This document shows positions 1 through 64,000 of a stretch of DNA of 64,000 nucleotides, piece by piece. Origin of the DNA: Alphaproteobacteria bacterium. Its GTDB lineage: Bacteria; Pseudomonadota; Alphaproteobacteria; Rhodobacterales; Rhodobacteraceae. Made by a program: the position numbers and the translations under genes. Position 1 is the stretch's first letter; each line of letters starts with the position of its first letter. Location: assembly GCA_030425395.1 (NCBI GenBank), contig JAUIAS010000014.1, positions 1 through 64,000 of the forward strand. The letters run 5' to 3'. Under the pieces are notes generated by a model. It saw only the letters and a list, made by a program, of their open reading frames with translations, did no database searches and was not told the DNA's origin.

Positions 1-41
1 TAGCTGAACAACGACCCGCTCGTCTCGTCCGTCCCGCGCAT
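1..41 (-). CDS. Transposase N-terminus (partial)
   Basis: Only 13 codons are inside the window. They read MRGTDETSGSLFS and continue past the left edge. This opening resembles transposases that begin M(R/K)G-D-x3-G-LFSYV, as in IS1182-like DDE transposases. A purine-rich GGGGGTGAAG lies directly upstream of the ATG as a possible ribosome binding site. The call rests on this short match and on the repeat-like end about 70 bases upstream. The catalytic domain cannot be seen. Confidence 0.5.
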   Translation of the reverse strand, partial: MRGTDETSGSLFS

Positions 42-124
42 CTTCACCCCCGCCGTTATCGTGCGGAGGGTGAATCATGTTCTCAAACTACTGTCGAGGC
101 GGGACTATTTCAGCGGCCTGCTAA
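1..124 (-). mobile_element. End of an insertion sequence, cut by the window edge
   Basis: A minus-strand reading frame opening at 41 resembles the start of an IS1182/IS5-like transposase. The bases at about 108-124 (TTTCAGCGGCCTGCTAA) resemble terminal inverted repeats I associate with such elements, so I place the outer boundary near 124. The boundary is inferred; the other end and any target duplication lie outside the window. Confidence 0.4.
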
Positions 125-226
125 AGGGTGCGCCCGCCTTTTTGCGCGCAGGTTTCAAACACATCTGCACGCGGCTTCACCGGCATTCGTCGGCCTTACG
201 AAAGCCGTCACAGTGCCGTGCAGGCT

Positions 227-943
227 CTATTCCCCAATACCGAAAACCATCGTTACAGTTGCGCTGTAGCTCACTTCGCCGCGCGCGACCGGGGCACCAG
301 CGTCGCGGGACATGGCCATTTCCATCATCCGGGGCTGCGGGGCGTATCCGCCATTCTCGGACAAGGTCTTGAGCGGTCCAAGGGTAACGCCCGCCGCCCC
401 GGCAAAGAGCTGCGCCCGGGCCATCGCGTCGGCCACCGCATCGCGGCGCGCGGCATCCAGCAGCGGGGCCGGATCGTCGACACCAAAGGCGATCCCCCCG
501 ATGTCATTGGCCCCGTCGCTCACCACGCTGTCGATCAGGGCACCCAACCCGTCCAGATCCCGCGCCCGCACGGTCAACCCGTTGCGCGCCACGAACCCGG
601 TGATCACGTTGACGGTATGCCCGTTCGCGGACGGCCGATTGCTCCACACAGGGTTCAGCGACAGGCCCGAGGTCTGCATATCGCGCTCTGCCACGCCCAA
701 ACCGGCCAACCGGGCGATCACCGCCGCAGTGCGCGCATTGGTCTGATCCATCGCCGCGCGCGCGGTTTTGGCCTCGCTTGTCACGCCAACGCGCAGAGTG
801 GCGATATCCGGGGCCGCGTCGGCCTGACCGGTGCCGGTCACGGTGATGGTGCGTTCGGTGATCTTGGGCATGTCGGCCTGTGCGATCAGCGGTGCCGCGA
901 TCAGTCCAAGGGCCATTGCGCAAGCTTTGAAAAATCGGGCCAT
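227..943 (-). CDS. SIMPL-domain periplasmic protein (DUF541)
   Basis: 238-residue exported protein. The first 23 residues form a typical Sec signal peptide ending AQA. The rest matches the SIMPL (DUF541) fold: an early strand TERTITVTGTGQADAAPD, then the A-T-L-R-V-G-V segment and a C-terminal strand SYSATVTMVFG. Family members include E. coli YggE, linked to reduced oxidative stress, but the biochemical role is not established. I chose the ATG at 943 because GAAGGAGA lies 5-12 bases upstream and a signal peptide follows. A longer in-frame start at 1030 would bury the signal sequence. It is divergent from the next gene, sharing about 150 bases of upstream DNA. Confidence 0.85.
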   Translation of the reverse strand: MARFFKACAMALGLIAAPLIAQADMPKITERTITVTGTGQADAAPDIATLRVGVTSEAKTARAAMDQTNARTAAVIARLAGLGVAERDMQTSGLSLNPVWSNRPSANGHTVNVITGFVARNGLTVRARDLDGLGALIDSVVSDGANDIGGIAFGVDDPAPLLDAARRDAVADAMARAQLFAGAAGVTLGPLKTLSENGGYAPQPRMMEMAMSRDAGAPVARGEVSYSATVTMVFGIGE

Positions 944-1094
944 GAGTGTCTCCTTCTGGCGATCTTCCGACAATGGGGTGGCATTTCGCTTGCAGCAAGA
1001 GTTTCGCAGTCTTTTCCTTTCCCTTGGCAAACTCCTGCTCTAAAGTGGCCTGTGCAGCGAGATCTGCATGAGGTTTGGCAAGTAACGGCATAAC

Positions 1095-3734
1095 ATGAAG
1101 CCAGTTTTCGCGCTTTCCCTGTCCTTCGAGGGCATCACCCTTCTGGTGCGCGCCGCCGGGGGCTGGAGGCGTATCGGCTCCGTTCCGCCTGAAGACGCGA
1201 ATTTCCTCAACAAAATCGCCCGGATCAAGGCTGACGCCATCGCGCTGGATCGCGGACCTTTGCGCTGCAAGGTGGTCATCCCGGACGACCAGATCCGTTA
1301 CATGACGATCGAAACCGGTGCCCAAAGCTATTACGACCGCCGCGCTGCCGCGCGATTGGCGCTGGACGGGGCAACGCCCTATGCGGTCGAAGATCTGGCC
1401 TATGACATTTGCGAGGACGGCCCGCGCACCCATGTTGCCGCTGTCGCCCGCGAAACGCTGGCCGAGGCCGAGGGGTTTTGTCTCGATCATGGGCTTGAGC
1501 CTTTGTGCTTTGTCGCCAGCCCCGGCGACGCAGGTTTTCTTGGAGAGCCGTTTTTTGCCACCGCCCGCCACGCCGAAACCGTTCTGGACAAAGGCGAAGA
1601 GGTGGAAACCGACGGCATCGCGGTTGTTGATCTGGGGCCACTGGAGGCCGCGCCGCCGCCTGCCTCTGAACCTGCGCCGCCCCCGGAGCCAGAGCCGGAA
1701 CCAGAAATCACCCCGAATTTCGTCAGCCGCCGCAAACCGGACACGGCATCCGACGGGGCAGCACCACAAGAGGCCCTTGAAAAACCGCGCCTGTCGGCAT
1801 CCGCACCGGCACAATCGCTGGTGCAATCTCTCAAAGCCACCAAAGCTGGCAAACCGCGGGTCGACGCCCCTCGCCCGGACGCGGCCGAAAAGGTAAAGTT
1901 TCCCGAGAAACTGGGCGGCGCGCCACCACCACCGCCCCGCCGCAAACCCGGTGAGAAACCCGCGCTTGAGGCATTGGCCGCGCGCAAACCTGCCCAAGAC
2001 GGCCCCGATACGGCCCCTGCCCCCGAGGCAAAGGCCCCGATTATCGACCGCGACGCGCTGGCCCGTGAAATGGCCCGCAAGGGGGCGGAACTGACCGCAA
2101 AGGCCGCCAAGGCCATCGCCGCCCGTCCCAAGGACGCCGCCGCATCGCAGGCGGCCCCCTCTCCGCGCAAGCAAGAGGCCGAACGGCTGACGGTGCTCGG
2201 GGCCCGTGCCGCGGACAAGCCCCAAGCTGTGGGCGGCAAACCGCGCGCGCTTGGCCTGATCCTGACGGTTGTCCTGTTGATCTTTATCGCCGGTGTTGCG
2301 GCGTGGTCGGCATTGTTCATGGAGGACGGGCTTGGCCGGTTCTTCCGCAGCGATGCCGAACTGGTCTCTGTCCCCGACCAACCCGCTCCGGTGCTGGCCC
2401 CGGTGGCCCAACCCGAGGCACTGGCCCAACCCAGCGCGATCCGGCCCCAATCACGCCCCGAGGTTGTCGCGGATGAAGGTATCGCTGACGCTGCGCCAAA
2501 GGACGCGGAAACGGTGGACGCGGAGACGGCGGAGGCCGTGGCCGCCGCACCTGAAAGTGCCTCTGAAACCGAAACCGAAACCGCGACCGGCCCCGAACCG
2601 GACACTGAAACCGCAGCGATTGATGAGCCGCCTGCCGAACCCGCGCCCGCCCTGAACACGGCTGAACCGGAACAACCGCCGGAGCCCGCACCTCAGGTTG
2701 CCGAAGCGCCCCCAGAGCCAGTGATTGATCCGCTGCGCGCGCCCGCATCGGGCGCGCCGATGACTCAGGAGCAGGCTCAGGCGCGCTATGCCGTGACAGG
2801 TATCTGGCCGCGCGCGCCACAAGAGCCGCAAACCCCCGGCGTGATCGAGCTGGACGATTTTTATATCGCCTCGATTGATCCCGCCACCACGATGCAGGAT
2901 GCGCTTGCCCTGCCCGTGCCGCAGGCGTCCGATCACGACCGGCCACTGAATGCGCAACCATTGCCGCCCGCGCCGGGATCATCCTTTGATCTTGGGTCCG
3001 ACGGGCGCGTGACCCCGAGCCCGGAAGGCACTCTGAGCCCCGAAGGCTTCCTTGTTTATCTTGGCCGTCCGCCGGTGGTGCCACCGCCCACCCCGGAGCG
3101 TGCCACCCCCGAACCCGCCACGACCGAGGCCCCCGCCCCCGCCACGCCGCGCATCCGCCCGCGTCAGCGACCGGGTGATCTGATCGAGGAAACCGAGCGC
3201 ACCCAGTTCGGTGGCCGCACCCGCACCGAGCTTGCCTCGCTCAGGCCGCGCCTGCGCCCCGGCGGTGCGCAGGCACAAGCGGCAGTGCAACCTCTGGTTC
3301 CCGGTGTCGATACAAATGACGCAACTGCCGAGGCGATCATCGCATCGCTGGCACCGCGCCCGCGTCCCGGCAACATCTCGTCGCTGGTCGAGGACGCCAA
3401 TCCGACGCCCGCGTCGCTGGGCAGCACGGCAGGGGCCTTGATTGCACCGCGCCCGGCACCATCCACGTCGTCGGCACCGTCCCTTCCCTCCTCGGCGTCG
3501 GTTGCCCGGCAGGCCACGGTCAAGAACGCGATCAACCTGCGGCAGGTCAATTTGATTGGGGTTTATGGTACCCCATCGGCGCGCCGCGCGCTGGTGCGCC
3601 TGCCATCGGGCCGATATCGCAAGGTGCAGGTGGGTGACCGGATTGACGGTGGTCAGGTTGTCGCCATCGGCGACAGCGAACTGCGGTATCAAAAGGGCAG
3701 CCGGAACCTGACGCTCAAGATCCCTTCGAGCTGA
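1095..3734 (+). CDS. Large single-span protein with a PilP/GspC-like C-terminal domain
   Basis: 879 residues. Residues 1-150 form a compact domain (MKPVFALSLSFEGITLLVRA) that could be an actin-like PilM/GspL-type fold; this is a weak guess. A Pro/Ala/Glu-rich segment follows, then one membrane span at about 386-410 (LGLILTVVLLIFIAGVAAW). A second long Pro/Glu-rich stretch runs to about 790. The last 65 residues (NLIGVYGTPSARRALVRLP, then VGDRIDGGQVVAIG) look like the PilP/GspC homology-region fold of type IV pilus and type II secretion inner-membrane proteins. The topology (N-terminus inside, C-terminus in the periplasm) fits. Homologues in this order are sometimes labelled 'translation initiation factor 2', probably because of the low-complexity region. 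No other pilus or secretion gene is adjacent. Confidence 0.6.
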   Translation: MKPVFALSLSFEGITLLVRAAGGWRRIGSVPPEDANFLNKIARIKADAIALDRGPLRCKVVIPDDQIRYMTIETGAQSYYDRRAAARLALDGATPYAVEDLAYDICEDGPRTHVAAVARETLAEAEGFCLDHGLEPLCFVASPGDAGFLGEPFFATARHAETVLDKGEEVETDGIAVVDLGPLEAAPPPASEPAPPPEPEPEPEITPNFVSRRKPDTASDGAAPQEALEKPRLSASAPAQSLVQSLKATKAGKPRVDAPRPDAAEKVKFPEKLGGAPPPPPRRKPGEKPALEALAARKPAQDGPDTAPAPEAKAPIIDRDALAREMARKGAELTAKAAKAIAARPKDAAASQAAPSPRKQEAERLTVLGARAADKPQAVGGKPRALGLILTVVLLIFIAGVAAWSALFMEDGLGRFFRSDAELVSVPDQPAPVLAPVAQPEALAQPSAIRPQSRPEVVADEGIADAAPKDAETVDAETAEAVAAAPESASETETETATGPEPDTETAAIDEPPAEPAPALNTAEPEQPPEPAPQVAEAPPEPVIDPLRAPASGAPMTQEQAQARYAVTGIWPRAPQEPQTPGVIELDDFYIASIDPATTMQDALALPVPQASDHDRPLNAQPLPPAPGSSFDLGSDGRVTPSPEGTLSPEGFLVYLGRPPVVPPPTPERATPEPATTEAPAPATPRIRPRQRPGDLIEETERTQFGGRTRTELASLRPRLRPGGAQAQAAVQPLVPGVDTNDATAEAIIASLAPRPRPGNISSLVEDANPTPASLGSTAGALIAPRPAPSTSSAPSLPSSASVARQATVKNAINLRQVNLIGVYGTPSARRALVRLPSGRYRKVQVGDRIDGGQVVAIGDSELRYQKGSRNLTLKIPSS

Positions 3735-3865
3735 GACACGCGTCCGGGGGCAACTTTCATATGGCAGCAAAGGTTGACGGGCGCGACGTGGGCCGTCAAC
3801 ACTGATCGGCGACACATCCGCGCAAATGCCGCGCGCCTTGGCCAATTTCGGGAAATATCACGCAT

Positions 3866-4321
3866 ATGATGGACGAAACCGATACCAAGCTTCTGGCGGC
3901 GCTACAATCTGATGCGCATTTGACCGCGCAGGAACTGGGCGAGATGCTGAACCTGTCGGCTTCGCAGGCGGGACGGCGGCGTCAGCGGCTGGAAAGCGCG
4001 GGTATAATCGAAGGCTACTGCGCGCGGCTTGATCCGGCGCGGGTCGGATTGACGGTGCAGGGCTTTGTTCAGGTCCAGCTTGGCACCCACGGGGCTGAAC
4101 AATCGCGCAGCTTTGCGCGTCTTGTCGCCACCCGGCCTGAAATCACCAGCGCATGGACGATGACCGGTGACGCCGATTACCTGCTGCGGGTCTTTTGTCA
4201 TGATCTTGGCGCGCTGAACCGATTGATCCACGACGTTCTTCTCGCCCATCCCAGTGTCGCGCGGGTGCACAGCCAGATCGTCATGGATCAGATCAAACGC
4301 GACGCGCCGTTGCCAACCTGA
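3866..4321 (+). CDS. Lrp/AsnC-family transcriptional regulator
   Basis: 151 residues, the usual Lrp/AsnC size. Residues 1-60 are a winged-helix DNA-binding domain (DETDTKLLAALQSDAHLTAQ, then LNLSASQAGRRRQRLESAGI). Residues about 65-145 are the RAM/AsnC ligand and oligomerisation domain (VQGFVQVQLG; TGDADYLLRVF). These proteins respond to amino acids and usually control an adjacent gene. Here the downstream neighbour on the same strand is an antiporter 360 bases away, so the target is unclear. A second ATG two codons in could be the real start. Confidence 0.9.
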   Translation: MMDETDTKLLAALQSDAHLTAQELGEMLNLSASQAGRRRQRLESAGIIEGYCARLDPARVGLTVQGFVQVQLGTHGAEQSRSFARLVATRPEITSAWTMTGDADYLLRVFCHDLGALNRLIHDVLLAHPSVARVHSQIVMDQIKRDAPLPT

Positions 4322-4500
4322 CAGCCCGCATCAGGCGGGCCGGCAGCAGATACAATTGCGGGGACGGCCATGTCGCTGGCTTCGGCGAACATCGACACGT
4401 ATCCATCGGAAATCCGGTCGTTGGACCAACCCACCGTTTCAAGATCGGCAAATCCCTCGTAGCTGGGCATTTTTTCCTGCCTACCGCCACCGCACAGACC
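4288..4500 (-). pseudogene. Possible remnant of a SAM-dependent methyltransferase N-terminus
   Basis: The 359-base gap 4322-4680 has no intact gene. On the minus strand an open frame with MPSYEGFADLETVGWSND, then DGYVSMFAEASDMAVPAIV, resembles the region just before motif I of class I methyltransferases. It ends inside the Lrp gene without a glycine-rich SAM-binding motif. A second short frame (4481-4663, minus) sits upstream in another register. This would fit a truncated, decayed gene. The similarity is from memory and the call is tentative. Confidence 0.3.
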
Positions 4501-4680
4501 GATCCCAGCACAGGTGGCTGCGCAACCCGGTCGTTTTACTGCCCCGGTTGCCCGACGCAGCGCGGTTCAATTCGGTGGCAGTGACCCAGAAGTCTTTGTG
4601 AATTTCCGGTGACATGCACCGCGACCGCTTGTGCACCGCTGCCACAGGCCGCATCATGGACATGTATCAAGGGACCCCGA

Positions 4681-6558
4681 ATGGACACCTTTCTTTTTCA
4701 GGCCAGTATCTATCTCGCGGCGGCGGTGATCGCCGTGCCTTTGGCCGCGCGGCTGGGGCTGGGGTCCGTTCTGGGGTATCTGGCAGCCGGTATCATGATC
4801 GGTCCGGTGCTGGGCCTTGTGGGAAGCGAAGCAGAAGACCTGCGCCATTTCGCGGAATTCGGCGTTGTGATGATGCTGTTCCTGATCGGGCTGGAACTGG
4901 ATCCGCGCGCGCTTTGGGACATGCGGCACAGGCTGATCGGTCTGGGCGGGTTGCAAGTGTCGATGACCACGCTGGCCATCATGGCAGCCGCACTGGCCAT
5001 GGGCCGCACATGGCAGGAGGCGCTGGCCGTGGGGCTGGCCCTGTCGCTGTCGTCCACAGCCATCGTTTTGCAAACCCTGTCGGAAAAGGGGCTCATGCGG
5101 ACGGGCGGAGGACGATCCACCTTTTCGGTGCTGTTGACGCAGGACATCGCGGTTATCCCCATTCTGGCGGTTCTGCCCCTGCTGAGCCGCGCCCCGACGG
5201 CATCCATCGCGGCAGATGGTTCGATATCTGTGCCCAAGGATGCGGCGCATAGCGGTGCCCATGGAACCATGTCGCTTGTCGAAGGGTTGCCGGGATGGGG
5301 CGTTACCCTTGTGACCCTCGCCGCCATCGGCGCGGTTATCCTTGCCGGTGTTTACCTGACCCGCCCGGTGTTCCGATTTATCCATGCCGCTGGCCTGCGC
5401 GAGATGTACACCGCGCTTGCGCTGCTGATCGTTGTCGGGATTTCCTTCCTGATGATGCTGGTCGGTCTGTCGCCTGCTCTGGGGGCGTTTCTGGCCGGTG
5501 TGGTTCTGGCCAACTCGGAGTTTCGCCACGAACTGGAGAGCGACCTCGAACCGTTCAAGGGGCTGCTGCTGGGGCTGTTCTTTATCACAGTCGGTGCCGG
5601 TATCGACTATGAGGGCTTTCTTGCCGATCCCATGGATCTGATCGGACTGGCGCTGCTGGTGATCGTGCTCAAGGGAATGGTGCTGTATCTGCTGGCGCGG
5701 GCGTTCAACTTGCGGGGACGGGACAGGTGGCTGTTCACGCTGGGCCTTGCGCAGGCGGGGGAATTCGGGTTCGTGCTGATTTCCTTTTCGCTGACGCAGA
5801 ACGTGGTTCCTGCGGATCTGGCCGAAAAGGTGCTGCTGGTGATCGCCTTGTCGATGCTGATCACCCCGCTGCTGTTCATCGCCTATGACCTGTTGTCGCG
5901 CCGTATGAAAGACCACGATCAGGACCATGAACCCGACGATATCGACGCCGAAGGGCCAGTGATCATCGCGGGAATTGGCCGGTTTGGCCAGATCGTGAAC
6001 CGGCTGGTAACGGCAAACGGGTTTGATACCGTGGTTCTGGATCACAGCATGCAGACGATTCAGTTGATGCGCCGCTTCGGGTTTCGCGGGTTTCTGGGCG
6101 ATCCGACGCGGCCCGAGCTTCTCAAGGCGGCCGGGATCGCTTCGGCGCGGGTTCTGGTGGTGGCGTTGGACGACCCCGAGAAATGCACCAAACTGGTGGC
6201 CTATGCCCGCCGTCTCAGACCCGATCTGCATATCGTGGCGCGGGCCTTTGACCGGACCCACGTGTTCCAGCTTTACCGCGCCGGGGCGGATGACATTGTC
6301 CGCGAGATGTTCGATTCCAGCCTGCGCGCGGGGCGCTATGTGCTGGAGAATATCGGGCTCAGCGAATATGAGGCCGCCGAAGCGGAAAAGACCTTTTATG
6401 CCCATGACCGCTATACCGTGCGCGAATTGGCCGAACTGTGGAATCCCGATCTGCCTGCGCATCTCAATGAGGCCTACATCGCCCGCGCGCGCGCGCTTCA
6501 ACGCGAGCTTGAGGCCGAGTTCCAAAGTCGTGACAAGGACCGCACGGCCCCCGATTGA
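4681..6558 (+). CDS. CPA2 cation:proton antiporter with RCK domain (KefB/KefC-type)
   Basis: 625 residues. Residues 1-400 hold about twelve hydrophobic helices of a Na+/H+ exchanger fold (AAVIAVPLAARLGLGSVLGY near the start; LGAFLAGVVLANSEFRHELE mid-protein). After a short acidic linker (DHDQDHEPDD), a TrkA-N/RCK domain starts with the nucleotide motif GIGRFGQIVNRL at about 435. This order is that of glutathione-gated K+ efflux systems KefB/KefC and of Rosb antiporters. It probably exchanges K+ for protons at the inner membrane. I chose the ATG at 4681 (AAGGGA upstream) over the one at 4609 because it begins directly with the first helix. No KefF/KefG ancillary gene is adjacent. Confidence 0.88.
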   Translation: MDTFLFQASIYLAAAVIAVPLAARLGLGSVLGYLAAGIMIGPVLGLVGSEAEDLRHFAEFGVVMMLFLIGLELDPRALWDMRHRLIGLGGLQVSMTTLAIMAAALAMGRTWQEALAVGLALSLSSTAIVLQTLSEKGLMRTGGGRSTFSVLLTQDIAVIPILAVLPLLSRAPTASIAADGSISVPKDAAHSGAHGTMSLVEGLPGWGVTLVTLAAIGAVILAGVYLTRPVFRFIHAAGLREMYTALALLIVVGISFLMMLVGLSPALGAFLAGVVLANSEFRHELESDLEPFKGLLLGLFFITVGAGIDYEGFLADPMDLIGLALLVIVLKGMVLYLLARAFNLRGRDRWLFTLGLAQAGEFGFVLISFSLTQNVVPADLAEKVLLVIALSMLITPLLFIAYDLLSRRMKDHDQDHEPDDIDAEGPVIIAGIGRFGQIVNRLVTANGFDTVVLDHSMQTIQLMRRFGFRGFLGDPTRPELLKAAGIASARVLVVALDDPEKCTKLVAYARRLRPDLHIVARAFDRTHVFQLYRAGADDIVREMFDSSLRAGRYVLENIGLSEYEAAEAEKTFYAHDRYTVRELAELWNPDLPAHLNEAYIARARALQRELEAEFQSRDKDRTAPD

Positions 6559-6706
6559 TCGGATGGATCCCGCCCAAGCGCCCCGGATTTGAGCGAAATC
6601 ATGCAGCTTTGCGCGCCCCCGCGCGGCGGCGCACGTTGCATATGGCGGGGAAGCGGTGTTTATATCCGCAGCGGCTATCCTGACATTGCCTGAAAGAGTT
6701 TCCCGG

Positions 6707-7474
6707 ATGCAGAAATCGGACCTTCCCCGCCCCAGTGACATCATTGTCTCCATGATGGTGCTGACACGGTTGCCGATGCCGTCGGTGTCGGATGCGGCGC
6801 TGGCCCGGGTCGCGGCTGCGACATGGGCGTTTCCGCTGGCCGGGGTTCTGGTGGCGGGACTTGCGGCGCTGGCAGGCCACGGCGTGATCCTCGCCGGATT
6901 GCTGCCTGCGGTTGCAGCCGGGGTTCTGCTCGCGGTGCAGATCATGGCGTCGGGCGCGATGCATGAGGACGGGCTTGCAAGAGTAGCCAACGGGTTCTGG
7001 AATGGCGAAACGATCAAGCGCCGCCTTGAGATCATGCGCGACGATGCCATCGGCAGCTTTGGCGTTATCGCTCTGGTTCTGTCGATTGGTGTGCGGTGGG
7101 TTGCGCTGACGGCCCTGGTGGCCAGCGCACCACAGGTCGCCGTGGCCTGTGCGGTAATGAGCCGGGCGTTCCTGCCGATGATGATGCGGGTTCAGCCCCC
7201 TGCACGTGACGACGGCATGAGCCACGATATCGGCGCGCCGCCTGTGCTGACCTGCCTGCTTGCGATATGCGTGGCCGCCGGGCTGGCCACTCTGATCGCG
7301 GGCGGTTTCGTGACGATCATCGCAACAGCCGGAGCGCTTGGGGGTGCAGTGATTGCCGGGCTGGTGGCGCGGGTCAAGATCGACGGTCAGACCGGCGATG
7401 TTCTGAGCGCCGCGCAACAAATCGGGGACATCATCGCCCTGTGCCTGTTGGCAAGCCTGACGGTCAATATGTAA
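6707..7474 (+). CDS. cobS: Adenosylcobinamide-GDP ribazoletransferase (cobalamin synthase)
   Basis: 255 residues, normal CobS length. The integral-membrane enzyme joins adenosylcobinamide-GDP and alpha-ribazole (phosphate) in the last steps of B12 assembly. Several hydrophobic helices and the family signature near residues 86-120 (HEDGLARVANGFWNG, then RRLEIMRDDAIGSFGV) identify it. Oddly, the signature normally reads HxDGLAD-xx-DG: here two of its aspartates are Arg92 and Asn95, which may affect Mg2+ binding. The usual cobT/cobU partners are not adjacent. The ATG at 6707 matches the family N-terminus; an earlier ATG at 6656 has no support. Confidence 0.85.
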   Translation: MQKSDLPRPSDIIVSMMVLTRLPMPSVSDAALARVAAATWAFPLAGVLVAGLAALAGHGVILAGLLPAVAAGVLLAVQIMASGAMHEDGLARVANGFWNGETIKRRLEIMRDDAIGSFGVIALVLSIGVRWVALTALVASAPQVAVACAVMSRAFLPMMMRVQPPARDDGMSHDIGAPPVLTCLLAICVAAGLATLIAGGFVTIIATAGALGGAVIAGLVARVKIDGQTGDVLSAAQQIGDIIALCLLASLTVNM

Positions 7475-7481
7475 CGAAAAA

Positions 7482-7512
7482 CCGCGCGCCCAATCAGGCG
7501 CGCGGCAGTTTC
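7482..7512. terminator. Bidirectional intrinsic terminator between cobS and carD
   Basis: Perfect 9-bp inverted repeat, CCGCGCGCC at 7482-7490 and GGCGCGCGG at 7497-7505, with a 6-base loop. On the minus strand it is followed by TTTTTCG, so it should stop carD transcripts best. On the plus strand it is followed by CAGTTTC. It lies between two convergent genes. Confidence 0.75.
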
Positions 7513-7540
7513 ATCCAGCTTCCGTTCCGCGTGGGCCGGT

Positions 7541-8053
7541 TCAGGCCGCAACGCGCGAGGTCAGAACCTCATCAACCTGACGGCCAGCCGCGGTTTCGTC
7601 GGTGCCGCTGACGGCGGCAACTTCACGGGTCAACCGCTCAAGAGCGGCTTCGTAGAGCTGGCGTTCCGAATAGCTCTGCTCGCGCTGATCATCGGCGCGG
7701 TGCAGGTCGCGGACCACTTCGGCAATTGCGATCAGATCGCCCGAGTTGATCTTTTGTTCGTATTCCTGCGCGCGGCGCGACCACATGGCCCGCTTGACCT
7801 TGGCCTTGCCCTTGAGAGTGGTCATTGCCTTGGTGATGACATCCGGGCTGCTCAGCGACCGCATCCCGATCTCGGTGGCCTTGTTGGTGGGCACCCGCAA
7901 CGTCATCTTGTCCTTTTCGAACGAAATCACGAACAGTTCCAGCGAGATGCCGGCCACCTCCTGTTCTTCGATCGACACGATCTGGCCGACACCGTGCGCC
8001 GGATAGACCACGTAATCGTTGGGGCGGAATTCATGCTTCTTCGATTTCGTCAT
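7541..8053 (-). CDS. carD: CarD-family RNA polymerase-binding regulator
   Basis: 170 residues. The N-terminal RNA-polymerase interaction domain (residues about 8-70: FRPNDYVVYPAHGVGQIVSI) is Tudor-like and binds the RNAP beta subunit. The helical C-terminal domain (AKVKRAMWSRRAQEYEQKIN) contacts promoter DNA and stabilises open complexes. In Rhodobacterales CarD is a broad activator, especially at promoters lacking a -10 T. AAGGAACGACGTGA precedes the ATG. It is the last gene of a minus-strand run helicase-S4-fdxA-carD, but a 308-base gap suggests its own promoter. Confidence 0.93.
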   Translation of the reverse strand: MTKSKKHEFRPNDYVVYPAHGVGQIVSIEEQEVAGISLELFVISFEKDKMTLRVPTNKATEIGMRSLSSPDVITKAMTTLKGKAKVKRAMWSRRAQEYEQKINSGDLIAIAEVVRDLHRADDQREQSYSERQLYEAALERLTREVAAVSGTDETAAGRQVDEVLTSRVAA

Positions 8054-8140
8054 TCACGTCGTTCCTTCATGGGGAAAGTCCGGTCAAGGAAACGCAGACG
8101 ACAAAAATACGTGCGGGCCAAATTACAGGCCCGACATACG

Positions 8141-8178
8141 CCTTGTCTTCTGCGAAAAACCTCCGGGAGCGCCCCCGG
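8141..8178 (-). repeat. Dispersed intergenic repeat, copy 1
   Basis: Read on the minus strand: a CCGGGGGCGCTCCCGG-like palindrome followed by AGGTTTTTCGCAGAAGACAA. The layout (GC-rich palindrome, then A/T-rich centre, then AGAAGA) matches four other copies in the window, all between genes. This is the most diverged copy. Confidence 0.45.
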
Positions 8179-8252
8179 AACCAAACGGACCTTTCCGTTG
8201 CCATCTTCTGTATGATGAATATAACACAAAAATCACCGGCTCGAAAGGTCAT

Positions 8253-8301
8253 GCCCGACAAGCCAGACGAAACCCCTTGAAAATAAGGGGTTTGTCGGGA
8301 T
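8253..8301 (-). terminator. Nested hairpin, probable fdxA terminator
   Basis: Inner stem AAACCCCTT (8270-8278) with AAGGGGTTT (8285-8293), loop GAAAAT. An outer pairing CCCGACAA (8254-8261) with TTGTCGGG (8292-8299) leaves a bulge of about 9 bases on one side. It lies 60 bases past the fdxA stop. There is no long T-run, so termination efficiency is uncertain. Confidence 0.55.
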
Positions 8302-8361
8302 CATATCCGGTTTGCGCCATCCTGTATCCCGCGACATCTCTGCTGCGGGAGCGAATCGCTC

Positions 8362-8700
8362 CTAGCCGCCCTCGCCGGGGGCCTCGGAAAAATACTTCTC
8401 CAGCTTGCCCGGTTCGCCGTCACGCTCTTCGGCGTCCGGAAGCGGGTCTTTCTTGGTCACGATCACGGGCCACAGTTCGGAGTATTTGCGGTTGAATTCA
8501 ACCCATTTCTCCGCCTCCGGCTCTGTGTCAGGGCGGATCGCATCCGCCGGGCATTCCGGTTCGCAAACGCCGCAGTCGATGCATTCGTCGGGATGAATCA
8601 CCAGCATGTTCTCACCCTCATAGAAACAGTCCACGGGGCAGACCTCGACGCAATCGGTAAATTTGCATGCGATGCAGTTGTCATTGACGATATAGGTCAT
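8362..8700 (-). CDS. fdxA: 7Fe ferredoxin FdxA
   Basis: 112 residues. The first 60 carry two cluster motifs: a 3Fe-4S-type set ([14 protein letters not shown], with the central Cys displaced) and a classical [12 protein letters not shown] for 4Fe-4S. The C-terminal extension ([15 protein letters not shown]) is typical of the FdxA family of alphaproteobacteria and Azotobacter-type FdI. It is a soluble cytoplasmic electron carrier whose partner is not evident from neighbours. It sits 51 bases downstream of the S4-domain gene on the same strand and may be co-transcribed with it. Confidence 0.93.
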
Positions 8701-8751
8701 CTTCGGCTCTCTCTCAGGGCGGTTGCGCAGTAGCTAATCCAGCCCGCAAGG

Positions 8752-9132
8752 TCAATCAAGCGTCTGACCGTGAGAAAGGTCAATCTGCCGCCGGTCCTTT
8801 TTGGTCGGGCGACCTTTTCCATCATATCGCGGGTTCTTTGGAATATCTGCCTTGGGCGGTGACAGGTCCTCGTAAAGGGCCTGCGCCTCGGGGGCGGGGC
8901 CACGCCGGGTGCCGATGGCCAGAATGCGCACCACCCGAATATCCCGGCCTTGCGCAAATGTCAGAACATCGTCCGGCCCGACATTGCGGGCCGGTTTGTC
9001 GATCTTGTCGCCATTGACCCGCAGATGCCCGCCCGACACCACCTTGGCGGCCAGGCTGCGGGTCTTGAAGAACCGCGCCTGCCAAAGCCATTTGTCGATG
9101 CGCAGACGCTCACCGGTGGCCGCCTCGGTCAC
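8752..9132 (-). CDS. S4-domain RNA-binding protein (Hsp15-like)
   Basis: 126 residues. The S4 fold lies at residues 9-70 (RLRIDKWLWQARFFKTRSLA; GGHLRVNGDKIDKPARNV), followed by a basic tail (KGRPTKKDRRQID). E. coli Hsp15 binds stalled 50S subunits carrying nascent chains, so a ribosome-rescue role is plausible. The start is GTG at 9132, overlapping the helicase stop by GTGA, so translation is probably coupled to the upstream helicase. This pairing supports a shared RNA-related job. Confidence 0.88.
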   Translation of the reverse strand: MTEAATGERLRIDKWLWQARFFKTRSLAAKVVSGGHLRVNGDKIDKPARNVGPDDVLTFAQGRDIRVVRILAIGTRRGPAPEAQALYEDLSPPKADIPKNPRYDGKGRPTKKDRRQIDLSHGQTLD

Positions 9133-12038
9133 TTGTCGGTCTTGAGCCCCATGAGGGCTGCGGCGAACGGGTTGTCGGGATCAATCGGCTTTTCCTTGCG
9201 CGGAGGACGGGACGAGAACGTCTTGGCCCCTTGCTGACCGGGTTTGCCCCCCGGTTTTCCACCGCGCGGGCCACCCTGTTTGCCGCCGCCGCGTTTGCCG
9301 TCGCGCGGAGCGCCGCCATCGCTGCGGTTGCCACCCTGACGGGGCTTGCCGCGACCGGCACCGCCGCGCGCCTTGCCTGCGGGTTTGCGCGACCAGGTGA
9401 AGGTAAAGAAAACCTCGGTTTCAGGAGCATCTGCCGGTGTTTCGGCGGCTTGCTCTGCGGGGGTGTTCTCTGCCGTTTCGGAAACGGGTTCTTCGGCCAC
9501 GGGTTCTTCGGCCACGGGTTCTTCGATCACGGGCGTGGCTGGGGTTTCCGTTGTTTCGGCTTCGGTCTTTGGCTCCGCGTCATCCGCAGGTTCTGCCCCG
9601 GTTGCTGCCGGCGTCTCGGTTGATGCCGGCGCGTCGGCCTGTGGCGCGGCTTCGGGGGCCTTGATCTTGGCGCGCTCGCCGCGCTCGGCGGCATAGCCAA
9701 GCCCCTGCATAAGGTCAGCGAACTGTTCCAGCGTCATACCGGTGATCGACAGCATGTCGGCCTTGGCTTCGAATCCGCCGCGACTGTCTTCGCCGCGCAG
9801 CATGTCCGCCAGCCGTTCCAGCATGTCGATACGGATCGCACGCTCACCGGCGGCAAAATACCCGGACATCGCCTGCGCCCCTTCGGGCGCGTCCTTTTGG
9901 CTGGGCACTGTGACCAGACCCGGCGGGGGGGATTCGGGAAATTCATCCAACCCCTGCGCCAGCGACCACAGCACCAGACGCAACCGCGTCGGTGCAGGCT
10001 TTAGAAGCACCGGCACAAAGATGGTGTATTGGCCAAAGCGGATGCCATGCTTGCGCAATGCGCCGCGCGCGTCCTGATCCAGCGCCTTGACATCATCCGC
10101 CACGTCGCGACGCGGCAGGATGCCCAGGCCTTCGATCATGCGAAAGGCAAAGCCGCGCGCCAGCCCGGTCAGGGCCTCGTCGCGTTCCATCGCAAGGAGA
10201 GGTTCGAACAATGCGGCGATCTTGCGGTCGATGAAATGCTGGAGGCGGCGCTGCACCTTTTGCTCGACATCGGGGCCTGCGGCCTCATCCACGAAAACCG
10301 TGATCTGGGGCTTCATCGGGGTAGCCCCGGCAACCAGCTTGCCAACGGCCTGATCGCCCCACATCAACCCACCCTGTTCGGTAAAGTCGATTTCGGTGTC
10401 CGGTGCGTTATAGAACCTGTCGGCACGCAGATGGAACTGCGGCGCCAGCGCCTGCAGCGATGCCGCCTTGAGCGTCTTGGCCTCGGCCCCTGACGCGCTT
10501 TTGTCCTGGTTGAACCGGAATCCTTCGAGCCGTCCGACGAATTCACCTTCGACGGTCACCTCACCCTTGTCATTCACATCGGCCAAAAGGGCCTCCTTCT
10601 GCTTGAGCCGGCGCAGCAACACGGACGTGCGCCGATCCACAAATCTTTGAGTCAGGCGCTCGTGCAGCGCATCTGATACCCTGTCTTCTACAGCGCGGCT
10701 GACGTCGCGCCAATGGGTTTCGTCGCGCACCCAGCCATTGCGCTGCGCGACATATGTCCACGTGCGGATATAGGCTAAACGCTTGCTGAGTGCATCAATA
10801 TCGCCATCGGTTCGGTCAATTCGTTTGATCTGGCGGGCCATGAAATCGTCCGGCACGGCCCCGCGTTCGAACAGATGTGTGAAAATCGTCTCCAGAAGGC
10901 CCGCGTGTTCGCCTTGGCTGATGCCACGGAAATCGGGGATTCGGCACACATCCCACAACAGGCGGACGCTTTTGCCATCGGTGCAGCGCGCCGCGACCTC
11001 GACCGAACCGGCCAGCGATTTGAGAGCAATCAGATCGTCCGCCTCGCGCGCTTTGAGAAGGTGTTCGCCCTGCGGTGCGACCTCAAGCGTGTCGATCAAT
11101 CGGTCCAGCGATCCAAAGGACAATGCCGCGTTGCGCCAGTTCAGCTTTTTAAGAGGGGTAAACCGGTGATCCATGATCGCCTGAGCCACCTCATCATCCA
11201 GCGGGCGCGCTTCGCCAGTGACACCAAAGGTGCCATGCGCCATTCCCCGGCCCGCGCGCCCCGCGATCTGGGCCAGTTCGTTCGGGGCCAGTGGTCGCAT
11301 CCGCCGCCCGTCGAACTTGGTTACAGACGAAAACGCCACGTGGTCGATATCGAGGTTCAGCCCCATACCGATGGCATCGGTCGCCACAAGGTAATCCACC
11401 TCGCCGTTTTGATAGAGCTCGACCTGTGCATTGCGTGTCCGCGGGCTGAGCGCGCCCATCACCACAGCAGCCCCGCCCTTTTGGCGGCGCAGCAGTTCCG
11501 CGATGGCATAGACGTTATCGACGGAAAACCCGACGATCGCGCTGCGCGGGGGCATGCGGCTGATCTTTTTCGACCCCGAATAGGTCAGCTGGCTCATCCT
11601 CTCGCGCCGGATGAACTGGGCCTCGGGGACCAGCGCGGAAATCGGGCCGCGCATGGTGTCGGATCCAAGGAACAGGGTTTCATTCAGGCCGCGCGCCCGC
11701 AGCAGGCGGTCTGTGAACACATGTCCGCGTTCGGGATCGGCGCAAAGCTGGATTTCGTCGATGGCCAGAAAATCGGCACCCATGCCTTCGGGCATCGCTT
11801 CGACCGTGCAGACCCAGTATTTCGCGCGCGGTGGCACGATACGTTCCTCGCCGGTGACCAACGCCACCACGGACGGGCCGCGCAGTCCCACGATGCGGTC
11901 ATAGACCTCGCGCGCCAGCAAACGCAGCGGCAGGCCAATCACGCCGGTGCGATGGCCCAGCATCCGTTCAATGGCGTAATGGGTCTTGCCGGTATTGGTC
12001 GGGCCCAAAACGGCCGCGATGCGCGCATGTGCGGTCAC
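9129..12038 (-). CDS. SUV3-type DExH-box RNA helicase
   Basis: 969 residues. Walker A GPTNTGKT at 12-19 and the Walker B variant DEIQ at 94-97 mark the mitochondrial SUV3 family rather than DEAD/DEAH helicases. Motif VI (QIAGRAGRG) lies at about 275. The central part carries the SUV3 C-terminal extension. The last 190 residues are low complexity: Ala/Glu-rich with three tandem copies of VAEEP, then a Gly/Arg/Lys-rich tail (GKRGGGKQGGPRGGKPGG) likely to bind RNA. By analogy it unwinds structured RNA, perhaps with a 3' exonuclease. The S4 gene follows with overlapping codons. Confidence 0.85.
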   Translation of the reverse strand: MTAHARIAAVLGPTNTGKTHYAIERMLGHRTGVIGLPLRLLAREVYDRIVGLRGPSVVALVTGEERIVPPRAKYWVCTVEAMPEGMGADFLAIDEIQLCADPERGHVFTDRLLRARGLNETLFLGSDTMRGPISALVPEAQFIRRERMSQLTYSGSKKISRMPPRSAIVGFSVDNVYAIAELLRRQKGGAAVVMGALSPRTRNAQVELYQNGEVDYLVATDAIGMGLNLDIDHVAFSSVTKFDGRRMRPLAPNELAQIAGRAGRGMAHGTFGVTGEARPLDDEVAQAIMDHRFTPLKKLNWRNAALSFGSLDRLIDTLEVAPQGEHLLKAREADDLIALKSLAGSVEVAARCTDGKSVRLLWDVCRIPDFRGISQGEHAGLLETIFTHLFERGAVPDDFMARQIKRIDRTDGDIDALSKRLAYIRTWTYVAQRNGWVRDETHWRDVSRAVEDRVSDALHERLTQRFVDRRTSVLLRRLKQKEALLADVNDKGEVTVEGEFVGRLEGFRFNQDKSASGAEAKTLKAASLQALAPQFHLRADRFYNAPDTEIDFTEQGGLMWGDQAVGKLVAGATPMKPQITVFVDEAAGPDVEQKVQRRLQHFIDRKIAALFEPLLAMERDEALTGLARGFAFRMIEGLGILPRRDVADDVKALDQDARGALRKHGIRFGQYTIFVPVLLKPAPTRLRLVLWSLAQGLDEFPESPPPGLVTVPSQKDAPEGAQAMSGYFAAGERAIRIDMLERLADMLRGEDSRGGFEAKADMLSITGMTLEQFADLMQGLGYAAERGERAKIKAPEAAPQADAPASTETPAATGAEPADDAEPKTEAETTETPATPVIEEPVAEEPVAEEPVSETAENTPAEQAAETPADAPETEVFFTFTWSRKPAGKARGGAGRGKPRQGGNRSDGGAPRDGKRGGGKQGGPRGGKPGGKPGQQGAKTFSSRPPRKEKPIDPDNPFAAALMGLKTDK

Positions 12039-12112
12039 GATTGTTCCCTCTGGCCCCTGTTTGGTCTGGTCCGATGCCGTTACCCGCCCGTCTCAGGGCC
12101 ATGTTGAAAACG

Positions 12113-12682
12113 CTAGAGCGTCGTCCCTTCCACCTGCGGGCGCAGGCGTTCGAGGGCGGGTGCTACATCCTCGTGGTGGGGATGTATAGACTGAACCCGC
12201 CTGTAGGCCTCATAGGCGCGGGGCTTGTCACCAAAGGTTTCCAGAATGGAGGCAAGCCCGAAGATCGCGTTGTAGTCATGCGGGTTCAGCGCCAGTGCGC
12301 GTTCCAGATCGGCAACGGCGGGTCCGTACAGATCAATCGCGAAATAGGCCGCGGCCCGCGATGTCCAGCCTTCGGCGAAGTCGGGGGCGTGATCGGTCAG
12401 CGCGGTAAAGTGTTCGATGGCGGCTTCGGTGTCACCGACCTCCATCGCATCGCGCCCGCGCTTGAGAAGAAGATCCATCGCCGCCGAGCCGGATTTGCTC
12501 CAGACCGCGCGCAACTGGCGATCAATGCGCATCGCCTCCTTGGGGTCGGCGGTTGCCAAACGCTCAAGAAGTTCGACCGGATCGGTGCTGTCCGCCTGCT
12601 GAGCGGCAGCCGGCACAGAAAAAAGCGCCGCAACCACGGTTGCCGCCACGATATGTTTGAGATTGCGTCCGAGTATGACCAT
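12113..12682 (-). CDS. Secreted tetratricopeptide-repeat protein
   Basis: 189 residues. Residues 1-28 form a signal peptide (IVAATVVAALFSVPAAAQQ). The mature part carries about three TPR units; the clearest are GDTEAAIEHFTALTDHAPDF and YGPAVADLERALALNPHDYN. TPR proteins of this size act as periplasmic scaffolds; no partner can be named. It is on the same strand as the helicase, 74 bases upstream, and divergent from the SCP2 gene, with both starts within 75 bases. Confidence 0.82.
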   Translation of the reverse strand: MVILGRNLKHIVAATVVAALFSVPAAAQQADSTDPVELLERLATADPKEAMRIDRQLRAVWSKSGSAAMDLLLKRGRDAMEVGDTEAAIEHFTALTDHAPDFAEGWTSRAAAYFAIDLYGPAVADLERALALNPHDYNAIFGLASILETFGDKPRAYEAYRRVQSIHPHHEDVAPALERLRPQVEGTTL

Positions 12683-12753
12683 AACAGTGCAAGTGTAACG
12701 CGATGCGCCGCGAAATCCACCCCGCCGCGTGTCACCAATGCGAGAGGACGACC

Positions 12754-13044
12754 ATGAGCGAATTTCTGAGCCGGGCAGCCGAAGAGCTGAACCAAAAACT
12801 TGCCGACGGGAGCTTTAGCGGAAGCGCCAAATTCGTGATCTCGGGCGAAGGCGCGGTGGTTCTCGACGCCAGCGGCGCACGTATCGCCGACGAAGAAACC
12901 GACGTCACCCTGACCGCCGATATGGATACGTTCCGCGCGATCTTCGAAGGCGAGATGAACCCCACCAGCGCCTTCATGTCCGGCAAGCTGAGCGTTGACG
13001 GCGATATGGGCATGGCGATGCAGCTCGCTTCGGTTCTGGCCTGA
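12754..13044 (+). CDS. SCP2 sterol-carrier-domain protein
   Basis: 96 residues, a stand-alone SCP2 domain. Typical segments are FSGSAKFVISGEGAVVLD in the first third, the acidic EETDVTLTADMDTFRAIFEG, and PTSAFMSGKLSVDGDMGMAM at the end. SCP2 folds bind lipids or acyl chains in a hydrophobic tunnel. The ATG at 12754 (GAGAGGACGACC upstream) gives the family's normal N-terminus. The stop overlaps the next gene's start (TGATG), implying translational coupling with a lipase-like hydrolase, which fits lipid handling. Confidence 0.88.
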   Translation: MSEFLSRAAEELNQKLADGSFSGSAKFVISGEGAVVLDASGARIADEETDVTLTADMDTFRAIFEGEMNPTSAFMSGKLSVDGDMGMAMQLASVLA

Positions 13045-13985
13045 TGGCCGCCGAGGCCGCCCCGTTTCACGCGGACATCGCGCATGGCCCTGAAACAGGG
13101 GCGGCCTTCTGGGTGCACGCCGATGACGGCGTGCGCATTCGCGTGGGCATCTGGCCCAAGGATGATGCCTCCGGCACGGTGATCCTGCTGCCCGGACGCA
13201 CCGAGTATATCGAGAAATACGGCATCTTTGCTGCCGGAATGGCCGAACGTGGCTTTGCGACGCTGGCGATTGACTGGCGCGGGCAAGGGTTGGCGCAGCG
13301 GATGCTGGCGGATGCCCGCATCGGGCATGTAAATGAATTCCGCGACTTTCAACGCGATCTGCGGGCAGCACTTGACCTCGCAGAGGCCCATCAATTGCCG
13401 CGCCCGTGGCACCTTTTGGGGCATTCCATGGGCGGAGCGATCGGTTTGCGGGCCGTAATGGAAGGCGTTCCGGTGACGTCCTGCGCATTCAGCGGGCCGA
13501 TGTGGGATATTCTGCTGGCCGCCCCGATGCGCCCATTGATTTCGGTCTTGACCGGCGTGGCGCGTCGGATCGGGCGGGACAACGGGCTTGCCCCGACAAC
13601 AGAGGCGATCCCCTATGTGATCTCCGCCGAATTCGAGGGCAACAGCCTGACCAACGATCCGGAAATGTATCAGATGATACGCGATCAGCTTGGGGCCTGT
13701 CCTGACCTTTGCCTTGGCGGGCCCAGCATGCGCTGGCTGAGCGAGGCGCTGAGAGACTGCAAGGCGCTCGCCGCGCGCCCATCGCCGGATATGCCGTGCC
13801 TGACCTTTCTGGGCAGCGACGAATCGATCGTGTCGCCTGCCGCCATCCACGACCGCATGGGCCGTTGGCCGCGTGGACGTCTTGAGATCGTGCCGACCGG
13901 ACGTCACGAAGTTCTGATGGACGCACCCGCCATGCGTAACGGGGTGATGGACAAGATGGCCGCGCATTTCAGCGCCGCATCCTGA
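13044..13985 (+). CDS. Alpha/beta hydrolase, lysophospholipase/monoacylglycerol-lipase type
   Basis: 313 residues of the hydrolase_4 (PldB-like) group. The nucleophile elbow GHSMGG is at about residue 129. The acid residue is probably in GSDESIVSP at about 258, and the base is His in TGRHEVLMD at about 288. The oxyanion strand is LPGRTEYIEKYG. It has no signal peptide, so it probably acts in the cytoplasm or at the inner face of the membrane on monoacyl lipids. It is coupled by a one-base overlap to the SCP2 gene. The exact substrate cannot be told from sequence. Confidence 0.85.
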   Translation: MAAEAAPFHADIAHGPETGAAFWVHADDGVRIRVGIWPKDDASGTVILLPGRTEYIEKYGIFAAGMAERGFATLAIDWRGQGLAQRMLADARIGHVNEFRDFQRDLRAALDLAEAHQLPRPWHLLGHSMGGAIGLRAVMEGVPVTSCAFSGPMWDILLAAPMRPLISVLTGVARRIGRDNGLAPTTEAIPYVISAEFEGNSLTNDPEMYQMIRDQLGACPDLCLGGPSMRWLSEALRDCKALAARPSPDMPCLTFLGSDESIVSPAAIHDRMGRWPRGRLEIVPTGRHEVLMDAPAMRNGVMDKMAAHFSAAS

Positions 13986-14027
13986 TAACGACTGGCGCAC
14001 CGCGCCGGACGCGCTACCCTGCCCGTC

Positions 14028-15041
14028 ATGGCACGCGAACCGCTTTTGACCTTTACCCCAGAGGGCATTTTTTGCGCTCAGGGCGGATTTCACATTGATC
14101 CGTGGCGCCCCGTCGCGCGGGCGCTGATCACCCACGGCCACGCCGATCACGCACGCCCGGGGCACGGGGCCTACCTGTGCACCGATCTGGCGGCCCCGGT
14201 TATCCGGCACCGGCTGGGCACTATCACGCTTGAAACCCTGCGCTATGGAGAGCCGCGTCAGATCGGTGGCGTCGAGGTCAGCTTTCACCCTGCGGGCCAC
14301 GTTCCCGGATCGGCACAGATCAGGGTGGCACGGGGTGGTGAGGTCTGGGTTGTGTCTGGCGATTACAAGGTGGCGGACGATGGCCTATCCACCCCGTTCG
14401 AACCCGTATCATGCACCCATTTCGTGACCGAAAGCACCTTTGGCCTGCCCGTGTTTCGTTGGCCGTCGCAGGATAGCGTGGCCGCCGAAATCAACGATTG
14501 GTGGCGGGCCTGCATCGTGGCGGGGCAAACACCGATGCTGGGCGCGTATGCCTTGGGCAAGGCACAGCGCCTCTTGCGGATGCTGGATACGGATATCGGG
14601 CCAATCCTGACCCATGGCGCGGTGGAGAACACCAATGCCGTGATGCGCGCGCAGGGCATAGACCTGCCTGAAACCGTTCCTGTCACGCCCGGTCTCAAGC
14701 CCGCCGATCATCCCGGGGCATTGGTGTTGGCCACACCCGCCGCTTTTGGCAGCCCGTGGGCGCGGCGGTTCGGGCGCGTGTCCACCGGATTTGCAAGCGG
14801 ATGGATGATGCTGCGCGGAGTGCGGCGCAGGCGGGCAGCGGATCGCGGATTTGTCATTTCCGATCACGCCGACTGGTCAGGTCTGTTGACGGCGATCCGG
14901 GGAAGCGGTGCGGAACATATTTATGTCACCCACGGCTATACCGAGATTTTCACCCGCTACCTGAACGAATGCGGCTGGAACGCCCGGGTGGTCCCGACCG
15001 AGTTCGAGGGCGAAACCCTTGATCCGGGGGAAACCGCATGA
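14028..15041 (+). CDS. Ligase-associated MBL-fold DNA exonuclease
   Basis: 337 residues of the beta-CASP metallo-beta-lactamase type that accompanies bacterial ATP-dependent DNA ligases. The metal motif HGHADHARPGH is at about residue 34. Other metal-site parts are HPAGHVPGSAQ (about 85), SGDYKVADDG (about 107) and SDHADW (about 278). It is thought to trim DNA 3' ends before ligation. The stop overlaps the next gene's start (ATGA), so exonuclease and ligase are made together. The two other usual partners, an Lhr-like helicase and a metallophosphoesterase, are not here. Confidence 0.88.
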   Translation: MAREPLLTFTPEGIFCAQGGFHIDPWRPVARALITHGHADHARPGHGAYLCTDLAAPVIRHRLGTITLETLRYGEPRQIGGVEVSFHPAGHVPGSAQIRVARGGEVWVVSGDYKVADDGLSTPFEPVSCTHFVTESTFGLPVFRWPSQDSVAAEINDWWRACIVAGQTPMLGAYALGKAQRLLRMLDTDIGPILTHGAVENTNAVMRAQGIDLPETVPVTPGLKPADHPGALVLATPAAFGSPWARRFGRVSTGFASGWMMLRGVRRRRAADRGFVISDHADWSGLLTAIRGSGAEHIYVTHGYTEIFTRYLNECGWNARVVPTEFEGETLDPGETA

Positions 15042-16633
15042 AGCAGTTCTCGGCCCTTTTCCAACAACTGGACCAGACCACGCGCACCACCGTCAAGATC
15101 ACCGCGCTTGCCGATTATTTCACGCGGGCCAGCGAGGCCGACCGCCTGTGGACCATTGCGCTGTTTTCCGGCCGCCGTCCACGCCGTGTCATCACCACGG
15201 CGCGGCTGCGCGAATGGGCAGCGGAACGCGCGGGCCAGCCGTTATGGCTGTTCGAGGAATGCTATCCCATCGTCGGTGATCTGGCCGAGACCATCGCGCT
15301 GTTCCTGCCCCCGGCGGCGCAACATTCCGATAGCGATCTGGCCGGTTGGATCACCGCCCTGATCGGCATCTCGCAGGCACCGGAACCCGACCGGAAAGCC
15401 TTTGTTCTTGATGCATGGGACCGGCTCGATACATCCGAACGGTTCCTGTTCAACAAACTGATCACCGGAGGTTTTCGCGTCGGGGTCAGCCAGAAACTGA
15501 TGACCCGCGCGCTGGCCCGCGCCACAGGCCGGGATGAGGCAGACCTTGCCCACCGCCTGATGGGCGATTGGACGCCCGAGACAACGACATGGCACAGCCT
15601 GATTGAGGCCAACGACCCATCCGCTGCGGCGTCGCGGCCCTATCCGTTCTACCTCGCCCATGGTCTGGACGGAGAGGCGGATGATCTGGGTGAGCCCTCT
15701 GCGTGGCACGCGGAATGGAAATGGGATGGCATTCGCGGTCAACTGATCACCCGCGCCGGGGATCACTTTGTCTGGTCGCGGGGCGAAGAGCTGATGACCG
15801 ACCGGTTTCCCGAATTTGCCCGCGCCCGCGATTTCCTGCCCGACGGCACGGTGATCGACGGTGAAATTCTGGCCTGGGACGGCACCGCGCCAATGCCCTT
15901 TTCGGCGCTGCAAAAAAGGATCGGACGCAAATCCGTTCCCAAATCCGTGCTGCGCGAGGCACCGGTGACGATGCTGGCCTATGACCTGCTGGAACAAGAC
16001 GGGCAGGATATCCGCGCGCGCCCGTTTCATGAACGTCGCGCGGCGCTCGCCGGCCTGATGGGATCCTTGCCGCCAGACGCCCCGCTGCGCCTGTCACCAT
16101 CGCTTGCGTTCGCGGATTGGAGCGCGCTGGCCCAACTGCGCGACCGGGCCCGCGATCACCGCGCCGAAGGGGTGATGATCAAACGCAAGGATGCGCCCTA
16201 TCTGGTCGGCCGCAAGCGTGGCGATTGGTGGAAATGGAAACTGGACCCGCTGACAATAGACGCGGTGATGATCTATGCGCAGGCAGGTCATGGGCGACGG
16301 GCCACGCTTTATACCGATTTCACCTTTGCGGTCTGGTCGGGCAATGACCTTGTGCCATTCACCAAAGCCTATTCCGGGCTCACCGATGCCGAGTTCCGCA
16401 AGATCACCGCGTGGGTCAAGAAAAACACCCTGCAACGCTTTGGTCCTGTGCGTCAGGTGCGGCCCGAACTGGTGTTCGAAATTGCATTCGAAGGCATCCA
16501 GCCATCGTCGCGTCACAAATCCGGCATTGCCCTTCGGTTTCCCCGGATGGCCCGTTGGCGTCATGACAAACCGGTGCAGGAGGCCAACACGCTGGACGAT
16601 CTCAACGAGATACTGCGCCTCTATGGTCAGTAG
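15038..16633 (+). CDS. ATP-dependent DNA ligase (cisplatin-repair operon type)
   Basis: 531 residues. An N-terminal helical domain (1-200) precedes the nucleotidyltransferase domain. The AMP-accepting lysine is in KWDGIR (Lys about 228). Other motifs are DGEILAW, EGVMIKRKDAPY and WWKWKLDP. The OB-fold domain forms the C-terminus (QPSSRHKSGIALRFPRM). It seals nicks with ATP, unlike the essential NAD-dependent LigA, and likely acts in DNA damage repair with the overlapping exonuclease gene. Confidence 0.9.
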   Translation: MKQFSALFQQLDQTTRTTVKITALADYFTRASEADRLWTIALFSGRRPRRVITTARLREWAAERAGQPLWLFEECYPIVGDLAETIALFLPPAAQHSDSDLAGWITALIGISQAPEPDRKAFVLDAWDRLDTSERFLFNKLITGGFRVGVSQKLMTRALARATGRDEADLAHRLMGDWTPETTTWHSLIEANDPSAAASRPYPFYLAHGLDGEADDLGEPSAWHAEWKWDGIRGQLITRAGDHFVWSRGEELMTDRFPEFARARDFLPDGTVIDGEILAWDGTAPMPFSALQKRIGRKSVPKSVLREAPVTMLAYDLLEQDGQDIRARPFHERRAALAGLMGSLPPDAPLRLSPSLAFADWSALAQLRDRARDHRAEGVMIKRKDAPYLVGRKRGDWWKWKLDPLTIDAVMIYAQAGHGRRATLYTDFTFAVWSGNDLVPFTKAYSGLTDAEFRKITAWVKKNTLQRFGPVRQVRPELVFEIAFEGIQPSSRHKSGIALRFPRMARWRHDKPVQEANTLDDLNEILRLYGQ

Positions 16634-16718
16634 CGCGCCATTGCCGGTTTGGCGGGCTTGAGGTCGCCCGTCGCGGGGACTAAGTGTTCTGCACATGCGC
16701 AACACAAGAGGTATCCCG

Positions 16719-18542
16719 ATGTTCCAACTCCCCTTCCCTGTCCGTGACGCGCAGGCCGGTTCCGGCAGCTCAGATCCGCTCGGCAACCTGCCGGAATGGA
16801 ACCTCGACGATCTGTATGCCGGGCAGGACGCGCCCGAGCTGAAACGCGATATGGATTGGCTCGAAGAGGCGTGCCGCAGCTTTGCCGCCGATTACGAAGG
16901 CAAGCTCGCCGGGCTTGGGGCCGCGGAGATGCTGGAATGCGTCAAGCGCAACGAAAAGATCAGCCAGATCGCCGGACGCATCATGTCTTATGCCGGGTTG
17001 CGCTATTACCAGATGACAACGGATGCCGAACGGGCAAAGTTCATGTCCGACTGTCAGGACCGGATCACAACCTACACCACGCCGCTGGTATTCTTTACGC
17101 TGGAGCTGAACCGGATTGACGATGCGGTTCTTGATGCCAACCTGGCCGCCGATCCCGAGCTTGCCCGCTACAAGCCCGTGTTCGATCGCATCCGCACGAT
17201 GAAGCCCTATCAGCTTTCGGACGAGCTTGAGAAATTCTTGCATGACCTTGGCGTGGTGGGCGATGCATGGGAACGCCTGTTCGATGAAACCATTGCTGGG
17301 CTGGAATTCACCCCCGAGGATGAGCCCCTGAACATCGAAGGCACCCTGAACCTGTTGACCGAACAGGACCGCAGCCGCCGCGAGGCCGCCGCGCGGGAAC
17401 TGGCGCGGGTTTTCGGCGACAACATCAAGACATTCGCGCGGGTGCACAATACCCAGGCCAAGGAAAAGGAAATCCTTGACCGCTGGCGCGGGATGCCAAC
17501 GCCGCAAACCGGCCGCCACCTGTCCAACCACGTGGAACCCGAAGTGGTCGAGGCGCTGCGCGAAGCGGTGGTGGATGCCTATCCGCGCCTCAGCCACCGG
17601 TATTACGAGCTTAAACGCCAGTGGCTTGGGCTTGACCGGATGCAGGTCTGGGACCGTAACGCGCCGCTGCCTATGGAAGACAGCCGTGTGGTCGGCTGGG
17701 ACGAGGCCCGCGCCATGGTGATGGATGCCTATGCCGGGTTCGATCCGCGCATGGCCGAGATCGCCGATCCCTTCTTTTCCAAGGGCTGGATCGACGCAGG
17801 CGTGAAGCCGGGCAAGGCACCGGGGGCCTTTGCCCACCCCACGGTAACGGATGTGCACCCCTATGTGATGCTCAACTACCTTGGGAAACCGCGCGATGTG
17901 ATGACTTTGGCCCATGAACTGGGCCACGGGGTGCACCAGGTTCTGGCCGCCGATCAGGGAGAAATGTTGTCGTCGACGCCGCTGACACTGGCCGAGACGG
18001 CATCAGTTTTCGGCGAAATGCTGACCTTCCGCAAGATGCTGTCGCAGGACAAGACCCCGCAACAGAAAAAGGTCATGCTGGCAGGCAAGGTCGAGGACAT
18101 GATCAACACCGTTGTCCGGCAGATCGCGTTCTATGACTTTGAGTGCAAACTGCATGACGCCCGGCGCGGCGGGGAACTGACCCCCGACGACATCAATGCG
18201 CTGTGGATGAGCGTGCAGGCCGAAAGCCTTGGGCCCGCCTTTGACTTCATGGACGGCTATGAGACCTTCTGGGCCTATATCCCGCATTTCGTGCACTCGC
18301 CCTTTTATGTCTATGCCTATGCCTTTGGAGATGGGTTGGTGAACGCGCTGTATTCGGTTTACGAATCCGGGGCCGAGGGGTTCGAAGAAAAGTATTTCGA
18401 CATGCTCAAGGCAGGTGGCTCCAAACACCACAAGGAACTGCTGGCACCCTTCGGGCTGGATGCCTCGGACCCGGCGTTCTGGGGCAAGGGACTGGCGATG
18501 ATCGAAGGGTTCATCGACGAGTTGGAAGCGATGGAAGCCTGA
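16719..18542 (+). CDS. pepF: Oligoendopeptidase F family M3 metallopeptidase
   Basis: 607 residues, usual for M3B peptidases. The zinc motif HELGHG begins at His about 399, with the downstream glutamate in LAETASVFGEM. The N-terminal helical region (GNLPEWNLDDLYAGQDAP) is family-typical. It is a cytoplasmic enzyme that cleaves peptides of roughly 7-20 residues. I prefer the ATG at 16719 (GAGG eight bases upstream) over 16695. It stands alone between the ligase pair and the cold-shock gene and is followed by a copy of the dispersed repeat. Confidence 0.92.
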   Translation: MFQLPFPVRDAQAGSGSSDPLGNLPEWNLDDLYAGQDAPELKRDMDWLEEACRSFAADYEGKLAGLGAAEMLECVKRNEKISQIAGRIMSYAGLRYYQMTTDAERAKFMSDCQDRITTYTTPLVFFTLELNRIDDAVLDANLAADPELARYKPVFDRIRTMKPYQLSDELEKFLHDLGVVGDAWERLFDETIAGLEFTPEDEPLNIEGTLNLLTEQDRSRREAAARELARVFGDNIKTFARVHNTQAKEKEILDRWRGMPTPQTGRHLSNHVEPEVVEALREAVVDAYPRLSHRYYELKRQWLGLDRMQVWDRNAPLPMEDSRVVGWDEARAMVMDAYAGFDPRMAEIADPFFSKGWIDAGVKPGKAPGAFAHPTVTDVHPYVMLNYLGKPRDVMTLAHELGHGVHQVLAADQGEMLSSTPLTLAETASVFGEMLTFRKMLSQDKTPQQKKVMLAGKVEDMINTVVRQIAFYDFECKLHDARRGGELTPDDINALWMSVQAESLGPAFDFMDGYETFWAYIPHFVHSPFYVYAYAFGDGLVNALYSVYESGAEGFEEKYFDMLKAGGSKHHKELLAPFGLDASDPAFWGKGLAMIEGFIDELEAMEA

Positions 18543-18547
18543 CGCGC

Positions 18548-18600
18548 GCCGGGGGCCAGCCCCCGGACCCCCGGGATATTTCGGGCAAGAGAAAAGGGGC
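18548..18600 (+). repeat. Dispersed intergenic repeat, copy 2
   Basis: Palindrome CCGGGGGCCAGCCCCCGG, then ACCCCCGGGATATTTCGGGC and AAGAGAAAAGGGG. It directly follows the pepF stop. The same order of parts occurs at 33820-33877 and, shortened, at 21915-21944 and 42328-42362. It may also serve as a transcript-end hairpin. Confidence 0.65.
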
Positions 18601-18830
18601 AGGCTTGGATATCAAGGCCTGCCCTGAGAAACGCAGCGGTCCGCCGGACAAAAAGAAAATTCCGGCGCATCTTGCTTTCAGAAGCGGATTGCCCCATATG
18701 AGGCGTGCAGACGTTATTCTTTTTCGACCCACTGTCTCCCGATACTTCGGCGTTCAGTCTTCGATCCAGACCGACCTACGCCGGGTTGCCGCACTACCGC
18801 GGGCAGCATCAAATACAGGAGACCACGGAT

Positions 18831-19037
18831 ATGGCCAATGGCACCGTGAAATGGTTCAACAGCACTAAAGGCTTCGGCTTCATCGCACCCGAGGGTGGCA
18901 GCAAGGACGTTTTCGTTCACATTTCCGCAGTCGAGCGTTCGGGCCTCACCGGCCTGCGTGACGACCAGAAAGTGACCTTTGACGTCGAAGCCGGCCGTGA
19001 CGGCCGCGAGTCGGCAGTCAACATCGCGCTGGCATAA
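18831..19037 (+). CDS. Cold-shock protein (CspA family)
   Basis: 68 residues, one cold-shock domain with both RNA-binding motifs: KGFGFI at 14-19 and VFVHIS at about 29-34. These proteins bind single-stranded RNA or DNA and act as RNA chaperones. AGGAGACC precedes the ATG. The upstream gap of nearly 290 bases allows a long 5' leader of the kind known in cspA genes; only the dispersed repeat is recognisable in it. An intrinsic terminator follows at 19074. Confidence 0.95.
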   Translation: MANGTVKWFNSTKGFGFIAPEGGSKDVFVHISAVERSGLTGLRDDQKVTFDVEAGRDGRESAVNIALA

Positions 19038-19073
19038 GCCGACGCGCCTTGGCGCATCGCAAGATTGTAAAGG

Positions 19074-19098
19074 CGGCCCCTCCGGGGGCCGTTTTTTT
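19074..19098 (+). terminator. Intrinsic terminator of the cold-shock gene
   Basis: CGGCCCC (19074-19080) pairs with GGGGCCG (19085-19091) over loop TCCG, followed by seven T. It lies 37 bases past the stop. A classical strong terminator. Confidence 0.9.
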
Positions 19099-19129
19099 GT
19101 TCGGCAGGGACCGCGTGCCTGTGAGAAGG

Positions 19130-19399
19130 CTATTTTAGCTGACTGTCCTTGGAACCGCGCCGATTGATGCCGCCGCGCCGGGCATCCCGGCCTTGCCGTT
19201 CGCTCGCACAGTCAAGGCACAGCTTGACCCCCGGCAGCGCCGTGCGCCGGGCTTCGGGGATGTCTTCGCCGCATTCCGCGCATTCCATCAGGCTGTCGCC
19301 CTGAGGCGCGCGCCGCGCCTTGAGCCGGGCGAGTTCGTCTGAGATCGACGCTTCGATCTGTTCACTGACCGCGCCGTCGCGGGCCCATCCTCCGGCCAT
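19130..19399 (-). CDS. DksA/TraR-type C4 zinc-finger protein
   Basis: 89 residues. The zinc finger is C-x2-C (ECAECGED) and C-x2-C (LCLDCASE), about residues 40-67, with the DksA-type PEARRTALPGVKLC between. The N-terminal half is short, so this is a small TraR-like member rather than full DksA. TraR-like proteins bind the RNA polymerase secondary channel and alter promoter kinetics. It converges on the cold-shock gene's terminator and lies downstream of rpoH on the same strand, separated by a terminator. Confidence 0.85.
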   Translation of the reverse strand: MAGGWARDGAVSEQIEASISDELARLKARRAPQGDSLMECAECGEDIPEARRTALPGVKLCLDCASERQGRDARRGGINRRGSKDSQLK

Positions 19400-19466
19400 G
19401 ATCTGCGTCCTTTGTCGTTTCGTCGCACCCTGTAACCGATGGTATCACGCCCCAAGCGCCATGCAA

Positions 19467-19495
19467 AAGGCCCCTGACGCGCTGTCAGGGGCCTT
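19467..19495 (-). terminator. Intrinsic terminator of rpoH
   Basis: Perfect 12-bp stem AAGGCCCCTGAC (19467-19478) with GTCAGGGGCCTT (19484-19495), loop of 5. On the minus strand it is followed by TTGCAT, with four T counting the stem end. It sits 29 bases beyond the rpoH stop. Confidence 0.85.
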
Positions 19496-19523
19496 GGGAT
19501 TGCCATCGGTATGCGACGGCGGG

Positions 19524-20420
19524 TCAGTCCTGCGTCAGCATGCCCTTTTCAGCGGCGAGTTCGCGCATCCGCGTCTGAAGCTTTTCAAAGGCGCGCACCT
19601 CAATCTGGCGGATCCGTTCGCGACTGACACCATATTGGCCGCTCAGATCTTCCAGAGTGATCGATTCCTCGCTGAGTCGACGTTGGGTCAGGATATCCTT
19701 TTCGCGGTCATTGAGGACCGAGAACGCCTCCATCAACAGTTCGCGCCGGGCGGCAAGTTCATCGTGCTCCTCATAGGCACCGGCCTGATCGGCATGTTCG
19801 TCTTCGAGCCAGTCCTGCCATTGCATGGCCCCGTCGGTATCGCTGCCCACGGTGGCGTTCAGCGATGCGTCGCCGCCAGACAAACGGCGGTTCATCGACA
19901 CGACTTCGGCTTCGGTCACGCCCAGATCAGTGGCGATCTGCGTTACGTTGTCAGGATGCAGGTCGCCCTCTTCCAGAGCACCCAGCTTGGCCTTGGCCTT
20001 GCGCAGATTAAAGAACAGCTTTTTCTGCGCGCTGGTCGTGCCCAGTTTCACAAGGCTCCAGGACCGCAGGATGTATTCCTGAATGGACGCACGTATCCAC
20101 CACATTGCATAGGTGGCAAGACGGAACCCCTTTTCCGGATCAAACCGTTTGACCGCCTGCATCAACCCCACATTGGCTTCGGAAATCACCTCGGCCTGCG
20201 GCAGGCCATAGCCGCGATAGCCCATGGCGATCTTGGCCGCCAGACGCAGGTGGGATGTCACCATCTGATGCGCCGCTTCAGTATCCTGTTCCTCGACCCA
20301 GCGCTTGGCCAGCATATATTCCTGCTCGGGCTCCAGAAGTGGGAACTTCCGGATTTCCTGAAGATACCGATTCAGCCCGCCTTCCGGCGTCGGAACTGGC
20401 AGATTTGCGAAATTGGCCAT
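19524..20420 (-). CDS. rpoH: RNA polymerase sigma-32 factor
   Basis: 298 residues. Sigma region 2 includes SEANVGLMQAVKRFDP and ATYAMWWIRASIQEY. The RpoH box, QKKLFFNLRK, is at about 132-141 and separates heat-shock factors from RpoD. Region 4 ends with [20 protein letters not shown]. It directs RNA polymerase to chaperone and protease promoters. I prefer the ATG at 20420, after GGGGGCACTGTA, over one six codons earlier. The upstream 160 bases hold a hairpin and a palindrome overlapping a TATAAA element. Confidence 0.92.
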   Translation of the reverse strand: MANFANLPVPTPEGGLNRYLQEIRKFPLLEPEQEYMLAKRWVEEQDTEAAHQMVTSHLRLAAKIAMGYRGYGLPQAEVISEANVGLMQAVKRFDPEKGFRLATYAMWWIRASIQEYILRSWSLVKLGTTSAQKKLFFNLRKAKAKLGALEEGDLHPDNVTQIATDLGVTEAEVVSMNRRLSGGDASLNATVGSDTDGAMQWQDWLEDEHADQAGAYEEHDELAARRELLMEAFSVLNDREKDILTQRRLSEESITLEDLSGQYGVSRERIRQIEVRAFEKLQTRMRELAAEKGMLTQD

Positions 20421-20448
20421 TACAGTGCCCCCGATCATCTTTTGCTAA

Positions 20449-20471
20449 GTATGTTTATACCGTTAACATAC
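20449..20471. promoter_or_regulatory. Palindrome over the probable rpoH promoter
   Basis: GTATGTT (20449-20455) and AACATAC (20465-20471) form a 7-bp inverted repeat with a 9-base spacer. The minus-strand spacer contains TATAAA, a candidate -10 element for rpoH. An operator overlapping the promoter is one reading; the regulator is unknown. Confidence 0.4.
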
Positions 20472-20489
20472 CATATGTGGACGCGGCGA

Positions 20490-20507
20490 CGGGGGTTCAA
20501 GCCCCCG
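20490..20507 (-). terminator. GC-rich hairpin between rluD and rpoH
   Basis: CGGGGG (20490-20495) pairs perfectly with CCCCCG (20502-20507), loop TTCAAG on the plus strand. It lies downstream of rluD. It lacks a T-run, so it may be a weak terminator or an mRNA end structure. Confidence 0.4.
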
Positions 20508-20580
20508 CGCTGTCAAATGCATATCAGCCTGCGCAAATATTAAAAAAGGGTTGCTACAGACCGCTCACGCGCTTGTGCAT

Positions 20581-21612
20581 TCAGGGTTTGGTCGACACGG
20601 CATCCAAAAGGGCGACAAAATCCGGCGGCAAAGGCTCTTCAAACCGCATGTCCGCGCCGCTGACCGGATGGACAAAGCCCAGGACAGCGGCATGCAACGC
20701 CTGACGGGGAAAGGCGCGCACCGCTTCGCGTGCCGCCTCAGGCAGCGCCTGTGCCGCGATCTTGCGATTGCCGCCATAGACAGGATCCCCAACCAGCCCA
20801 TGGCCCGCATGCGCCATATGCACCCGGATCTGATGGGTACGCCCGGTTTCCAGCCAGCATTCCATCAGCGCCAGAACGGGTGGCGTGCCGAACCGCTGAA
20901 CCACACGGGCACGGGTCACAGCATGGCGCCCCCCCTGAAACACCACCGCTTGCCGCTGCCGATCCGTCCTATGGCGGGCCAGCTGGCTGGTCAGGCGCAG
21001 GATATTGGCGGTCTCAAACGCAGCACCCCGTATCCCGCGCAGGCGGGGATCGTTGGCATCGGGCACCCCATGCACCACCGCCAGATACTTGCGCTCGACA
21101 CTGTGAGCGGCGAATTGCGCGGCCAAACCATGATGCGCCGCGTCCGACTTTGCCACCACCAGCAGCCCCGAGGTATCCTTGTCGATCCGATGCACGATAC
21201 CGGGGCGCTTCAACCCGCCGACACCGGACAGATCATCGCCGCAATGGTGCATCAGCGCATTGACCAAAGTGCCCGACGGTGTGCCCGGCGCAGGATGCAC
21301 GACCATTCCCGCAGGCTTGGCCAGAACAATCAGGTCATCGTCCTCATACCGGATATCCAGCGCGATATCCTCGGGCAAAATGTGGCTCTCAGCTGCAACC
21401 GCCACGGTGATCTCAACTGCTGCGCCCGCTTGCGGCCGCGCCTTGGGGTCCCGCGCAACCGCGCCGTCCACCACAACAGCCCCATCGGCAATCAAACGCG
21501 CCAGCCGCGTGCGGGACAGGGCCGCTTCCTCTGGCACATCCCGCGCCAGCGCCTTATCAAGGCGGGGAGGCGGATTATCGCCCAGATTGAACGTGACGCG
21601 CGTGGCTTCCAT
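20581..21612 (-). CDS. rluD: 23S rRNA pseudouridine synthase, RluD type
   Basis: 343 residues. An S4-like domain (15-75: RLDKALARDVPEEAALSRTR) precedes the catalytic domain, whose nucleophile is Asp144 in HRIDKDTSG. Other family blocks are AKPAGMVVHPAPG and GRTHQIRVHMAHAG. RluD modifies uridines in helix 69 of 23S rRNA and is important for 50S assembly. The ATG at 21612 has GAAGGA upstream. Its start codon overlaps the divergent DUF6476 start codon, so the two genes share the same four bases CATG. Confidence 0.92.
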   Translation of the reverse strand: MEATRVTFNLGDNPPPRLDKALARDVPEEAALSRTRLARLIADGAVVVDGAVARDPKARPQAGAAVEITVAVAAESHILPEDIALDIRYEDDDLIVLAKPAGMVVHPAPGTPSGTLVNALMHHCGDDLSGVGGLKRPGIVHRIDKDTSGLLVVAKSDAAHHGLAAQFAAHSVERKYLAVVHGVPDANDPRLRGIRGAAFETANILRLTSQLARHRTDRQRQAVVFQGGRHAVTRARVVQRFGTPPVLALMECWLETGRTHQIRVHMAHAGHGLVGDPVYGGNRKIAAQALPEAAREAVRAFPRQALHAAVLGFVHPVSGADMRFEEPLPPDFVALLDAVSTKP

Positions 21613-21907
21613 GACTGATCCTTCCCAACCGACCCCCGAGCCGGCAAACCTGCGGTTCCTGCGCCGCCTTGTGACGACACTTACCGTGGTGATGATTGGC
21701 GGCCTTCTAGTCATCACAACGCTGATTGTCATCCGTTTCTCGGACACACGCCCGCGCCTGCCCGACTCGATCACCCTTCCGGACGGCTCCCGACCCGAGG
21801 CTTTCACCCAGGGGCGCGACTGGTTCGGCGTGGTGACCGATGATAACCGCATCCTGATCTTCGACCGCGACGGTGGCCGATTGCGCCAGACGATCACGGT
21901 TGAATAG
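21611..21907 (+). CDS. DUF6476 small membrane protein
   Basis: 98 residues. It has the typical opening EPANLRFLRRLVTTLTVVM, one membrane helix at about 20-42 (TVVMIGGLLVITTLIVI), and a periplasmic tail ending WFGVVTDDNRILIFD. The family is mostly found in Rhodobacterales; its function is unknown. The ATG at 21611 overlaps the rluD ATG on the other strand, and no clear ribosome binding site is seen. The family-like N-terminus still supports this start. A copy of the dispersed repeat begins 8 bases after the stop. Confidence 0.8.
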   Translation: MTDPSQPTPEPANLRFLRRLVTTLTVVMIGGLLVITTLIVIRFSDTRPRLPDSITLPDGSRPEAFTQGRDWFGVVTDDNRILIFDRDGGRLRQTITVE

Positions 21908-21914
21908 GCGCGCA

Positions 21915-21944
21915 CCTGCTGCTTCTTTCTCGTTCCAAATACCC
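21915..21944 (-). repeat. Dispersed intergenic repeat, copy 3 (identical core to copy 5)
   Basis: A 30-base block starting CCTGCTGCTTC and ending CCAAATACCC is repeated exactly at 42328-42357. On the minus strand it reads GGGTATTTGGAACGAGAAAG followed by AAGCAGCAGG, matching the A/T centre of copies 2 and 4. It lies directly after the DUF6476 stop. Confidence 0.8.
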
Positions 21945-22054
21945 AAATTCCACCGTCCCGGTCACGCGGGCGGCGGGGATTTTGGCACGCCCCTTCCGAA
22001 AAAGGCTGCAACGGTCAGCCGGTCCGGCGACGCGATCAAAAATCTGGGGGTAGA

Positions 22055-22131
22055 TGGTACCGCCTCCCTGGCTTGAACAGGGGACCTCTGGATCCACAAT
22101 CCAGCGCTCTAACCAACTGAGCTAAGGCGGC
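22055..22131 (-). tRNA. tRNA-His (GTG anticodon)
   Basis: 77 bases with the CCA end encoded. The acceptor strand GCCGCCT pairs with AGGCGGT, so the first pair is G1-U72 and the discriminator is A73. The D arm has TAGCTCAG, the anticodon loop TTGTGGA carries GTG at 22095-22097, and the T arm has TTCAAG. The base at -1 is T, so the G-1:C73 pair of most bacterial histidine tRNAs is absent. This matches the altered tRNA-His of many alphaproteobacteria, read by a divergent histidyl-tRNA synthetase. Confidence 0.95.
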
Positions 22132-22315
22132 ACTGGGGCGTCGTTTAGCCTTCCCCATTGGCGATTGCAAGAGGCTTAACCGCCGGTTTTCCAGCTTTGT
22201 TCAACACCGCCACCGCAAAGACCGCCAGACGTCAAGGCGCTTGATTTTCAAACGGTCCGGCGATAGCACGACCCAGCGCAAGAAAACCCGGACAACGCGC
22301 AAACAGGAGCGGACC

Positions 22316-22504
22316 ATGGGCATCAATACAGAACGTGATATCGAAGCCAATCTCCAGATCGGTCCCACCGATGCGGGAATGGTGCGCCTGTTCGTCCATG
22401 CCGGTGACACCGAACTGCCGATGGATTTCGATCCCGAAGAGGCAGAAGAGATCGCCGAAGAGATCCGCGCCGCCGCCGCCGCCGCGCGTAAGATGGCCCG
22501 CTGA
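22316..22504 (+). CDS. DUF6324 small protein
   Basis: 62 residues, acidic. It begins MGINTERDIEANLQIGPTDA and ends in an Ala/Glu helix (AEEIAEEIRAAAAAARKMAR). It matches the small alphaproteobacterial DUF6324 family of unknown function. GGAGCGGACC precedes the ATG. The compact length and conserved GPTDAGMVRLFVHAG core support a real gene. Confidence 0.75.
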   Translation: MGINTERDIEANLQIGPTDAGMVRLFVHAGDTELPMDFDPEEAEEIAEEIRAAAAAARKMAR

Positions 22505-22550
22505 TCGCTCCCTACACACAGCACCGGACCACATCGCATTCGCGACATGG

Positions 22551-23000
22551 CTAGGGCCCGGATACGCCAAACCCCGGATCGCGCAATGCCTGCAAACGGC
22601 GGGCGGCGTGAAACGCAAACTTGCGCAGAATGACCTTGCGACGCGCCGCCGCCAATCGCGATTCGTCAGGCATGCGGATAATCTCGGCATCATAGGCGTC
22701 CGCGATGATCAGCCCGGTTCCTTGTGGCAGCAGATCGGTGGGAAAGGCGCTGTCCACGGCCCAGAAATACCGGTCGCACCACGCAAGATATCCCTGCCAT
22801 TTCCCGTCGGTCTGAAAATCCGCCCGGCTGGACTTGCATTCGACCACCCAGATCTCATCCTTGGGGCCAAGCCCCATCACATCCACCCGCAGCCCCCGGC
22901 TCGGCACGAATTCCTCGACCGTGGCAAAGCCGTGGCTGTGCAGGTGGCGCGCGACCCCACGGGCGAGCTTTTGTCCTGGTTGCAGATCAAGCATCCACAA
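22551..23000 (-). CDS. mmcB: MmcB-family DNA repair nuclease-like protein
   Basis: 149 residues. The PD-(D/E)XK-like core is visible: RVDVMGLGPKDEIWVVECKS at about residues 37-57, with Asp, Glu and Lys in the catalytic positions. MmcB was described in Caulobacter as an SOS-controlled protein for mitomycin C damage. The ATG at 23000 or the one two codons later could be used. The 6S RNA gene lies upstream on the opposite strand. Confidence 0.88.
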   Translation of the reverse strand: MWMLDLQPGQKLARGVARHLHSHGFATVEEFVPSRGLRVDVMGLGPKDEIWVVECKSSRADFQTDGKWQGYLAWCDRYFWAVDSAFPTDLLPQGTGLIIADAYDAEIIRMPDESRLAAARRKVILRKFAFHAARRLQALRDPGFGVSGP

Positions 23001-23061
23001 AATGTGAACAATGCGTGAACAAAAATCAAGCCCCGAAGCACCGCCAAAGAGCCAAGACCCC

Positions 23062-23090
23062 TTGCCGTAAGCCTGTCAGAGGCCTAGATG
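23062..23090 (+). promoter_or_regulatory. Sigma-70-type promoter of the probable 6S RNA
   Basis: TTGCCG (23062-23067) and TAGATG (23085-23090) are separated by 17 bases. The predicted start, about 7 bases downstream, falls on the first base of the RNA's closing stem at 23097. Confidence 0.6.
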
Positions 23091-23096
23091 AGGCGA

Positions 23097-23258
23097 GTGG
23101 CGGGTTCTGCCCTTCGCGTGACGTACGCATTCCGGTGGCCTTAATCAAATCCGAGGGAGCTGGCTCTGTTCGGGTCCTGGCCCGGTTACCTGGCGCCCAC
23201 CTGTGTAAACAGGTCCTCGGGAATCAACACGCACGGTTGTCGGTGGTCCCGCCACACT
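23097..23258 (+). ncRNA. ssrS: Probable 6S RNA
   Basis: About 160 bases with the rod-like layout of 6S RNA. The closing stem GTGGCGGG (23097-23104) pairs with CCCGCCAC (23248-23255). Inner pairings are GCGTG (23116-23120) with CACGC (23228-23232) and CCGAGG (23151-23156) with CCTCGG (23215-23220), leaving a large central bubble. A T-run follows the closing stem, which sets the strand as plus. 6S RNA binds sigma-70 RNA polymerase by mimicking an open promoter. The identity is inferred from length, fold and position, not from an alignment. Confidence 0.65.
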
Positions 23259-23265
23259 TTTCCAC

Positions 23266-23601
23266 TCAATCTTTGGTGCGGCCCTTCAAAGGCGCACGTC
23301 CGCCTGCCGCGACACGGACCGGCACCGCGTCTCGGGGCACATGGACCGTGATCCGCTTGCCTCCGGATTTGCTATCGTCGTCCTTGGCCAGTTGCATGAT
23401 CGCATAGCCAAACTGCACCGATGCAAAGACAATCCCGTTGAGGAACCACAACACAAAGATCGCCAGCGCGGCGGCTTCGTCGTTAAGGATCAGGTGACGC
23501 AGATTCATCACGTCAAACGCCAGAAGCATCCCCACGAAAACCGCAGAGATACCAAAACCGATCAGGCAATGACGGATATAGAAACGCACGAGCTTGGGCA
23601 T
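23266..23601 (-). CDS. Small two-helix membrane protein, unknown function
   Basis: 111 residues. Two membrane helices are clear: about 11-30 (CLIGFGISAVFVGMLLAFDV) and about 44-67 (AALAIFVLWFLNGIVFASVQ). The C-terminal 45 residues are basic and soluble (KSGGKRITVHVPRDA). I do not recognise a named family. It is 60 bases downstream of nusB on the same strand and could be the last gene of the riboflavin-nusB operon. The stop lies just beyond the 3' end of the convergent 6S RNA. Confidence 0.7.
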   Translation of the reverse strand: MPKLVRFYIRHCLIGFGISAVFVGMLLAFDVMNLRHLILNDEAAALAIFVLWFLNGIVFASVQFGYAIMQLAKDDDSKSGGKRITVHVPRDAVPVRVAAGGRAPLKGRTKD

Positions 23602-23661
23602 GACAGTCCCCTTTCACTTTCCAAAGATAGCATGTGTTCTGGAAAGGTCAAAGCCTGCGGG

Positions 23662-24141
23662 TCAAAACGCCTCGGGCCGGGCCTCGCGGGCCATGTGGTC
23701 CAGAACCGCATTCACAAAGCTGGGTTCGCGCCCTTCTGGAAAAAACGCGGCCGTCAGATCGACGTATTCCTTGATCACGACGCGCGGCGGCGTGTCCAGC
23801 GACACCAATTCGGCCCCCGCCGCCCGGAACAGGCCGCGCAAGGTCGGGTCGATGCGGGAAATCGGCCATTTGGCCACCAGCGCGCGATCTGTCATCTGGT
23901 CGATGCGCGCCTGATTGTTGACCGCCTCTTCCACCAGTTCGCGGAACAGATCGACATCGCCGTCGATCATCTCCGCGCCCTCGTAAACCGCGCCAAACCG
24001 GTGATCGAGGAATTCGGCAATCACAGCGCGCGTGGCCTGACCGGATGTTTCCATCTGGAACAGCGCCTGCACCGCGTAAAGGCGGGCGGCGGATTTCATT
24101 TTTCGTTTCTGGTTGCCCGAAGGGGCCACAGCGTCGGTCAT
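23662..24141 (-). CDS. nusB: Transcription antitermination factor NusB
   Basis: 159 residues, all-helical. Family marks are AARLYAVQALFQMETSG near the N-terminus, RDPTLRGLF-like RIDPTLRGLFRAAGAEL, and VIKEYVDLTAAFF near the C-terminus. NusB with NusE/S10 binds boxA RNA in rRNA leaders to block premature termination. The start overlaps the ribH stop (ATGA), as in the common ribH-nusB pair. Confidence 0.95.
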   Translation of the reverse strand: MTDAVAPSGNQKRKMKSAARLYAVQALFQMETSGQATRAVIAEFLDHRFGAVYEGAEMIDGDVDLFRELVEEAVNNQARIDQMTDRALVAKWPISRIDPTLRGLFRAAGAELVSLDTPPRVVIKEYVDLTAAFFPEGREPSFVNAVLDHMAREARPEAF

Positions 24142-24686
24142 ACGTCGGAGAATCCGTCAGTCGCACCGCCACTCCGGCCCGAAAATTCGGGGCGGAAGCC
24201 AATGCCTTTTGTTTGAGCGCCCCACTTACGGGCGAGCGCAATCAGATGCAAGGCCGCAGCCGCCGCACCACCCCCCTTATTCTGATCCTCGGGATCGGCG
24301 CGCACTTCGGCCTGGGGGCGGTTCTCAACCGTCAGGATACCGTTCCCGATGCACAGCCCCTGAAGGCCCAGCAACTGGATCGCACGCGAACTGTCGTTAC
24401 AGACGGTTTCATAATGCGTGGTCTCGCCCCGGATAACGCAGCCCAGCGCGACATAGCCATCAAATTTGGACATGCGTTCGGCGATGCCGATCGCGGTTGG
24501 AACCTCAAGCGCGCCAGGAACCTCGACCAGCTCCCAGGTGCCGCCCGCGGCCTCTATCTCGGCCTTTGCCCCGGCGATCAGGTTGTCGGCGATGTCCTTG
24601 TAATAAGGCGCGACCACGATCAGGATCTTGACTGCCTCGTCAAAGGACGGACGCGGCAGGATGTAGTGGCTTTCATGTCCGGCCAT
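24138..24686 (-). CDS. ribH: 6,7-dimethyl-8-ribityllumazine synthase
   Basis: 182 residues. It joins 5-amino-6-ribitylaminouracil and 3,4-dihydroxy-2-butanone 4-phosphate to make lumazine. Signature parts are VPGALEVPTAI, ALGCVIRGETTHYE (about residue 80) and ENRPQAEVRAD; the active-site His is in the TTHYE segment. The C-terminal extension (GFRPEFSGRSGGATDG) is longer than in the E. coli protein. It sits between ribB (12-base gap) and nusB (overlap). Confidence 0.95.
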   Translation of the reverse strand: MAGHESHYILPRPSFDEAVKILIVVAPYYKDIADNLIAGAKAEIEAAGGTWELVEVPGALEVPTAIGIAERMSKFDGYVALGCVIRGETTHYETVCNDSSRAIQLLGLQGLCIGNGILTVENRPQAEVRADPEDQNKGGGAAAAALHLIALARKWGAQTKGIGFRPEFSGRSGGATDGFSDV

Positions 24687-24698
24687 GATGCTGGCTCC

Positions 24699-25814
24699 TC
24701 AGGAAATGCGGCGTGCATCGACGATTTCGAGCCCGTAGGCATCGAGACCGACAATCTTGGGACGCGGGGAATTGGTCAGCAGGACCAGTTTGTTGAGACC
24801 CAGAGACGACAGGATCTGCGCCCCCAGCCCGTATTGCCGGAGAGTCTTGGGGCTGACGTCTTCATGCAAGTCCAGCTTCATCGACGTATCGCGCAACAAA
24901 ACGACGACACCGCGCCCCTCGTCGGCGACGGCCTGCATTGCCCGCCCGAATTCGTTTGCGCGGCCCGGCGCGCCCGTGCCGATCACATCCAGCATCGGAT
25001 CCAGCGCGTGCATCCGCACCAGCACCGGTTCGGGCGTGGTGATATCGCCCTTGGTCAGAACGATATGTTCGTCGCCGTGGGTTTCATCGGCGTAAATGCG
25101 CATCTGCCAATCGCCACCGAATTCGCTGGTGATGGTTTCTTCGCTCTTGACGCGAACCAAATTGTCGTGACGGCGGCGATAGGCGATCAGATCCGAGATG
25201 GTGCCGATCTTGAGATTGTGCTTCTGCGCAAAGGCTACCAGTTCAGGCAGACGCGACATGGTCCCGTCTTCGTTCATGATCTCGCAGATCACACCCGCGG
25301 CATTCAGACCGGCCAGACGGCTGACATCCACGGCGGCCTCGGTATGGCCTGCGCGGACCAGAACGCCCCCCGCGCGGGCGCGCAGTGGAAATACGTGACC
25401 CGGTGTGGCGATATCCTGCTGCCCCTTGGAGGCGTCGATCGCCACCGCGATGGTGCGCGCCCGGTCAGCTGCCGAGATGCCGGTTGTCACGCCTTCGCGG
25501 GCTTCAATGGAAATCGTAAAGGCCGTTTCGTGGCGACTGGAATTGTTCGTCGACATCAACTGGAGGCCCAGTTCTTCGATGCGTTGCGACGTCATCGCCA
25601 GACAGATCAACCCCCGGCCATGGGTCGCCATGAAATTGATTGCATCCGGGTTTGCCCATTGCGCCGGGATAACCAGATCGCCTTCGTTTTCGCGGTCCTC
25701 ATGATCGACAAGGATGAACATGCGCCCGTTGCGGGCGTCTTCGATGATTTCCTCGACCGAGGAAATCGCGTCCCCCCAGTTCTGTTCAACTGGGCCCGGA
25801 TTTTCGAACGTCAT
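24699..25814 (-). CDS. ribB: 3,4-dihydroxy-2-butanone-4-phosphate synthase with degenerate RibA-like domain
   Basis: 371 residues. Residues 15-215 are RibB, with the acidic loop DHEDRENEGD at about 37-46 and GHVFPLRAR and HTEAAVDV catalytic segments. Residues 225-371 align with GTP cyclohydrolase II but lack the three zinc-binding cysteines (C-x10-C-x-C) and the GDALFS-type motif, so this half is probably inactive. Such RibB-X proteins are common in proteobacteria, which then need a separate RibA; none is in this window. Confidence 0.9.
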   Translation of the reverse strand: MTFENPGPVEQNWGDAISSVEEIIEDARNGRMFILVDHEDRENEGDLVIPAQWANPDAINFMATHGRGLICLAMTSQRIEELGLQLMSTNNSSRHETAFTISIEAREGVTTGISAADRARTIAVAIDASKGQQDIATPGHVFPLRARAGGVLVRAGHTEAAVDVSRLAGLNAAGVICEIMNEDGTMSRLPELVAFAQKHNLKIGTISDLIAYRRRHDNLVRVKSEETITSEFGGDWQMRIYADETHGDEHIVLTKGDITTPEPVLVRMHALDPMLDVIGTGAPGRANEFGRAMQAVADEGRGVVVLLRDTSMKLDLHEDVSPKTLRQYGLGAQILSSLGLNKLVLLTNSPRPKIVGLDAYGLEIVDARRIS

Positions 25815-25924
25815 GGCGCGCTTCCTTCCTTGTGCTTGCCGAGGCAGATATCGCGCCCGCGCCGTCTTGGCCAGAGCGACGTAACGCCAGATTGGTCAGA
25901 ACGCATGCCCCGTTCTGCGCGGGG

Positions 25925-26512
25925 TCAAGACATCTCGGCCAGCCTTGCAACATAACGCGCAAGCGTGTCGATTTCCAGATTGACCCGATCGCCCACGCGG
26001 GCATCGCCCCATGTGGTGGCGGTTTTGGTGTGGGGGATAAAGTTGATCCCGAAATCGCAATCGTCGACGTCGTTCACTGTCAGAGACGTGCCATTCAGGG
26101 CCACCGATCCCTTGGGCGCAATGAACCGCGCCAGATCGCGCGGGGCACGCAGCGTCACGCGGGTGCTGTCGCCCTCATCATGCATCGCCACGATTTCGGC
26201 CACGCCATCGACATGGCCCGACACGATATGCCCGCCAAGTTCATCGCCCACTTTCAGCGCGCGTTCAAGATTGACGCGCTTGCCGTTGGTCCAGTCGGCG
26301 AGGTTAGTCCTGGAAACGGTTTCGGCGCTGATCTGCACGTCATACCAATCACTGCCCAACTCGATCACCGTCAGACACACGCCATCACTGGCGATCGAGG
26401 CCCCGATATCAATCCCCTTGGTGTCATACCCGGTGCGGATGCGCGCGCGCAGATCGCCCGCCTGCTCCAGATCGGTCACGGTGCCAATATCGGTGATGAT
26501 GCCGGTGAACAT
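25925..26512 (-). CDS. ribE: Riboflavin synthase, alpha subunit
   Basis: 195 residues. It is an internal duplication of two lumazine-binding domains: MFTGIITDIGTVTDLEQ at the start and LGGHIVSGHVDGVAEIV at about 95. The second half holds GTSLTVNDVDD. It converts two lumazines to riboflavin plus the pyrimidine. The ATG at 26512 gives the invariant MFTGI start and has AAGGGA upstream; longer frames are not real. Its natural upstream neighbour ribD is 4.7 kb away, beyond an opposite-strand capsule module. Confidence 0.95.
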   Translation of the reverse strand: MFTGIITDIGTVTDLEQAGDLRARIRTGYDTKGIDIGASIASDGVCLTVIELGSDWYDVQISAETVSRTNLADWTNGKRVNLERALKVGDELGGHIVSGHVDGVAEIVAMHDEGDSTRVTLRAPRDLARFIAPKGSVALNGTSLTVNDVDDCDFGINFIPHTKTATTWGDARVGDRVNLEIDTLARYVARLAEMS

Positions 26513-26660
26513 ATTGCGTATTCCCTTTTGACTGTGACCGAGGTAGCGGCAGGGGCACGCGGCGGCAAGCCGTCCGGTGACGGAAAATTCACCACTTTGA
26601 CCATAAATCGGACGAAATCTGTCGTTATATGATAGGATACCCGCGACGGCAGGACTGGAA

Positions 26661-27959
26661 ATGGCCATGACGATCCAATCGCGCGACACACGCGTGTTCC
26701 TCTTTCTTCAGGGGCCGCACGGACCGTTTTTCAACGGTCTGGGACGGATGTTGCGGGCTGCCGGGTCTACCGTCTGGCGCGTCGGTTTCAATGCAGGCGA
26801 CAGGGCGTTCTGGTTTCATCGGGCCAGCTATATCCCCTTTCGCGACCGGCCCGAGGCATGGCCAGACAGGTTTGCCGCGCTGCTGACTGAAAAAGCGGTG
26901 ACCGATATTGTTCTTTACGGCGACACCCGCCCGGTACACGCCACCGCTGTGGCGATCGCCCGTGAACGCGGGCTGCGCGTGCACGTGTTCGAGGAAGGCT
27001 ATCTCAGACCTTATTGGGTCACCTACGAACGCGACGGCAGCAACGGCAATTCTCGGCTGATGGAGATGGCCGTGCCGGATATGCAGACCGCGCTTGAGGA
27101 CTCCGACATGGAGGCCCCCCTGCCCCCGGCGCATTGGGGCGACATGCGCCAGCACATCTTTTACGGGGCGCTTTATCATTGGTTCGTGATGTTCCTGAAC
27201 CACAGCTATCGCCACTTCAAACCGCATCGCAGCCTGCCTGTTGCCAAGGAATTCAAACTGTATCTCAGGCGGCTCTTGCTGATGCCGGTGCATGCAATCG
27301 ACCGGCGACTGTCAACGTTGCGCATTCGGATGGGTGGGTTTCCGTATCATCTGGCGCTGTTGCAGCTCGAACATGACGCCTCCTTTCAGATGCACTCTCC
27401 GTTTTCAACAATGACCGACTTTTTGTCGGAGATCATCGAAGGCTTTGCCGCCGGTGCCCCGCGCCATCATCACCTTGTCATCAAGGCGCATCCGCTGGAG
27501 GACGGCCGCGTTCCCCTGCGACGCGAGGTCAAACGGCTCGCGCGCGAAAACGGGCTGGCCGGGCGCGTTCACTATGTGCGGGGCGGCAAACTGGCGCAAT
27601 TGCTGAGCGAAGCGCGCAGCGCGGTAACCGTGAATTCAACTGCCGCCCAGCAGGCGCTTTGGCGCGGTGTGCCGCTCAAGGTTTTTGGTGCCGCGGTCTA
27701 TGACAAGCCTGAATTTGTCTCGACCCAGCCGCTGACCGACTTTTTTGCCGGGGCGCAACGGCCCGACAGCAGCGCCTACAAAACCTATCGCCGCTATCTG
27801 CTGGAAACCAGCCAAGTCGCGGGCGGTTTCTATTCCGCGCGCGGGCGCAGGCGGTTACTGCGTCATGTCGTCGACATGATGCTGTCGCGCGAAGACCCCT
27901 ATGACGCGCTGCGCAGTGGAACAGCGGCTCCGAGGCAACAGTTGCGTGTCGTGCGATAA
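26661..27959 (+). CDS. kpsS: Capsule polysaccharide protein, KpsS-type Kdo transferase
   Basis: 432 residues. The opening FLFLQGPHGPFFNGLGRML and the block HVFEEGYLRPYWVT are KpsS/LipB hallmarks. A distal segment VNSTAAQQALWRGVPLKVFG resembles the nucleotide-sugar site. KpsS and KpsC build the short beta-Kdo linker on lyso-phosphatidylglycerol that anchors group 2-type capsules; KpsS adds the first Kdo. It acts at the inner face of the cytoplasmic membrane. An ATG two codons later is an alternative start. First gene of a three-gene plus-strand module. Confidence 0.88.
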   Translation: MAMTIQSRDTRVFLFLQGPHGPFFNGLGRMLRAAGSTVWRVGFNAGDRAFWFHRASYIPFRDRPEAWPDRFAALLTEKAVTDIVLYGDTRPVHATAVAIARERGLRVHVFEEGYLRPYWVTYERDGSNGNSRLMEMAVPDMQTALEDSDMEAPLPPAHWGDMRQHIFYGALYHWFVMFLNHSYRHFKPHRSLPVAKEFKLYLRRLLLMPVHAIDRRLSTLRIRMGGFPYHLALLQLEHDASFQMHSPFSTMTDFLSEIIEGFAAGAPRHHHLVIKAHPLEDGRVPLRREVKRLARENGLAGRVHYVRGGKLAQLLSEARSAVTVNSTAAQQALWRGVPLKVFGAAVYDKPEFVSTQPLTDFFAGAQRPDSSAYKTYRRYLLETSQVAGGFYSARGRRRLLRHVVDMMLSREDPYDALRSGTAAPRQQLRVVR

Positions 27960-28053
27960 CAGACACAACCTGTAGCGCTGGATTTTTGTGCTGGATTCCG
28001 GTAGTTTATTAAAAAAAACTAAGGCAGAAAAATCAGGTCGAGGAGACCGAGCA

Positions 28054-29187
28054 GTGAAATCCTTGTCAACACGGTGGGCGAAGCCCGTCGCGATTCTCGC
28101 GGCAGTCGCCCTAGTTTCGTCCTGCGGTCTGCCGCAGGTCGGCCCCAACAAACGCCAGATTTTCGCAGGATCGGTCCAAAAAGAGGGCGACGCCTTCATC
28201 GTGGCGGTCAATGATCGGGTGACGCGCGCCACAGCGGTTGTGCCGTCGCTTGGGTTCTCCGACGCGTTCAAGAATGCAGGAGCCCTGACCGCCGACATCA
28301 TCCGGCCCGGCGACACGCTGGGATTGACCGTATGGGAAAACGTGGATGACGGGCTTCTGGCCAGCGAAGGGGTGAACTTTACCGCGCTGGAAGAAGTTCA
28401 GGTCGACAGCGCCGGTTTCATCTTTGTCCCCTATGCCGGACGCCTGCGCGCGGCGGGCAACACACCCGAGGCGCTGCGCCGCATCATCACCGACCGGCTC
28501 AAGGATCAAACGCCGGACCCGCAGGTTCAGGTGCGCCGCCTGGCCGGTGACGGGGCGACCGTCACGATCATCGGCGCGGGTGGGCAAGGTGTCTTTGCCA
28601 TCGAACGCCCCACGCGGACCCTGTCGGCGATGCTGGCCGCAGCAGGAGGCATCGCCACCGAACCCGAGATTACCCAGATCACCGTGATCCGCGGCGATCA
28701 GCAGGGCAAGGTCTGGTTCCAGGATCTCTTTGAACATCCCCAGCTTGATATCGCCCTGCGCGGCGGCGACCGTATCCTGATCGAACAGGACACCCGGTCC
28801 TTTACCGCGCTGGGAGCCACCGCATCGCAATCGCGCGTGCCATTCGAAAGCCAAACCCTGTCAGCCCTTGAGGCCATCGCCCAGGTCGGCGGCCTGCTGT
28901 CCAGCGCCGCAGATCCCACCGGCGTATTCGTGTTCCGCAACGAAAGCGCCGAAGTGTCAGGCCAGGTTCTGGGCCGCACCGATCTGATCGGGCCCCAGAG
29001 AATGGTCTATGTTCTGGACCTGACCGAACCCAACGGCATGTTCATGGCCCGCGATTTCGTGATCCGCGACAGCGATACGCTGTATGTGACGGAAGCGCCG
29101 TTCACCCAGTGGAACAAGATTATCGCCGCGACGACCGGTTCGCTGGCCTCGATCGACACGCTGTCATCCATCGGCAGTGGCGACTGA
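28054..29187 (+). CDS. Polysaccharide export outer-membrane lipoprotein (Wza/KpsD-like)
   Basis: 377 residues from the GTG at 28054, chosen because GAGGAG lies eight bases upstream and a lipoprotein signal follows (AILAAVALVSSC, Cys24). The poly_export domain covers about 90-180 (RPGDTLGLTVWENVDDG; VDSAGFIFVPYAGRLRAAG). Two SLBB-like repeats follow (RTLSAMLAAAGGI; SALEAIAQVGGLL). Such lipoproteins form the outer-membrane channel for capsule. Its position between kpsS and kpsC supports capsule export. An A/T-rich inverted repeat (28002-28021) precedes it and could hold a separate promoter. Confidence 0.88.
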   Translation: MKSLSTRWAKPVAILAAVALVSSCGLPQVGPNKRQIFAGSVQKEGDAFIVAVNDRVTRATAVVPSLGFSDAFKNAGALTADIIRPGDTLGLTVWENVDDGLLASEGVNFTALEEVQVDSAGFIFVPYAGRLRAAGNTPEALRRIITDRLKDQTPDPQVQVRRLAGDGATVTIIGAGGQGVFAIERPTRTLSAMLAAAGGIATEPEITQITVIRGDQQGKVWFQDLFEHPQLDIALRGGDRILIEQDTRSFTALGATASQSRVPFESQTLSALEAIAQVGGLLSSAADPTGVFVFRNESAEVSGQVLGRTDLIGPQRMVYVLDLTEPNGMFMARDFVIRDSDTLYVTEAPFTQWNKIIAATTGSLASIDTLSSIGSGD

Positions 29188-31213
29188 CGTGACACACGGC
29201 GATTTGCCGTTTCGCGCCGGGGCCGATCAGCCCCGGCGCGTTTTTGCGTTTAATGGTGGCTTTTTCACGCAACAGCGGGTGCGCCGGATCATGCAACTGG
29301 CCGGGTACCCGATCCGCGCGGGCCTGCCCGACAGGGGGGATCTCGTGGCGATCTGGGGCGACAGCCCGACGGCACAGCGGGGCCGCCACGTGGCCGGACG
29401 CTTTGGGGCAGACCTGCTGCGGGTCGAGGACAGCTTTCTGCGCTCCTTGCATCCCGGCCGCGCCGGGGAACCTCCGCTGGGGTTGAACATCGACCTCAGC
29501 GGTGTGCATTTTGACGGTCGCGAACCCTCCGATCTCGAAGACCTGCTGATGCGCCACCCGCTGGACGACACCGCCCTGCTGGACCGTGCGCGCCATGCCA
29601 TCGCGCGCATCCGGGACGGACACCTGACCAAATACAGCGCCGTGGACCCGACCCACCCGGCACCAGAGCCCGGTTATGTCCTTGTTATCGACCAGACGCG
29701 CGGCGATGCGTCTGTCACCGCCAGCGGTGCAGACCGTGACCGGTTTCGCGAGATGCTGATCTACGCGATGGAAGAACACCCCGGCGCGCGTGTGCTGATC
29801 CGCACACATCCCGAAACACAGGCCGGGTATCGCGCGGGCCATTTCGACGACAGCGACCTGAATGACCGTGTGACATTCTGCGATGCGGAAATCAGCCCGT
29901 GGACCCTTTTGGACGGGGCGGTCGGCGTCTATACGGTCTCGTCCCAACTGGGCTTTGAAGCGATCCTTGCCGGTCACAAGCCCCGGGTGTTCGGGCAGCC
30001 GTTCTATGCCGGTTGGGGGCTGAGCCTTGATGACAATGCCCCACCCCGCCGCGAACGTCGTCTGACCCGGCCACAACTGTTTGCCGCCGCGATGATCCTG
30101 TATCCGACTTGGTACGATCCGTTTCACGATTGCCTGTGTCCGCTGGAACGCGTTCTCGACGTGATGGAAGCACAGACGCGGGCCTGGCGCGAAGATCGCC
30201 ACGGTTGGATCGCAACGGGGATGCGGCTTTGGAAACGCAAACCGCTGCAAGGGTTCTTTGGCGGGTCACGGAAAGTGATCTTTGACGATGACCCGGCACG
30301 CGCGCGTGCACGGGCCGACGCCAGCGGGCGGCGCTGGATAGTCTGGGCGGGCAAAGCCCGGGACGCCGATACCGCCGTTCGTGTCGAGGACGGTTTTCTA
30401 CGCTCGCGCGGGCTGGGCGCGGCGTTGGTGCCACCGCTATCGCTGATCACCGATGATCGCGGTATCTATTATGATCCGACCCGGCCAAGCATGTGCGAAC
30501 GGCTGATCGCCGAACGCGAAACCCTGCGGCCCGATCAGGCCCAACGCGCGCGCGCCCTTATCTCAGCCATCGTCGACGCGAGGTTGAGCAAATACAACCT
30601 TGGCCAAGGTCTGCCGGACCTGCCGACCGGGCATCGCGTTCTGGTGCCGGGGCAGGTCGAAGATGACGCCTCGATCCGAACCGGCACACAGGCCATCGCC
30701 AGCAACCGCGCCTTGCTTGAAACGGTGCGCGCCGCACGACCCGATGCGCTGATCCTCTATAAACCTCACCCGGATGTAGAGGCGGGCCTGCGTCCGGGCG
30801 CGGTGGATGTCGACGGGTTGGCCGATGTGATCCTTGGCGCAACCGACCCAGCCGGATTGCTGTCGCAGGTCGATGAGGTCTGGACGATGACCTCCCTGCT
30901 CGGTTTTGAGGCGCTATTGCGCAATGTTCCGGTGACGGTTCTGGGCACGCCCTTTTACGCGGGTTGGGGCCTGACCACGGATCGCGGTGCTGTGCCCGCC
31001 CGACGGCGGGCAAGACCTACACTGGAAGGATTGGTTCATGCCGTGTTGATCGACTATCCCCGCTATGTCGATCCCGTCACGGCCATGCCCTGCCCCGCAG
31101 AGGTCGCTGTCGAAAGGCTGGCGTCAGGAATGCCCATACGGCGCGGCGCTGGCAATCGTGTGCTCGCCAAACTCCAGGGCGCGTTCGCAACCTACGCGCA
31201 TGTGTGGCGCTAG
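29177..31213 (+). CDS. kpsC: Capsule polysaccharide protein, KpsC-type dual Kdo transferase
   Basis: 678 residues with an internal duplication. Each half carries the same blocks: EDSFLRSLHPG (about 90) and EDGFLRSRGLG (about 405); QLGFEAILAGHKPRVFGQPF (about 257) and LLGFEALLRNVPVTVLGTPF (about 575), both followed by YAGWGL. This is the KpsC layout of two retaining beta-Kdo transferase domains, which extend the Kdo linker alternately. The GTG at 29177 overlaps the export gene's end; a second GTG at 29189 is possible. Its stop overlaps the ribD stop on the other strand by three bases. Confidence 0.92.
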   Translation: MATDVTHGDLPFRAGADQPRRVFAFNGGFFTQQRVRRIMQLAGYPIRAGLPDRGDLVAIWGDSPTAQRGRHVAGRFGADLLRVEDSFLRSLHPGRAGEPPLGLNIDLSGVHFDGREPSDLEDLLMRHPLDDTALLDRARHAIARIRDGHLTKYSAVDPTHPAPEPGYVLVIDQTRGDASVTASGADRDRFREMLIYAMEEHPGARVLIRTHPETQAGYRAGHFDDSDLNDRVTFCDAEISPWTLLDGAVGVYTVSSQLGFEAILAGHKPRVFGQPFYAGWGLSLDDNAPPRRERRLTRPQLFAAAMILYPTWYDPFHDCLCPLERVLDVMEAQTRAWREDRHGWIATGMRLWKRKPLQGFFGGSRKVIFDDDPARARARADASGRRWIVWAGKARDADTAVRVEDGFLRSRGLGAALVPPLSLITDDRGIYYDPTRPSMCERLIAERETLRPDQAQRARALISAIVDARLSKYNLGQGLPDLPTGHRVLVPGQVEDDASIRTGTQAIASNRALLETVRAARPDALILYKPHPDVEAGLRPGAVDVDGLADVILGATDPAGLLSQVDEVWTMTSLLGFEALLRNVPVTVLGTPFYAGWGLTTDRGAVPARRRARPTLEGLVHAVLIDYPRYVDPVTAMPCPAEVAVERLASGMPIRRGAGNRVLAKLQGAFATYAHVWR

Positions 31214-32310
31214 ACCGCGCGCACCCAGCGATGCATGATATCCGGCCCAATCCGGCGCACGTCAGACAATGTCAGGCGCGGGGCCTGTTCCAGATGCGAA
31301 ATACCCAGAGCCCCGATCGCGGGCATCCCTTCGGCACCGATGGTCATCCCGGCGCTGAACCAGACCAGTTCATCCACCAGATCAGCCCCAAGCAAGGATC
31401 CCGCCAGCGCCCCGCCGCCTTCGCAGAAAACCCGTGTCAAACCCGCCGCCCCAAGCGCCTGCATGGCCGCCTCGGGTGCGATATGCGCACCATGGGTTTG
31501 CGCCGGGATCAGGGTCGCACCCACCCCCTGCCACGCCCGAATGCGTTCGATATCCGCGTCATCGCCATGGATGATCCAGACCGGAACCTCCGCCGCCGTC
31601 CGCGCCAGTTGCCCCATCAGTGGAATATCCAGACGACGCGAGATGACCACGCGCACCGGTTGGCGGTCCACGCCCAATCCGCGCACCGTAAGCCCGGGAT
31701 CATCCGCCCGCGCAGTGCCCGCGCCCACCATCACCGCGTCATGGCTGGCGCGCATCGCGTGCACAACCCGTCGCGCCTGCGGCCCGGTGATCCACTGGCT
31801 CTGCCCTGTGGCCGTGGCAATGCGGCCGTCCAGACTGCCCGCCATCTTCAGCGTGACCCAGGGCCGTCCCTGTTCCACCCTCAGGAAAAATCCTGCCAGA
31901 TCCCGGTCGGCTTCGGGCACGCAGACGCCGGTCGTCACAGCGATACCCGCGGCGCGCAACATCGCAAAACCCTGCCCCGCAACGCGTGGGTCCGTGTCCT
32001 CGAACGGGGCCACAACACGGGCCACCCCGGCCCCAATCAGCGCCTCGGCGCAGGGGGGGGTCTGTCCGTGGTGCGCACAAGGTTCCAGTGAAACATAGGC
32101 CGTGGCACCGCGTGCCGCGGTGCCCGCCTGCGCCAACGCCTGCGTTTCGGCATGGGGCCGCCCGCCATCCTGTGTCCAGCCCCGCCCGACAACGGCACCG
32201 TCCCCGGCCACGATCACGCAGCCAACCGAAGGGTTCGGCCATGTCCGCCCCTGACCACGCCGCCCCAGCGACAGGGCGAGCGTCATGAAACGGGCGTCTT
32301 GGGCGCTCAC
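31210..32310 (-). CDS. ribD: Bifunctional riboflavin deaminase/reductase
   Basis: 366 residues. The N-terminal deaminase (1-145) has the zinc motif HAE (in PHAETQAL, about 54) and [11 protein letters not shown] (about 78-88). The C-terminal reductase (150-366) shows [17 protein letters not shown] and [12 protein letters not shown]. It converts the pyrimidine from RibA through two steps to the ribitylaminouracil. The GTG start overlaps the nrdR stop (GTGA). Downstream, kpsC comes in from the other strand with overlapping stops, so ribD cannot be directly followed by ribE. Confidence 0.95.
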
Positions 32311-32774
32311 TCTTCGGGTTGGGGATGCGGTCGCAATTCGCTTACGAATTTGTCGAAATCATCCGCCGCCTGGAAGTTCTTGTAGACGCTGGCAAACCGG
32401 ACATAGGCCACCGTGTCGATCCGCGCGAGCGCTTCCATGACGATCTCGCCGATCTTCTTGGAGGGGATATCGGTTTCGCCCATGCTTTCCAGACGCCGAA
32501 CGATGCCGGAAATCATCTGGTCAATGCGTTCCGGCTCTATCGGGCGCTTCTGCATCGAAATCCGAATGGACCGCTCCAGCTTGTCCCGGTCGAAATCCTC
32601 GCGTTTGCCGCTGGACTTGATAACCACCAGATCGCGCAGTTGCACCCGCTCATACGTGGTGAACCGCCCGCCACAGGCCGGGCAAAACCGCCGCCGCCTG
32701 ATCGAGACATGGTCCTCCGCCGGGCGCGAGTCCTTGACCTGTGTGTCGATATTTCCGCAAAACGGGCAGCGCAT
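32307..32774 (-). CDS. nrdR: Transcriptional repressor NrdR
   Basis: 155 residues. Zinc ribbon at 3-34 (CPFC and CPAC pairs) with [20 protein letters not shown], followed by the ATP-cone domain ([20 protein letters not shown]). NrdR senses ATP/dATP and represses ribonucleotide reductase genes. The ATG at 32774, behind GAGGGGG, gives the invariant MRCPFC start. It heads the nrdR-ribD run. A perfect DnaA box lies 52 bases upstream. Confidence 0.96.
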
Positions 32775-32825
32775 TGGCCGTCCCCCTCGTTCTGATCCGC
32801 CTCTGTTGTGGGTGCTTCGCCCCAC

Positions 32826-32834
32826 TTATCCACA
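32826..32834 (+). promoter_or_regulatory. Perfect DnaA box upstream of nrdR
   Basis: TTATCCACA matches the strong DnaA box exactly. It overlaps ACAACTATACGTG, which has some likeness to an NrdR box, and lies 52 bases before the nrdR start. A single 9-mer can occur by chance, so function is unproven. Confidence 0.4.
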
Positions 32835-32845
32835 ACTATACGTGC

Positions 32846-32902
32846 TTGGCCAAGTTTTGGGTAGAGGGGAAATCTACCCCCAACATAATGGGTTACCCAA
32901 AA
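32846..32902. promoter_or_regulatory. Cluster of GGGTA/TACCC inverted repeats between yjbQ and nrdR
   Basis: CTTGGCCAAG (32846-32855) is a perfect palindrome. TTTTGGGTA (32855-32863) pairs with TACCCAAAA (32894-32902). An inner pair GGGTAGA (32859-32865) and TCTACCC (32873-32879) gives an alternative hairpin, and TGGGTTACCCA is itself palindromic. It could be a yjbQ terminator, an nrdR operator, or both. Confidence 0.4.
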
Positions 32903-33303
32903 TGCGCCGCGATGCGGCGGTCATGAGGGGCCGTCCGATGTTCAAAAAGGTAAATGCCCTGCCACGTGCCCAGCATCATTTTTCCGCGCTGCACGGGGAT
33001 CGACAAGCTCACCGGCAACAGCGCCGCCTTGATATGGCCGGGCATATCGTCAGGGCCTTCGTAGGTGTGACGCAGGTAACCCATGGAAGGATGATCCGAC
33101 GGGGGCACCAATCGCTCGAAAAAGGCGCGCAAATCGGTTTGCACCTCGGCGTCGGCGTTTTCCTGAACAAGCAGGCTCGCCGATGTGTGCCGCACCATGA
33201 GCGTCAGCAGACCATCGCCCTGCCCGGCCAGCCAATCCGCCACGCGGGGTGTAAACTCATACAATCCCGGACCAGAGCTGCGGATCACGAATTCGGTTAT
33301 CAT
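32893..33303 (-). CDS. YjbQ family protein (UPF0047, thiamin-phosphate-synthase-like)
   Basis: 136 residues, usual size. Family marks: the strand YEFTPRVADW-like opening, LMVRHTSASLLVQENADAEV (about 35), and the end HIKAALLPVSLSIPVQRGKM with GTWQGIYLFEHR. YjbQ proteins show weak thiamin phosphate synthase activity, but the physiological role is unsettled. It is separated from nrdR by a palindrome-rich 118-base gap. Confidence 0.92.
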   Translation of the reverse strand: MITEFVIRSSGPGLYEFTPRVADWLAGQGDGLLTLMVRHTSASLLVQENADAEVQTDLRAFFERLVPPSDHPSMGYLRHTYEGPDDMPGHIKAALLPVSLSIPVQRGKMMLGTWQGIYLFEHRTAPHDRRIAAHFG

Positions 33304-33318
33304 CGCGTCAATGCTGGC

Positions 33319-33729
33319 TCAAGGATCACGGACCCAGTCATCTATGCAATACATATAGGCGGAAACCACGCTCAAGCTGTCCCCGATCCGTCCCAGATCG
33401 AGGCTCAAGGGACGCGGTTCCGCCGGATCGAACCCGGTGGGGACAGCGCTGGTAAACACAAAGGAAATGCGCCCCGGTCGGGTCACGCTCGGCCCGGGGC
33501 CCCGCTCAATAAAGATGCGCGCGTTGGAGCGCATCCCCCGCACACTCTGTGCATAGTCTCCAGCGGCACACCACACGGGTGCCGGACCGGAATGCGTGCT
33601 GCGGATGACCTCAAAGCTGTCTTCGTCCACCGCGAAAACCTCATGGGAATTGATCGCCCGAAACGCCTGCACCTGAGATGCCGCGATCCCGAACGCAATG
33701 GCCAAAACCCACGCTCCTGCCTTTACCAT
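33319..33729 (-). CDS. Secreted protein of unknown function
   Basis: 136 residues. Residues 1-22 form a signal peptide (GAWVLAIAFGIAASQVQA). The mature part has two cysteines (PVWCAAGDYA; AYMYCIDDW) that could make a disulfide, and FRAINSHEVFAVDEDSFEVI at the start. I do not recognise a named family. AGGAGAGGATC precedes the ATG at 33729, which fixes the start. Only 15 bases separate it from yjbQ on the same strand. Confidence 0.7.
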   Translation of the reverse strand: MVKAGAWVLAIAFGIAASQVQAFRAINSHEVFAVDEDSFEVIRSTHSGPAPVWCAAGDYAQSVRGMRSNARIFIERGPGPSVTRPGRISFVFTSAVPTGFDPAEPRPLSLDLGRIGDSLSVVSAYMYCIDDWVRDP

Positions 33730-33819
33730 GATCCTCTCCTTTTCCCCCGCACCATGCCTGACATTACGTCCCACTCCAAGATATGTTCACCGAACCGTGA
33801 CGCACCGCGAGACCGGCAC

Positions 33820-33877
33820 CCTTCTTCTGGCCCGAAATACTCCGGGGGAGGTCCGAAGGACCGGGGGCAGCGCCCCC
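33820..33877 (-). repeat. Dispersed intergenic repeat, copy 4
   Basis: Read on the minus strand: GGGGGCGCTGCCCCC palindrome, GGTCC...GGACC inner pair, then CCCCCGGAGTATTTCGGGCC and AGAAGAAGG. It has the same part order as copy 2 at 18548. It lies between the rpoD terminator and the secreted-protein gene. Confidence 0.7.
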
Positions 33878-33895
33878 ATCGCACATACACACAAA

Positions 33896-33930
33896 AAAAA
33901 CCGGCCGCCCGTTTCAGGCAGCCGGTTTTT
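33896..33930 (-). terminator. Intrinsic terminator of rpoD
   Basis: AAAAACCGGC (33896-33905) pairs with GCCGGTTTTT (33921-33930), extended inward by CGCC/GGC pairs. On the minus strand the stem is followed by TTTTTTTTGTG. It sits 21 bases past the rpoD stop. Confidence 0.9.
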
Positions 33931-33951
33931 ACACGCGCATATCGCGCAGGG

Positions 33952-35943
<1,992 letters not shown>

Positions 35944-36056
35944 TCGGTGCTCCTGAGAGGTGTCTGGCGATTCGGATAGCGCGAATCATTACGGTGCGAA
36001 TCCGATTCGTCACCCCATGTAACGGGTTTTCTTTAGCGATTCTTTACCAAAACGCC

Positions 36057-38003
36057 TCAACGTCCCGGTTTTGAATAGGTGATTTTGTCCAGAAGGGCAT
36101 CAAAGGCACTGCGTTCATCCCGATTGATCCGTGCACCGTTCTCTCCCACATCGTATTCAGCGCGATCTTCCTGCTGGCTGCGCAGCGCACGGTTGCGTGC
36201 CTCTGCCGCCTGCCCGAGACGCCAAGTCAGCGCTTCGTCGGCCACATCCGAGAGGTCTTCGACAGCCTCTTCCACTTCCACTTCGAGCCCGCGAAACGCC
36301 TTCAGTTTTGCGAGTTCCTCGGCGATTGTCATCTGCGCAAGGTCATCATCGCCGGGTTTGCGTATGCAGGGCGTGATGGCGACATGGCGTAGGGCAAACA
36401 GTTTTTCAAGGGGTGTCGGCCCAAGTTGCGCCGCGATTTCGGCACGCATTTCATCATGTGTCTGCGCGGGCACGGTCAACAGGATGTCTCGCATCGCGGC
36501 GTGATCGTGATCGGTGCAACGCAGCGCCTCCAGACCGGCCTCGAATTCAGGGACAAGGTGCGGGGCGCAGATCAGGGCGGCCAGAATGACCCCTTCACGC
36601 ATCTGCTCTTCGGCCCCGTCGCCCAGCGCCGCCAACATCGACGCGCGCGCGCTCGGTGTCGGCGCGGACGGTGTCCGGGCACCGCGCGCCTGCCAGGGGC
36701 GGCGGTCGCCACTGCGCGTGGGCGCGAACAGCGTCCGGCGCAGGTTGTTGATCTCGGTGCCATAATGGCTGCGAATCGACGGATCGCGGATCAGCATGAT
36801 CTTTTCGCGCAACGCTTTATCGAGCGTGGCCTTGCGCTCGGGGCTGTCAAAGTTGCGGCCCTCGACTTCGCGCTGCCACAGCAGCCGCACCATCGGCTGC
36901 GCCGCATCCAGAACCCGTTGGACCGCCGCGGGGCCTTCGGCGCGCAGCAAATCATCGGGATCCTTACCCTCGGGCATCAAGGCAAAGCGCAGCGAATGCC
37001 CCGCCTCAAGCAAAGGCAGTGACAAATCAATCAGGCGCAAGGCGGCGTTCACCCCGGCCTTGTCCCCGTCAAGCGCCACCACCGGTTCGGGCGAAATGCG
37101 CCACAGCATCTGAAGCTGATGTTCGGTGACCGCCGTGCCCAGCGGGGCCACCGCAGCCTCGAACCCGGCTTCGGACAGGGCGATCACATCCATATAGCCT
37201 TCGGCCACGATCAATGGCTGCCCCTTGCCCGCCGCAGTGCGCGCAGGCCCATGGTTGAACAGGCTGCGCCCCTTGTCGAATAACTCGGTTTCGGGCGAAT
37301 TGAGATACTTGGCATTGTCGTTCGGATCCATCGCCCGACCGCCAAACGCGATGCAGCGCCCGCGTGCGTCGCGGATCGGGAACATGATCCGGTTGCGGAA
37401 CGTGTCATAAGGCTTACCGCCACGCGACGATGGCTTGCCCAGCCCCGCGCCCAGTATCAGGTCCTCGTCCACGCCCTTGCCGCGCAGATGATCCCAAAGC
37501 CCCTGCCATTCGTCGCGGGCAAACCCGATTTCCCAGCGATCCAGCGCCCCCTGATCAAGCCCGCGTCCGGCCAGATAATCGCGCGCAGCCCCGCCCGCCC
37601 CGCTGGACATCTGCATCCGGAAAAAGCGCACGGCATCTTCCATCACCTCGGACAGTTGGGTGCGTCGGTCGGCCTTTTGCTGGGCCTGTGGATCGCGCGC
37701 GGGCATGGTCAGACCGGCCTCGCGGGCAAGGATTTCCACCGCTTCCATGAAGCCGACATTCTCGGTCTCGCGGACAAAGGAAATTGCGTCACCCTTGGCA
37801 TGACAGCCAAAGCAGTAATAGAAGCCCTTTCGGTCATCTACGTGAAAAGACGCGCTTTTTTCCTGATGAAAGGGACACGGAGCCCACATATCACCTTTGG
37901 CCTGATTGGACTTGCGCATATCCCACAGCACTTTGCGCCCGACCACCTGGGTCAGGCTCAGACGGGTGCGCAATTCATCAAGAAATCCGGGTGGAAGGCT
38001 CAT
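36057..38003 (-). CDS. dnaG: DNA primase
   Basis: 648 residues. The CHC2 zinc finger uses Cys43, His46, Cys64 and Cys67 (CPFH; YYCFGCH). The Toprim core has EGYMDVIAL (about 268) and LDGDKAG (about 314). The C-terminal third is the helicase-interaction region and is poorly conserved. It makes RNA primers for lagging-strand synthesis. The rpoD gene follows. Confidence 0.96.
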   Translation of the reverse strand: MSLPPGFLDELRTRLSLTQVVGRKVLWDMRKSNQAKGDMWAPCPFHQEKSASFHVDDRKGFYYCFGCHAKGDAISFVRETENVGFMEAVEILAREAGLTMPARDPQAQQKADRRTQLSEVMEDAVRFFRMQMSSGAGGAARDYLAGRGLDQGALDRWEIGFARDEWQGLWDHLRGKGVDEDLILGAGLGKPSSRGGKPYDTFRNRIMFPIRDARGRCIAFGGRAMDPNDNAKYLNSPETELFDKGRSLFNHGPARTAAGKGQPLIVAEGYMDVIALSEAGFEAAVAPLGTAVTEHQLQMLWRISPEPVVALDGDKAGVNAALRLIDLSLPLLEAGHSLRFALMPEGKDPDDLLRAEGPAAVQRVLDAAQPMVRLLWQREVEGRNFDSPERKATLDKALREKIMLIRDPSIRSHYGTEINNLRRTLFAPTRSGDRRPWQARGARTPSAPTPSARASMLAALGDGAEEQMREGVILAALICAPHLVPEFEAGLEALRCTDHDHAAMRDILLTVPAQTHDEMRAEIAAQLGPTPLEKLFALRHVAITPCIRKPGDDDLAQMTIAEELAKLKAFRGLEVEVEEAVEDLSDVADEALTWRLGQAAEARNRALRSQQEDRAEYDVGENGARINRDERSAFDALLDKITYSKPGR

Positions 38004-38090
38004 GCAATACTATGTGTCACGGCAGGTGTCAGAGTCCACCCCGCGCGTTGGCATCATGCGTCGGGGCAAGGGTTATCCGGGAACCACGCG

Positions 38091-38402
38091 TCAGCCTTGT
38101 TGCAGACATTGCTCCAGCCACGCGGCAGGCAGATCTTCGTTGCGGATGATCTTCATGGGTTGCTCATAGATCCACGGCGCGATCAGCGGAATCGCGTTGT
38201 TATAGCTTTCAGGCCAGTCCGGATCAGAATCGGCGATGGCCTGCGCCACATCACGCTCCCGAACCCGGTCCAACCGGGCGGCCTGAATCGCCGCAACAAC
38301 CTGTGACTGGTATTCGCAACTCTGGGCCTTGTCGTTCTGGGCAACCGCATCCACCGGCAAGGCCAAAAGACCAGCGACAAGCAACGCGATAAATCGGATC
38401 AT
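38091..38402 (-). CDS. Small secreted protein of unknown function
   Basis: 103 residues. Signal peptide at 1-21 (FIALLVAGLLALPVDAVAQ). The mature part has two cysteines (QSCEYQSQVV; LEQCLQQG), one near each end, and a central NNAIPLIAPWIYEQPM. GAGGTGTTCCT precedes the ATG at 38402. Family not recognised. It is 87 bases upstream of dnaG on the same strand. Confidence 0.7.
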   Translation of the reverse strand: MIRFIALLVAGLLALPVDAVAQNDKAQSCEYQSQVVAAIQAARLDRVRERDVAQAIADSDPDWPESYNNAIPLIAPWIYEQPMKIIRNEDLPAAWLEQCLQQG

Positions 38403-38576
38403 AGGAACACCTCTTTTCGACTTGGTGGATTCGCCGCGCACCCTACACCGGACCGGCGCGGGGGAAAACGGGCAGCCCATCCGCCGCACGGGATATCGCG
38501 GGCGTTGGGCCGCCTGTCAGGTGACAAGGCGCCTCTGTCGAACATAGTTCCAGAGCCAGAAGACCCGGCGCGCGCG

Positions 38577-39122
38577 TCAGCTTCGCGCAGCGATACTGCG
38601 CATTGCGGTTTCCAGATCATGAACCAGCGTCGCCGCCATGGAACGGAATACCATGATCTGAAACGCCCGGTCCCCAACCCGTGTCACCGAAGCCGACATG
38701 TGCATTAACTGGGTGCGCGCGGTATGACCGCGCTTGAACACAGCGGCGCGCAGATCGACCGGAACAAGGCGCGCGAGCACATCCTCGGCCCCCTGCCCTT
38801 CGAGCCGGACCACAGCCCAGGCATCCGATTGGTCGGTGAGCGCGGCGTGTTCGGCCAGCGCCGCATCCGCTGTCGGCCCGATCAGCAGGGCAACGCCACG
38901 CCCGAACCAGACCGCCCGCGCCTCGGCCTTGCCGGTTGCCCGTCCCGGCGCGGGAAACGCCATCCCGTGCGCAGCCTTCAAGGCATCGGACAGGGCGGAT
39001 TCCTGCCCTTTGCGCGGGGCAATGGATGTCATGGCAAGCGGCGTCATCTCGGTCAGGGTGAAAGGACCGATTGTCATGGGAAGCAGGCCCGAACATGGGC
39101 TTTTTGCAGTGAGTTCAAGCAC
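38577..39122 (-). CDS. soxG: Sarcosine oxidase gamma subunit
   Basis: 181 residues from the GTG at 39122, which overlaps the soxA stop by eight bases. Family-like blocks are AHGMAFPAPGRATGKAEARA and WFGRGVALLIG, and a C-terminal ASVTRVGDRAFQIMVFRSMA. SoxG is a small helper subunit with a GcvT-like fold that completes the heterotetramer. A GTG two codons earlier (39128) is an alternative start. Last gene of soxBDAG. Confidence 0.88.
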   Translation of the reverse strand: MLELTAKSPCSGLLPMTIGPFTLTEMTPLAMTSIAPRKGQESALSDALKAAHGMAFPAPGRATGKAEARAVWFGRGVALLIGPTADAALAEHAALTDQSDAWAVVRLEGQGAEDVLARLVPVDLRAAVFKRGHTARTQLMHMSASVTRVGDRAFQIMVFRSMAATLVHDLETAMRSIAARS

Positions 39123-42051
39123 GTACACGCCCTCCTTCAGGATCGAAGAACACCGGATCGACAACCTCGCAGAGCGTTTCCAACCCGCGCACGGCATCGA
39201 CGACCTTGACCCGTTCGCCAATCCGATCCGGCCCCCGTTTGAGGAAGCCCAGAGCCAGCATCGTCCCCAGCGTGGGCGAGAACGCGACCGAGGTGATATA
39301 TCCCTGATCGTTGACGCGGACGGGGGCTGCGCCTTCGTCATAAAGATGCGCGCCGGCGGTCAGCTTTTGCACAGCCCCTACCGGCCTGAGCCCCACCAGC
39401 CGATCGCGGTTGGCATCCATCAGTCCCGGGCGTTCGGACATGACCTTGCCGATGCAGTCCTTCTTTTGGCTGACCATCCGCTGCATCCCGATATCATAGG
39501 CCGTGGTGCGGCCGTGGATCTCGGCATGGGTAATCATCCCCTTTTCAATGCGCAGAACGTTGAGCGCCTCCATCCCGTAGGGACCACCGCCCATTTCCTC
39601 GGCGCGCGCGACCAGAAGCCGGAACAGGCTGTCGCCAAAGCGCGCGGGCACCGCGATTTCATAGGCGTGTTCGCCCGAAAACGAGATGCGGAACAATCGC
39701 CCTTGCGCACCCAGAATGCCAACCGGGCCGCATGACATGAACGGCCATGTCTCGCCATCAATCGGCGCATCCAGAACGCCATTCAGCAAATCGCGCGATT
39801 TCGGCCCGGCCACCGCGAATTGTGCCCATTGTTCTGTGGCAGAAATCAACGACACATCCCATTCGGGGTGCAAAACCTGTGTCACGAACTCCAGATGCCG
39901 CATCACCTGACCGGCGGCTGCTGTGGTGGTGGTCATCACAAAGTGATCCTGCCCCAGCCGCGCAGTCGTGCCATCATCCATGACATGCCCGTCTTCGCGC
40001 AGCATCAACCCATAGCGCACCCGCCCGACCTTGAGCGTGCTGAAGGTATTGCAATAGACGAAATCCAGCAGCCGCGCGGCATCCGGCCCCTGAATGTCGA
40101 TCTTGCCCAGCGTGGACACATCGCACACACCCACCGTTTCCCGCACCATCGCAACCTCTCGGTCACACGATTGCCGCCAGGTGGTTTCCCCGGGTTTGGG
40201 AAAATAACTGGGCCGATACCAAAGCCCGGCCTCGATCATCGGCGCGCCGCGTTCGATGCTGGCGGTGTGCGACGTGGTAAACCGCTGCGGCGCGAACCCG
40301 TGCCCCTGCGCCCCGGACCCCATCGCCGCGATCGGCACCGGGGTAAACGGCGGGCGGAACGTGGTTGTGCCGGTCTCGGGGATACCCCGCCCGGTGGCAT
40401 CGGCCAGAACCGCCAGCGCGCCTACGTTGGAATTCTTGCCCTGATCGGTGGCCATCCCCTGCGTTGTATAGCGCTTCATATGCTCGACCGAGCGGAAATT
40501 CTCGGTCGCCGCCTGTTTGACGTCCTTGACCGTGACGTCGTTCTGGAAATCCAGCCAGGCCCGCCCTTTGCCCGGCACCGCCCATAGCGGCGAAATCGAA
40601 TAGGCGGCGTCATCTGCCGCCGGAATATCGACCTCTGGCGCGCTGCGGCCCATGTCCTCCAATGCGGCCCGGGCCGCGGCGGCCCCTTCACGCAGGCAGG
40701 CATCGGTGGAAAACGCGCCGTTGCACGCACCCGCGGCCCGCAGCCCCGGAACCATCCCGTCGCGCGGCACAAACGCCGCGATATCGGCGCGCCACTCAGG
40801 CCGTCCGTTCATGTGGCAGGTCATATGCACCGTCGGGTTCCATCCCCCCGACATGGCAAGACAATCGGTGGCAATCTTTTCCTCTGTGCCGCTCGCGTGG
40901 CGCACGGTGATATCGCTCAGCCCGCCACGTCCGCCTGCGTCACACACCATCGCGCCGCGAAACACGCGGAAATCGGAACTGTCCGGCGCGTCGGCGCGGC
41001 TGTCGATCACGGCGGCCACGTGCACACCCGCCGCGACCATATCATGCGCGGTGCGGTGGGCATCGTCGTTGTTGGCAAAGACGGTCACGGATTTGCCCGC
41101 GGATACGCCCCACCGATTGAGATAGGCACGCACGGCGCTGGCCGTCATGATTCCGGGCCTGTCGTTGTTGGCAAAGGCCACGGGCCGTTCCAACGCGCCC
41201 GCCGCCAGCACGGCGCGCCCTGCCACAATGCGCCAGAAGGTTTCACGCGGCGCTCCATCGCCCTTGCGCGGCGCGTGATGGCCAACCCGTTCCAACGCTC
41301 CGTAGGTGCCGCCATCATAGGCCCCTGTCACCGTGGTGCGCGGCATCAGGCGGACATTGTCCATCTCGGCCAGCTCTGCCAGAACCGAAGCCGCCCAGTC
41401 CGCGCCGGGCATGCCCTCGATTTCTCCGGTTTCGGCAAGCAACCGACCGCCCATGGCAAAATCTTCTTCTGCTAGGATCACATCCGCCCCGGCCCGCCCG
41501 GCCACCAGCGCCGCCATCAGGCCCGCGGGCCCGGATCCGATCACCAAAAGGTCGCAAAACGCCCACGCCCGTTCATAAATATCCGGATCCGCTTGCCCCG
41601 ATAGCCGGCCAAGCCCGGCCGCCCGCCGGATCACGGGCTCATAAAGCTTTTCCCAGAAGGCCCGCGGCCACATGAACGTCTTGTAATAGAACCCCGCCCC
41701 AAGAAACGACGCGGCCAGATCGTTGATCGCCATCAGATCCAGGCCAAGCGACGGCCACCGGTTCTGGCTCACCGCATCCAGCCCGCCAAAGACTTCCTGC
41801 ACCGTGGCACGCACGTTCGGGTCCGCCTCGGCCCCGCGCCCGATGGTCACCAGCGCGTTTGGCTCTTCGCTGCCCGCAGTCAACACGCCGCGCGGACGGT
41901 GATACTTGAACGACCGGGCCACGACCCGCACGCCATCCGCCAACAAGGCCGAGGCCAGCGTATCGCCGGAAAACCCCTGATGGGTCACCCCGTCAAAACG
42001 GAAACTGACCGGCGCACTCCGATCGACAATGCCCTTGCCCGCGATCCTCAT
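39115..42051 (-). CDS. soxA: Sarcosine oxidase alpha subunit
   Basis: 978 residues. The N-terminal ferredoxin-like part (FRFDGVTHQGFSGDTLASAL) precedes a dinucleotide domain with LLVIGSGPAGLMAALVAGRA at about 170. The C-terminal half, from about 600, is a GcvT-type aminomethyltransferase fold that passes the sarcosine methyl group to tetrahydrofolate (SCDREVAMVRETVGVCDVS; AVAGPKSRDLLNG). The ATG at 42051 overlaps the soxD stop (ATGA). It is a soluble enzyme for using sarcosine from glycine betaine or creatine. Confidence 0.95.
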   Translation of the reverse strand: MRIAGKGIVDRSAPVSFRFDGVTHQGFSGDTLASALLADGVRVVARSFKYHRPRGVLTAGSEEPNALVTIGRGAEADPNVRATVQEVFGGLDAVSQNRWPSLGLDLMAINDLAASFLGAGFYYKTFMWPRAFWEKLYEPVIRRAAGLGRLSGQADPDIYERAWAFCDLLVIGSGPAGLMAALVAGRAGADVILAEEDFAMGGRLLAETGEIEGMPGADWAASVLAELAEMDNVRLMPRTTVTGAYDGGTYGALERVGHHAPRKGDGAPRETFWRIVAGRAVLAAGALERPVAFANNDRPGIMTASAVRAYLNRWGVSAGKSVTVFANNDDAHRTAHDMVAAGVHVAAVIDSRADAPDSSDFRVFRGAMVCDAGGRGGLSDITVRHASGTEEKIATDCLAMSGGWNPTVHMTCHMNGRPEWRADIAAFVPRDGMVPGLRAAGACNGAFSTDACLREGAAAARAALEDMGRSAPEVDIPAADDAAYSISPLWAVPGKGRAWLDFQNDVTVKDVKQAATENFRSVEHMKRYTTQGMATDQGKNSNVGALAVLADATGRGIPETGTTTFRPPFTPVPIAAMGSGAQGHGFAPQRFTTSHTASIERGAPMIEAGLWYRPSYFPKPGETTWRQSCDREVAMVRETVGVCDVSTLGKIDIQGPDAARLLDFVYCNTFSTLKVGRVRYGLMLREDGHVMDDGTTARLGQDHFVMTTTTAAAGQVMRHLEFVTQVLHPEWDVSLISATEQWAQFAVAGPKSRDLLNGVLDAPIDGETWPFMSCGPVGILGAQGRLFRISFSGEHAYEIAVPARFGDSLFRLLVARAEEMGGGPYGMEALNVLRIEKGMITHAEIHGRTTAYDIGMQRMVSQKKDCIGKVMSERPGLMDANRDRLVGLRPVGAVQKLTAGAHLYDEGAAPVRVNDQGYITSVAFSPTLGTMLALGFLKRGPDRIGERVKVVDAVRGLETLCEVVDPVFFDPEGGRVRA

Positions 42052-42317
42052 GACTGTACCTCCCCGGCCAGATCCGTCGCCAGTTCCGCGCCATGCACCG
42101 CATGGGTTACTGTATCGCGGGTCACAACGATCCACGCCGCGCACCCCGCTTCGTGCTGCCACAGCTCGCGCGTGATGCCTGCGGGGTTGTCACGCAGATG
42201 CACGTAATCGTCCCACGCCTGCGCCCCGTCATCGGGGCCGGGCCGGGTCAGCGCCGCGCCCTGGTAATAAAACTCGCGCCGGTCGCGCGCCCCGCATATC
42301 GGACAGGTGATCCGCAT
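42048..42317 (-). CDS. soxD: Sarcosine oxidase delta subunit
   Basis: 89 residues. Zinc-binding CPICGARDRREFYYQG at the N-terminus, then WDDYVHLRDNPAGITRELWQ and HEAGCAAWIVVTRDT, all standard for SoxD. The small subunit stabilises the tetramer. Stop overlaps the soxA start. A copy of the dispersed repeat sits in the 58-base gap to soxB. Confidence 0.95.
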   Translation of the reverse strand: MRITCPICGARDRREFYYQGAALTRPGPDDGAQAWDDYVHLRDNPAGITRELWQHEAGCAAWIVVTRDTVTHAVHGAELATDLAGEVQS

Positions 42318-42327
42318 TCCTGATGCC

Positions 42328-42362
42328 CCTGCTGCTTCTTTCTCGTTCCAAATACCCCGGCC
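42328..42362 (-). repeat. Dispersed intergenic repeat, copy 5
   Basis: The 30 bases 42328-42357 are identical to 21915-21944. On the minus strand the block follows GGGCCGG. It is inside the sox operon, between soxB and soxD, so it is transcribed. Confidence 0.8.
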
Positions 42363-42375
42363 CGGCGTCTGCCAC

Positions 42376-43629
42376 TCAGTGCAAGTTGTGCTGGGAGCCG
42401 GTGCCCTCTTCGTCCATCAGACCATAGCCGTCACGGAACCGGTCAAGCCGGAACCGCGTGGCCGCGTCGTGGTATCGCCCCGTGGCCATAAGATGCGCGA
42501 ACACGCTGCCCGACCCGGGCACTGCCTTGAACCCGCCGTAACACCAGCCACAATTCAGGAACAATCCATCCACGGGTGTGCGGTCGATGATTGGCGATCC
42601 GTCGGGCGACATATCCATGATCCCGCCCCAACTGCGCAGCACGCGCGCCTTGCCGATCATGGGCATCAGCGCCATGCCCGCCTCCATCACGTGTTCGGCC
42701 ATCGGCAGATTGCCGCGCGACGCGTAAGAGGCGTAGAAATCCAGATCGCCACCAAACACCAACCCACCCTTGTCGGACTGGCTGATATAAAAGTGCCCCA
42801 TCCCGAAAGTCACGACCTGATCAATGCAGGGTTTCAGCCCTTCGGTGACAAAGGCCTGAAGAATGTGGCTTTCGATCGGCAAGCGCATACCGGCCATGGC
42901 CGCCACCTGGCCCGACCGGCCCGCCACGACAATGCCGACCTTCTTGGCGCGGATCGCGCCACGCGATGTCTGGACGCCGCGCACCTGACCGTTTTCGATG
43001 TCGATCCCCGTGACTTCGCAATTCTGCAAGAGGTCAACGCCACGCTGGTCTGCCCCACGCGCAAAGCCCCACGCCACCGCATCATGGCGCGCCGTGCCCC
43101 CACGCGGGTGGTAAAGCCCGCCATAAATCGGGAACCGGGCATTGTCGAAATCAAGATAGGGCACCTTTTCGCGCACCCCTTCGCGATCCAGCAGGATCGC
43201 ATCATCACCTTGCTGGATCATAGAATTGGCCCGGCGCGCGGCATAGTCGCGCTGTCCGTCGGAATGGAACAGGTTGATCACCCCGCGCTGCGAATGCATG
43301 ACGTTGTAATTGAGATCGTCCTCCAACCCTTCCCAAAGCCGCAGCGAATGGCTGTAGAATTCGGAATTGCCCGGCATGTTGTAATTGGCCCGCACAATCG
43401 TGGTATTGCGCCCCACATTGCCGCCGCCGATGTAGCCGCGCTCAAGCACCGCGATATTGGTCAGGCCGTGATCGCGAGCGAGGTAATAGGCGGTTGCCAG
43501 ACCGTGTCCGCCGCCACCGATGATCACGATGTCGTATTCTTCCTTCGGGTCCGGGTCGCGCCAATGCGGCGTCCAACCCTTGTTGCCGGTCAAACCTTCC
43601 TTGAGGATTCGCAGGCCGGAAAACCGCAT
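42376..43629 (-). CDS. soxB: Sarcosine oxidase beta subunit
   Basis: 417 residues. FAD-binding DIVIIGGGGHGLATAYYLAR at about 34, FAD/substrate-channel blocks SQRGVINLFHSDGQRDYAAR, and C-terminal DGLFLNCGWCYGGFKAVPGS. SoxB holds FAD and, with SoxA, covalently bound FMN, and oxidises sarcosine to glycine and formaldehyde or methylene-THF. GGGAGA precedes the ATG. First gene of the minus-strand soxBDAG operon. Confidence 0.96.
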   Translation of the reverse strand: MRFSGLRILKEGLTGNKGWTPHWRDPDPKEEYDIVIIGGGGHGLATAYYLARDHGLTNIAVLERGYIGGGNVGRNTTIVRANYNMPGNSEFYSHSLRLWEGLEDDLNYNVMHSQRGVINLFHSDGQRDYAARRANSMIQQGDDAILLDREGVREKVPYLDFDNARFPIYGGLYHPRGGTARHDAVAWGFARGADQRGVDLLQNCEVTGIDIENGQVRGVQTSRGAIRAKKVGIVVAGRSGQVAAMAGMRLPIESHILQAFVTEGLKPCIDQVVTFGMGHFYISQSDKGGLVFGGDLDFYASYASRGNLPMAEHVMEAGMALMPMIGKARVLRSWGGIMDMSPDGSPIIDRTPVDGLFLNCGWCYGGFKAVPGSGSVFAHLMATGRYHDAATRFRLDRFRDGYGLMDEEGTGSQHNLH

Positions 43630-43763
43630 ATCTATCTCCCTTGGGACGCGGACGCTGTTGCGCTAAATCTAGCAACAGCCGCACGATAAATGCATCCGCT
43701 TTTCGACAGCCACATGTCTTTCAGCGACCTAATCCGCCGTTTTGAAAACATGCTGCCCACTGA

Positions 43764-44348
43764 TCAAGCAGGTGTGGAGGCCTTTCGTTCTTCCAGGCTG
43801 AGCACCCGAACGGGCGCGTCCATCAGGCCCAGAACCGGGTTTTCCCCTGATTTGCCCGACAGATAGGCCCCGATCATCCGGGTGACAACGCCCAGACCCG
43901 TCCGCGCGAAATTCACGTCCTTCAAAGGCCCGCCCGTTCCGGGCGGCGCGGAGGCGGTAAAGGCATGGGCGAACACCGGGCCGGTGATCTTGTCCCGCGC
44001 GACGTCCGGTGCGCCCAGAACAACACCCACAAACGGCAGGGTCGCCTTGCGCAGCGTGTTCATCATCGGCGTGTCACAACACCCCGCGTGCCAGCGTGAC
44101 AAGCCTTTGGGCGACAATCGCAGAACCCGAAGATGTTCGCCCCCCTGCACGATACACAGCTTGTCCGGAGTCGTCTGCCAGATGTCCGTGCCCGCGCCGG
44201 GCCCGAGCAAATCCTGCGCGCCCAGCGCCCTCGCGGCTGTCTGACAGTCCTTGCAGTGGCAAACGACGCGGGTTCCGGCCCCCCGGCGCGGCACATCGAC
44301 CCGCAACCGCACCGCGCCACATTTGCATTCAACCTCGAAGCATTTCAT
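43764..44348 (-). CDS. GFA-like zinc protein (DUF6151)
   Basis: 194 residues. Zinc-type cysteines are CKCGAVRLRV (about 9-11), CHCKDCQTAAR (about 30-35) and HAGCCDTPM (about 89). This layout resembles the glutathione-dependent formaldehyde-activating (GFA) fold. The specific DUF6151 role is unknown. It follows gdhA by three bases on the same strand, so the two are co-transcribed. Being close to formaldehyde-producing sarcosine oxidase is suggestive but not proof. Confidence 0.75.
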   Translation of the reverse strand: MKCFEVECKCGAVRLRVDVPRRGAGTRVVCHCKDCQTAARALGAQDLLGPGAGTDIWQTTPDKLCIVQGGEHLRVLRLSPKGLSRWHAGCCDTPMMNTLRKATLPFVGVVLGAPDVARDKITGPVFAHAFTASAPPGTGGPLKDVNFARTGLGVVTRMIGAYLSGKSGENPVLGLMDAPVRVLSLEERKASTPA

Positions 44349-44351
44349 CGC

Positions 44352-45782
44352 CTAAAGGCCCTTCGCGCGATAGCTGCTCGCGACGCGGTCAATGGCCACC
44401 AGATAGGCCGCGGTGCGCAAATCCTCGACATCGCTGCGCCCATGCCAGACCTCGCGCATGGATTGGTAGGCAATCCGCATCGTGTCATCCAACCCCGAGC
44501 GCACCAGCTCAAGCTCATCCGCGCCGCGCAAGTATTTCTGTTTGAAGTCGGGGGTCAGGCTCCAGGTCTTACCAAGACTGTCGGACAGGCGTTCCAGCTC
44601 ATCCACCACAAGCTGGTGCCGGGCCTCTTCCTGTCTGCGCTGCATCCGGCCAAAGCGGATATGGCTCAGGTTCTTGACCCATTCGAAATAGGACACCGTC
44701 ACCCCGCCGGCGTTTGCATACATGTCGGGAATGATCACAGTGCCCTTGCGGCGCAGAATATCGTCCGCTCCGGCCGTCACGGGGCCATTGGCGGCCTCGA
44801 TGATCAGGGGCGCGGAAATTCGCGCGGCGTTTTCAAGGTTGATCACACCCTCCAGCGCCGCCGGGATCAGGATATCGCATTCGGCCTCAAGAACCGCGGC
44901 CCCCTCGGCATGCACGGCCGCGTTGGGGAATCCGGCGACGCCGCCATGTTTCGACAGCCATTCATGGACCGCTTCGACATCCAGACCGCCCGTATCGAAC
45001 AAGGCACCATCCCGTTCGATGATCCCGATGATCTTTGCCCCGTCTTCCTGAGCCAGAAATTTGGCGGCGTGATACCCCACGTTGCCAAGCCCCTGAACGA
45101 TCACGCGCTTGCCGTCCAGACCACCGGACAGGCCCGCCTTTTCGATATCGCGCGGATCGCGGAAAAACTCGCGCAGCGCGTATTGCACGCCACGGCCCGT
45201 GGCTTCGACGCGTCCGGCGATGCCACCCGCATTCAATGGCTTGCCGGTCACGCAGGCGCGCGCGTTTATGTCTGTCGTGTTCATCCGGGCGTATTGGTCC
45301 GCGATCCACGCCATCTCCCGTTCGCCCGTGCCCATATCCGGCGCGGGGACATTCTGGGAGGGGTGAATCAGGTCACGTTTGGCCAGTTCATAGGCGAAAC
45401 GACGGGTGATGAGTTCAAGTTCATGTTCCTCATACTGGCGCGGATCAATCCGCAGCCCCCCCTTGGATCCCCCAAACGGGGTTTCGACCAAGGCGCATTT
45501 ATACGTCATCAGCGCGGCCAGCGCCTCGACCTCGTCCTGATGCACGTTGGCGGCATACCGAATGCCCCCTTTCACCGGTTCCATATGTTCGGAATGCACC
45601 GACCGATATCCTGTAAACGTCTGCATCTTGCCGCGCAGGCGCACACCGAAACGCACCGTGTAAGTCGAATTGCAGACACGGATTTTTTCCTCAAGCCCGG
45701 GCGGCAGATCCATCAAGGACACCGCCCTGTTGAACATCAGATCAACGCTTTCGCGGAAACTCGGTTCTTTCACATTGGTCAT
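44352..45782 (-). CDS. gdhA: Glutamate dehydrogenase (Glu/Leu/Phe/Val dehydrogenase family)
   Basis: 476 residues. Substrate and catalytic block KGGIRYAANVHQDEVEALAA then KCALVETPFGGSKGG near 80-110; the nucleotide domain has VIVQGLGNVGYHAAKF at about 215. It interconverts glutamate and 2-oxoglutarate plus ammonia; cofactor preference is not clear from sequence, though the GLGNVG fold is typical. I chose the ATG at 45782 over the frame's earlier start at 45914 because the protein then begins like its family. A palindrome lies 110 bases upstream. Confidence 0.92.
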   Translation of the reverse strand: MTNVKEPSFRESVDLMFNRAVSLMDLPPGLEEKIRVCNSTYTVRFGVRLRGKMQTFTGYRSVHSEHMEPVKGGIRYAANVHQDEVEALAALMTYKCALVETPFGGSKGGLRIDPRQYEEHELELITRRFAYELAKRDLIHPSQNVPAPDMGTGEREMAWIADQYARMNTTDINARACVTGKPLNAGGIAGRVEATGRGVQYALREFFRDPRDIEKAGLSGGLDGKRVIVQGLGNVGYHAAKFLAQEDGAKIIGIIERDGALFDTGGLDVEAVHEWLSKHGGVAGFPNAAVHAEGAAVLEAECDILIPAALEGVINLENAARISAPLIIEAANGPVTAGADDILRRKGTVIIPDMYANAGGVTVSYFEWVKNLSHIRFGRMQRRQEEARHQLVVDELERLSDSLGKTWSLTPDFKQKYLRGADELELVRSGLDDTMRIAYQSMREVWHGRSDVEDLRTAAYLVAIDRVASSYRAKGL

Positions 45783-45893
45783 CGGCCTTATCGTCCTCCC
45801 ATTACCGCCCCGAGTCGCGCCGGGGCGTTGGGGCCGAGTATGCCCTGCCACGCCACGATTCCAAACCTTGTCGTTCGCGAGCCTCGCTGCCCT

Positions 45894-45914
45894 TTGTTCA
45901 CAAATCGTAAACAA
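45894..45914. promoter_or_regulatory. 21-base palindrome in the gdhA-tadG divergent region
   Basis: TTGTTCAC (45894-45901) and GTAAACAA (45907-45914) match in 7 of 8 positions around a 5-base spacer. It looks like a dimeric regulator site placed to control gdhA (112 bases away) or tadG (155 bases away). No regulator is adjacent. Confidence 0.45.
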
Positions 45915-46069
45915 TGCAGGCCATCACGCGGGAATTCATCACAAAACAGCCAACACATATCGCGAATTCGATCTGACTTTGCCCCAATCCGGCCATGTTC
46001 TCGGAGCAAAAAAGATGGGCTGGAGTGCGTCGAATGACACGCATCCCCGGCGTTTAGAAAGGTAAAGAA

Positions 46070-47839
46070 ATGTTTAAGGCTTGTGCATCAAACACCCCTT
46101 TTGACGTTGCAGCGGGGATTTTGGTTGCCAAAGGGGTGCCGTCGCGGCTGCGCCGTCATCTGAACGGTTTTGCCCGCGACGAATCCGGCGTCATGGTCAT
46201 TTTCGCGGTCTACATCTTTATCGCCATGCTGATGGTGGCGGGTCTTGGTGTCGACGTCATGCGCTATGAGCGCGACCGCACCGGGTTGCAATATACGCTG
46301 GACCGCGCGGTGCTGGCGGCGGCTGACCTCGATCAGGAACTTGATGCAGAAGCAGTGGTTCGGGACTATTTTGCCAAATCCGGGATCAACGGCGCGTTGA
46401 CATCGGTCACGGTTGATCAGGGGATTGGTTATCGGGTTGTGACCGCCGCTGCAGAAACCACGCTGGAAACACAATTCATGAAATGGAGCGGCGTTGACAC
46501 GCTGACAGCACGCGCCCGGTCAACGGCGCAGGAGCGTATCGAAGGCGTCGAAATCTCATTGGTACTGGACGTGTCCGGGTCGATGAACAACAACGGCCGC
46601 ATGTATAACATGAAGACGGCGGCCAAGGATTTCGTCGCCCGTGTTCTTGCCAATTCGAACGAAGAAAACCCCGTTTCCATCAACATCATTCCCTACGCGA
46701 CACAGGTGTCGCTGCCGCAGGAATTTGCCGAACACGTCAAGATGACAGACGAACACAACTATTCGCGCTGTGTGAACTTTGACTCCGAGGATTTCCAGAC
46801 ACCCGGCCTCATCCCCGGCAAAAAATATGATCGCACCATGCATTTCGATCCCTGGAGCGATTTTGACGGCCGGGACAATGATCCCAAGCGGCTTGTGACC
46901 GATCCGATCTGCGAAGACGACTCGCGGCGCGAGGTCCTCGTGATGCAAAACGACAAGACATTGATCAACGCGTATATCGACAATCTCTGGGCCGACGGGA
47001 ACACCTCGATCGACCTTGGCATGAAGTGGGCTACGGCATTTCTCGATCCCACGCTGCGCGGACCGTTTTCCACGATGATCGGCGACGGCCACGTGCCCAG
47101 CGAATTCGCCAACCGCCCCGCGCTCTATGCAGACTCTGAAACGCTCAAGGTTGTGGTGCTGATGACGGATGGCCAGAACACCACGCAATACTACCTTGAC
47201 GACGATTTCCGCGAAGGCGAATCCAATATCTGGTGGAACGACGCTGAAGAAAAGTATTCTGTCTATGTCGGCCTTGATGACGACGACGAAGACAACGACG
47301 GGGAAACCAACGAACCCCTGTTTTACTGGCCTCATACCGATGAGTGGAAAGACCATGCATACGGCGAAGGCGTGTTCGAAGAGGAAATCACCGAATACGT
47401 CTGCCGGTCCTACCGCCGCAACGGGTCATGCAAACGCTACAAGCGTGTTGTTACCACCGTCACCGTCGAGGAACCGGGCAGCGCCGAGATCCTGACCTAT
47501 GCAGATCTTTACGCCCGCACGTCGCTGGAATGGATCGTCGAAGACCTCTACGAGCCATGGATGAACGACAGTCAGGCCTGGAATGATTGGTATTACGGGG
47601 TGCGCAAATATGTCGGCTCCAGCACCAAGGACACGCGGACGACCCAAATCTGCGATACGGCCAAGGATCAGGGAATTATCGTCTTTGCCGTGGGCTTCGA
47701 AGCCCCGAGCAGCGGACGGGCCACCCTCAAAGACTGCGCCAGTTCCGACAGCCACTATTTCGACGCGTCCGGCTCTGCCATTTCATCGGCGTTCACCGCC
47801 ATCGCATCGTCCATCCGCCAACTGAGGCTGACCCAATGA
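46070..47839 (+). CDS. tadG: TadG-like pilus protein with von Willebrand A domain
   Basis: 589 residues. The N-terminus is TadE/TadG-like: ARDESGVMVIFAVYIFIAML is a charged lead-in plus membrane helix (about 40-60). A vWA domain follows, with the MIDAS motif DVSGS at Asp167 and LMTDGQN at about 365. Residues about 400-420 are a strongly acidic insert (DDDDEDNDGETNE) that could bind calcium. Tad pilus systems use TadG and TadE as minor pilins. AGAAAGG precedes the ATG. It is coupled to two TadE-like genes; the main tad cluster is not in this window. Confidence 0.85.
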   Translation: MFKACASNTPFDVAAGILVAKGVPSRLRRHLNGFARDESGVMVIFAVYIFIAMLMVAGLGVDVMRYERDRTGLQYTLDRAVLAAADLDQELDAEAVVRDYFAKSGINGALTSVTVDQGIGYRVVTAAAETTLETQFMKWSGVDTLTARARSTAQERIEGVEISLVLDVSGSMNNNGRMYNMKTAAKDFVARVLANSNEENPVSINIIPYATQVSLPQEFAEHVKMTDEHNYSRCVNFDSEDFQTPGLIPGKKYDRTMHFDPWSDFDGRDNDPKRLVTDPICEDDSRREVLVMQNDKTLINAYIDNLWADGNTSIDLGMKWATAFLDPTLRGPFSTMIGDGHVPSEFANRPALYADSETLKVVVLMTDGQNTTQYYLDDDFREGESNIWWNDAEEKYSVYVGLDDDDEDNDGETNEPLFYWPHTDEWKDHAYGEGVFEEEITEYVCRSYRRNGSCKRYKRVVTTVTVEEPGSAEILTYADLYARTSLEWIVEDLYEPWMNDSQAWNDWYYGVRKYVGSSTKDTRTTQICDTAKDQGIIVFAVGFEAPSSGRATLKDCASSDSHYFDASGSAISSAFTAIASSIRQLRLTQ

Positions 47840-48372
47840 TCCGGTCCATCAAGAAAAGCGTCCGCCGTTTCAAAAAGGACGAAGACGGGAGTTCGACGGT
47901 CGAATTCGCGATCCTGTTCGTGCCGATGTTCACCATGCTGGTGTCAGCGATTGAATTGGGCATGATCCACCTGCATCACGCGATGCTGGAACAGGCGGTT
48001 GACGAAACCGTGCGCGAAATCCGTCTGGGCACGGGACAAGTGCCCAGCCATGACACGATCAAGTCCATGGTTTGCGAACGCACCGGGTTCATCGAGGATT
48101 GCAGCAGCGAAATCCGCCTTGAGATGATCCGCCTTGATCCGCGCAACTGGTCGCCGGTGCCCGAAGGGGCCGACTGCGTCGATACCTCCCAAGAGGTCGC
48201 GCCGGTGCGCAGCTTTGAAAACGGGCAGAGCAACGAACTGATGTTCCTGCGCGCCTGTGCCAAGTTTGACCCGGTGTTCCCGACACTGGGGATGGGTGAA
48301 AACCTGATCGTTGATGGGGCCGGGCAATATTCCCTCGTGGCCAGTTCGGTCTTTGTGCAGGAGCCATTCTGA
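47836..48372 (+). CDS. TadE-like minor pilin, first copy
   Basis: 178 residues. DEDGSSTVEFAILFVPMFTM at about 15-35 is the TadE signature: charged N-terminus, a processing site-like segment ending in E, and a membrane helix. The remaining periplasmic part has several cysteines (MVCERTGFIEDCSSE). The start overlaps the tadG stop (ATGA). Presumably cut by the prepilin peptidase TadV and assembled with TadG. Confidence 0.85.
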   Translation: MIRSIKKSVRRFKKDEDGSSTVEFAILFVPMFTMLVSAIELGMIHLHHAMLEQAVDETVREIRLGTGQVPSHDTIKSMVCERTGFIEDCSSEIRLEMIRLDPRNWSPVPEGADCVDTSQEVAPVRSFENGQSNELMFLRACAKFDPVFPTLGMGENLIVDGAGQYSLVASSVFVQEPF

Positions 48373-48932
48373 TGTTGCGAAAAACCCTGACCAAAATATC
48401 GCGCCGCCTGCGCCTGTTTCGTGATGACACGAATGCGTCTGTCACCGTGGAATTTGCGCTGATGATGCCGATCCTGTTCTGGGCCTACGGGGCCAGTTAC
48501 GTGTTCTTTGACGGGTATCGGCAGTCCGCGATCAATCTCAAGACGGCGTATACAATCGGCGACGTGCTGTCGCGCGAAACGCAGGCCATCGACGATACCT
48601 ATATTGATGGCGTCTATGCCTTGCAGGGCCTGTTGATCCGCACCAACGCCTCCCGATCTTTGCGGGTGTCCGTGGTCCGTTGGGATGAAGACACGGAGTC
48701 CTTCAGCCTTGAATGGACCGCGACGCGCGGCGAAATCGGCGACATGAGCGATCAGGAAGCCGCGGGCCTCCAGTCAAAGCTGCCGGCAATGTCGGACGAG
48801 GATAGGGTAATCGTTGTGGAAACGTGGAATACATGGACACCGCCGTTCACCGTCGGCCTGCCCACGGCAGAGTTCCAGGATTTCGTCTTTACCCGCCCGC
48901 GCTTTGCCCCACAGCTTGTCTGGGCCTCATGA
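48372..48932 (+). CDS. TadE-like minor pilin, second copy
   Basis: 186 residues. DDTNASVTVEFALMMPILFW at about 18-38 repeats the TadE pattern of the previous gene, and the soluble part differs (RIDDTYIDG-like ETQAIDDTYIDGVYALQGLL). The one-base overlap (TGATG) couples it to the first TadE. Having two TadE-like genes beside one TadG is usual in Rhodobacterales. Confidence 0.85.
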   Translation: MLRKTLTKISRRLRLFRDDTNASVTVEFALMMPILFWAYGASYVFFDGYRQSAINLKTAYTIGDVLSRETQAIDDTYIDGVYALQGLLIRTNASRSLRVSVVRWDEDTESFSLEWTATRGEIGDMSDQEAAGLQSKLPAMSDEDRVIVVETWNTWTPPFTVGLPTAEFQDFVFTRPRFAPQLVWAS

Positions 48933-48938
48933 CCGGGG

Positions 48939-49415
48939 TCATCCGTTGTCGCGCTGCGCAATCATCGCGGCAATGATCTCGGCCATGTTTTTGGTCTGGT
49001 GACCGGGCGTCACACCCCCGACACCGATCCGACGCCCGATGCGCCACCATAGCCCCGATTCCCACCGGCGGCTGTCGGCTTGCAGCGTGCGGATGACAAA
49101 ACCGTTCGATGGCTTGAAGGCGAACATTCCGCGATCGAGGCTCTTGATATTGTCGATCCTGACGATGGTTTCCCCGCCGCTGGTGCGCAGTTCCTGCGCC
49201 GTCAGTTCAAGGGTCATCGACGTTGCCCGCCGTAGCCGGTCCGCCATCAACAGCGCCCCGATGCCAACACCCAGCAGGAACAACTGCCATCCAAAGGCAG
49301 GCTGCGTGGACAGCGCCACGTAAATCAGCAACCCACCCATGAAGGCCAGCATACCCACCCCGAGCCAACGGCGTGGTGGCGATGCGCTCACCGTCGCCAA
49401 TACTTCGTCCGACAT
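48939..49415 (-). CDS. PH-like two-helix membrane protein
   Basis: 158 residues. Two membrane helices at about 17-34 and 43-58 (LGVGMLAFMGGLLIYVALS; FGWQLFLLGVGIGALLMAD), then a soluble domain (MTLELTAQELRTSGGETIVR) that could be a bacterial PH-like fold. Function unknown. Its stop lies seven bases from the convergent pilin gene. Confidence 0.65.
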   Translation of the reverse strand: MSDEVLATVSASPPRRWLGVGMLAFMGGLLIYVALSTQPAFGWQLFLLGVGIGALLMADRLRRATSMTLELTAQELRTSGGETIVRIDNIKSLDRGMFAFKPSNGFVIRTLQADSRRWESGLWWRIGRRIGVGGVTPGHQTKNMAEIIAAMIAQRDNG

Positions 49416-49511
49416 CTCACGGTCTCCCCGACAGCGTTTGCGGCCACGGTCCCGGCCACATTCCCGCGCGATGTATCCCGGAACGCGCGCGGGAAACAGC
49501 CCCAGACCGCG

Positions 49512-50468
49512 TTATTCGGCGGCAACCCGGCGCGAGGGCACCTCGGCACCGCGTTCTTCGGGTTCGTCGTCGGTCATCTCGGCGGGAAATCCGGGCGCGG
49601 TGATATCCAGCCCTGTGGCATCCTCAAGCCGCTTGATGATGTTGGGGGACAATTCACGCGGGCCATAGCGACCGATCGCATCCTCAAACATCGAAATCAG
49701 CAACGGATTAAGCTCCAGCGGCACCCCCGCCCGGTCGGCCACAGACTGAAACAGGCCAATATCCTTGGCCACCAGATCCATGGTAAAGGAAATGTCGCGG
49801 CTGCCGTTCAGGATCACTTGGCTTTCGGTTTCGTGGACAAAGGACGTGCCCGACGAAATGCGGATCGCCTCATAGGCGGTTCCAAGGTCCATACCCGCCG
49901 CCTTCGCCACCGTCAGAGCCTCGGCGCAACTGACAAGGTTCGCAGTGGCCAGATAGTTGGTGATCACCTTGAGGATACTGGCGCTGCCCAGATCGCCAGT
50001 GTGCAACACCCGCCGCCCCATGATCGTCAACAAAGGCAAGACACGTTCGAACGTGTCCCGGTCACAGCCTGCGAAGATCGAGATATTGCCCGTATCCGCC
50101 CGATGACAGCCCCCCGACACCGGACAATCCACCGCGCTGGCTCCGGTTGCGATCATCATTTCACCCAGACGCCGCACTTCGGCCTCGTCCGTGGTCGACA
50201 TCTCGAGCCAGACCTTGCCCGGCCCCATGTGCGGCAGCATTTCCTCGGCCACCGTGGCGCTGATCGCGGGGCTGGGCAGGCAGGTGATGATCACATCGCA
50301 TGTCTGCGCCAGATGCGCGGGGCTTTGACCGTCGGTCGCCCCGTCGGACACCTTGGCAGCCACGAATTCCGCGTTCAGATCGTGCACGGCCAATTCCACA
50401 CCGTTGCGCAAAAGGCTTCCGCTCAGCTTGCCGCCGACATTGCCCAGACCGATAAAACCAACCTTCAT
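49512..50468 (-). CDS. 3-hydroxyisobutyrate-dehydrogenase-like NAD(P) oxidoreductase
   Basis: 318 residues. Nucleotide motif GFIGLGNVGGKLSGSLL at the N-terminus, substrate block DCPVSGGCHRADTGNISIF at about 120, and the catalytic lysine in ILKVITNYLA at about 170. These features define the beta-hydroxyacid dehydrogenase group; the substrate is unknown. I chose the ATG at 50468, spaced 7-8 bases from GGAGG, over one two codons earlier. The C-terminal tail (EMTDDEPEERGAEVPSRR) is an unusual extension. Divergent from the reductive-dehalogenase-like gene. Confidence 0.85.
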   Translation of the reverse strand: MKVGFIGLGNVGGKLSGSLLRNGVELAVHDLNAEFVAAKVSDGATDGQSPAHLAQTCDVIITCLPSPAISATVAEEMLPHMGPGKVWLEMSTTDEAEVRRLGEMMIATGASAVDCPVSGGCHRADTGNISIFAGCDRDTFERVLPLLTIMGRRVLHTGDLGSASILKVITNYLATANLVSCAEALTVAKAAGMDLGTAYEAIRISSGTSFVHETESQVILNGSRDISFTMDLVAKDIGLFQSVADRAGVPLELNPLLISMFEDAIGRYGPRELSPNIIKRLEDATGLDITAPGFPAEMTDDEPEERGAEVPSRRVAAE

Positions 50469-50581
50469 TCCCATACCTCCCTTTGGGTTTTGTGCATCAT
50501 TGACAAGCAACCGCGCCGGGGTCCATCCCGTTTGCGACTTGGCCCTTGCGGCAACCCCACGCGGGCCGTAGCGTCCTGAGA

Positions 50582-51760
50582 ATGAGCTATCCGTCCAACC
50601 GACCCGTCACCCAGCGCCCCGGCGATGCCGAAGCCGGAATCGTGGTGACCGATGATTTCACCCCGTTTCACCAACGCGATGACGTATTTTCCCGTGCCAT
50701 GTGGGATGACACGGTGCGCACCCGGAAAACGGACGGGTTCTTTGCCTCTTACCGAATGGAGGCGGCACCACGTCGGGGCGACGGGTTCACACGGCGCGAT
50801 TTTGCGCTGCGCAACGCGGCATGGCTCATTTCCGACATCATGACGGACCGTCATGCCGCGCAAGGGCGGCGCGAAGGGTTTCAGGCCCCGCTCAGCGCCG
50901 ACACCCCTGTTGCCCCGGACCGCGAGGAGGTCACAGACCCTGCGGCCATGTCCGCCGAAATCGGCAAGGTCGCGCGGTTCTTCGGTGCCGATCTGTGCGA
51001 CGTGACCGAATACGATGACCGCTGGACCTATGCCAGTCGGGTCGACACCCGCGACATGAGCGCCGCGCCGAACGATTTGCCCGAAGGGATGACATCGGTG
51101 ATCGTGTTGGGCCACGAAATGGACAAGGGGCTGGTCGATACCTACCCATCCGCCCTTGCCGGGGCCGCGACGGGGCGGGAATACAGCCACGAGGCGGCGA
51201 TTGTCATGCAGCTGGCGGCCTATATCCGCAATCTGGGCTACAATGCCGTAGCCTCAATGAACGATACCGCGCTGGTCATTCCCTATGCGGTCAAAGCAGG
51301 TCTGGGCGAATACGCGCGCAACCAGATGGTCATCACACCGGAATACGGCCCGCGATTGCGGTTTTCCAAGATTTTCACCGATTTGCCACTTGCCCATGAC
51401 ACGCCACGCCCGCGCGGGGTTCAGGCGTTTTGTGACATCTGCACAAAATGCGCCGACGCCTGTCCGGTCAAAGCCCTGCCTTTCGGGCCTCCTGCGCCCA
51501 GCGGGGCCACACGCTCCGAAATCAAGGGCGTGGTCAAATGGACATCGGACGCCAAGAAATGCTTTTCCTTCTGGGCCGCGCAAGCGTCAGATTGCGCGAT
51601 CTGCATGCGGGTCTGCCCGTTCAACCGGGATTTTTCCCGCTGGTCACACCGGCTGTGGCTTCGGCTGGCACTGTCACGCTGGCGCAAACTGGCGCTTTGG
51701 CTGGATCGCAAGCGCGGCGCGCGTGTCAAACCCGCCCAGTGGTGGGCCGGAAACGGCTAG
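50582..51760 (+). CDS. Reductive-dehalogenase-like corrinoid/iron-sulfur protein
   Basis: 392 residues. The B12-binding core looks like RdhA: LGHEMDKGLVDTYPSALAGA, AAYIRNLGYNA, then KAGLGEYARNQMVITPEYGP. Two 4Fe-4S motifs follow, CDICTKCADACP (from about 283) and the later Cys with CAICMRVCP (about 337). No Tat signal peptide is visible, and the NADPH-reductase part seen in catabolic RdhA proteins is absent, so electrons must come from another protein. QueG is a related family, but the DHALOGENASE-type blocks fit RdhA better. No RdhB anchor is adjacent. The gene is divergent from an oxidoreductase and convergent with a TetR regulator. Confidence 0.75.
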   Translation: MSYPSNRPVTQRPGDAEAGIVVTDDFTPFHQRDDVFSRAMWDDTVRTRKTDGFFASYRMEAAPRRGDGFTRRDFALRNAAWLISDIMTDRHAAQGRREGFQAPLSADTPVAPDREEVTDPAAMSAEIGKVARFFGADLCDVTEYDDRWTYASRVDTRDMSAAPNDLPEGMTSVIVLGHEMDKGLVDTYPSALAGAATGREYSHEAAIVMQLAAYIRNLGYNAVASMNDTALVIPYAVKAGLGEYARNQMVITPEYGPRLRFSKIFTDLPLAHDTPRPRGVQAFCDICTKCADACPVKALPFGPPAPSGATRSEIKGVVKWTSDAKKCFSFWAAQASDCAICMRVCPFNRDFSRWSHRLWLRLALSRWRKLALWLDRKRGARVKPAQWWAGNG

Positions 51761-52350
51761 ACCGCAGCACCGACAGCGCCGCGCACCATATCCCAATACA
51801 GGGTTTCGACATCATCCAGTGTCAATCGCCCCTGCGGACGATACCACGTGTTGACCCCGGTCAGCATCGCGATCACAGCCAGCGACGCGATCTTGGGATC
51901 GGTCAGGTGAAAGACACCCTCGGCCACGCCATCCCGCAGAATGCCTTCCAATTCCGACTCGTACTCACCGCGCAGCCTTTCGATTACCGCGAAATTCTCG
52001 GGTTCAAGATTGCGCAGCTCCATATAGGCGATGAACACCTCGTTGGGACGTTCGATATGGTAGCGGATGTGAAACCGGGTGAAATCCTCAAGCCGGTCCA
52101 GCGCACCGCCCCCGTCGCCGCGCTCTGCGCGGGCCGCCAGCAGACCGTCCATGTGATCGCGCATCAACCGGAACAGAAGGCTTTGTTTGTCAGGGGTATA
52201 GTTATAGAGCGCCCCGGCCTGTACGCCGACCTCGCCCGCAATCTGGCGCATCGACACCGCCGCGAATCCGTGTTGCGCAAACAACCGCAGCGCCGTCTCG
52301 CGGATGCGTGGACCAGTAACTTGCGAATGTGAACCTGTGGTGCGTGCCAT
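51757..52350 (-). CDS. TetR-family regulator
   Basis: 197 residues. The helix-turn-helix (TALRLFAQHGFAAVSMRQIA, GVQAGALYNYTPDKQ) lies at about 15-60. The C-terminal domain (FIAYMELRNLEPENF; NTWYRPQGRLTLDDVETLY) resembles regulators of acyl-CoA catabolism. Its stop overlaps the convergent RdhA-like gene's stop. Ligand and targets unknown; the neighbouring RdhA-like gene is a candidate target. Confidence 0.88.
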   Translation of the reverse strand: MARTTGSHSQVTGPRIRETALRLFAQHGFAAVSMRQIAGEVGVQAGALYNYTPDKQSLLFRLMRDHMDGLLAARAERGDGGGALDRLEDFTRFHIRYHIERPNEVFIAYMELRNLEPENFAVIERLRGEYESELEGILRDGVAEGVFHLTDPKIASLAVIAMLTGVNTWYRPQGRLTLDDVETLYWDMVRGAVGAAV

Positions 52351-52428
52351 GGGGCATAGGCTATATGAACGGATGTTCAGAAAAAAGCCCCGCTTGCGCG
52401 ATGGCGCGCGCTGAGGCATGACGGACAC

Positions 52429-52695
52429 ATGATCCGCTTTTTGACCATCCTGCCGCTTGTTGCCGCCCTGACCGCCATATCCGGGTGCGCGCAATTCCCC
52501 GAACTGGACGCCACGGTGCCGCCCAAGGCAGAAAACGCCGGGTATCCCGATCTCGCCCCGATCGAAACGCTGCTTGCGGCCGATGCCTACGATCCCGACG
52601 CCGCCGAAGAGACAACCGACCGCCTTGATCGGCGCACCCGTGCTCTTCAGGCGCGCGCGGATCGCCTGCGGCGTCGCGATGCGCAGGACGGATAG
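52429..52695 (+). CDS. Small lipoprotein
   Basis: 88 residues. Lipoprotein signal ending at Cys20 (LVAALTAISGC), then an acidic Pro-rich segment and a C-terminal helix rich in Arg/Asp (RLDRRTRALQARADRLRRRD). No named family recognised. It is upstream of hom on the same strand with its own start. Confidence 0.65.
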   Translation: MIRFLTILPLVAALTAISGCAQFPELDATVPPKAENAGYPDLAPIETLLAADAYDPDAAEETTDRLDRRTRALQARADRLRRRDAQDG

Positions 52696-52774
52696 CCGCG
52701 ACGTCATTTGCTGCGTTGCGCCGCCGCCGCGAACCCGCTACATCGGCGCCGTTTGCATAGCTAAGGAACACTCC

Positions 52775-54061
52775 ATGACATCTCCGCTGCGTCTGGGCAT
52801 CGCCGGTTTGGGCACCGTTGGCATGGGGGTGGTCAAGATCCTGCGCAGTCAGACTGACCTGCTTGCGACGCGCACGGGCCGCCAGATCACCATCAGCGCC
52901 GTCAGCGCCCGCGACAAGACCCGTGATCGGGGTATTTCCCTTGCGGGATACGCGTGGGAGACCGATCCCGTGGCGCTTGCCGTGCGCGATGATGTGGATG
53001 TGTTCGTGGAGCTCATGGGTGGCTCTGAAGGGCCAGCACGCACCGCGACCGAGGCCGCGCTGGCCGCAGGCAAGGACGTGGTGACAGCAAACAAGGCGCT
53101 GCTGGCCCTGCACGGTCAGGAACTGGCGGAAAAAGCCGAAGCCACCGGGCGCTCCATTCGCTTCGAAGCCGCCGTTGCTGGTGGAATACCGGTCATCAAA
53201 AGTTTGATGGAAGGTCTGGCAGGAAACAACATCACCCGCGTGATGGGCGTGATGAATGGCACCTGCAACTATATCCTGACCCGGATGGAACACTCCGGAC
53301 TGCCCTATGAGGACGTCTTCAAGGAAGCTGACGCGCTGGGATATCTCGAAGCCGATCCGACACTCGACGTGGGCGGCATCGACGCGGGCCACAAGCTGGC
53401 CATCCTGTCGGCCATCGCCTTTGGCACCAGACCGGATTTTGACGGGATCGAAATCGAAGGCATCGACCGGGTTTCGATCGACGATATCCGCGCCGCTGCC
53501 GACATGGGTTTCCGTATCAAGCTGCTGGGCGTGGCCCAAAAAACCGGGCGCGGTCTGGTCCAGCGCATGCAGCCCTGTCTTGTCCCGGCGGCGTCGCCCA
53601 TCGGGCAATTGGAAGGCGGGACGAATATGGTCGTTCTGGAAGGCGACGCCGTGGAACAGATCGTGCTGCGTGGCCCCGGCGCGGGTCAGGGACCAACCGC
53701 CAGCGCGGTGATGGGGGATATCTGCGATATCGCCCGTGGGCTGCGTCTGCCTGTGTTCGGCCAACCCGCCGCCACGCTTGAGGCCGCGCAACCCGCAATA
53801 TCGGCCCTTCCCGCTCCGTTCTACTTGCGCATGTCGCTGCTGGACAAACCCGGCGCGCTGGCCAAGGTCACCGCGATTCTGGGCAATTCCGAGATTTCCA
53901 TCGACCGGATGCGCCAATATGGCCACGCCGACGGCAGCGCCCCGGTCCTGATCGTCACGCATAAAACCACACGCACCGCCCTGAACGAGGCTCTCAAGGC
54001 GCTGGCGGCCACCGACGTGGTCAGCACCCAGCCCGTTGCATTGCGCATTGAACACGTGTGA
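52775..54061 (+). CDS. hom: Homoserine dehydrogenase
   Basis: 428 residues. Nucleotide-binding GIAGLGTVGMGVVKIL at about 9, catalytic VMNGTCNYILTRME and DVGGIDAGHKLAILSAIAFG near 170-215, and a C-terminal ACT domain (SLLDKPGALAKVTAILG at about 355) for threonine feedback. It reduces aspartate semialdehyde to homoserine. The ATG at 52775 has AAGGAACA upstream. Confidence 0.96.
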   Translation: MTSPLRLGIAGLGTVGMGVVKILRSQTDLLATRTGRQITISAVSARDKTRDRGISLAGYAWETDPVALAVRDDVDVFVELMGGSEGPARTATEAALAAGKDVVTANKALLALHGQELAEKAEATGRSIRFEAAVAGGIPVIKSLMEGLAGNNITRVMGVMNGTCNYILTRMEHSGLPYEDVFKEADALGYLEADPTLDVGGIDAGHKLAILSAIAFGTRPDFDGIEIEGIDRVSIDDIRAAADMGFRIKLLGVAQKTGRGLVQRMQPCLVPAASPIGQLEGGTNMVVLEGDAVEQIVLRGPGAGQGPTASAVMGDICDIARGLRLPVFGQPAATLEAAQPAISALPAPFYLRMSLLDKPGALAKVTAILGNSEISIDRMRQYGHADGSAPVLIVTHKTTRTALNEALKALAATDVVSTQPVALRIEHV

Positions 54062-54092
54062 CAGTAACAATTAGAATTTAAGGGACATCACC

Positions 54093-55058
54093 ATGAGCAC
54101 CAAAGCCGAATTCAACGACCGTATGCTTTCGCTGGGTCTTGCACGTGTGGCCGAACAGGCGGCACTTGCCTCTGCTTCGCTGATCGGGCGCGGCGACGAA
54201 AAGGCCGCCGATCAGGCCGCCGTGAACGCCATGCGCGAACAGCTCAACCTTCTGGACATCGCGGGCGTCGTGGTCATCGGTGAAGGCGAACGCGACGAAG
54301 CGCCGATGCTGTTCATCGGCGAAGAGGTCGGCACCGGCAACGGCCCCGGCGTTGATATCGCGCTTGACCCGCTCGAAGGCACCACGCTGACCGCCAAGGA
54401 CATGCCCAACGCTCTGACAGTGATCGCGATGGGTCCGCGCGGGTCGATGCTGCACGCGCCCGACACCTACATGGAAAAACTGGCAATCGGTCCGGGGTAT
54501 GAACCCGGTGTCGTGTCGCTGGATATGTCGCCCGCCGAACGGGTGAAGGCGCTGGCCGCGGCCAAGGGCTGCAAACCTTCGGATATCACCGTCTGCATTC
54601 TTGAGCGTCCCCGCCACGAAGAAATGATTGCCGACGTGCGATCAACCGGTGCCGCCATCCGCCTGATCACCGACGGCGACGTTGCCGGGGTCATGCATTG
54701 CGCCGAATCCGAAAAGACCGGCATCGACATGTATATGGGCACCGGCGGCGCACCCGAGGGCGTTCTGGCTGCCGCCGCGCTGAAATGCATGGGCGGGCAG
54801 ATCTTCTGCCGTCTGGTCTTCCGCAACGAAGACGAAAAGGCCCGCGCCGCCCGCGCCGGGATCACCGATTTCGACCGCATCTATTCGCGCGACGAAATGG
54901 TCACCCAGGACGTCATCTTTGCCGCCAGCGGCGTGACCGGCGGATCGCTCTTGTCCGGTATCCGGCGCGAACCCGGCTGGGTGACAACCGAAACGCTGAT
55001 CATGCGGTCCAAGACCGGGTCCGTGCGCCGGATGGAATACCGCTCGCCCGTCGCGTGA
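54093..55058 (+). CDS. glpX: Class II fructose-1,6-bisphosphatase
   Basis: 321 residues. GlpX marks are VVVIGEGERDEAPMLFIGEE, the metal block LDPLEGTTLTAKDMPNALTV (about 90), and VMHCAESEKTGIDMYMGTGG. It removes phosphate from fructose 1,6-bisphosphate in gluconeogenesis. AAGGGACATCACC precedes the ATG, 31 bases after hom. Confidence 0.95.
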   Translation: MSTKAEFNDRMLSLGLARVAEQAALASASLIGRGDEKAADQAAVNAMREQLNLLDIAGVVVIGEGERDEAPMLFIGEEVGTGNGPGVDIALDPLEGTTLTAKDMPNALTVIAMGPRGSMLHAPDTYMEKLAIGPGYEPGVVSLDMSPAERVKALAAAKGCKPSDITVCILERPRHEEMIADVRSTGAAIRLITDGDVAGVMHCAESEKTGIDMYMGTGGAPEGVLAAAALKCMGGQIFCRLVFRNEDEKARAARAGITDFDRIYSRDEMVTQDVIFAASGVTGGSLLSGIRREPGWVTTETLIMRSKTGSVRRMEYRSPVA

Positions 55059-55104
55059 TTGCCGCGGTGACACAAACACGCCCCAGGCCGGCGGCTGCCC
55101 CGCA

Positions 55105-56850
55105 ATGAGCTTTCTCGGAGTGGAGCATTCTCTGAGCGGTCGGCGCTGGCTTGGCCCCTCGATCGAGACCGAGCGTTCCGCCGAGGCCATGGCGCAGGAA
55201 ACCGGCCTGCCCAAACCGCTGTGCAATGTCCTCGCCCGGATGGGCGTGGACACGCCCCAAGCCGCCAAATTTCTCGAACCGCAACTGCGTGATCTGCTGC
55301 CTGATCCGCGTTCTCTGCGCGACATGGAAAAGGCCGCGGCCCGCTTTCTCCAGGCAGTGAACACGGGTCAACGCATTGCCGTCTTTGCCGATTATGACGT
55401 TGACGGAGGCGCATCGGCGGCCCTGCTGATCGTGTGGTTGCGCCAGATGGGCCTGCGCACAACGCTGTATATCCCGGACCGCATCGACGAAGGCTACGGC
55501 CCCAATCCCCCCGCGATGGCCGAACTGGCCGGGCATCACGATCTGATCATCTGTGTCGATTGCGGCACCCTCAGCCATGACGCGCTGTCCGCCGCAAAAG
55601 GGGCCGATGTGATCGTTCTCGATCACCACCTCGGCGGCGAAACGCTGCCGCCCGCGCTCGCCGTGGTCAATCCCAACCGGCAGGACGAAAGCAGCGATCT
55701 GGCCCATCTCTGTGCGGCTTCGGTGGTGTTCCTGATGCTGGTCGAAGCGCGCCGCCAGCTGCGCGAGGCAGGCAAATCCTCGCCCGACTTGATGGCGATG
55801 CTCGATCTGGTGGCGCTGGCCACCGTGGCCGATGTGGCCCCCCTGATCGGGGTGAACCGCGCATTGGTGCGTCAGGGGCTGAAAGTCATGGCGCGGCGCG
55901 AACGCGTGGGACTGGTGGCTTTGGCCGATGTGGGACGGCTCGATCGCGCGCCAGAGAGCTATCACCTCGGGTTCGTCTTTGGCCCACGGGTCAACGCGGG
56001 CGGACGCATCGGGGCCGCCGATCTGGGCGCGCGCCTGCTGGCCACCGACGACCCGCACGAGGCCGCGGCCCTGGCACAGCGGCTGGATACGCTCAACACC
56101 GAACGCCGCGATATCGAAGCAACCGTGCGCGCCGCGGCGCTGGCCCAGGCCGAGGAACGCGGACTTGACGGGCCACTGGTCTGGGCCGCGGGCGAAGGCT
56201 GGCACCCCGGCGTGGTAGGCATCGTCGCATCACGCCTGAAAGAGGCAACCAACCGCCCCGCCATTGTCATCGGTCTGGACGGAGACGAAGGCAAAGGCTC
56301 CGGCCGGTCGGTCTCGGGCATCGACCTTGGGGCCGCGATCCAACGGCTGGCGCAGGACGGATTGCTGATCAAGGGCGGCGGGCACAAGATGGCCGCAGGG
56401 TTGACCGTGGCCCGCGATGGTGTTGAGGACGCAATGAACCGATTGTCGGAATTGCTGGCCCGTCAAGGTGCAGACAGGCTGGGTGCGGCCGACCTCAGGC
56501 TGGACGGGGTGATCATGCCCGGTGCCCTGACCATCGAAACCGTCACCCAGATGGAAGACGCAGGGCCCTTTGGTGCCTCGGCCCCCGCCCCGCGCTTTGC
56601 GCTGCCCGACATGCAGGTGCGTTTTGCCAAACGCGTGGGCGAAAACCATCTCAAGCTGACGCTGGCCGACGGGATGGGCGGCGGCATGGACGCGATCGCC
56701 TTCGGTATTGCCGATACGCCACTGGGCAGCGCATTGGCCGCCCGCGACGGCGCGCGATTCCACGTCGCCGGACGGATCGAAATCAACACATGGGGTGGCC
56801 GCCAAAGCCTGCAACTGCGCCTCGAAGACGCCGCTCAAGCCGACGGCTGA
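55105..56850 (+). CDS. recJ: Single-strand DNA exonuclease RecJ
   Basis: 581 residues. DHH-family motifs: FADYDVDGGASAALL (about 95), CVDCGT, LDHHLGGETLP (about 172) and the DHHA1 block VASRLKEATNRPAIVIGL with GGGHKMAAG at about 430. It degrades single strands 5'-3' in RecFOR repair. An ATG at 55105 opens it; the preceding sequence lacks a strong ribosome binding site, so the true start might be nearby. Confidence 0.95.
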   Translation: MSFLGVEHSLSGRRWLGPSIETERSAEAMAQETGLPKPLCNVLARMGVDTPQAAKFLEPQLRDLLPDPRSLRDMEKAAARFLQAVNTGQRIAVFADYDVDGGASAALLIVWLRQMGLRTTLYIPDRIDEGYGPNPPAMAELAGHHDLIICVDCGTLSHDALSAAKGADVIVLDHHLGGETLPPALAVVNPNRQDESSDLAHLCAASVVFLMLVEARRQLREAGKSSPDLMAMLDLVALATVADVAPLIGVNRALVRQGLKVMARRERVGLVALADVGRLDRAPESYHLGFVFGPRVNAGGRIGAADLGARLLATDDPHEAAALAQRLDTLNTERRDIEATVRAAALAQAEERGLDGPLVWAAGEGWHPGVVGIVASRLKEATNRPAIVIGLDGDEGKGSGRSVSGIDLGAAIQRLAQDGLLIKGGGHKMAAGLTVARDGVEDAMNRLSELLARQGADRLGAADLRLDGVIMPGALTIETVTQMEDAGPFGASAPAPRFALPDMQVRFAKRVGENHLKLTLADGMGGGMDAIAFGIADTPLGSALAARDGARFHVAGRIEINTWGGRQSLQLRLEDAAQADG

Positions 56851-56945
56851 CCCGGCCCTGACCGCGCAAAACCACGCATTTCCAATCCCTTACGCAACCG
56901 CCCCACAGCCGCCAAAAAATCTTGCCAAAACTGTGAAATTTCTTC

Positions 56946-56974
56946 TTGCGCCCACCGCGCCGATTGCCTATTCA
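56946..56974 (+). promoter_or_regulatory. Promoter of tRNA-Glu
   Basis: TTGCGC (56946-56951) and TATTCA (56969-56974), spacer 17 bases, 20 bases before the mature tRNA 5' end. Confidence 0.55.
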
Positions 56975-56993
56975 CCCCCTCACAAGAAAGAGT

Positions 56994-57068
56994 GGCCCGT
57001 TCGTCTATCGGTTAGGACGCCAGGTTTTCAACCTGGAAAGAGGGGTTCGATTCCCCTACGGGCTGCCA
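56994..57068 (+). tRNA. tRNA-Glu (TTC anticodon)
   Basis: 75 bases with CCA encoded. Acceptor GGCCCGT pairs with ACGGGCT, giving a G1-U72 first pair. The anticodon loop is TTTTCAA with TTC, and the T arm is AGGGGTTCGATTCCCCT. tRNA genes are common integration sites; accessory DNA follows. Confidence 0.97.
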
Positions 57069-57631
57069 CTTGATCCCCCTAAATGGCTGAAAACACTGGC
57101 TCGGGCAGCCTCGCCAGTTTTCGCAACCTGCATTTCCACCCACATCAGGCGCTAGATGCCGCCTTCTTGCCGGGCTTGCCCAGCCCAAATTCTCGGGCGG
57201 ACAACTTGAGGGAAGGATACCACGATGAAAAAGGCGCGCGCGGATCGCCAACATCACGCTGGCCCTCCCCCACTGAAGTAGCTCTCCGTCATGTTTGGGA
57301 AAACGGAGGGACCACATGGCCAACACGCGACCGAAGCCCGAAGAGATTGTCACGACGTTGCGACGGTTTCCTTGGCGTTGACCTTTCGGCAGCGCACGGC
57401 GCGACAGCACATGAATGCGCCGATAGCCAATCTGCACGGCGCGCGTTTGCCTCTCGCAGCAAAGAAGAGACAAGGCTTGCTTCACAAACGTCCCTGATCC
57501 GTTATCCGCCGATGCTTTGTCCAACCAGAGAGCAGGACAAGGCAGAACGCACTTTCAGCCAGGACCGTCATTCCGTAGGCAGGTGTGAAGGCGTCGAACA
57601 AGGCTGGCGCGAAAAACCTCAGGGAACTGCC
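57069..57631. other. Gene-free region after tRNA-Glu with insertion-sequence debris
   Basis: 563 bases without an intact gene. It contains an IS3-type orfA fragment at 57316, a short frame beginning MKKARADR at about 57224 with GGGAAGGA upstream that stops after about 18 codons, and further open stretches without matches. A scrambled insertion scar is the best reading. Confidence 0.5.
57274..57381 (+). pseudogene. IS3-family orfA fragment
   Basis: A frame at 57316-57381 reads MANTRPKPEEIVTTLRR, then a divergent end and stop. The opening resembles IS3/IS407-group orfA proteins (M-x3-RPKPEEIV-x-KLR). GGAGGGACCAC precedes the ATG. The TG at 57274 could begin the element's left end. Only about 17 codons remain, so the element is truncated. 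Confidence 0.5.
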
Positions 57632-58174
57632 CTATAGGTAAACGATCCCCGCAACTGCGATCCCGACCCCAATAATACGCGGGAACAGGCCCGAAACCCA
57701 GATCAGGGTGCCGGTCAGCAAGCTGTTGATCGCGAAGAACACGAGGCCAAGGTCATAGCCATGGGCATGCAGGTTCAACGCGTGAACGGCCATCGCGGCC
57801 GCGTGTTCGGTGGCAAGATCGGGGGCACCCGTTATCAACAAAAGCGCCGATTGCATGTGCATCAAATTCATGGCGATTATCACTGATTGGATCAGCCGGA
57901 ATACCATCGCAGCCAGCGCCAGCACCGGTGCCACCGAACGGAAGATAACATAGAGCAGGATGGCCAACGCCGCATCCGCCGTCGCCATGACGATGTCCGC
58001 CGCAATGGCGAGGCGAAACGTGCCGGTGGCATTGTTAATGGCGCTGACCGTTGCGGATGGATCGTCGAAATCCACAAGCGGACCGCGAAACAGGACTTCG
58101 GCGCTGATACCGCAGACGATGATCGCAAGGTAAAGCAGCCCGGCAAGGCGCAGGGTGGCTGGGGAATAGGTCAT
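57632..58174 (-). CDS. DUF4386 membrane protein, probably truncated at the C-terminus
   Basis: 180 residues, about five membrane helices (LAGLLYLAIIVCGISAEVLF; AINSLLTGTLIWVSGLFPRI). DUF4386 proteins are usually some 215-235 residues; this one stops at GVGIAVAGIVYL, where others continue with another helix. Its 3' end meets the IS debris at 57631, so a rearrangement may have removed the end. Function of the family unknown. Confidence 0.7.
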   Translation of the reverse strand: MTYSPATLRLAGLLYLAIIVCGISAEVLFRGPLVDFDDPSATVSAINNATGTFRLAIAADIVMATADAALAILLYVIFRSVAPVLALAAMVFRLIQSVIIAMNLMHMQSALLLITGAPDLATEHAAAMAVHALNLHAHGYDLGLVFFAINSLLTGTLIWVSGLFPRIIGVGIAVAGIVYL

Positions 58175-58354
58175 GAAAGGGCTTCCTGTTTCGGGCTTTT
58201 GTTGGGTCGATTATGCCCCACGCAGGGGCCATATGGCTGATGACTGAGGCCACGCCGCGCTCAAGGACCACCAATTGTCATGGACAGGCGGGCGAGGTTT
58301 CATGGCGCTGTGTGGGACAGGCTACGGTGCCCATCCGGACGCGACCGATCATGA

Positions 58355-58594
58355 TCAGGCTCTTGCGGCTATGTCGGCAAGCTTGCCCGAGAAAAGACGA
58401 AGCGTGTCTCCGAATACCATATCCAGCGAAAACGCGATCGGCAGGGCAATCAGGGTGCTCTGTCCCCAGACCTTCAGCCATTGCCATGAGATACCAAACT
58501 CCAGAAAGCTGAACACGCCTGACAGAGCCAGAGACATAAAGGACGACATGATCAGTGAGCCCAAAAGCCGGTGAAGCTGTCTGTGATCCATCAT
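58355..58594 (-). CDS. DUF2798 small membrane protein
   Basis: 79 residues. Two helices: LLGSLIMSSFMSLALSGVFS and WGQSTLIALPIAFSLDMVF. The pattern of SxLMS...VxxP matches DUF2798. Function unknown. It lies one base after the flavin reductase stop, so they form one transcript. Confidence 0.82.
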   Translation of the reverse strand: MMDHRQLHRLLGSLIMSSFMSLALSGVFSFLEFGISWQWLKVWGQSTLIALPIAFSLDMVFGDTLRLFSGKLADIAARA

Positions 58595-58595
58595 G

Positions 58596-59135
58596 TCAAG
58601 CGACCTCCTGCAGGGCCAGCACCTTGGACGCGGCGGTCAACTCTGCGAGAACCCCTGGAGCGGTGATACGCCCGGTATCTACGTCGAACACATCATAGAA
58701 GTTGCCCACGGACACCGCCGCCTTGAGGTCCGCCCCGAAGAACCCGGCCGACCCTTTGGCCGAGGCCAGAACGCTGCCCGCACCGCTGGGACCGGGCGAC
58801 GCCGACAGGAACACCGTCGGCTTGTTCTGAAACACCTTTTGGTCGATACGGCTCGCCCAGTCGAAGAGGTTCTTGTAGGCGGCTGAATAGGATCCGTTGT
58901 GTTCCGCAAAAGAGACGATCACCGCATCCGCAGAACCGATCCTGGCAAAGAACCGTCTGGCGGCAAGGGGGAGACCGATCTCTTTCTCGAGATCCTCACT
59001 GAAGATCGGCAGGTCAAAGTCATTCAGATCCAGTATGTCGATCTCGGCCCCGGGGACCAGAGCGGCAACAAACTGCGCCAGAGATTTGTTGATCGAATTC
59101 TTCGACGTGCTTGCACCGAATGTCAGAACTTTCAT
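58596..59135 (-). CDS. NADPH-dependent FMN reductase
   Basis: 179 residues, flavodoxin-like. FGASTSKNSINKSLAQFVA is the FMN phosphate loop, and SFAEHNGSYSAAYKNLFDW and FLSASPGPSGAGSVL are typical blocks. It reduces FMN, quinones or azo compounds in the cytoplasm. The ATG at 59135 starts the family's N-terminus. It is co-oriented with pirin upstream and DUF2798 downstream. Confidence 0.9.
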   Translation of the reverse strand: MKVLTFGASTSKNSINKSLAQFVAALVPGAEIDILDLNDFDLPIFSEDLEKEIGLPLAARRFFARIGSADAVIVSFAEHNGSYSAAYKNLFDWASRIDQKVFQNKPTVFLSASPGPSGAGSVLASAKGSAGFFGADLKAAVSVGNFYDVFDVDTGRITAPGVLAELTAASKVLALQEVA

Positions 59136-59217
59136 GGGTTTACTCCGTTTTTGATGCGTTGATGTTTTTGATGAAGCAGGCCCCGCGACCGCCCAGTGGG
59201 CCGCGCAGACCGGGCGT

Positions 59218-60084
59218 TTAACCAATGGAACCCAGATCCCCGGCGGCATGCGCGGCGATGACGGTTTCCATTTGCGCGACGTTGCTCATGGCAAACGGTC
59301 CCTTCTGAACGAAAGCCTCGCGCAAGGGCATCCCGGCCAGCAGCACAGCTTGGCCGCCGTCCACGCTCCGCAGGCTGATCGCGCCCCCACCATGTGTTGC
59401 CAGCGCCGTGTCGCGGGTCAGCAGATGGCGGGTTCCATCAATATCGGCCTCGATCTCACCCCGGATCAGATGCATCCACATGGCCTCCCCGCTATCGGCG
59501 TGATGGGTGAAGCGTCCTCCGGCCTGCAGGCCAATATCGAGGATGGTAAACGGCAAGGCAGGTGAGTTCGCGCCAATGACGCCATTGCTTTGGCCGGTCA
59601 TCACCCGAACCCGATGCCCCTCGCCTTTGATGATCGCCATACCAGAGGCGGGGACGTGGCGCGCAGCGGGCACATCCAGTTTCTGCGCGGCGGGCAGGTT
59701 CACAAATATCTGCAAGGCATGCGTCCGCGATCCGGGGGTGGGGGCTTCGTCGTGCACCGCGCCCTGCGCGGCCTTCAGCCAGTAGAGATCGCCCGGTGCC
59801 AGCTTGATGTCATTTCCCAACGAGTCCCGGTTGCGAAAGCTTCCGGTGCTGTCCTCGAACAGCACGCTCACCGCCGAAAGCCCGGCATGGGCATGCGGCC
59901 CAAAGGTAGGCGCGGTCATCGTGAAGTGATCAACCATGATCAGCGGGTCCATCAGCCCGTCAAGCTGCCGGTGGGTGAAACTGATCGCCTCGAACCCCGT
60001 GCCGCGGGTCATCTTTTCCCCATACTGGACAGCGATGCTGGCGGTGCCGGGGATGTGGTCTTGATCCGTTTTCTGTGTCGTCAT
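59218..60084 (-). CDS. Pirin-family protein
   Basis: 288 residues, bicupin. The N-terminal cupin has the metal ligands FGPHAHAGLSAVSVLFEDST (His at about 62 and 64) and APTPGSRTHALQIFVNLP. The C-terminal cupin follows from about 180. Some pirins are quercetin dioxygenases; others are redox-sensitive regulators. AGGAGGTGAAC precedes the ATG. Divergent LysR gene 115 bases away probably controls it. Confidence 0.9.
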   Translation of the reverse strand: MTTQKTDQDHIPGTASIAVQYGEKMTRGTGFEAISFTHRQLDGLMDPLIMVDHFTMTAPTFGPHAHAGLSAVSVLFEDSTGSFRNRDSLGNDIKLAPGDLYWLKAAQGAVHDEAPTPGSRTHALQIFVNLPAAQKLDVPAARHVPASGMAIIKGEGHRVRVMTGQSNGVIGANSPALPFTILDIGLQAGGRFTHHADSGEAMWMHLIRGEIEADIDGTRHLLTRDTALATHGGGAISLRSVDGGQAVLLAGMPLREAFVQKGPFAMSNVAQMETVIAAHAAGDLGSIG

Positions 60085-60156
60085 GTTCACCTCCTGAGTT
60101 GAAAGGGAACTTACATACAGGACGATAATCGCAAAATATGTTGATTTCGGAACCCG

Positions 60157-60176
60157 TCGTTCTGTATTTGGAACGA
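60157..60176. promoter_or_regulatory. Palindrome between pirin and LysR genes
   Basis: TCGTTC (60157-60162) and GAACGA (60171-60176) with an 8-base A/T-rich spacer. It contains a T-N11-A arrangement, the usual LysR site pattern, and lies 24 bases before the LysR start. Confidence 0.5.
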
Positions 60177-60199
60177 ACACAGCAAAGGACGGCCGCAGC

Positions 60200-61114
60200 A
60201 TGGATCTCAACCAAGCCTTCTACCTTGTGCATGTCGTCGAAAAACAGGGGTTCTCGGCCGCGGCGCGGACCTTGGGCATTCCCAAATCCCGGATCAGCCG
60301 GCAGGTAAAATCCCTCGAAGAGGGGCTTGGCACACGCCTCCTCAATCGGGATTCACGACATATCTCGCTGACAGAAGCAGGCGCGGCATATTACCAGCAC
60401 GCAAAAATGGCACTGGAGTGCATGGTGGCCGCCGAGACAGCCGTGCGCAAGGACAAGGACGTTCTGGAAGGCACCGTCACCCTGTCATGCTCGGTCGGAG
60501 TAGCACAATTCGCGCTCGGCCGCATTCTGCCGCGTTTCTTGGCCGCGCACCCGCGCGTCATCCTGCGACTTCAGGCATCAAACGACTTTTCAGACATGAT
60601 CGGCGATGGAATCGATCTGGCCATCCGCGCGCATACAAGACTACTCCCGGACTCCGGGCTGATCCAACGACGCATCACCAGTCTTCCGTGGCACCTTTTT
60701 GGCGCGACGGATCTCGCAGAAAAAATCGGCGCGACAGCGTTACCGGCGGACCTCGACGGGTTACCCGGCCTTGCGATTGGCTGGCGCCCCGGAGACGATT
60801 TCTGGTCTTTGCAGGGGCCTGACGAACGCACTGCATCGGTTCCGTATGCGGTGCGCCTGCGCAGCGACGACATGACCACCCTGAAACAGGCAGCCGCGGA
60901 CGGTCTCGGCGTGGTGGCGCTGCCGGCATATGTGTGTGCGGCAGATGTCGCGGAAGGACGGCTCAGCCGCCTTCTGCCCGACTGGTCCGCCGGTCAGGCC
61001 GAGATCAGCCTGCTGATGCATGACCGCAGGGGCAATCCGCCTCAGGTCGAAGCCCTTGCCGCCTTCCTGTGTCGCGAATTGCCGGAGATCATGAACGGTG
61101 ACGGCCACGCATAA
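60200..61114 (+). CDS. LysR-family regulator
   Basis: 304 residues. The winged helix-turn-helix (FYLVHVVEKQGFSAAARTLG; KSRISRQVKSLEEGLGTRLL) fills residues 1-60, and the substrate-binding domain 90-300. The divergent pirin/flavin-reductase cluster is the probable target; such LysR-pirin pairs are common. Confidence 0.92.
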   Translation: MDLNQAFYLVHVVEKQGFSAAARTLGIPKSRISRQVKSLEEGLGTRLLNRDSRHISLTEAGAAYYQHAKMALECMVAAETAVRKDKDVLEGTVTLSCSVGVAQFALGRILPRFLAAHPRVILRLQASNDFSDMIGDGIDLAIRAHTRLLPDSGLIQRRITSLPWHLFGATDLAEKIGATALPADLDGLPGLAIGWRPGDDFWSLQGPDERTASVPYAVRLRSDDMTTLKQAAADGLGVVALPAYVCAADVAEGRLSRLLPDWSAGQAEISLLMHDRRGNPPQVEALAAFLCRELPEIMNGDGHA

Positions 61115-61386
61115 CGAACGCGCCTGTCTGTCCGAGGTCAGTCTTTTGTCAAGGACTGGCCAGTCTGAAGTGGTCCGGCTTTTTCGAACAGGACTGCGGT
61201 TCAGCCAAGCTGCCCCACTTGCGGACCCGCCGCCCATCTTTGAGGACGAGACCCCCTTCGTTTTGCACCCTGCTCCCGCCCGCTCAACACAGGGCAACGG
61301 GAACACGCGGGAATGTCGCAAATGAGTGATCAAAGCTCTGGCGAGGCGGTTACCTTGGGCAAAATGATTTTGCGGATCGGCCTGAC

Positions 61387-62304
61387 ATGACATCCATATC
61401 GCCTGCCTCTTCCATTACGGATGCCCACAAATACGGTGTGCTCTTCGTGTTTGCGGCGGGGGTTCTCTGGTCATCGGTTGGTCTTGGCATTCGCCTGATC
61501 GAAGATGCCGTCGTCTGGCAAATTCTGCTCTATCGGTCGATCAGCCTGTCGGTATTCTTGTACATCCTCATTCGGCTGCGCTCGGGCGAAAGCCCCTTTG
61601 CCCAGATCCGTCGCATCGGTTCGCCTGCCATCATCGCGGGGCTTTCACTTGTCGCGGCCTATGCGGGCGGCATCTATGCGATCCAGAACACATCGGTCGC
61701 CAATGCGATGCTGCTGTTTGCGACGGCGCCGTTCATGGCTGCGGTGCTTGGGCAAATCGTGCTGAGCGAACCGGTGCGGACCGCGACTTGGGTGGCGATC
61801 GCGGTGGCCATCGGCGGGATCGCGATCATGGTCGCAGACAAATCCGGCAGTGTCGCGCTGGCGGGAAGCCTCGCCGCGCTTGGATCGGCATTCGGGTTTG
61901 CTGTCTTCACCGTCGCGCTGCGATGGGGGCGAACGGGCGAAATGCTGCCTGCGGTGTTCCTTTCGGGCCTCTTTGCCATCGTGATCACCTTGGCGATCTG
62001 CCTTGGCCTTGGGCTCCCGCTTGCCCTGAGCCTCAATGACAGCGGTATCGCGATGGGAATGGGGGTGTTTCAGGTTGGTGCCGGTCTGATCCTTTACACG
62101 CTGGGGTCGCGCAGCCTCCCGGCAGCGGAACTCGCCTTGTTGTCCCTTGCCGAAGTCCTGCTTGGCCCGCTCTGGGTCTGGCTTTTTCTGGGGGAAACAG
62201 CGAGCGTCTATACCCTGATTGGTGGTCTCGTCCTTCTCGTGGCCATCGCCGGCAACGCGGTCTCAGGCAAACGGCGCAACCCACCGCCGATCACCGCGCC
62301 CTAA
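61387..62304 (+). CDS. EamA-family (DMT) transporter
   Basis: 305 residues, ten membrane helices as two EamA repeats. The first repeat runs from VLFVFAAGVLWSSVGLGIRL to about 145, the second starts at GSLAALGSAFGFAVFTVALR. DMT proteins export metabolites or amino acids; the substrate is unknown. A 272-base gap before it holds nothing recognisable. Confidence 0.88.
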   Translation: MTSISPASSITDAHKYGVLFVFAAGVLWSSVGLGIRLIEDAVVWQILLYRSISLSVFLYILIRLRSGESPFAQIRRIGSPAIIAGLSLVAAYAGGIYAIQNTSVANAMLLFATAPFMAAVLGQIVLSEPVRTATWVAIAVAIGGIAIMVADKSGSVALAGSLAALGSAFGFAVFTVALRWGRTGEMLPAVFLSGLFAIVITLAICLGLGLPLALSLNDSGIAMGMGVFQVGAGLILYTLGSRSLPAAELALLSLAEVLLGPLWVWLFLGETASVYTLIGGLVLLVAIAGNAVSGKRRNPPPITAP

Positions 62305-62779
62305 CGAACCCCGGGACGAACGGTCCTGAGATTTCGTCTACACCCACACCTGCGCCCTTTGTCGGCGGCACCCGCGCGGCCCGCAAGAAGATCGTCGCGC
62401 GGTCGGACGAACAAAGCCGCCCGCCCGAAAGCATGTTCGACTTCGTGCAGGGGATCTTCAAATTCTTAGAGCAAGAGGCGTGCCGGGTTTTCCCTGATGG
62501 GTTTGGAGGTCGAGAGAGAGGCTCCCGGCTGGCCCGTCCGAAGATATCCCGATGACAAAGCGACAGAAAATCACCCTCAGCGCCTCGCGTGACATCCCCT
62601 TTGGGCAAGCCGATGCTCAGCCAGTCGAACACTTCAAGGCCGTCACCGGCACCTCGCCTCTGCAATACCAGAAAGACCTGCGCCTGATGCACGCGCGCCA
62701 CGGCAGGACCGGACAACCCTCGCGGCGGAATGACGGGACAGGGGAACAAGGTCAGCCCTGACGCAATCGCTACTGCGTA
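62305..62779. other. Gap with an AraC-type remnant
   Basis: 475 bases with no intact gene. Apart from the AraC fragment at 62552-62761, an open stretch at about 62330-62500 has no recognisable match. Confidence 0.5.
62552..62761 (+). pseudogene. AraC-family regulator remnant
   Basis: A 69-codon frame contains VEHFKAVTGTSPLQYQKDLR (about 62621-62680) and LMHAR, which matches the second helix-turn-helix of AraC regulators (HFK-x-VTG-x-SPLQYQK-x-LRL-x-AR). The first helix-turn-helix, the sensor domain and the C-terminal end are absent. A decayed gene. Confidence 0.6.
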
Positions 62780-63682
62780 TCAATGATCGCCAAAGTGTTT
62801 TAGTGCGGCCCGTGCAACCTGATCGCCCCATTCCTGAACGAAATGCCCGGCGTCGTTCAGAACCAGTGGTTCCGGGCAACCTCTGATGATCTGGCGCAGC
62901 TTGCTCATCACCGGAACGCCCAGAACCGGATCCTGGGCCCCAATCGCCATAAAGCTTGTCCCCTGCCATTCAGATTGCCAGAACTGTCGGGCGCGTTGTG
63001 CGGTTTCGATACCGCCCATCCCCGGCGCGATCATCACCAACTGGGGAAACCGGCGGACACCGGCCTTGTACCGTTGATCCGGGAAGGGGGCTTCGTAGGC
63101 AAACGCCTCCTGCGCAGTCAAATGCGGACAGGCCCGCTGCATCAGCGCACCACAATCCAAGTCCGGTCGGCGCGCCACGTAATCCCTCCAGTCGCGAAAG
63201 CCGTCCCCCAGATCTTCGCCGATCGGTATCGCGGTGTTCATGACAATCAGTCGGGAAAACCGGTCACGCAGATCCATTGGCAAGGTCAGCCCCAGAATGC
63301 CGCCCCAGTCTTGGACTACCAGCGTGATGTTTTTCAGGTCGAGCTTCTGGATGAATGCCATCATCATATCGCGATGGAAATCAAAGGTATAAACCTCGTC
63401 CTCGACCGGTTTGTCGGACCTCCCGAACCCCAGCCAATCCGGAACGACGACCCGCGCGCCAGAGCCCTCAAAGACCGGGATCATGCGCCGGAAAAGATAC
63501 CCCCATGTCGGCTGTCCGGGCAGGCACAGGAAAGTTCGTTGCGCGTCAACCGGGCCTTGGTCCACATAGTGAACGCGAAGCCCCTCATACCCCCTGAGAT
63601 CATCGACATACTGCGGCTCAAAAGCGAAGTCAGGCAACGTTTCGAAGCGGTCGTCCGGAGTTCTCAACACATCCATCCCCAA
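62780..63682 (-). CDS. Haloalkane dehalogenase, DhlA-type (subfamily I)
   Basis: 300 residues, close to Xanthobacter DhlA as I recall it. The nucleophile is Asp125 in VVQDWGG with Trp126; the acid is Asp251 (GAQDPVLG) and the base His280 (AGHFVQE). Trp165 is a possible second halide-binding tryptophan. The oxyanion segment reads LPGQPTW, where DhlA has HGEPTW (Glu56); the Gln and Pro changes could alter substrate range. The ATG at 63676, two codons in, is an alternative start. A stand-alone gene at the end of the accessory region. Confidence 0.9.
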   Translation of the reverse strand: MGMDVLRTPDDRFETLPDFAFEPQYVDDLRGYEGLRVHYVDQGPVDAQRTFLCLPGQPTWGYLFRRMIPVFEGSGARVVVPDWLGFGRSDKPVEDEVYTFDFHRDMMMAFIQKLDLKNITLVVQDWGGILGLTLPMDLRDRFSRLIVMNTAIPIGEDLGDGFRDWRDYVARRPDLDCGALMQRACPHLTAQEAFAYEAPFPDQRYKAGVRRFPQLVMIAPGMGGIETAQRARQFWQSEWQGTSFMAIGAQDPVLGVPVMSKLRQIIRGCPEPLVLNDAGHFVQEWGDQVARAALKHFGDH

Positions 63683-63837
63683 ACCCCCTGTCGCCGTGAA
63701 ATGTCACGTGATCATGTCGGACAAGGCGCAATCTGGCAATCCGCCTGTGCTCGGCGCGCGGTTCTTTCCCGATGCCGTCCCGCGGCATTTCACAGGTGCA
63801 AAACTTGGCGCTGGTCAGGCTCACAGTTTTCAGGCTT

Positions 63838-64000
63838 CTAGAAATCGTCAAATTCGGGGACATTTCCCAGCCTTACAAGAAAGCTCGGGGTGCCGACTTC
63901 ACCACTGGCTGGATCTTCAATGACCATATAGGCGTCGGCACCCGAACAATTTTCGGACAGAGCCTCCCGTTCGGCCCTGTTCTGTGCTTCCGACGCTGTG
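63838..64000 (-). CDS. C-terminal end of an unknown protein (partial)
   Basis: An open frame enters from the right edge and ends at TAG 63838-63840. The 53 codons visible read NCSGADAYMVIEDPASGEVG then TPSFLVRLGNVPEFDDF. Codon use looks coding. No family recognised. It is the next gene upstream of the dehalogenase on the same strand, with a 155-base gap. Confidence 0.5.
   Translation of the reverse strand, partial: TASEAQNRAEREALSENCSGADAYMVIEDPASGEVGTPSFLVRLGNVPEFDDF

What the first reader, a model, noticed from the sequence alone, without database searches (positions are those of the whole stretch)
1095..3734. Long protein joining a PilM/GspL-like start to a PilP/GspC-like end
In type IV pili PilM, PilN, PilO and PilP are separate. 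This protein has a cytoplasmic N-terminal domain, one membrane span and a periplasmic PilP-like domain, linked by 450 Pro/Glu-rich residues long enough to cross the periplasm. It might be a single-chain bridge to a secretin-like partner, with no pilus genes nearby.
Basis: inference. Interest (0 to 1): 0.55.

Follow-up and report, generated by a model that had tools for sequence, protein, structure and literature searches.

The report
Single-chain GspL–GspC envelope tether protein
Nearly every sampled bacterium of this window's family carries one long membrane protein that joins two parts normally found on separate proteins of a secretion machine, and some keep it although we detect no such machine in them, so it has probably been put to another use in the cell envelope.

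Summary
Residues 1-160 fold like the cytoplasmic domain of GspL/PilM; residues ~816-877 fold like the GspC homology-region/PilP domain. Split versions add strong support: in two relatives of the same family the halves match separate GspL-like and GspC-like genes beside GspM.

The N-terminal profile hits 143 of 150 sampled genomes of the family. In a class-wide sample of 115 it hits three: two of this family, and one T2SS-type GspL. The gene stands alone: 0 of 36 fusion loci show a Tad or T2SS neighbour.

The proposed secretin bridge is not supported as the general function. Of 15 Tad-less genomes with no secretin over the cut-off, 14 keep a one-frame fusion, and 11 of those 14 show no GspE- or GspF-type match either. 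The window's own genome does have one secretin, in a Tad locus.

Best reading: a T2SS assembly-platform protein collapsed into one chain and repurposed as an inner-membrane, periplasm-crossing tether with unknown partners. New variant of a known kind.

The parts
1095..3734 (+). Whole gene: 879-aa GspL-cytoplasmic / GspC-HR fusion protein
   Evidence: one of 36 one-frame fusions compared (35 from relatives plus the window)
1095..1574 (+). N-terminal GspL/PilM-like cytoplasmic domain, residues 1-160
   Evidence: AlphaFold2 model m411fecda19f9; Foldseek 5tkw 3.4e-8, 4pht_X 8.0e-8, 5eoy_A 1.4e-7; VIA Z 10.3 to 4pht_Y, rmsd 4.1, 148 aligned; profile-profile match to three GspL-like proteins, prob 99.3
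1575..2246 (+). Cytoplasmic Pro/Ala/Lys-rich linker, residues 161-384, probably disordered (inference)
   Evidence: composition; length 8-532 in 36 fusions
2247..2306 (+). Single transmembrane span, residues 385-404
   Evidence: mean hydropathy 2.64 over 20 residues, the only peak over 1.6 between the two domains
2307..3455 (+). Periplasmic Pro/Ala-rich linker, residues 405-787
   Evidence: length 231-628, median 330, in 36 fusions
2784..2909 (+). Conserved periplasmic motif 1, about residues 564-605 (TGxWxxAP ... ASIDP ... DAxALP)
   Evidence: letters shown are the majority letter in at least half of 36 fusions; TGIWPRAP starts at residue 568 and ASIDP at 592
3012..3089 (+). Conserved periplasmic motif 2, about residues 640-665 (PTxEGTxxPxG ... 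GxPP in the consensus; TPSPEGTLSPEG ... GRPPVVPP in the window)
   Evidence: alignment of 36 fusions (positions)
3456..3728 (+). C-terminal GspC homology-region / PilP-like domain (profile residues 788-878; fold core about 816-877)
   Evidence: TIGR03021 in 28 of 28 and PF04351 in 27 of 28 members at E<=1, best 5e-9 and 4.3e-6; VIA Z 10.1 to GspC 3oss_C, 60 residues, 1.5 A; PilP 2y4y_B Z 9.0
227..1030 (-). Divergent SIMPL-domain (YggE-like) gene; name recalled, not from a search; a neighbour
   Evidence: divergent and adjacent or overlapping in 24 of 36 fusion loci
3866..4321 (+). Lrp/AsnC-type regulator downstream (name recalled); a neighbour, not part of the system
   Evidence: downstream on the same strand within 6 kb in 11 of 36 loci

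Best explanation
The protein is a type II secretion assembly platform collapsed into one chain: a GspL-type cytoplasmic docking domain, one membrane anchor, and a GspC/PilP homology-region (HR) domain on a flexible tether of 231-628 residues, without GspM and without the periplasmic domain of GspL. I propose that it works as a permanent inner-membrane tether. The cytoplasmic domain docks a partner other than GspE. The tether passes the peptidoglycan. The HR domain docks a periplasmic or outer-membrane partner that need not be a secretin, and the two conserved linker motifs are further contact sites. Shown by computation: domain folds, homology to GspL-like and GspC-like proteins, one predicted span, conservation across the family, retention without detectable secretin, ATPase or platform. 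Inferred: topology, disorder, tethering, and the existence and nature of the partners.
For: Folds. Homology without the G008 GspL in the query: profiles of 25 rows each hit GspL-like proteins of three genomes (5.8e-17, 1.2e-15, 1.6e-14) and GspC-like proteins of two (5e-16, 7.8e-11); hhalign against the three GspL-like proteins gives prob 99.3, E 5e-20 for one comparison. In G017 and G077 these genes lie beside GspM (T2SSM_b over its cut-off in both), and the G077 GspL-like protein has a PilN domain over its cut-off. A hit in another family of the class also lies in a GspL-GspM-GspC-like run (names by my reading). Near-universality: 143 of 150, each from a different genus label. Independence from filament machines: no secretin over the cut-off in 15 of 21 Tad-less genomes; 14 of the 15 have a one-frame fusion; 11 of the 14 have no T2SSE or T2SSF match at E <= 0.001. 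No Tad or Gsp gene in 0 of 36 fusion loci, with positive controls. Constraint: the window's HR domain is up to 81% identical in other genera while linkers vary widely.
Against: No partner is identified and tethering is not shown. Absence of secretin, ATPase and platform rests on profile searches of partly draft genomes; a very divergent secretin would be missed, and G089 and G131 have secretin matches below the cut-off (E 0.027, 0.064). Missing N-terminal hits are commoner in Tad-less genomes (3 of 21 vs 4 of 129; Fisher p 0.057), a hint of some Tad link. The GspL-like proteins themselves match no GspL family in Pfam or NCBIfam, so their name rests on gene order, the PilN domain of one, and the fold match. 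Structure models used three sequences each (N-terminal mean pLDDT 68.6). The tree does not settle whether the fusion arose once.
Confidence: 0.55

Rival explanations
1. It is an unrecognised accessory part of the Tad pilus: the HR domain docks the CpaC/RcpA secretin and the GspL-like domain docks the Tad motor, giving Tad the PilM-PilP-type link it otherwise lacks.
For: The window genome's only secretin lies with CpaB, T2SSE and T2SSF matches on C29; 129 of 150 genomes have CpaB over its cut-off; GspC-HR is known to bind the secretin GspD (PMC3169554, start of abstract in search listing); PilMNOP homologues are lacking or very rare near Tad genes (PMC6668835, passages); missing N-terminal hits are commoner without Tad, p 0.057.
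Against: 17 of 21 Tad-less genomes keep a one-frame fusion; none of six Tad proteins has a BLAST match in 36 fusion loci, about 1-10 kb on each side; the published Tad alignment complex is RcpC (PMC12307814, passages).
Confidence: 0.2
2. It is a relic of a lost type II secretion system, kept for a minor regulatory or structural role in the inner membrane, with the HR domain no longer binding anything specific.
For: Separate GspL-like and GspC-like genes survive in a few genomes; G017 and G077 (and G008, 82% complete) show no fusion.
Against: The HR domain is better conserved than the N-terminal domain, and the gene is kept in 143 of 150 genera sampled; two linker motifs are also conserved. One genome, G102, has both a fusion and T2SSE/T2SSF plus a second HR-domain ORF.
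Confidence: 0.15
3. The HR domain binds N0-like (STN) domains of outer-membrane transporters other than secretins, so the protein gates or positions such a transporter.
For: Secretin N0 and the signalling domain of some TonB-dependent receptors share a fold (recalled). It would explain retention without secretin.
Confidence: 0.1

Closest known systems
Type II secretion GspL, cytoplasmic domain (PulL, EpsL, XpsL)
   Same: N-terminal fold (Z 10.3 to 4pht_Y) and profile homology to GspL-like genes beside GspM and GspC in the same family
   Different: No periplasmic PilN/ferredoxin-like domain found; about 220 extra cytoplasmic residues before the span; no T2SS gene beside it
Type II secretion GspC / type IV pilus PilP (HR domain)
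   Same: C-terminal fold (3oss_C Z 10.1, 2y4y_B Z 9.0) and family profiles TIGR03021, PF04351
   Different: The anchor is preceded by 384 residues including a GspL-type domain; kept without detectable secretin in 14 genomes
XpsCLM assembly platform (PMC11981180, passages)
   Same: The same roles by domain: ATPase docking (XpsL), membrane anchor, HR domain after a disordered stretch (XpsC)
   Different: Three chains there, one here; no GspM domain here; ATPase and secretin not detected in many of the Tad-less carriers
Tad pilus alignment complex RcpC/CpaB (PMC12307814, passages)
   Same: Inner-membrane protein reaching the outer-membrane side
   Different: That paper finds no notable similarity of RcpC to PilN/PilO/GspL/GspM; the fusion is not beside Tad genes

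Membership tests
GspL (T2SS) | Cytoplasmic actin-like GspL domain | tested here: met
   Foldseek 3.4e-8 and VIA Z 10.3 to GspL; hhalign prob 99.3 to GspL-like relatives. Pfam T2SSL itself hits only 3 of 28 members, best 7.6e-4, and not the window
GspL (T2SS) | Periplasmic PilN/ferredoxin-like domain after the span | tested here: not met
   No Pfam family in the whole protein up to E 5; that region is Pro/Ala-rich
GspL (T2SS) | Encoded with or alongside a T2SS | tested here: not met
   Own genome: one secretin, one T2SSE and two T2SSF matches, all on C29 near CpaB; 0 of 36 fusion loci match GspD, GspE or GspM
GspC / PilP | HR/PilP beta domain | tested here: met
   VIA Z 10.1, 1.5 A over 60 residues to GspC; TIGR03021 6e-7 for the window domain, below its curated cut-off; no Foldseek match under 0.001
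GspC / PilP | Span or lipid anchor near the N-terminus, no cytoplasmic domain | tested here: not met
   384 residues including a folded domain precede the span
GspC / PilP | Partner secretin in the genome | tested here: not met
   14 of 15 secretin-less, Tad-less genomes keep the fusion; the window genome itself does have one secretin
PilM | Complete two-lobed, nucleotide-binding fold of ~350 residues | tested here: inconclusive
   Model matches PilM at Z up to 9.6 (5eou_B), but the domain is ~160 residues against ~350; nucleotide binding not tested
Tad pilus component | Always found with Tad and in or near its locus | tested here: not met
   17 of 21 Tad-less genomes have a one-frame fusion; 0 of 36 fusion loci match six Tad proteins
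TonB/TolA-type periplasm-spanning protein | TonB or TolA C-terminal domain | tested here: inconclusive
   No Pfam hit; fold matches HR domains, but an unlisted family is not excluded

The most novel reading that the evidence does not exclude
A whole bacterial family uses a single-chain GspL-GspC protein as the core of an envelope-spanning system that needs neither secretin, filament nor secretion ATPase, with an outer-membrane partner not yet known for HR domains.
Probability: 0.45. Interest if true: 0.75.

Novelty: new variant of a known kind. Interest (0 to 1): 0.6.

Why it matters
HR domains are known for binding secretins, and GspL for binding the secretion ATPase. A conserved protein that joins both, and that persists where neither partner is detected, would show that T2SS platform parts can serve another envelope function. 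It also gives a natural minimal system for asking what GspM and the periplasmic part of GspL are needed for, and a testable candidate for an extra Tad link in Tad-bearing strains.

Tried and rejected
Tad-specific role: the first 61-genome sample seemed to me to show strong co-occurrence with a Tad-type secretin; the 150-genome profile sample and the follow-up did not bear it out. CpaM of Caulobacter as the counterpart: rejected, it is described as having a polysaccharide-deacetylase-like domain (PMC5182063, passages). The mBio 2026 Tad architecture paper (PMC13170226, passages) names CpaI as the bridge in Caulobacter; I did not look for CpaI here.

Sequence searches of the PDB led nowhere: phmmer of the whole protein gave one hit, 2ppx, E 0.02, in the linker; profile A1 gave five hits, designed TPR proteins first (2.2e-4), then an uncharacterised protein and centromere protein S, none GspL or PilM; profile A2 gave mitochondrial uL2m at 0.078 and 0.10 and then GspC at 0.22. 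Single-protein Pfam scan found nothing. Other families hit by A2 members: SctD/YscD 12 of 28 (best 0.0012), GspC_delta 18 of 28 (0.0011), ribosomal L2 7 of 28, T2SSC 3 of 28. Trees of both domains did not resolve the number of fusion events; in the N-terminal tree one fusion, L041, falls with the GspL-like rows with weak support. Literature: the listings (of, 15 of 571 papers were listed, 10 of 57) show no paper that describes this protein by title or abstract start; only open-licence PMC papers are searched.

Circularity: A1 contains the GspL-like row of G008 (L053), so the match to split GspL-like proteins was repeated without it (L053, L039, L041 dropped from A1; L039, L041, L043 from A2; 25 rows left in each, of which L054 and L042 come from ORFs cut by a contig end or by N). 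The counts and 42 use the uncut A1 and A2. The 36 fusions are the ORFs, in the loci in hand plus the window protein, that hold both domains in order; the loci were chosen because they had hits or lacked secretins, not at random.

Full report
The gene runs from 1095 to 3734 on the + strand and encodes 879 residues. The consensus of 28 aligned relatives starts MKPxFAL. I call the group Rhodobacteraceae: the one named relative fetched is 'Rhodobacteraceae bacterium F11138'; G handles carry only 'same family' labels, so extending the name to the sampled genomes is inference.

Folds. Alignments for structure prediction held three sequences each. In the N-terminal model (174 residues, mean pLDDT 68.6) the ten-residue blocks from 11 to 130 average 61-88. 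Its best Foldseek matches are 5tkw, a pullulanase-specific T2SS protein (PulL by recall), at 3.4e-8, GspL 4pht_X at 8.0e-8 and PilM 5eoy_A at 1.4e-7. By VIA they are GspL 4pht_Y, Z 10.3 (148 residues, 4.1 A), and EpsL 1yf5, Z 10.2 (145, 3.8 A); PilM reaches 9.6 (5eou_B), and a cell-division protein (3wt0) 7.8. The C-terminal model (89 residues, mean pLDDT 79.7) has no Foldseek match under 0.001; the best are 3jc8_Pa (PilP chain by recall) at 1.6e-3 and GspC 3oss_C at 1.2e-2. By VIA 3oss_C has Z 10.1 (60 residues, 1.5 A), PilP-type entries 8.0-9.3 (one of them, 2ivw, at rmsd 11.2), other GspC/GspB entries and a Dot/Icm chain 5.8-7.3, and unrelated rows 4.8 and below. Family profiles agree for this end: TIGR03021 (pilP) in 28 of 28 and PilP PF04351 in 27 of 28 members at E <= 1; for the window's own domain both are below the curated cut-offs. 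For the N-terminal end Pfam is weak: T2SSL in 3 of 28 members (best 7.6e-4), PilM_2 in 3 of 28.

Split relatives. A tblastn of the window protein already found short N-terminal hits in G008 and G017. In G077 the N-terminal match is a 343-residue GspL-like gene followed by GspM and a GspC-like gene. In G017 the GspL-like gene runs to the end of one contig, next to a T2SSE-type gene, and the end of another contig begins with the same sequence and continues into GspM and a GspC-like gene. In G008 the GspL-like gene is at a contig end, and another contig has GspD (TIGR02517 1.1e-125, over its cut-off), a GspK-like and a GspE-like gene. GspM is over the Pfam cut-off in both loci scanned, and the G077 GspL-like protein has a PilN domain over its cut-off. 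None of the three GspL-like proteins matches a GspL family in Pfam or NCBIfam. Profiles made without the G008 row still find all three, and the GspC-like proteins of G017 and G077. A hit outside the family, G197, is likewise in a GspL-GspM-GspC-like run (my reading of the ORFs). So the window protein corresponds to GspL's cytoplasmic domain plus GspC's HR domain.

Between the domains. Of 36 fusions, 31 have one hydrophobic peak over 1.6 between the domains and five have two; the cytoplasmic linker is 8-532 residues and the periplasmic linker 231-628, median 330. Two periplasmic segments are conserved, TGxWxxAP...ASIDP...DAxALP and PTxEGTxxPxG...GxPP, followed by RP-rich stretches. They argue against a mere spacer.

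Distribution. The N-terminal profile hits 143 of 150 genomes of the family, each with its own genus label, at 95% completeness or more. In a class-wide sample it hits 3 of 115: the window genome, G182 of the same family (843-residue frame), and G197. In one search, tblastn matched 34 of 61 genomes, none of the 24 from other families. Of the seven misses, G106, G136 and G162 have an ORF of 553-595 residues with the C-terminal domain, G111 has the C-terminal domain in a 317-residue frame, G015 and G028 have C-terminal-only ORFs of 223 and 121 residues, and G160 has neither.

Neighbours. In 36 fusion loci an O-acetylhomoserine-sulfhydrylase-like gene (name recalled) lies upstream on the same strand within 6 kb in 30, a SIMPL-type gene is divergent and adjacent or overlapping in 24, and a KefB-like gene is downstream in 19. 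BLAST with six Tad proteins of the window genome and with GspD, GspE and GspM finds nothing in any of the 36 loci (about 1-10 kb on each side), while the same queries find their own loci.

The secretin question. The window genome has one secretin, on C29 with CpaB, one T2SSE and two T2SSF matches. CpaB is over its cut-off in 129 of 150 genomes. The 21 others are 16 without a match and five that I infer from their weak E-values to be the sub-cut-off ones (G029, G068, G106, G150, G152). Of the 21, 6 have a secretin over the cut-off and 15 do not; G089 and G131 have matches below it. Of the 15, 12 have both domain profiles in one frame (G068, G079, G089, G092, G110, G116, G127, G131, G141, G150, G164, G172), G106 and G162 have both by direct search of the ORF (N-terminal 2.7e-4 and 8.2e-9 with the reduced profile), and G029 has a partial N-terminal match only. 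Of these 14, PF00437 and PF00482 have no match at E <= 0.001 in 11; G092 has one T2SSE match in a 301-residue frame, G116 one T2SSE and one marginal T2SSF match, G089 a T2SSE match under the cut-off. G068 is a single contig, G110 and G150 five contigs each, 99-100% complete. Among all 21, 17 have a one-frame fusion (the 14 plus G023, G122, G152); G014 and G082 have the domains in separate ORFs, G028 only the C-terminal end, and G029 no C-terminal match. Against this reading, missing N-terminal hits are commoner without Tad, 3 of 21 against 4 of 129, Fisher p 0.057.

Mechanism. In the published XpsCLM model the HR domain meets secretin N0 after a disordered stretch, and the cytoplasmic domain of XpsL meets the ATPase (PMC11981180, passages). 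PilMNOP homologues are lacking or very rare near Tad genes (PMC6668835, passages), and the Tad alignment complex is RcpC (PMC12307814, passages). Given retention without detectable secretin or ATPase, I take the protein to be a repurposed tether whose two end domains bind other partners. That last step is inference.

Verdict: domain reading supported, secretin role not supported as general, new variant of a known kind, interest 0.6.

Noticed in passing
G000:C78:84357-84620 (L056 8316-8621, - strand), outside the window: A second, short protein (~101 aa) with the same HR-type domain and, by eye, no span or signal lies beside purF. In 9 of 9 short-paralog loci examined (two other rows of alignment A3, L040 and L044, left out) purF is in the locus, and an SDR-type gene in 8 of 9; the queries come from one of the nine. 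An HR domain apparently in the cytoplasm is odd.
   Followed up: partly
window 227-1030 (-): A SIMPL-type gene is divergent to the fusion in 24 of 36 loci, which suggests a shared promoter region and perhaps a shared function.
   Followed up: partly
L039 8860-10343 (G014) and L146 9615-10888 (G082): The two domains lie in separate ORFs; both genomes lack a CpaB match. Broken genes or true two-gene forms; not resolved.
   Followed up: no
L145 9574-10443 (-) (G163:C27): A second, short N-terminal-domain ORF near a transposase-like ORF (my reading) in a genome that also has the full fusion; looks like a fragment.
   Followed up: no
L144 8774-10961 (G077); L147 and L040 (G017): GspL-like, GspM and GspC-like gene runs in genomes where no fusion was found; possible ancestral state or replacement.
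   Followed up: partly
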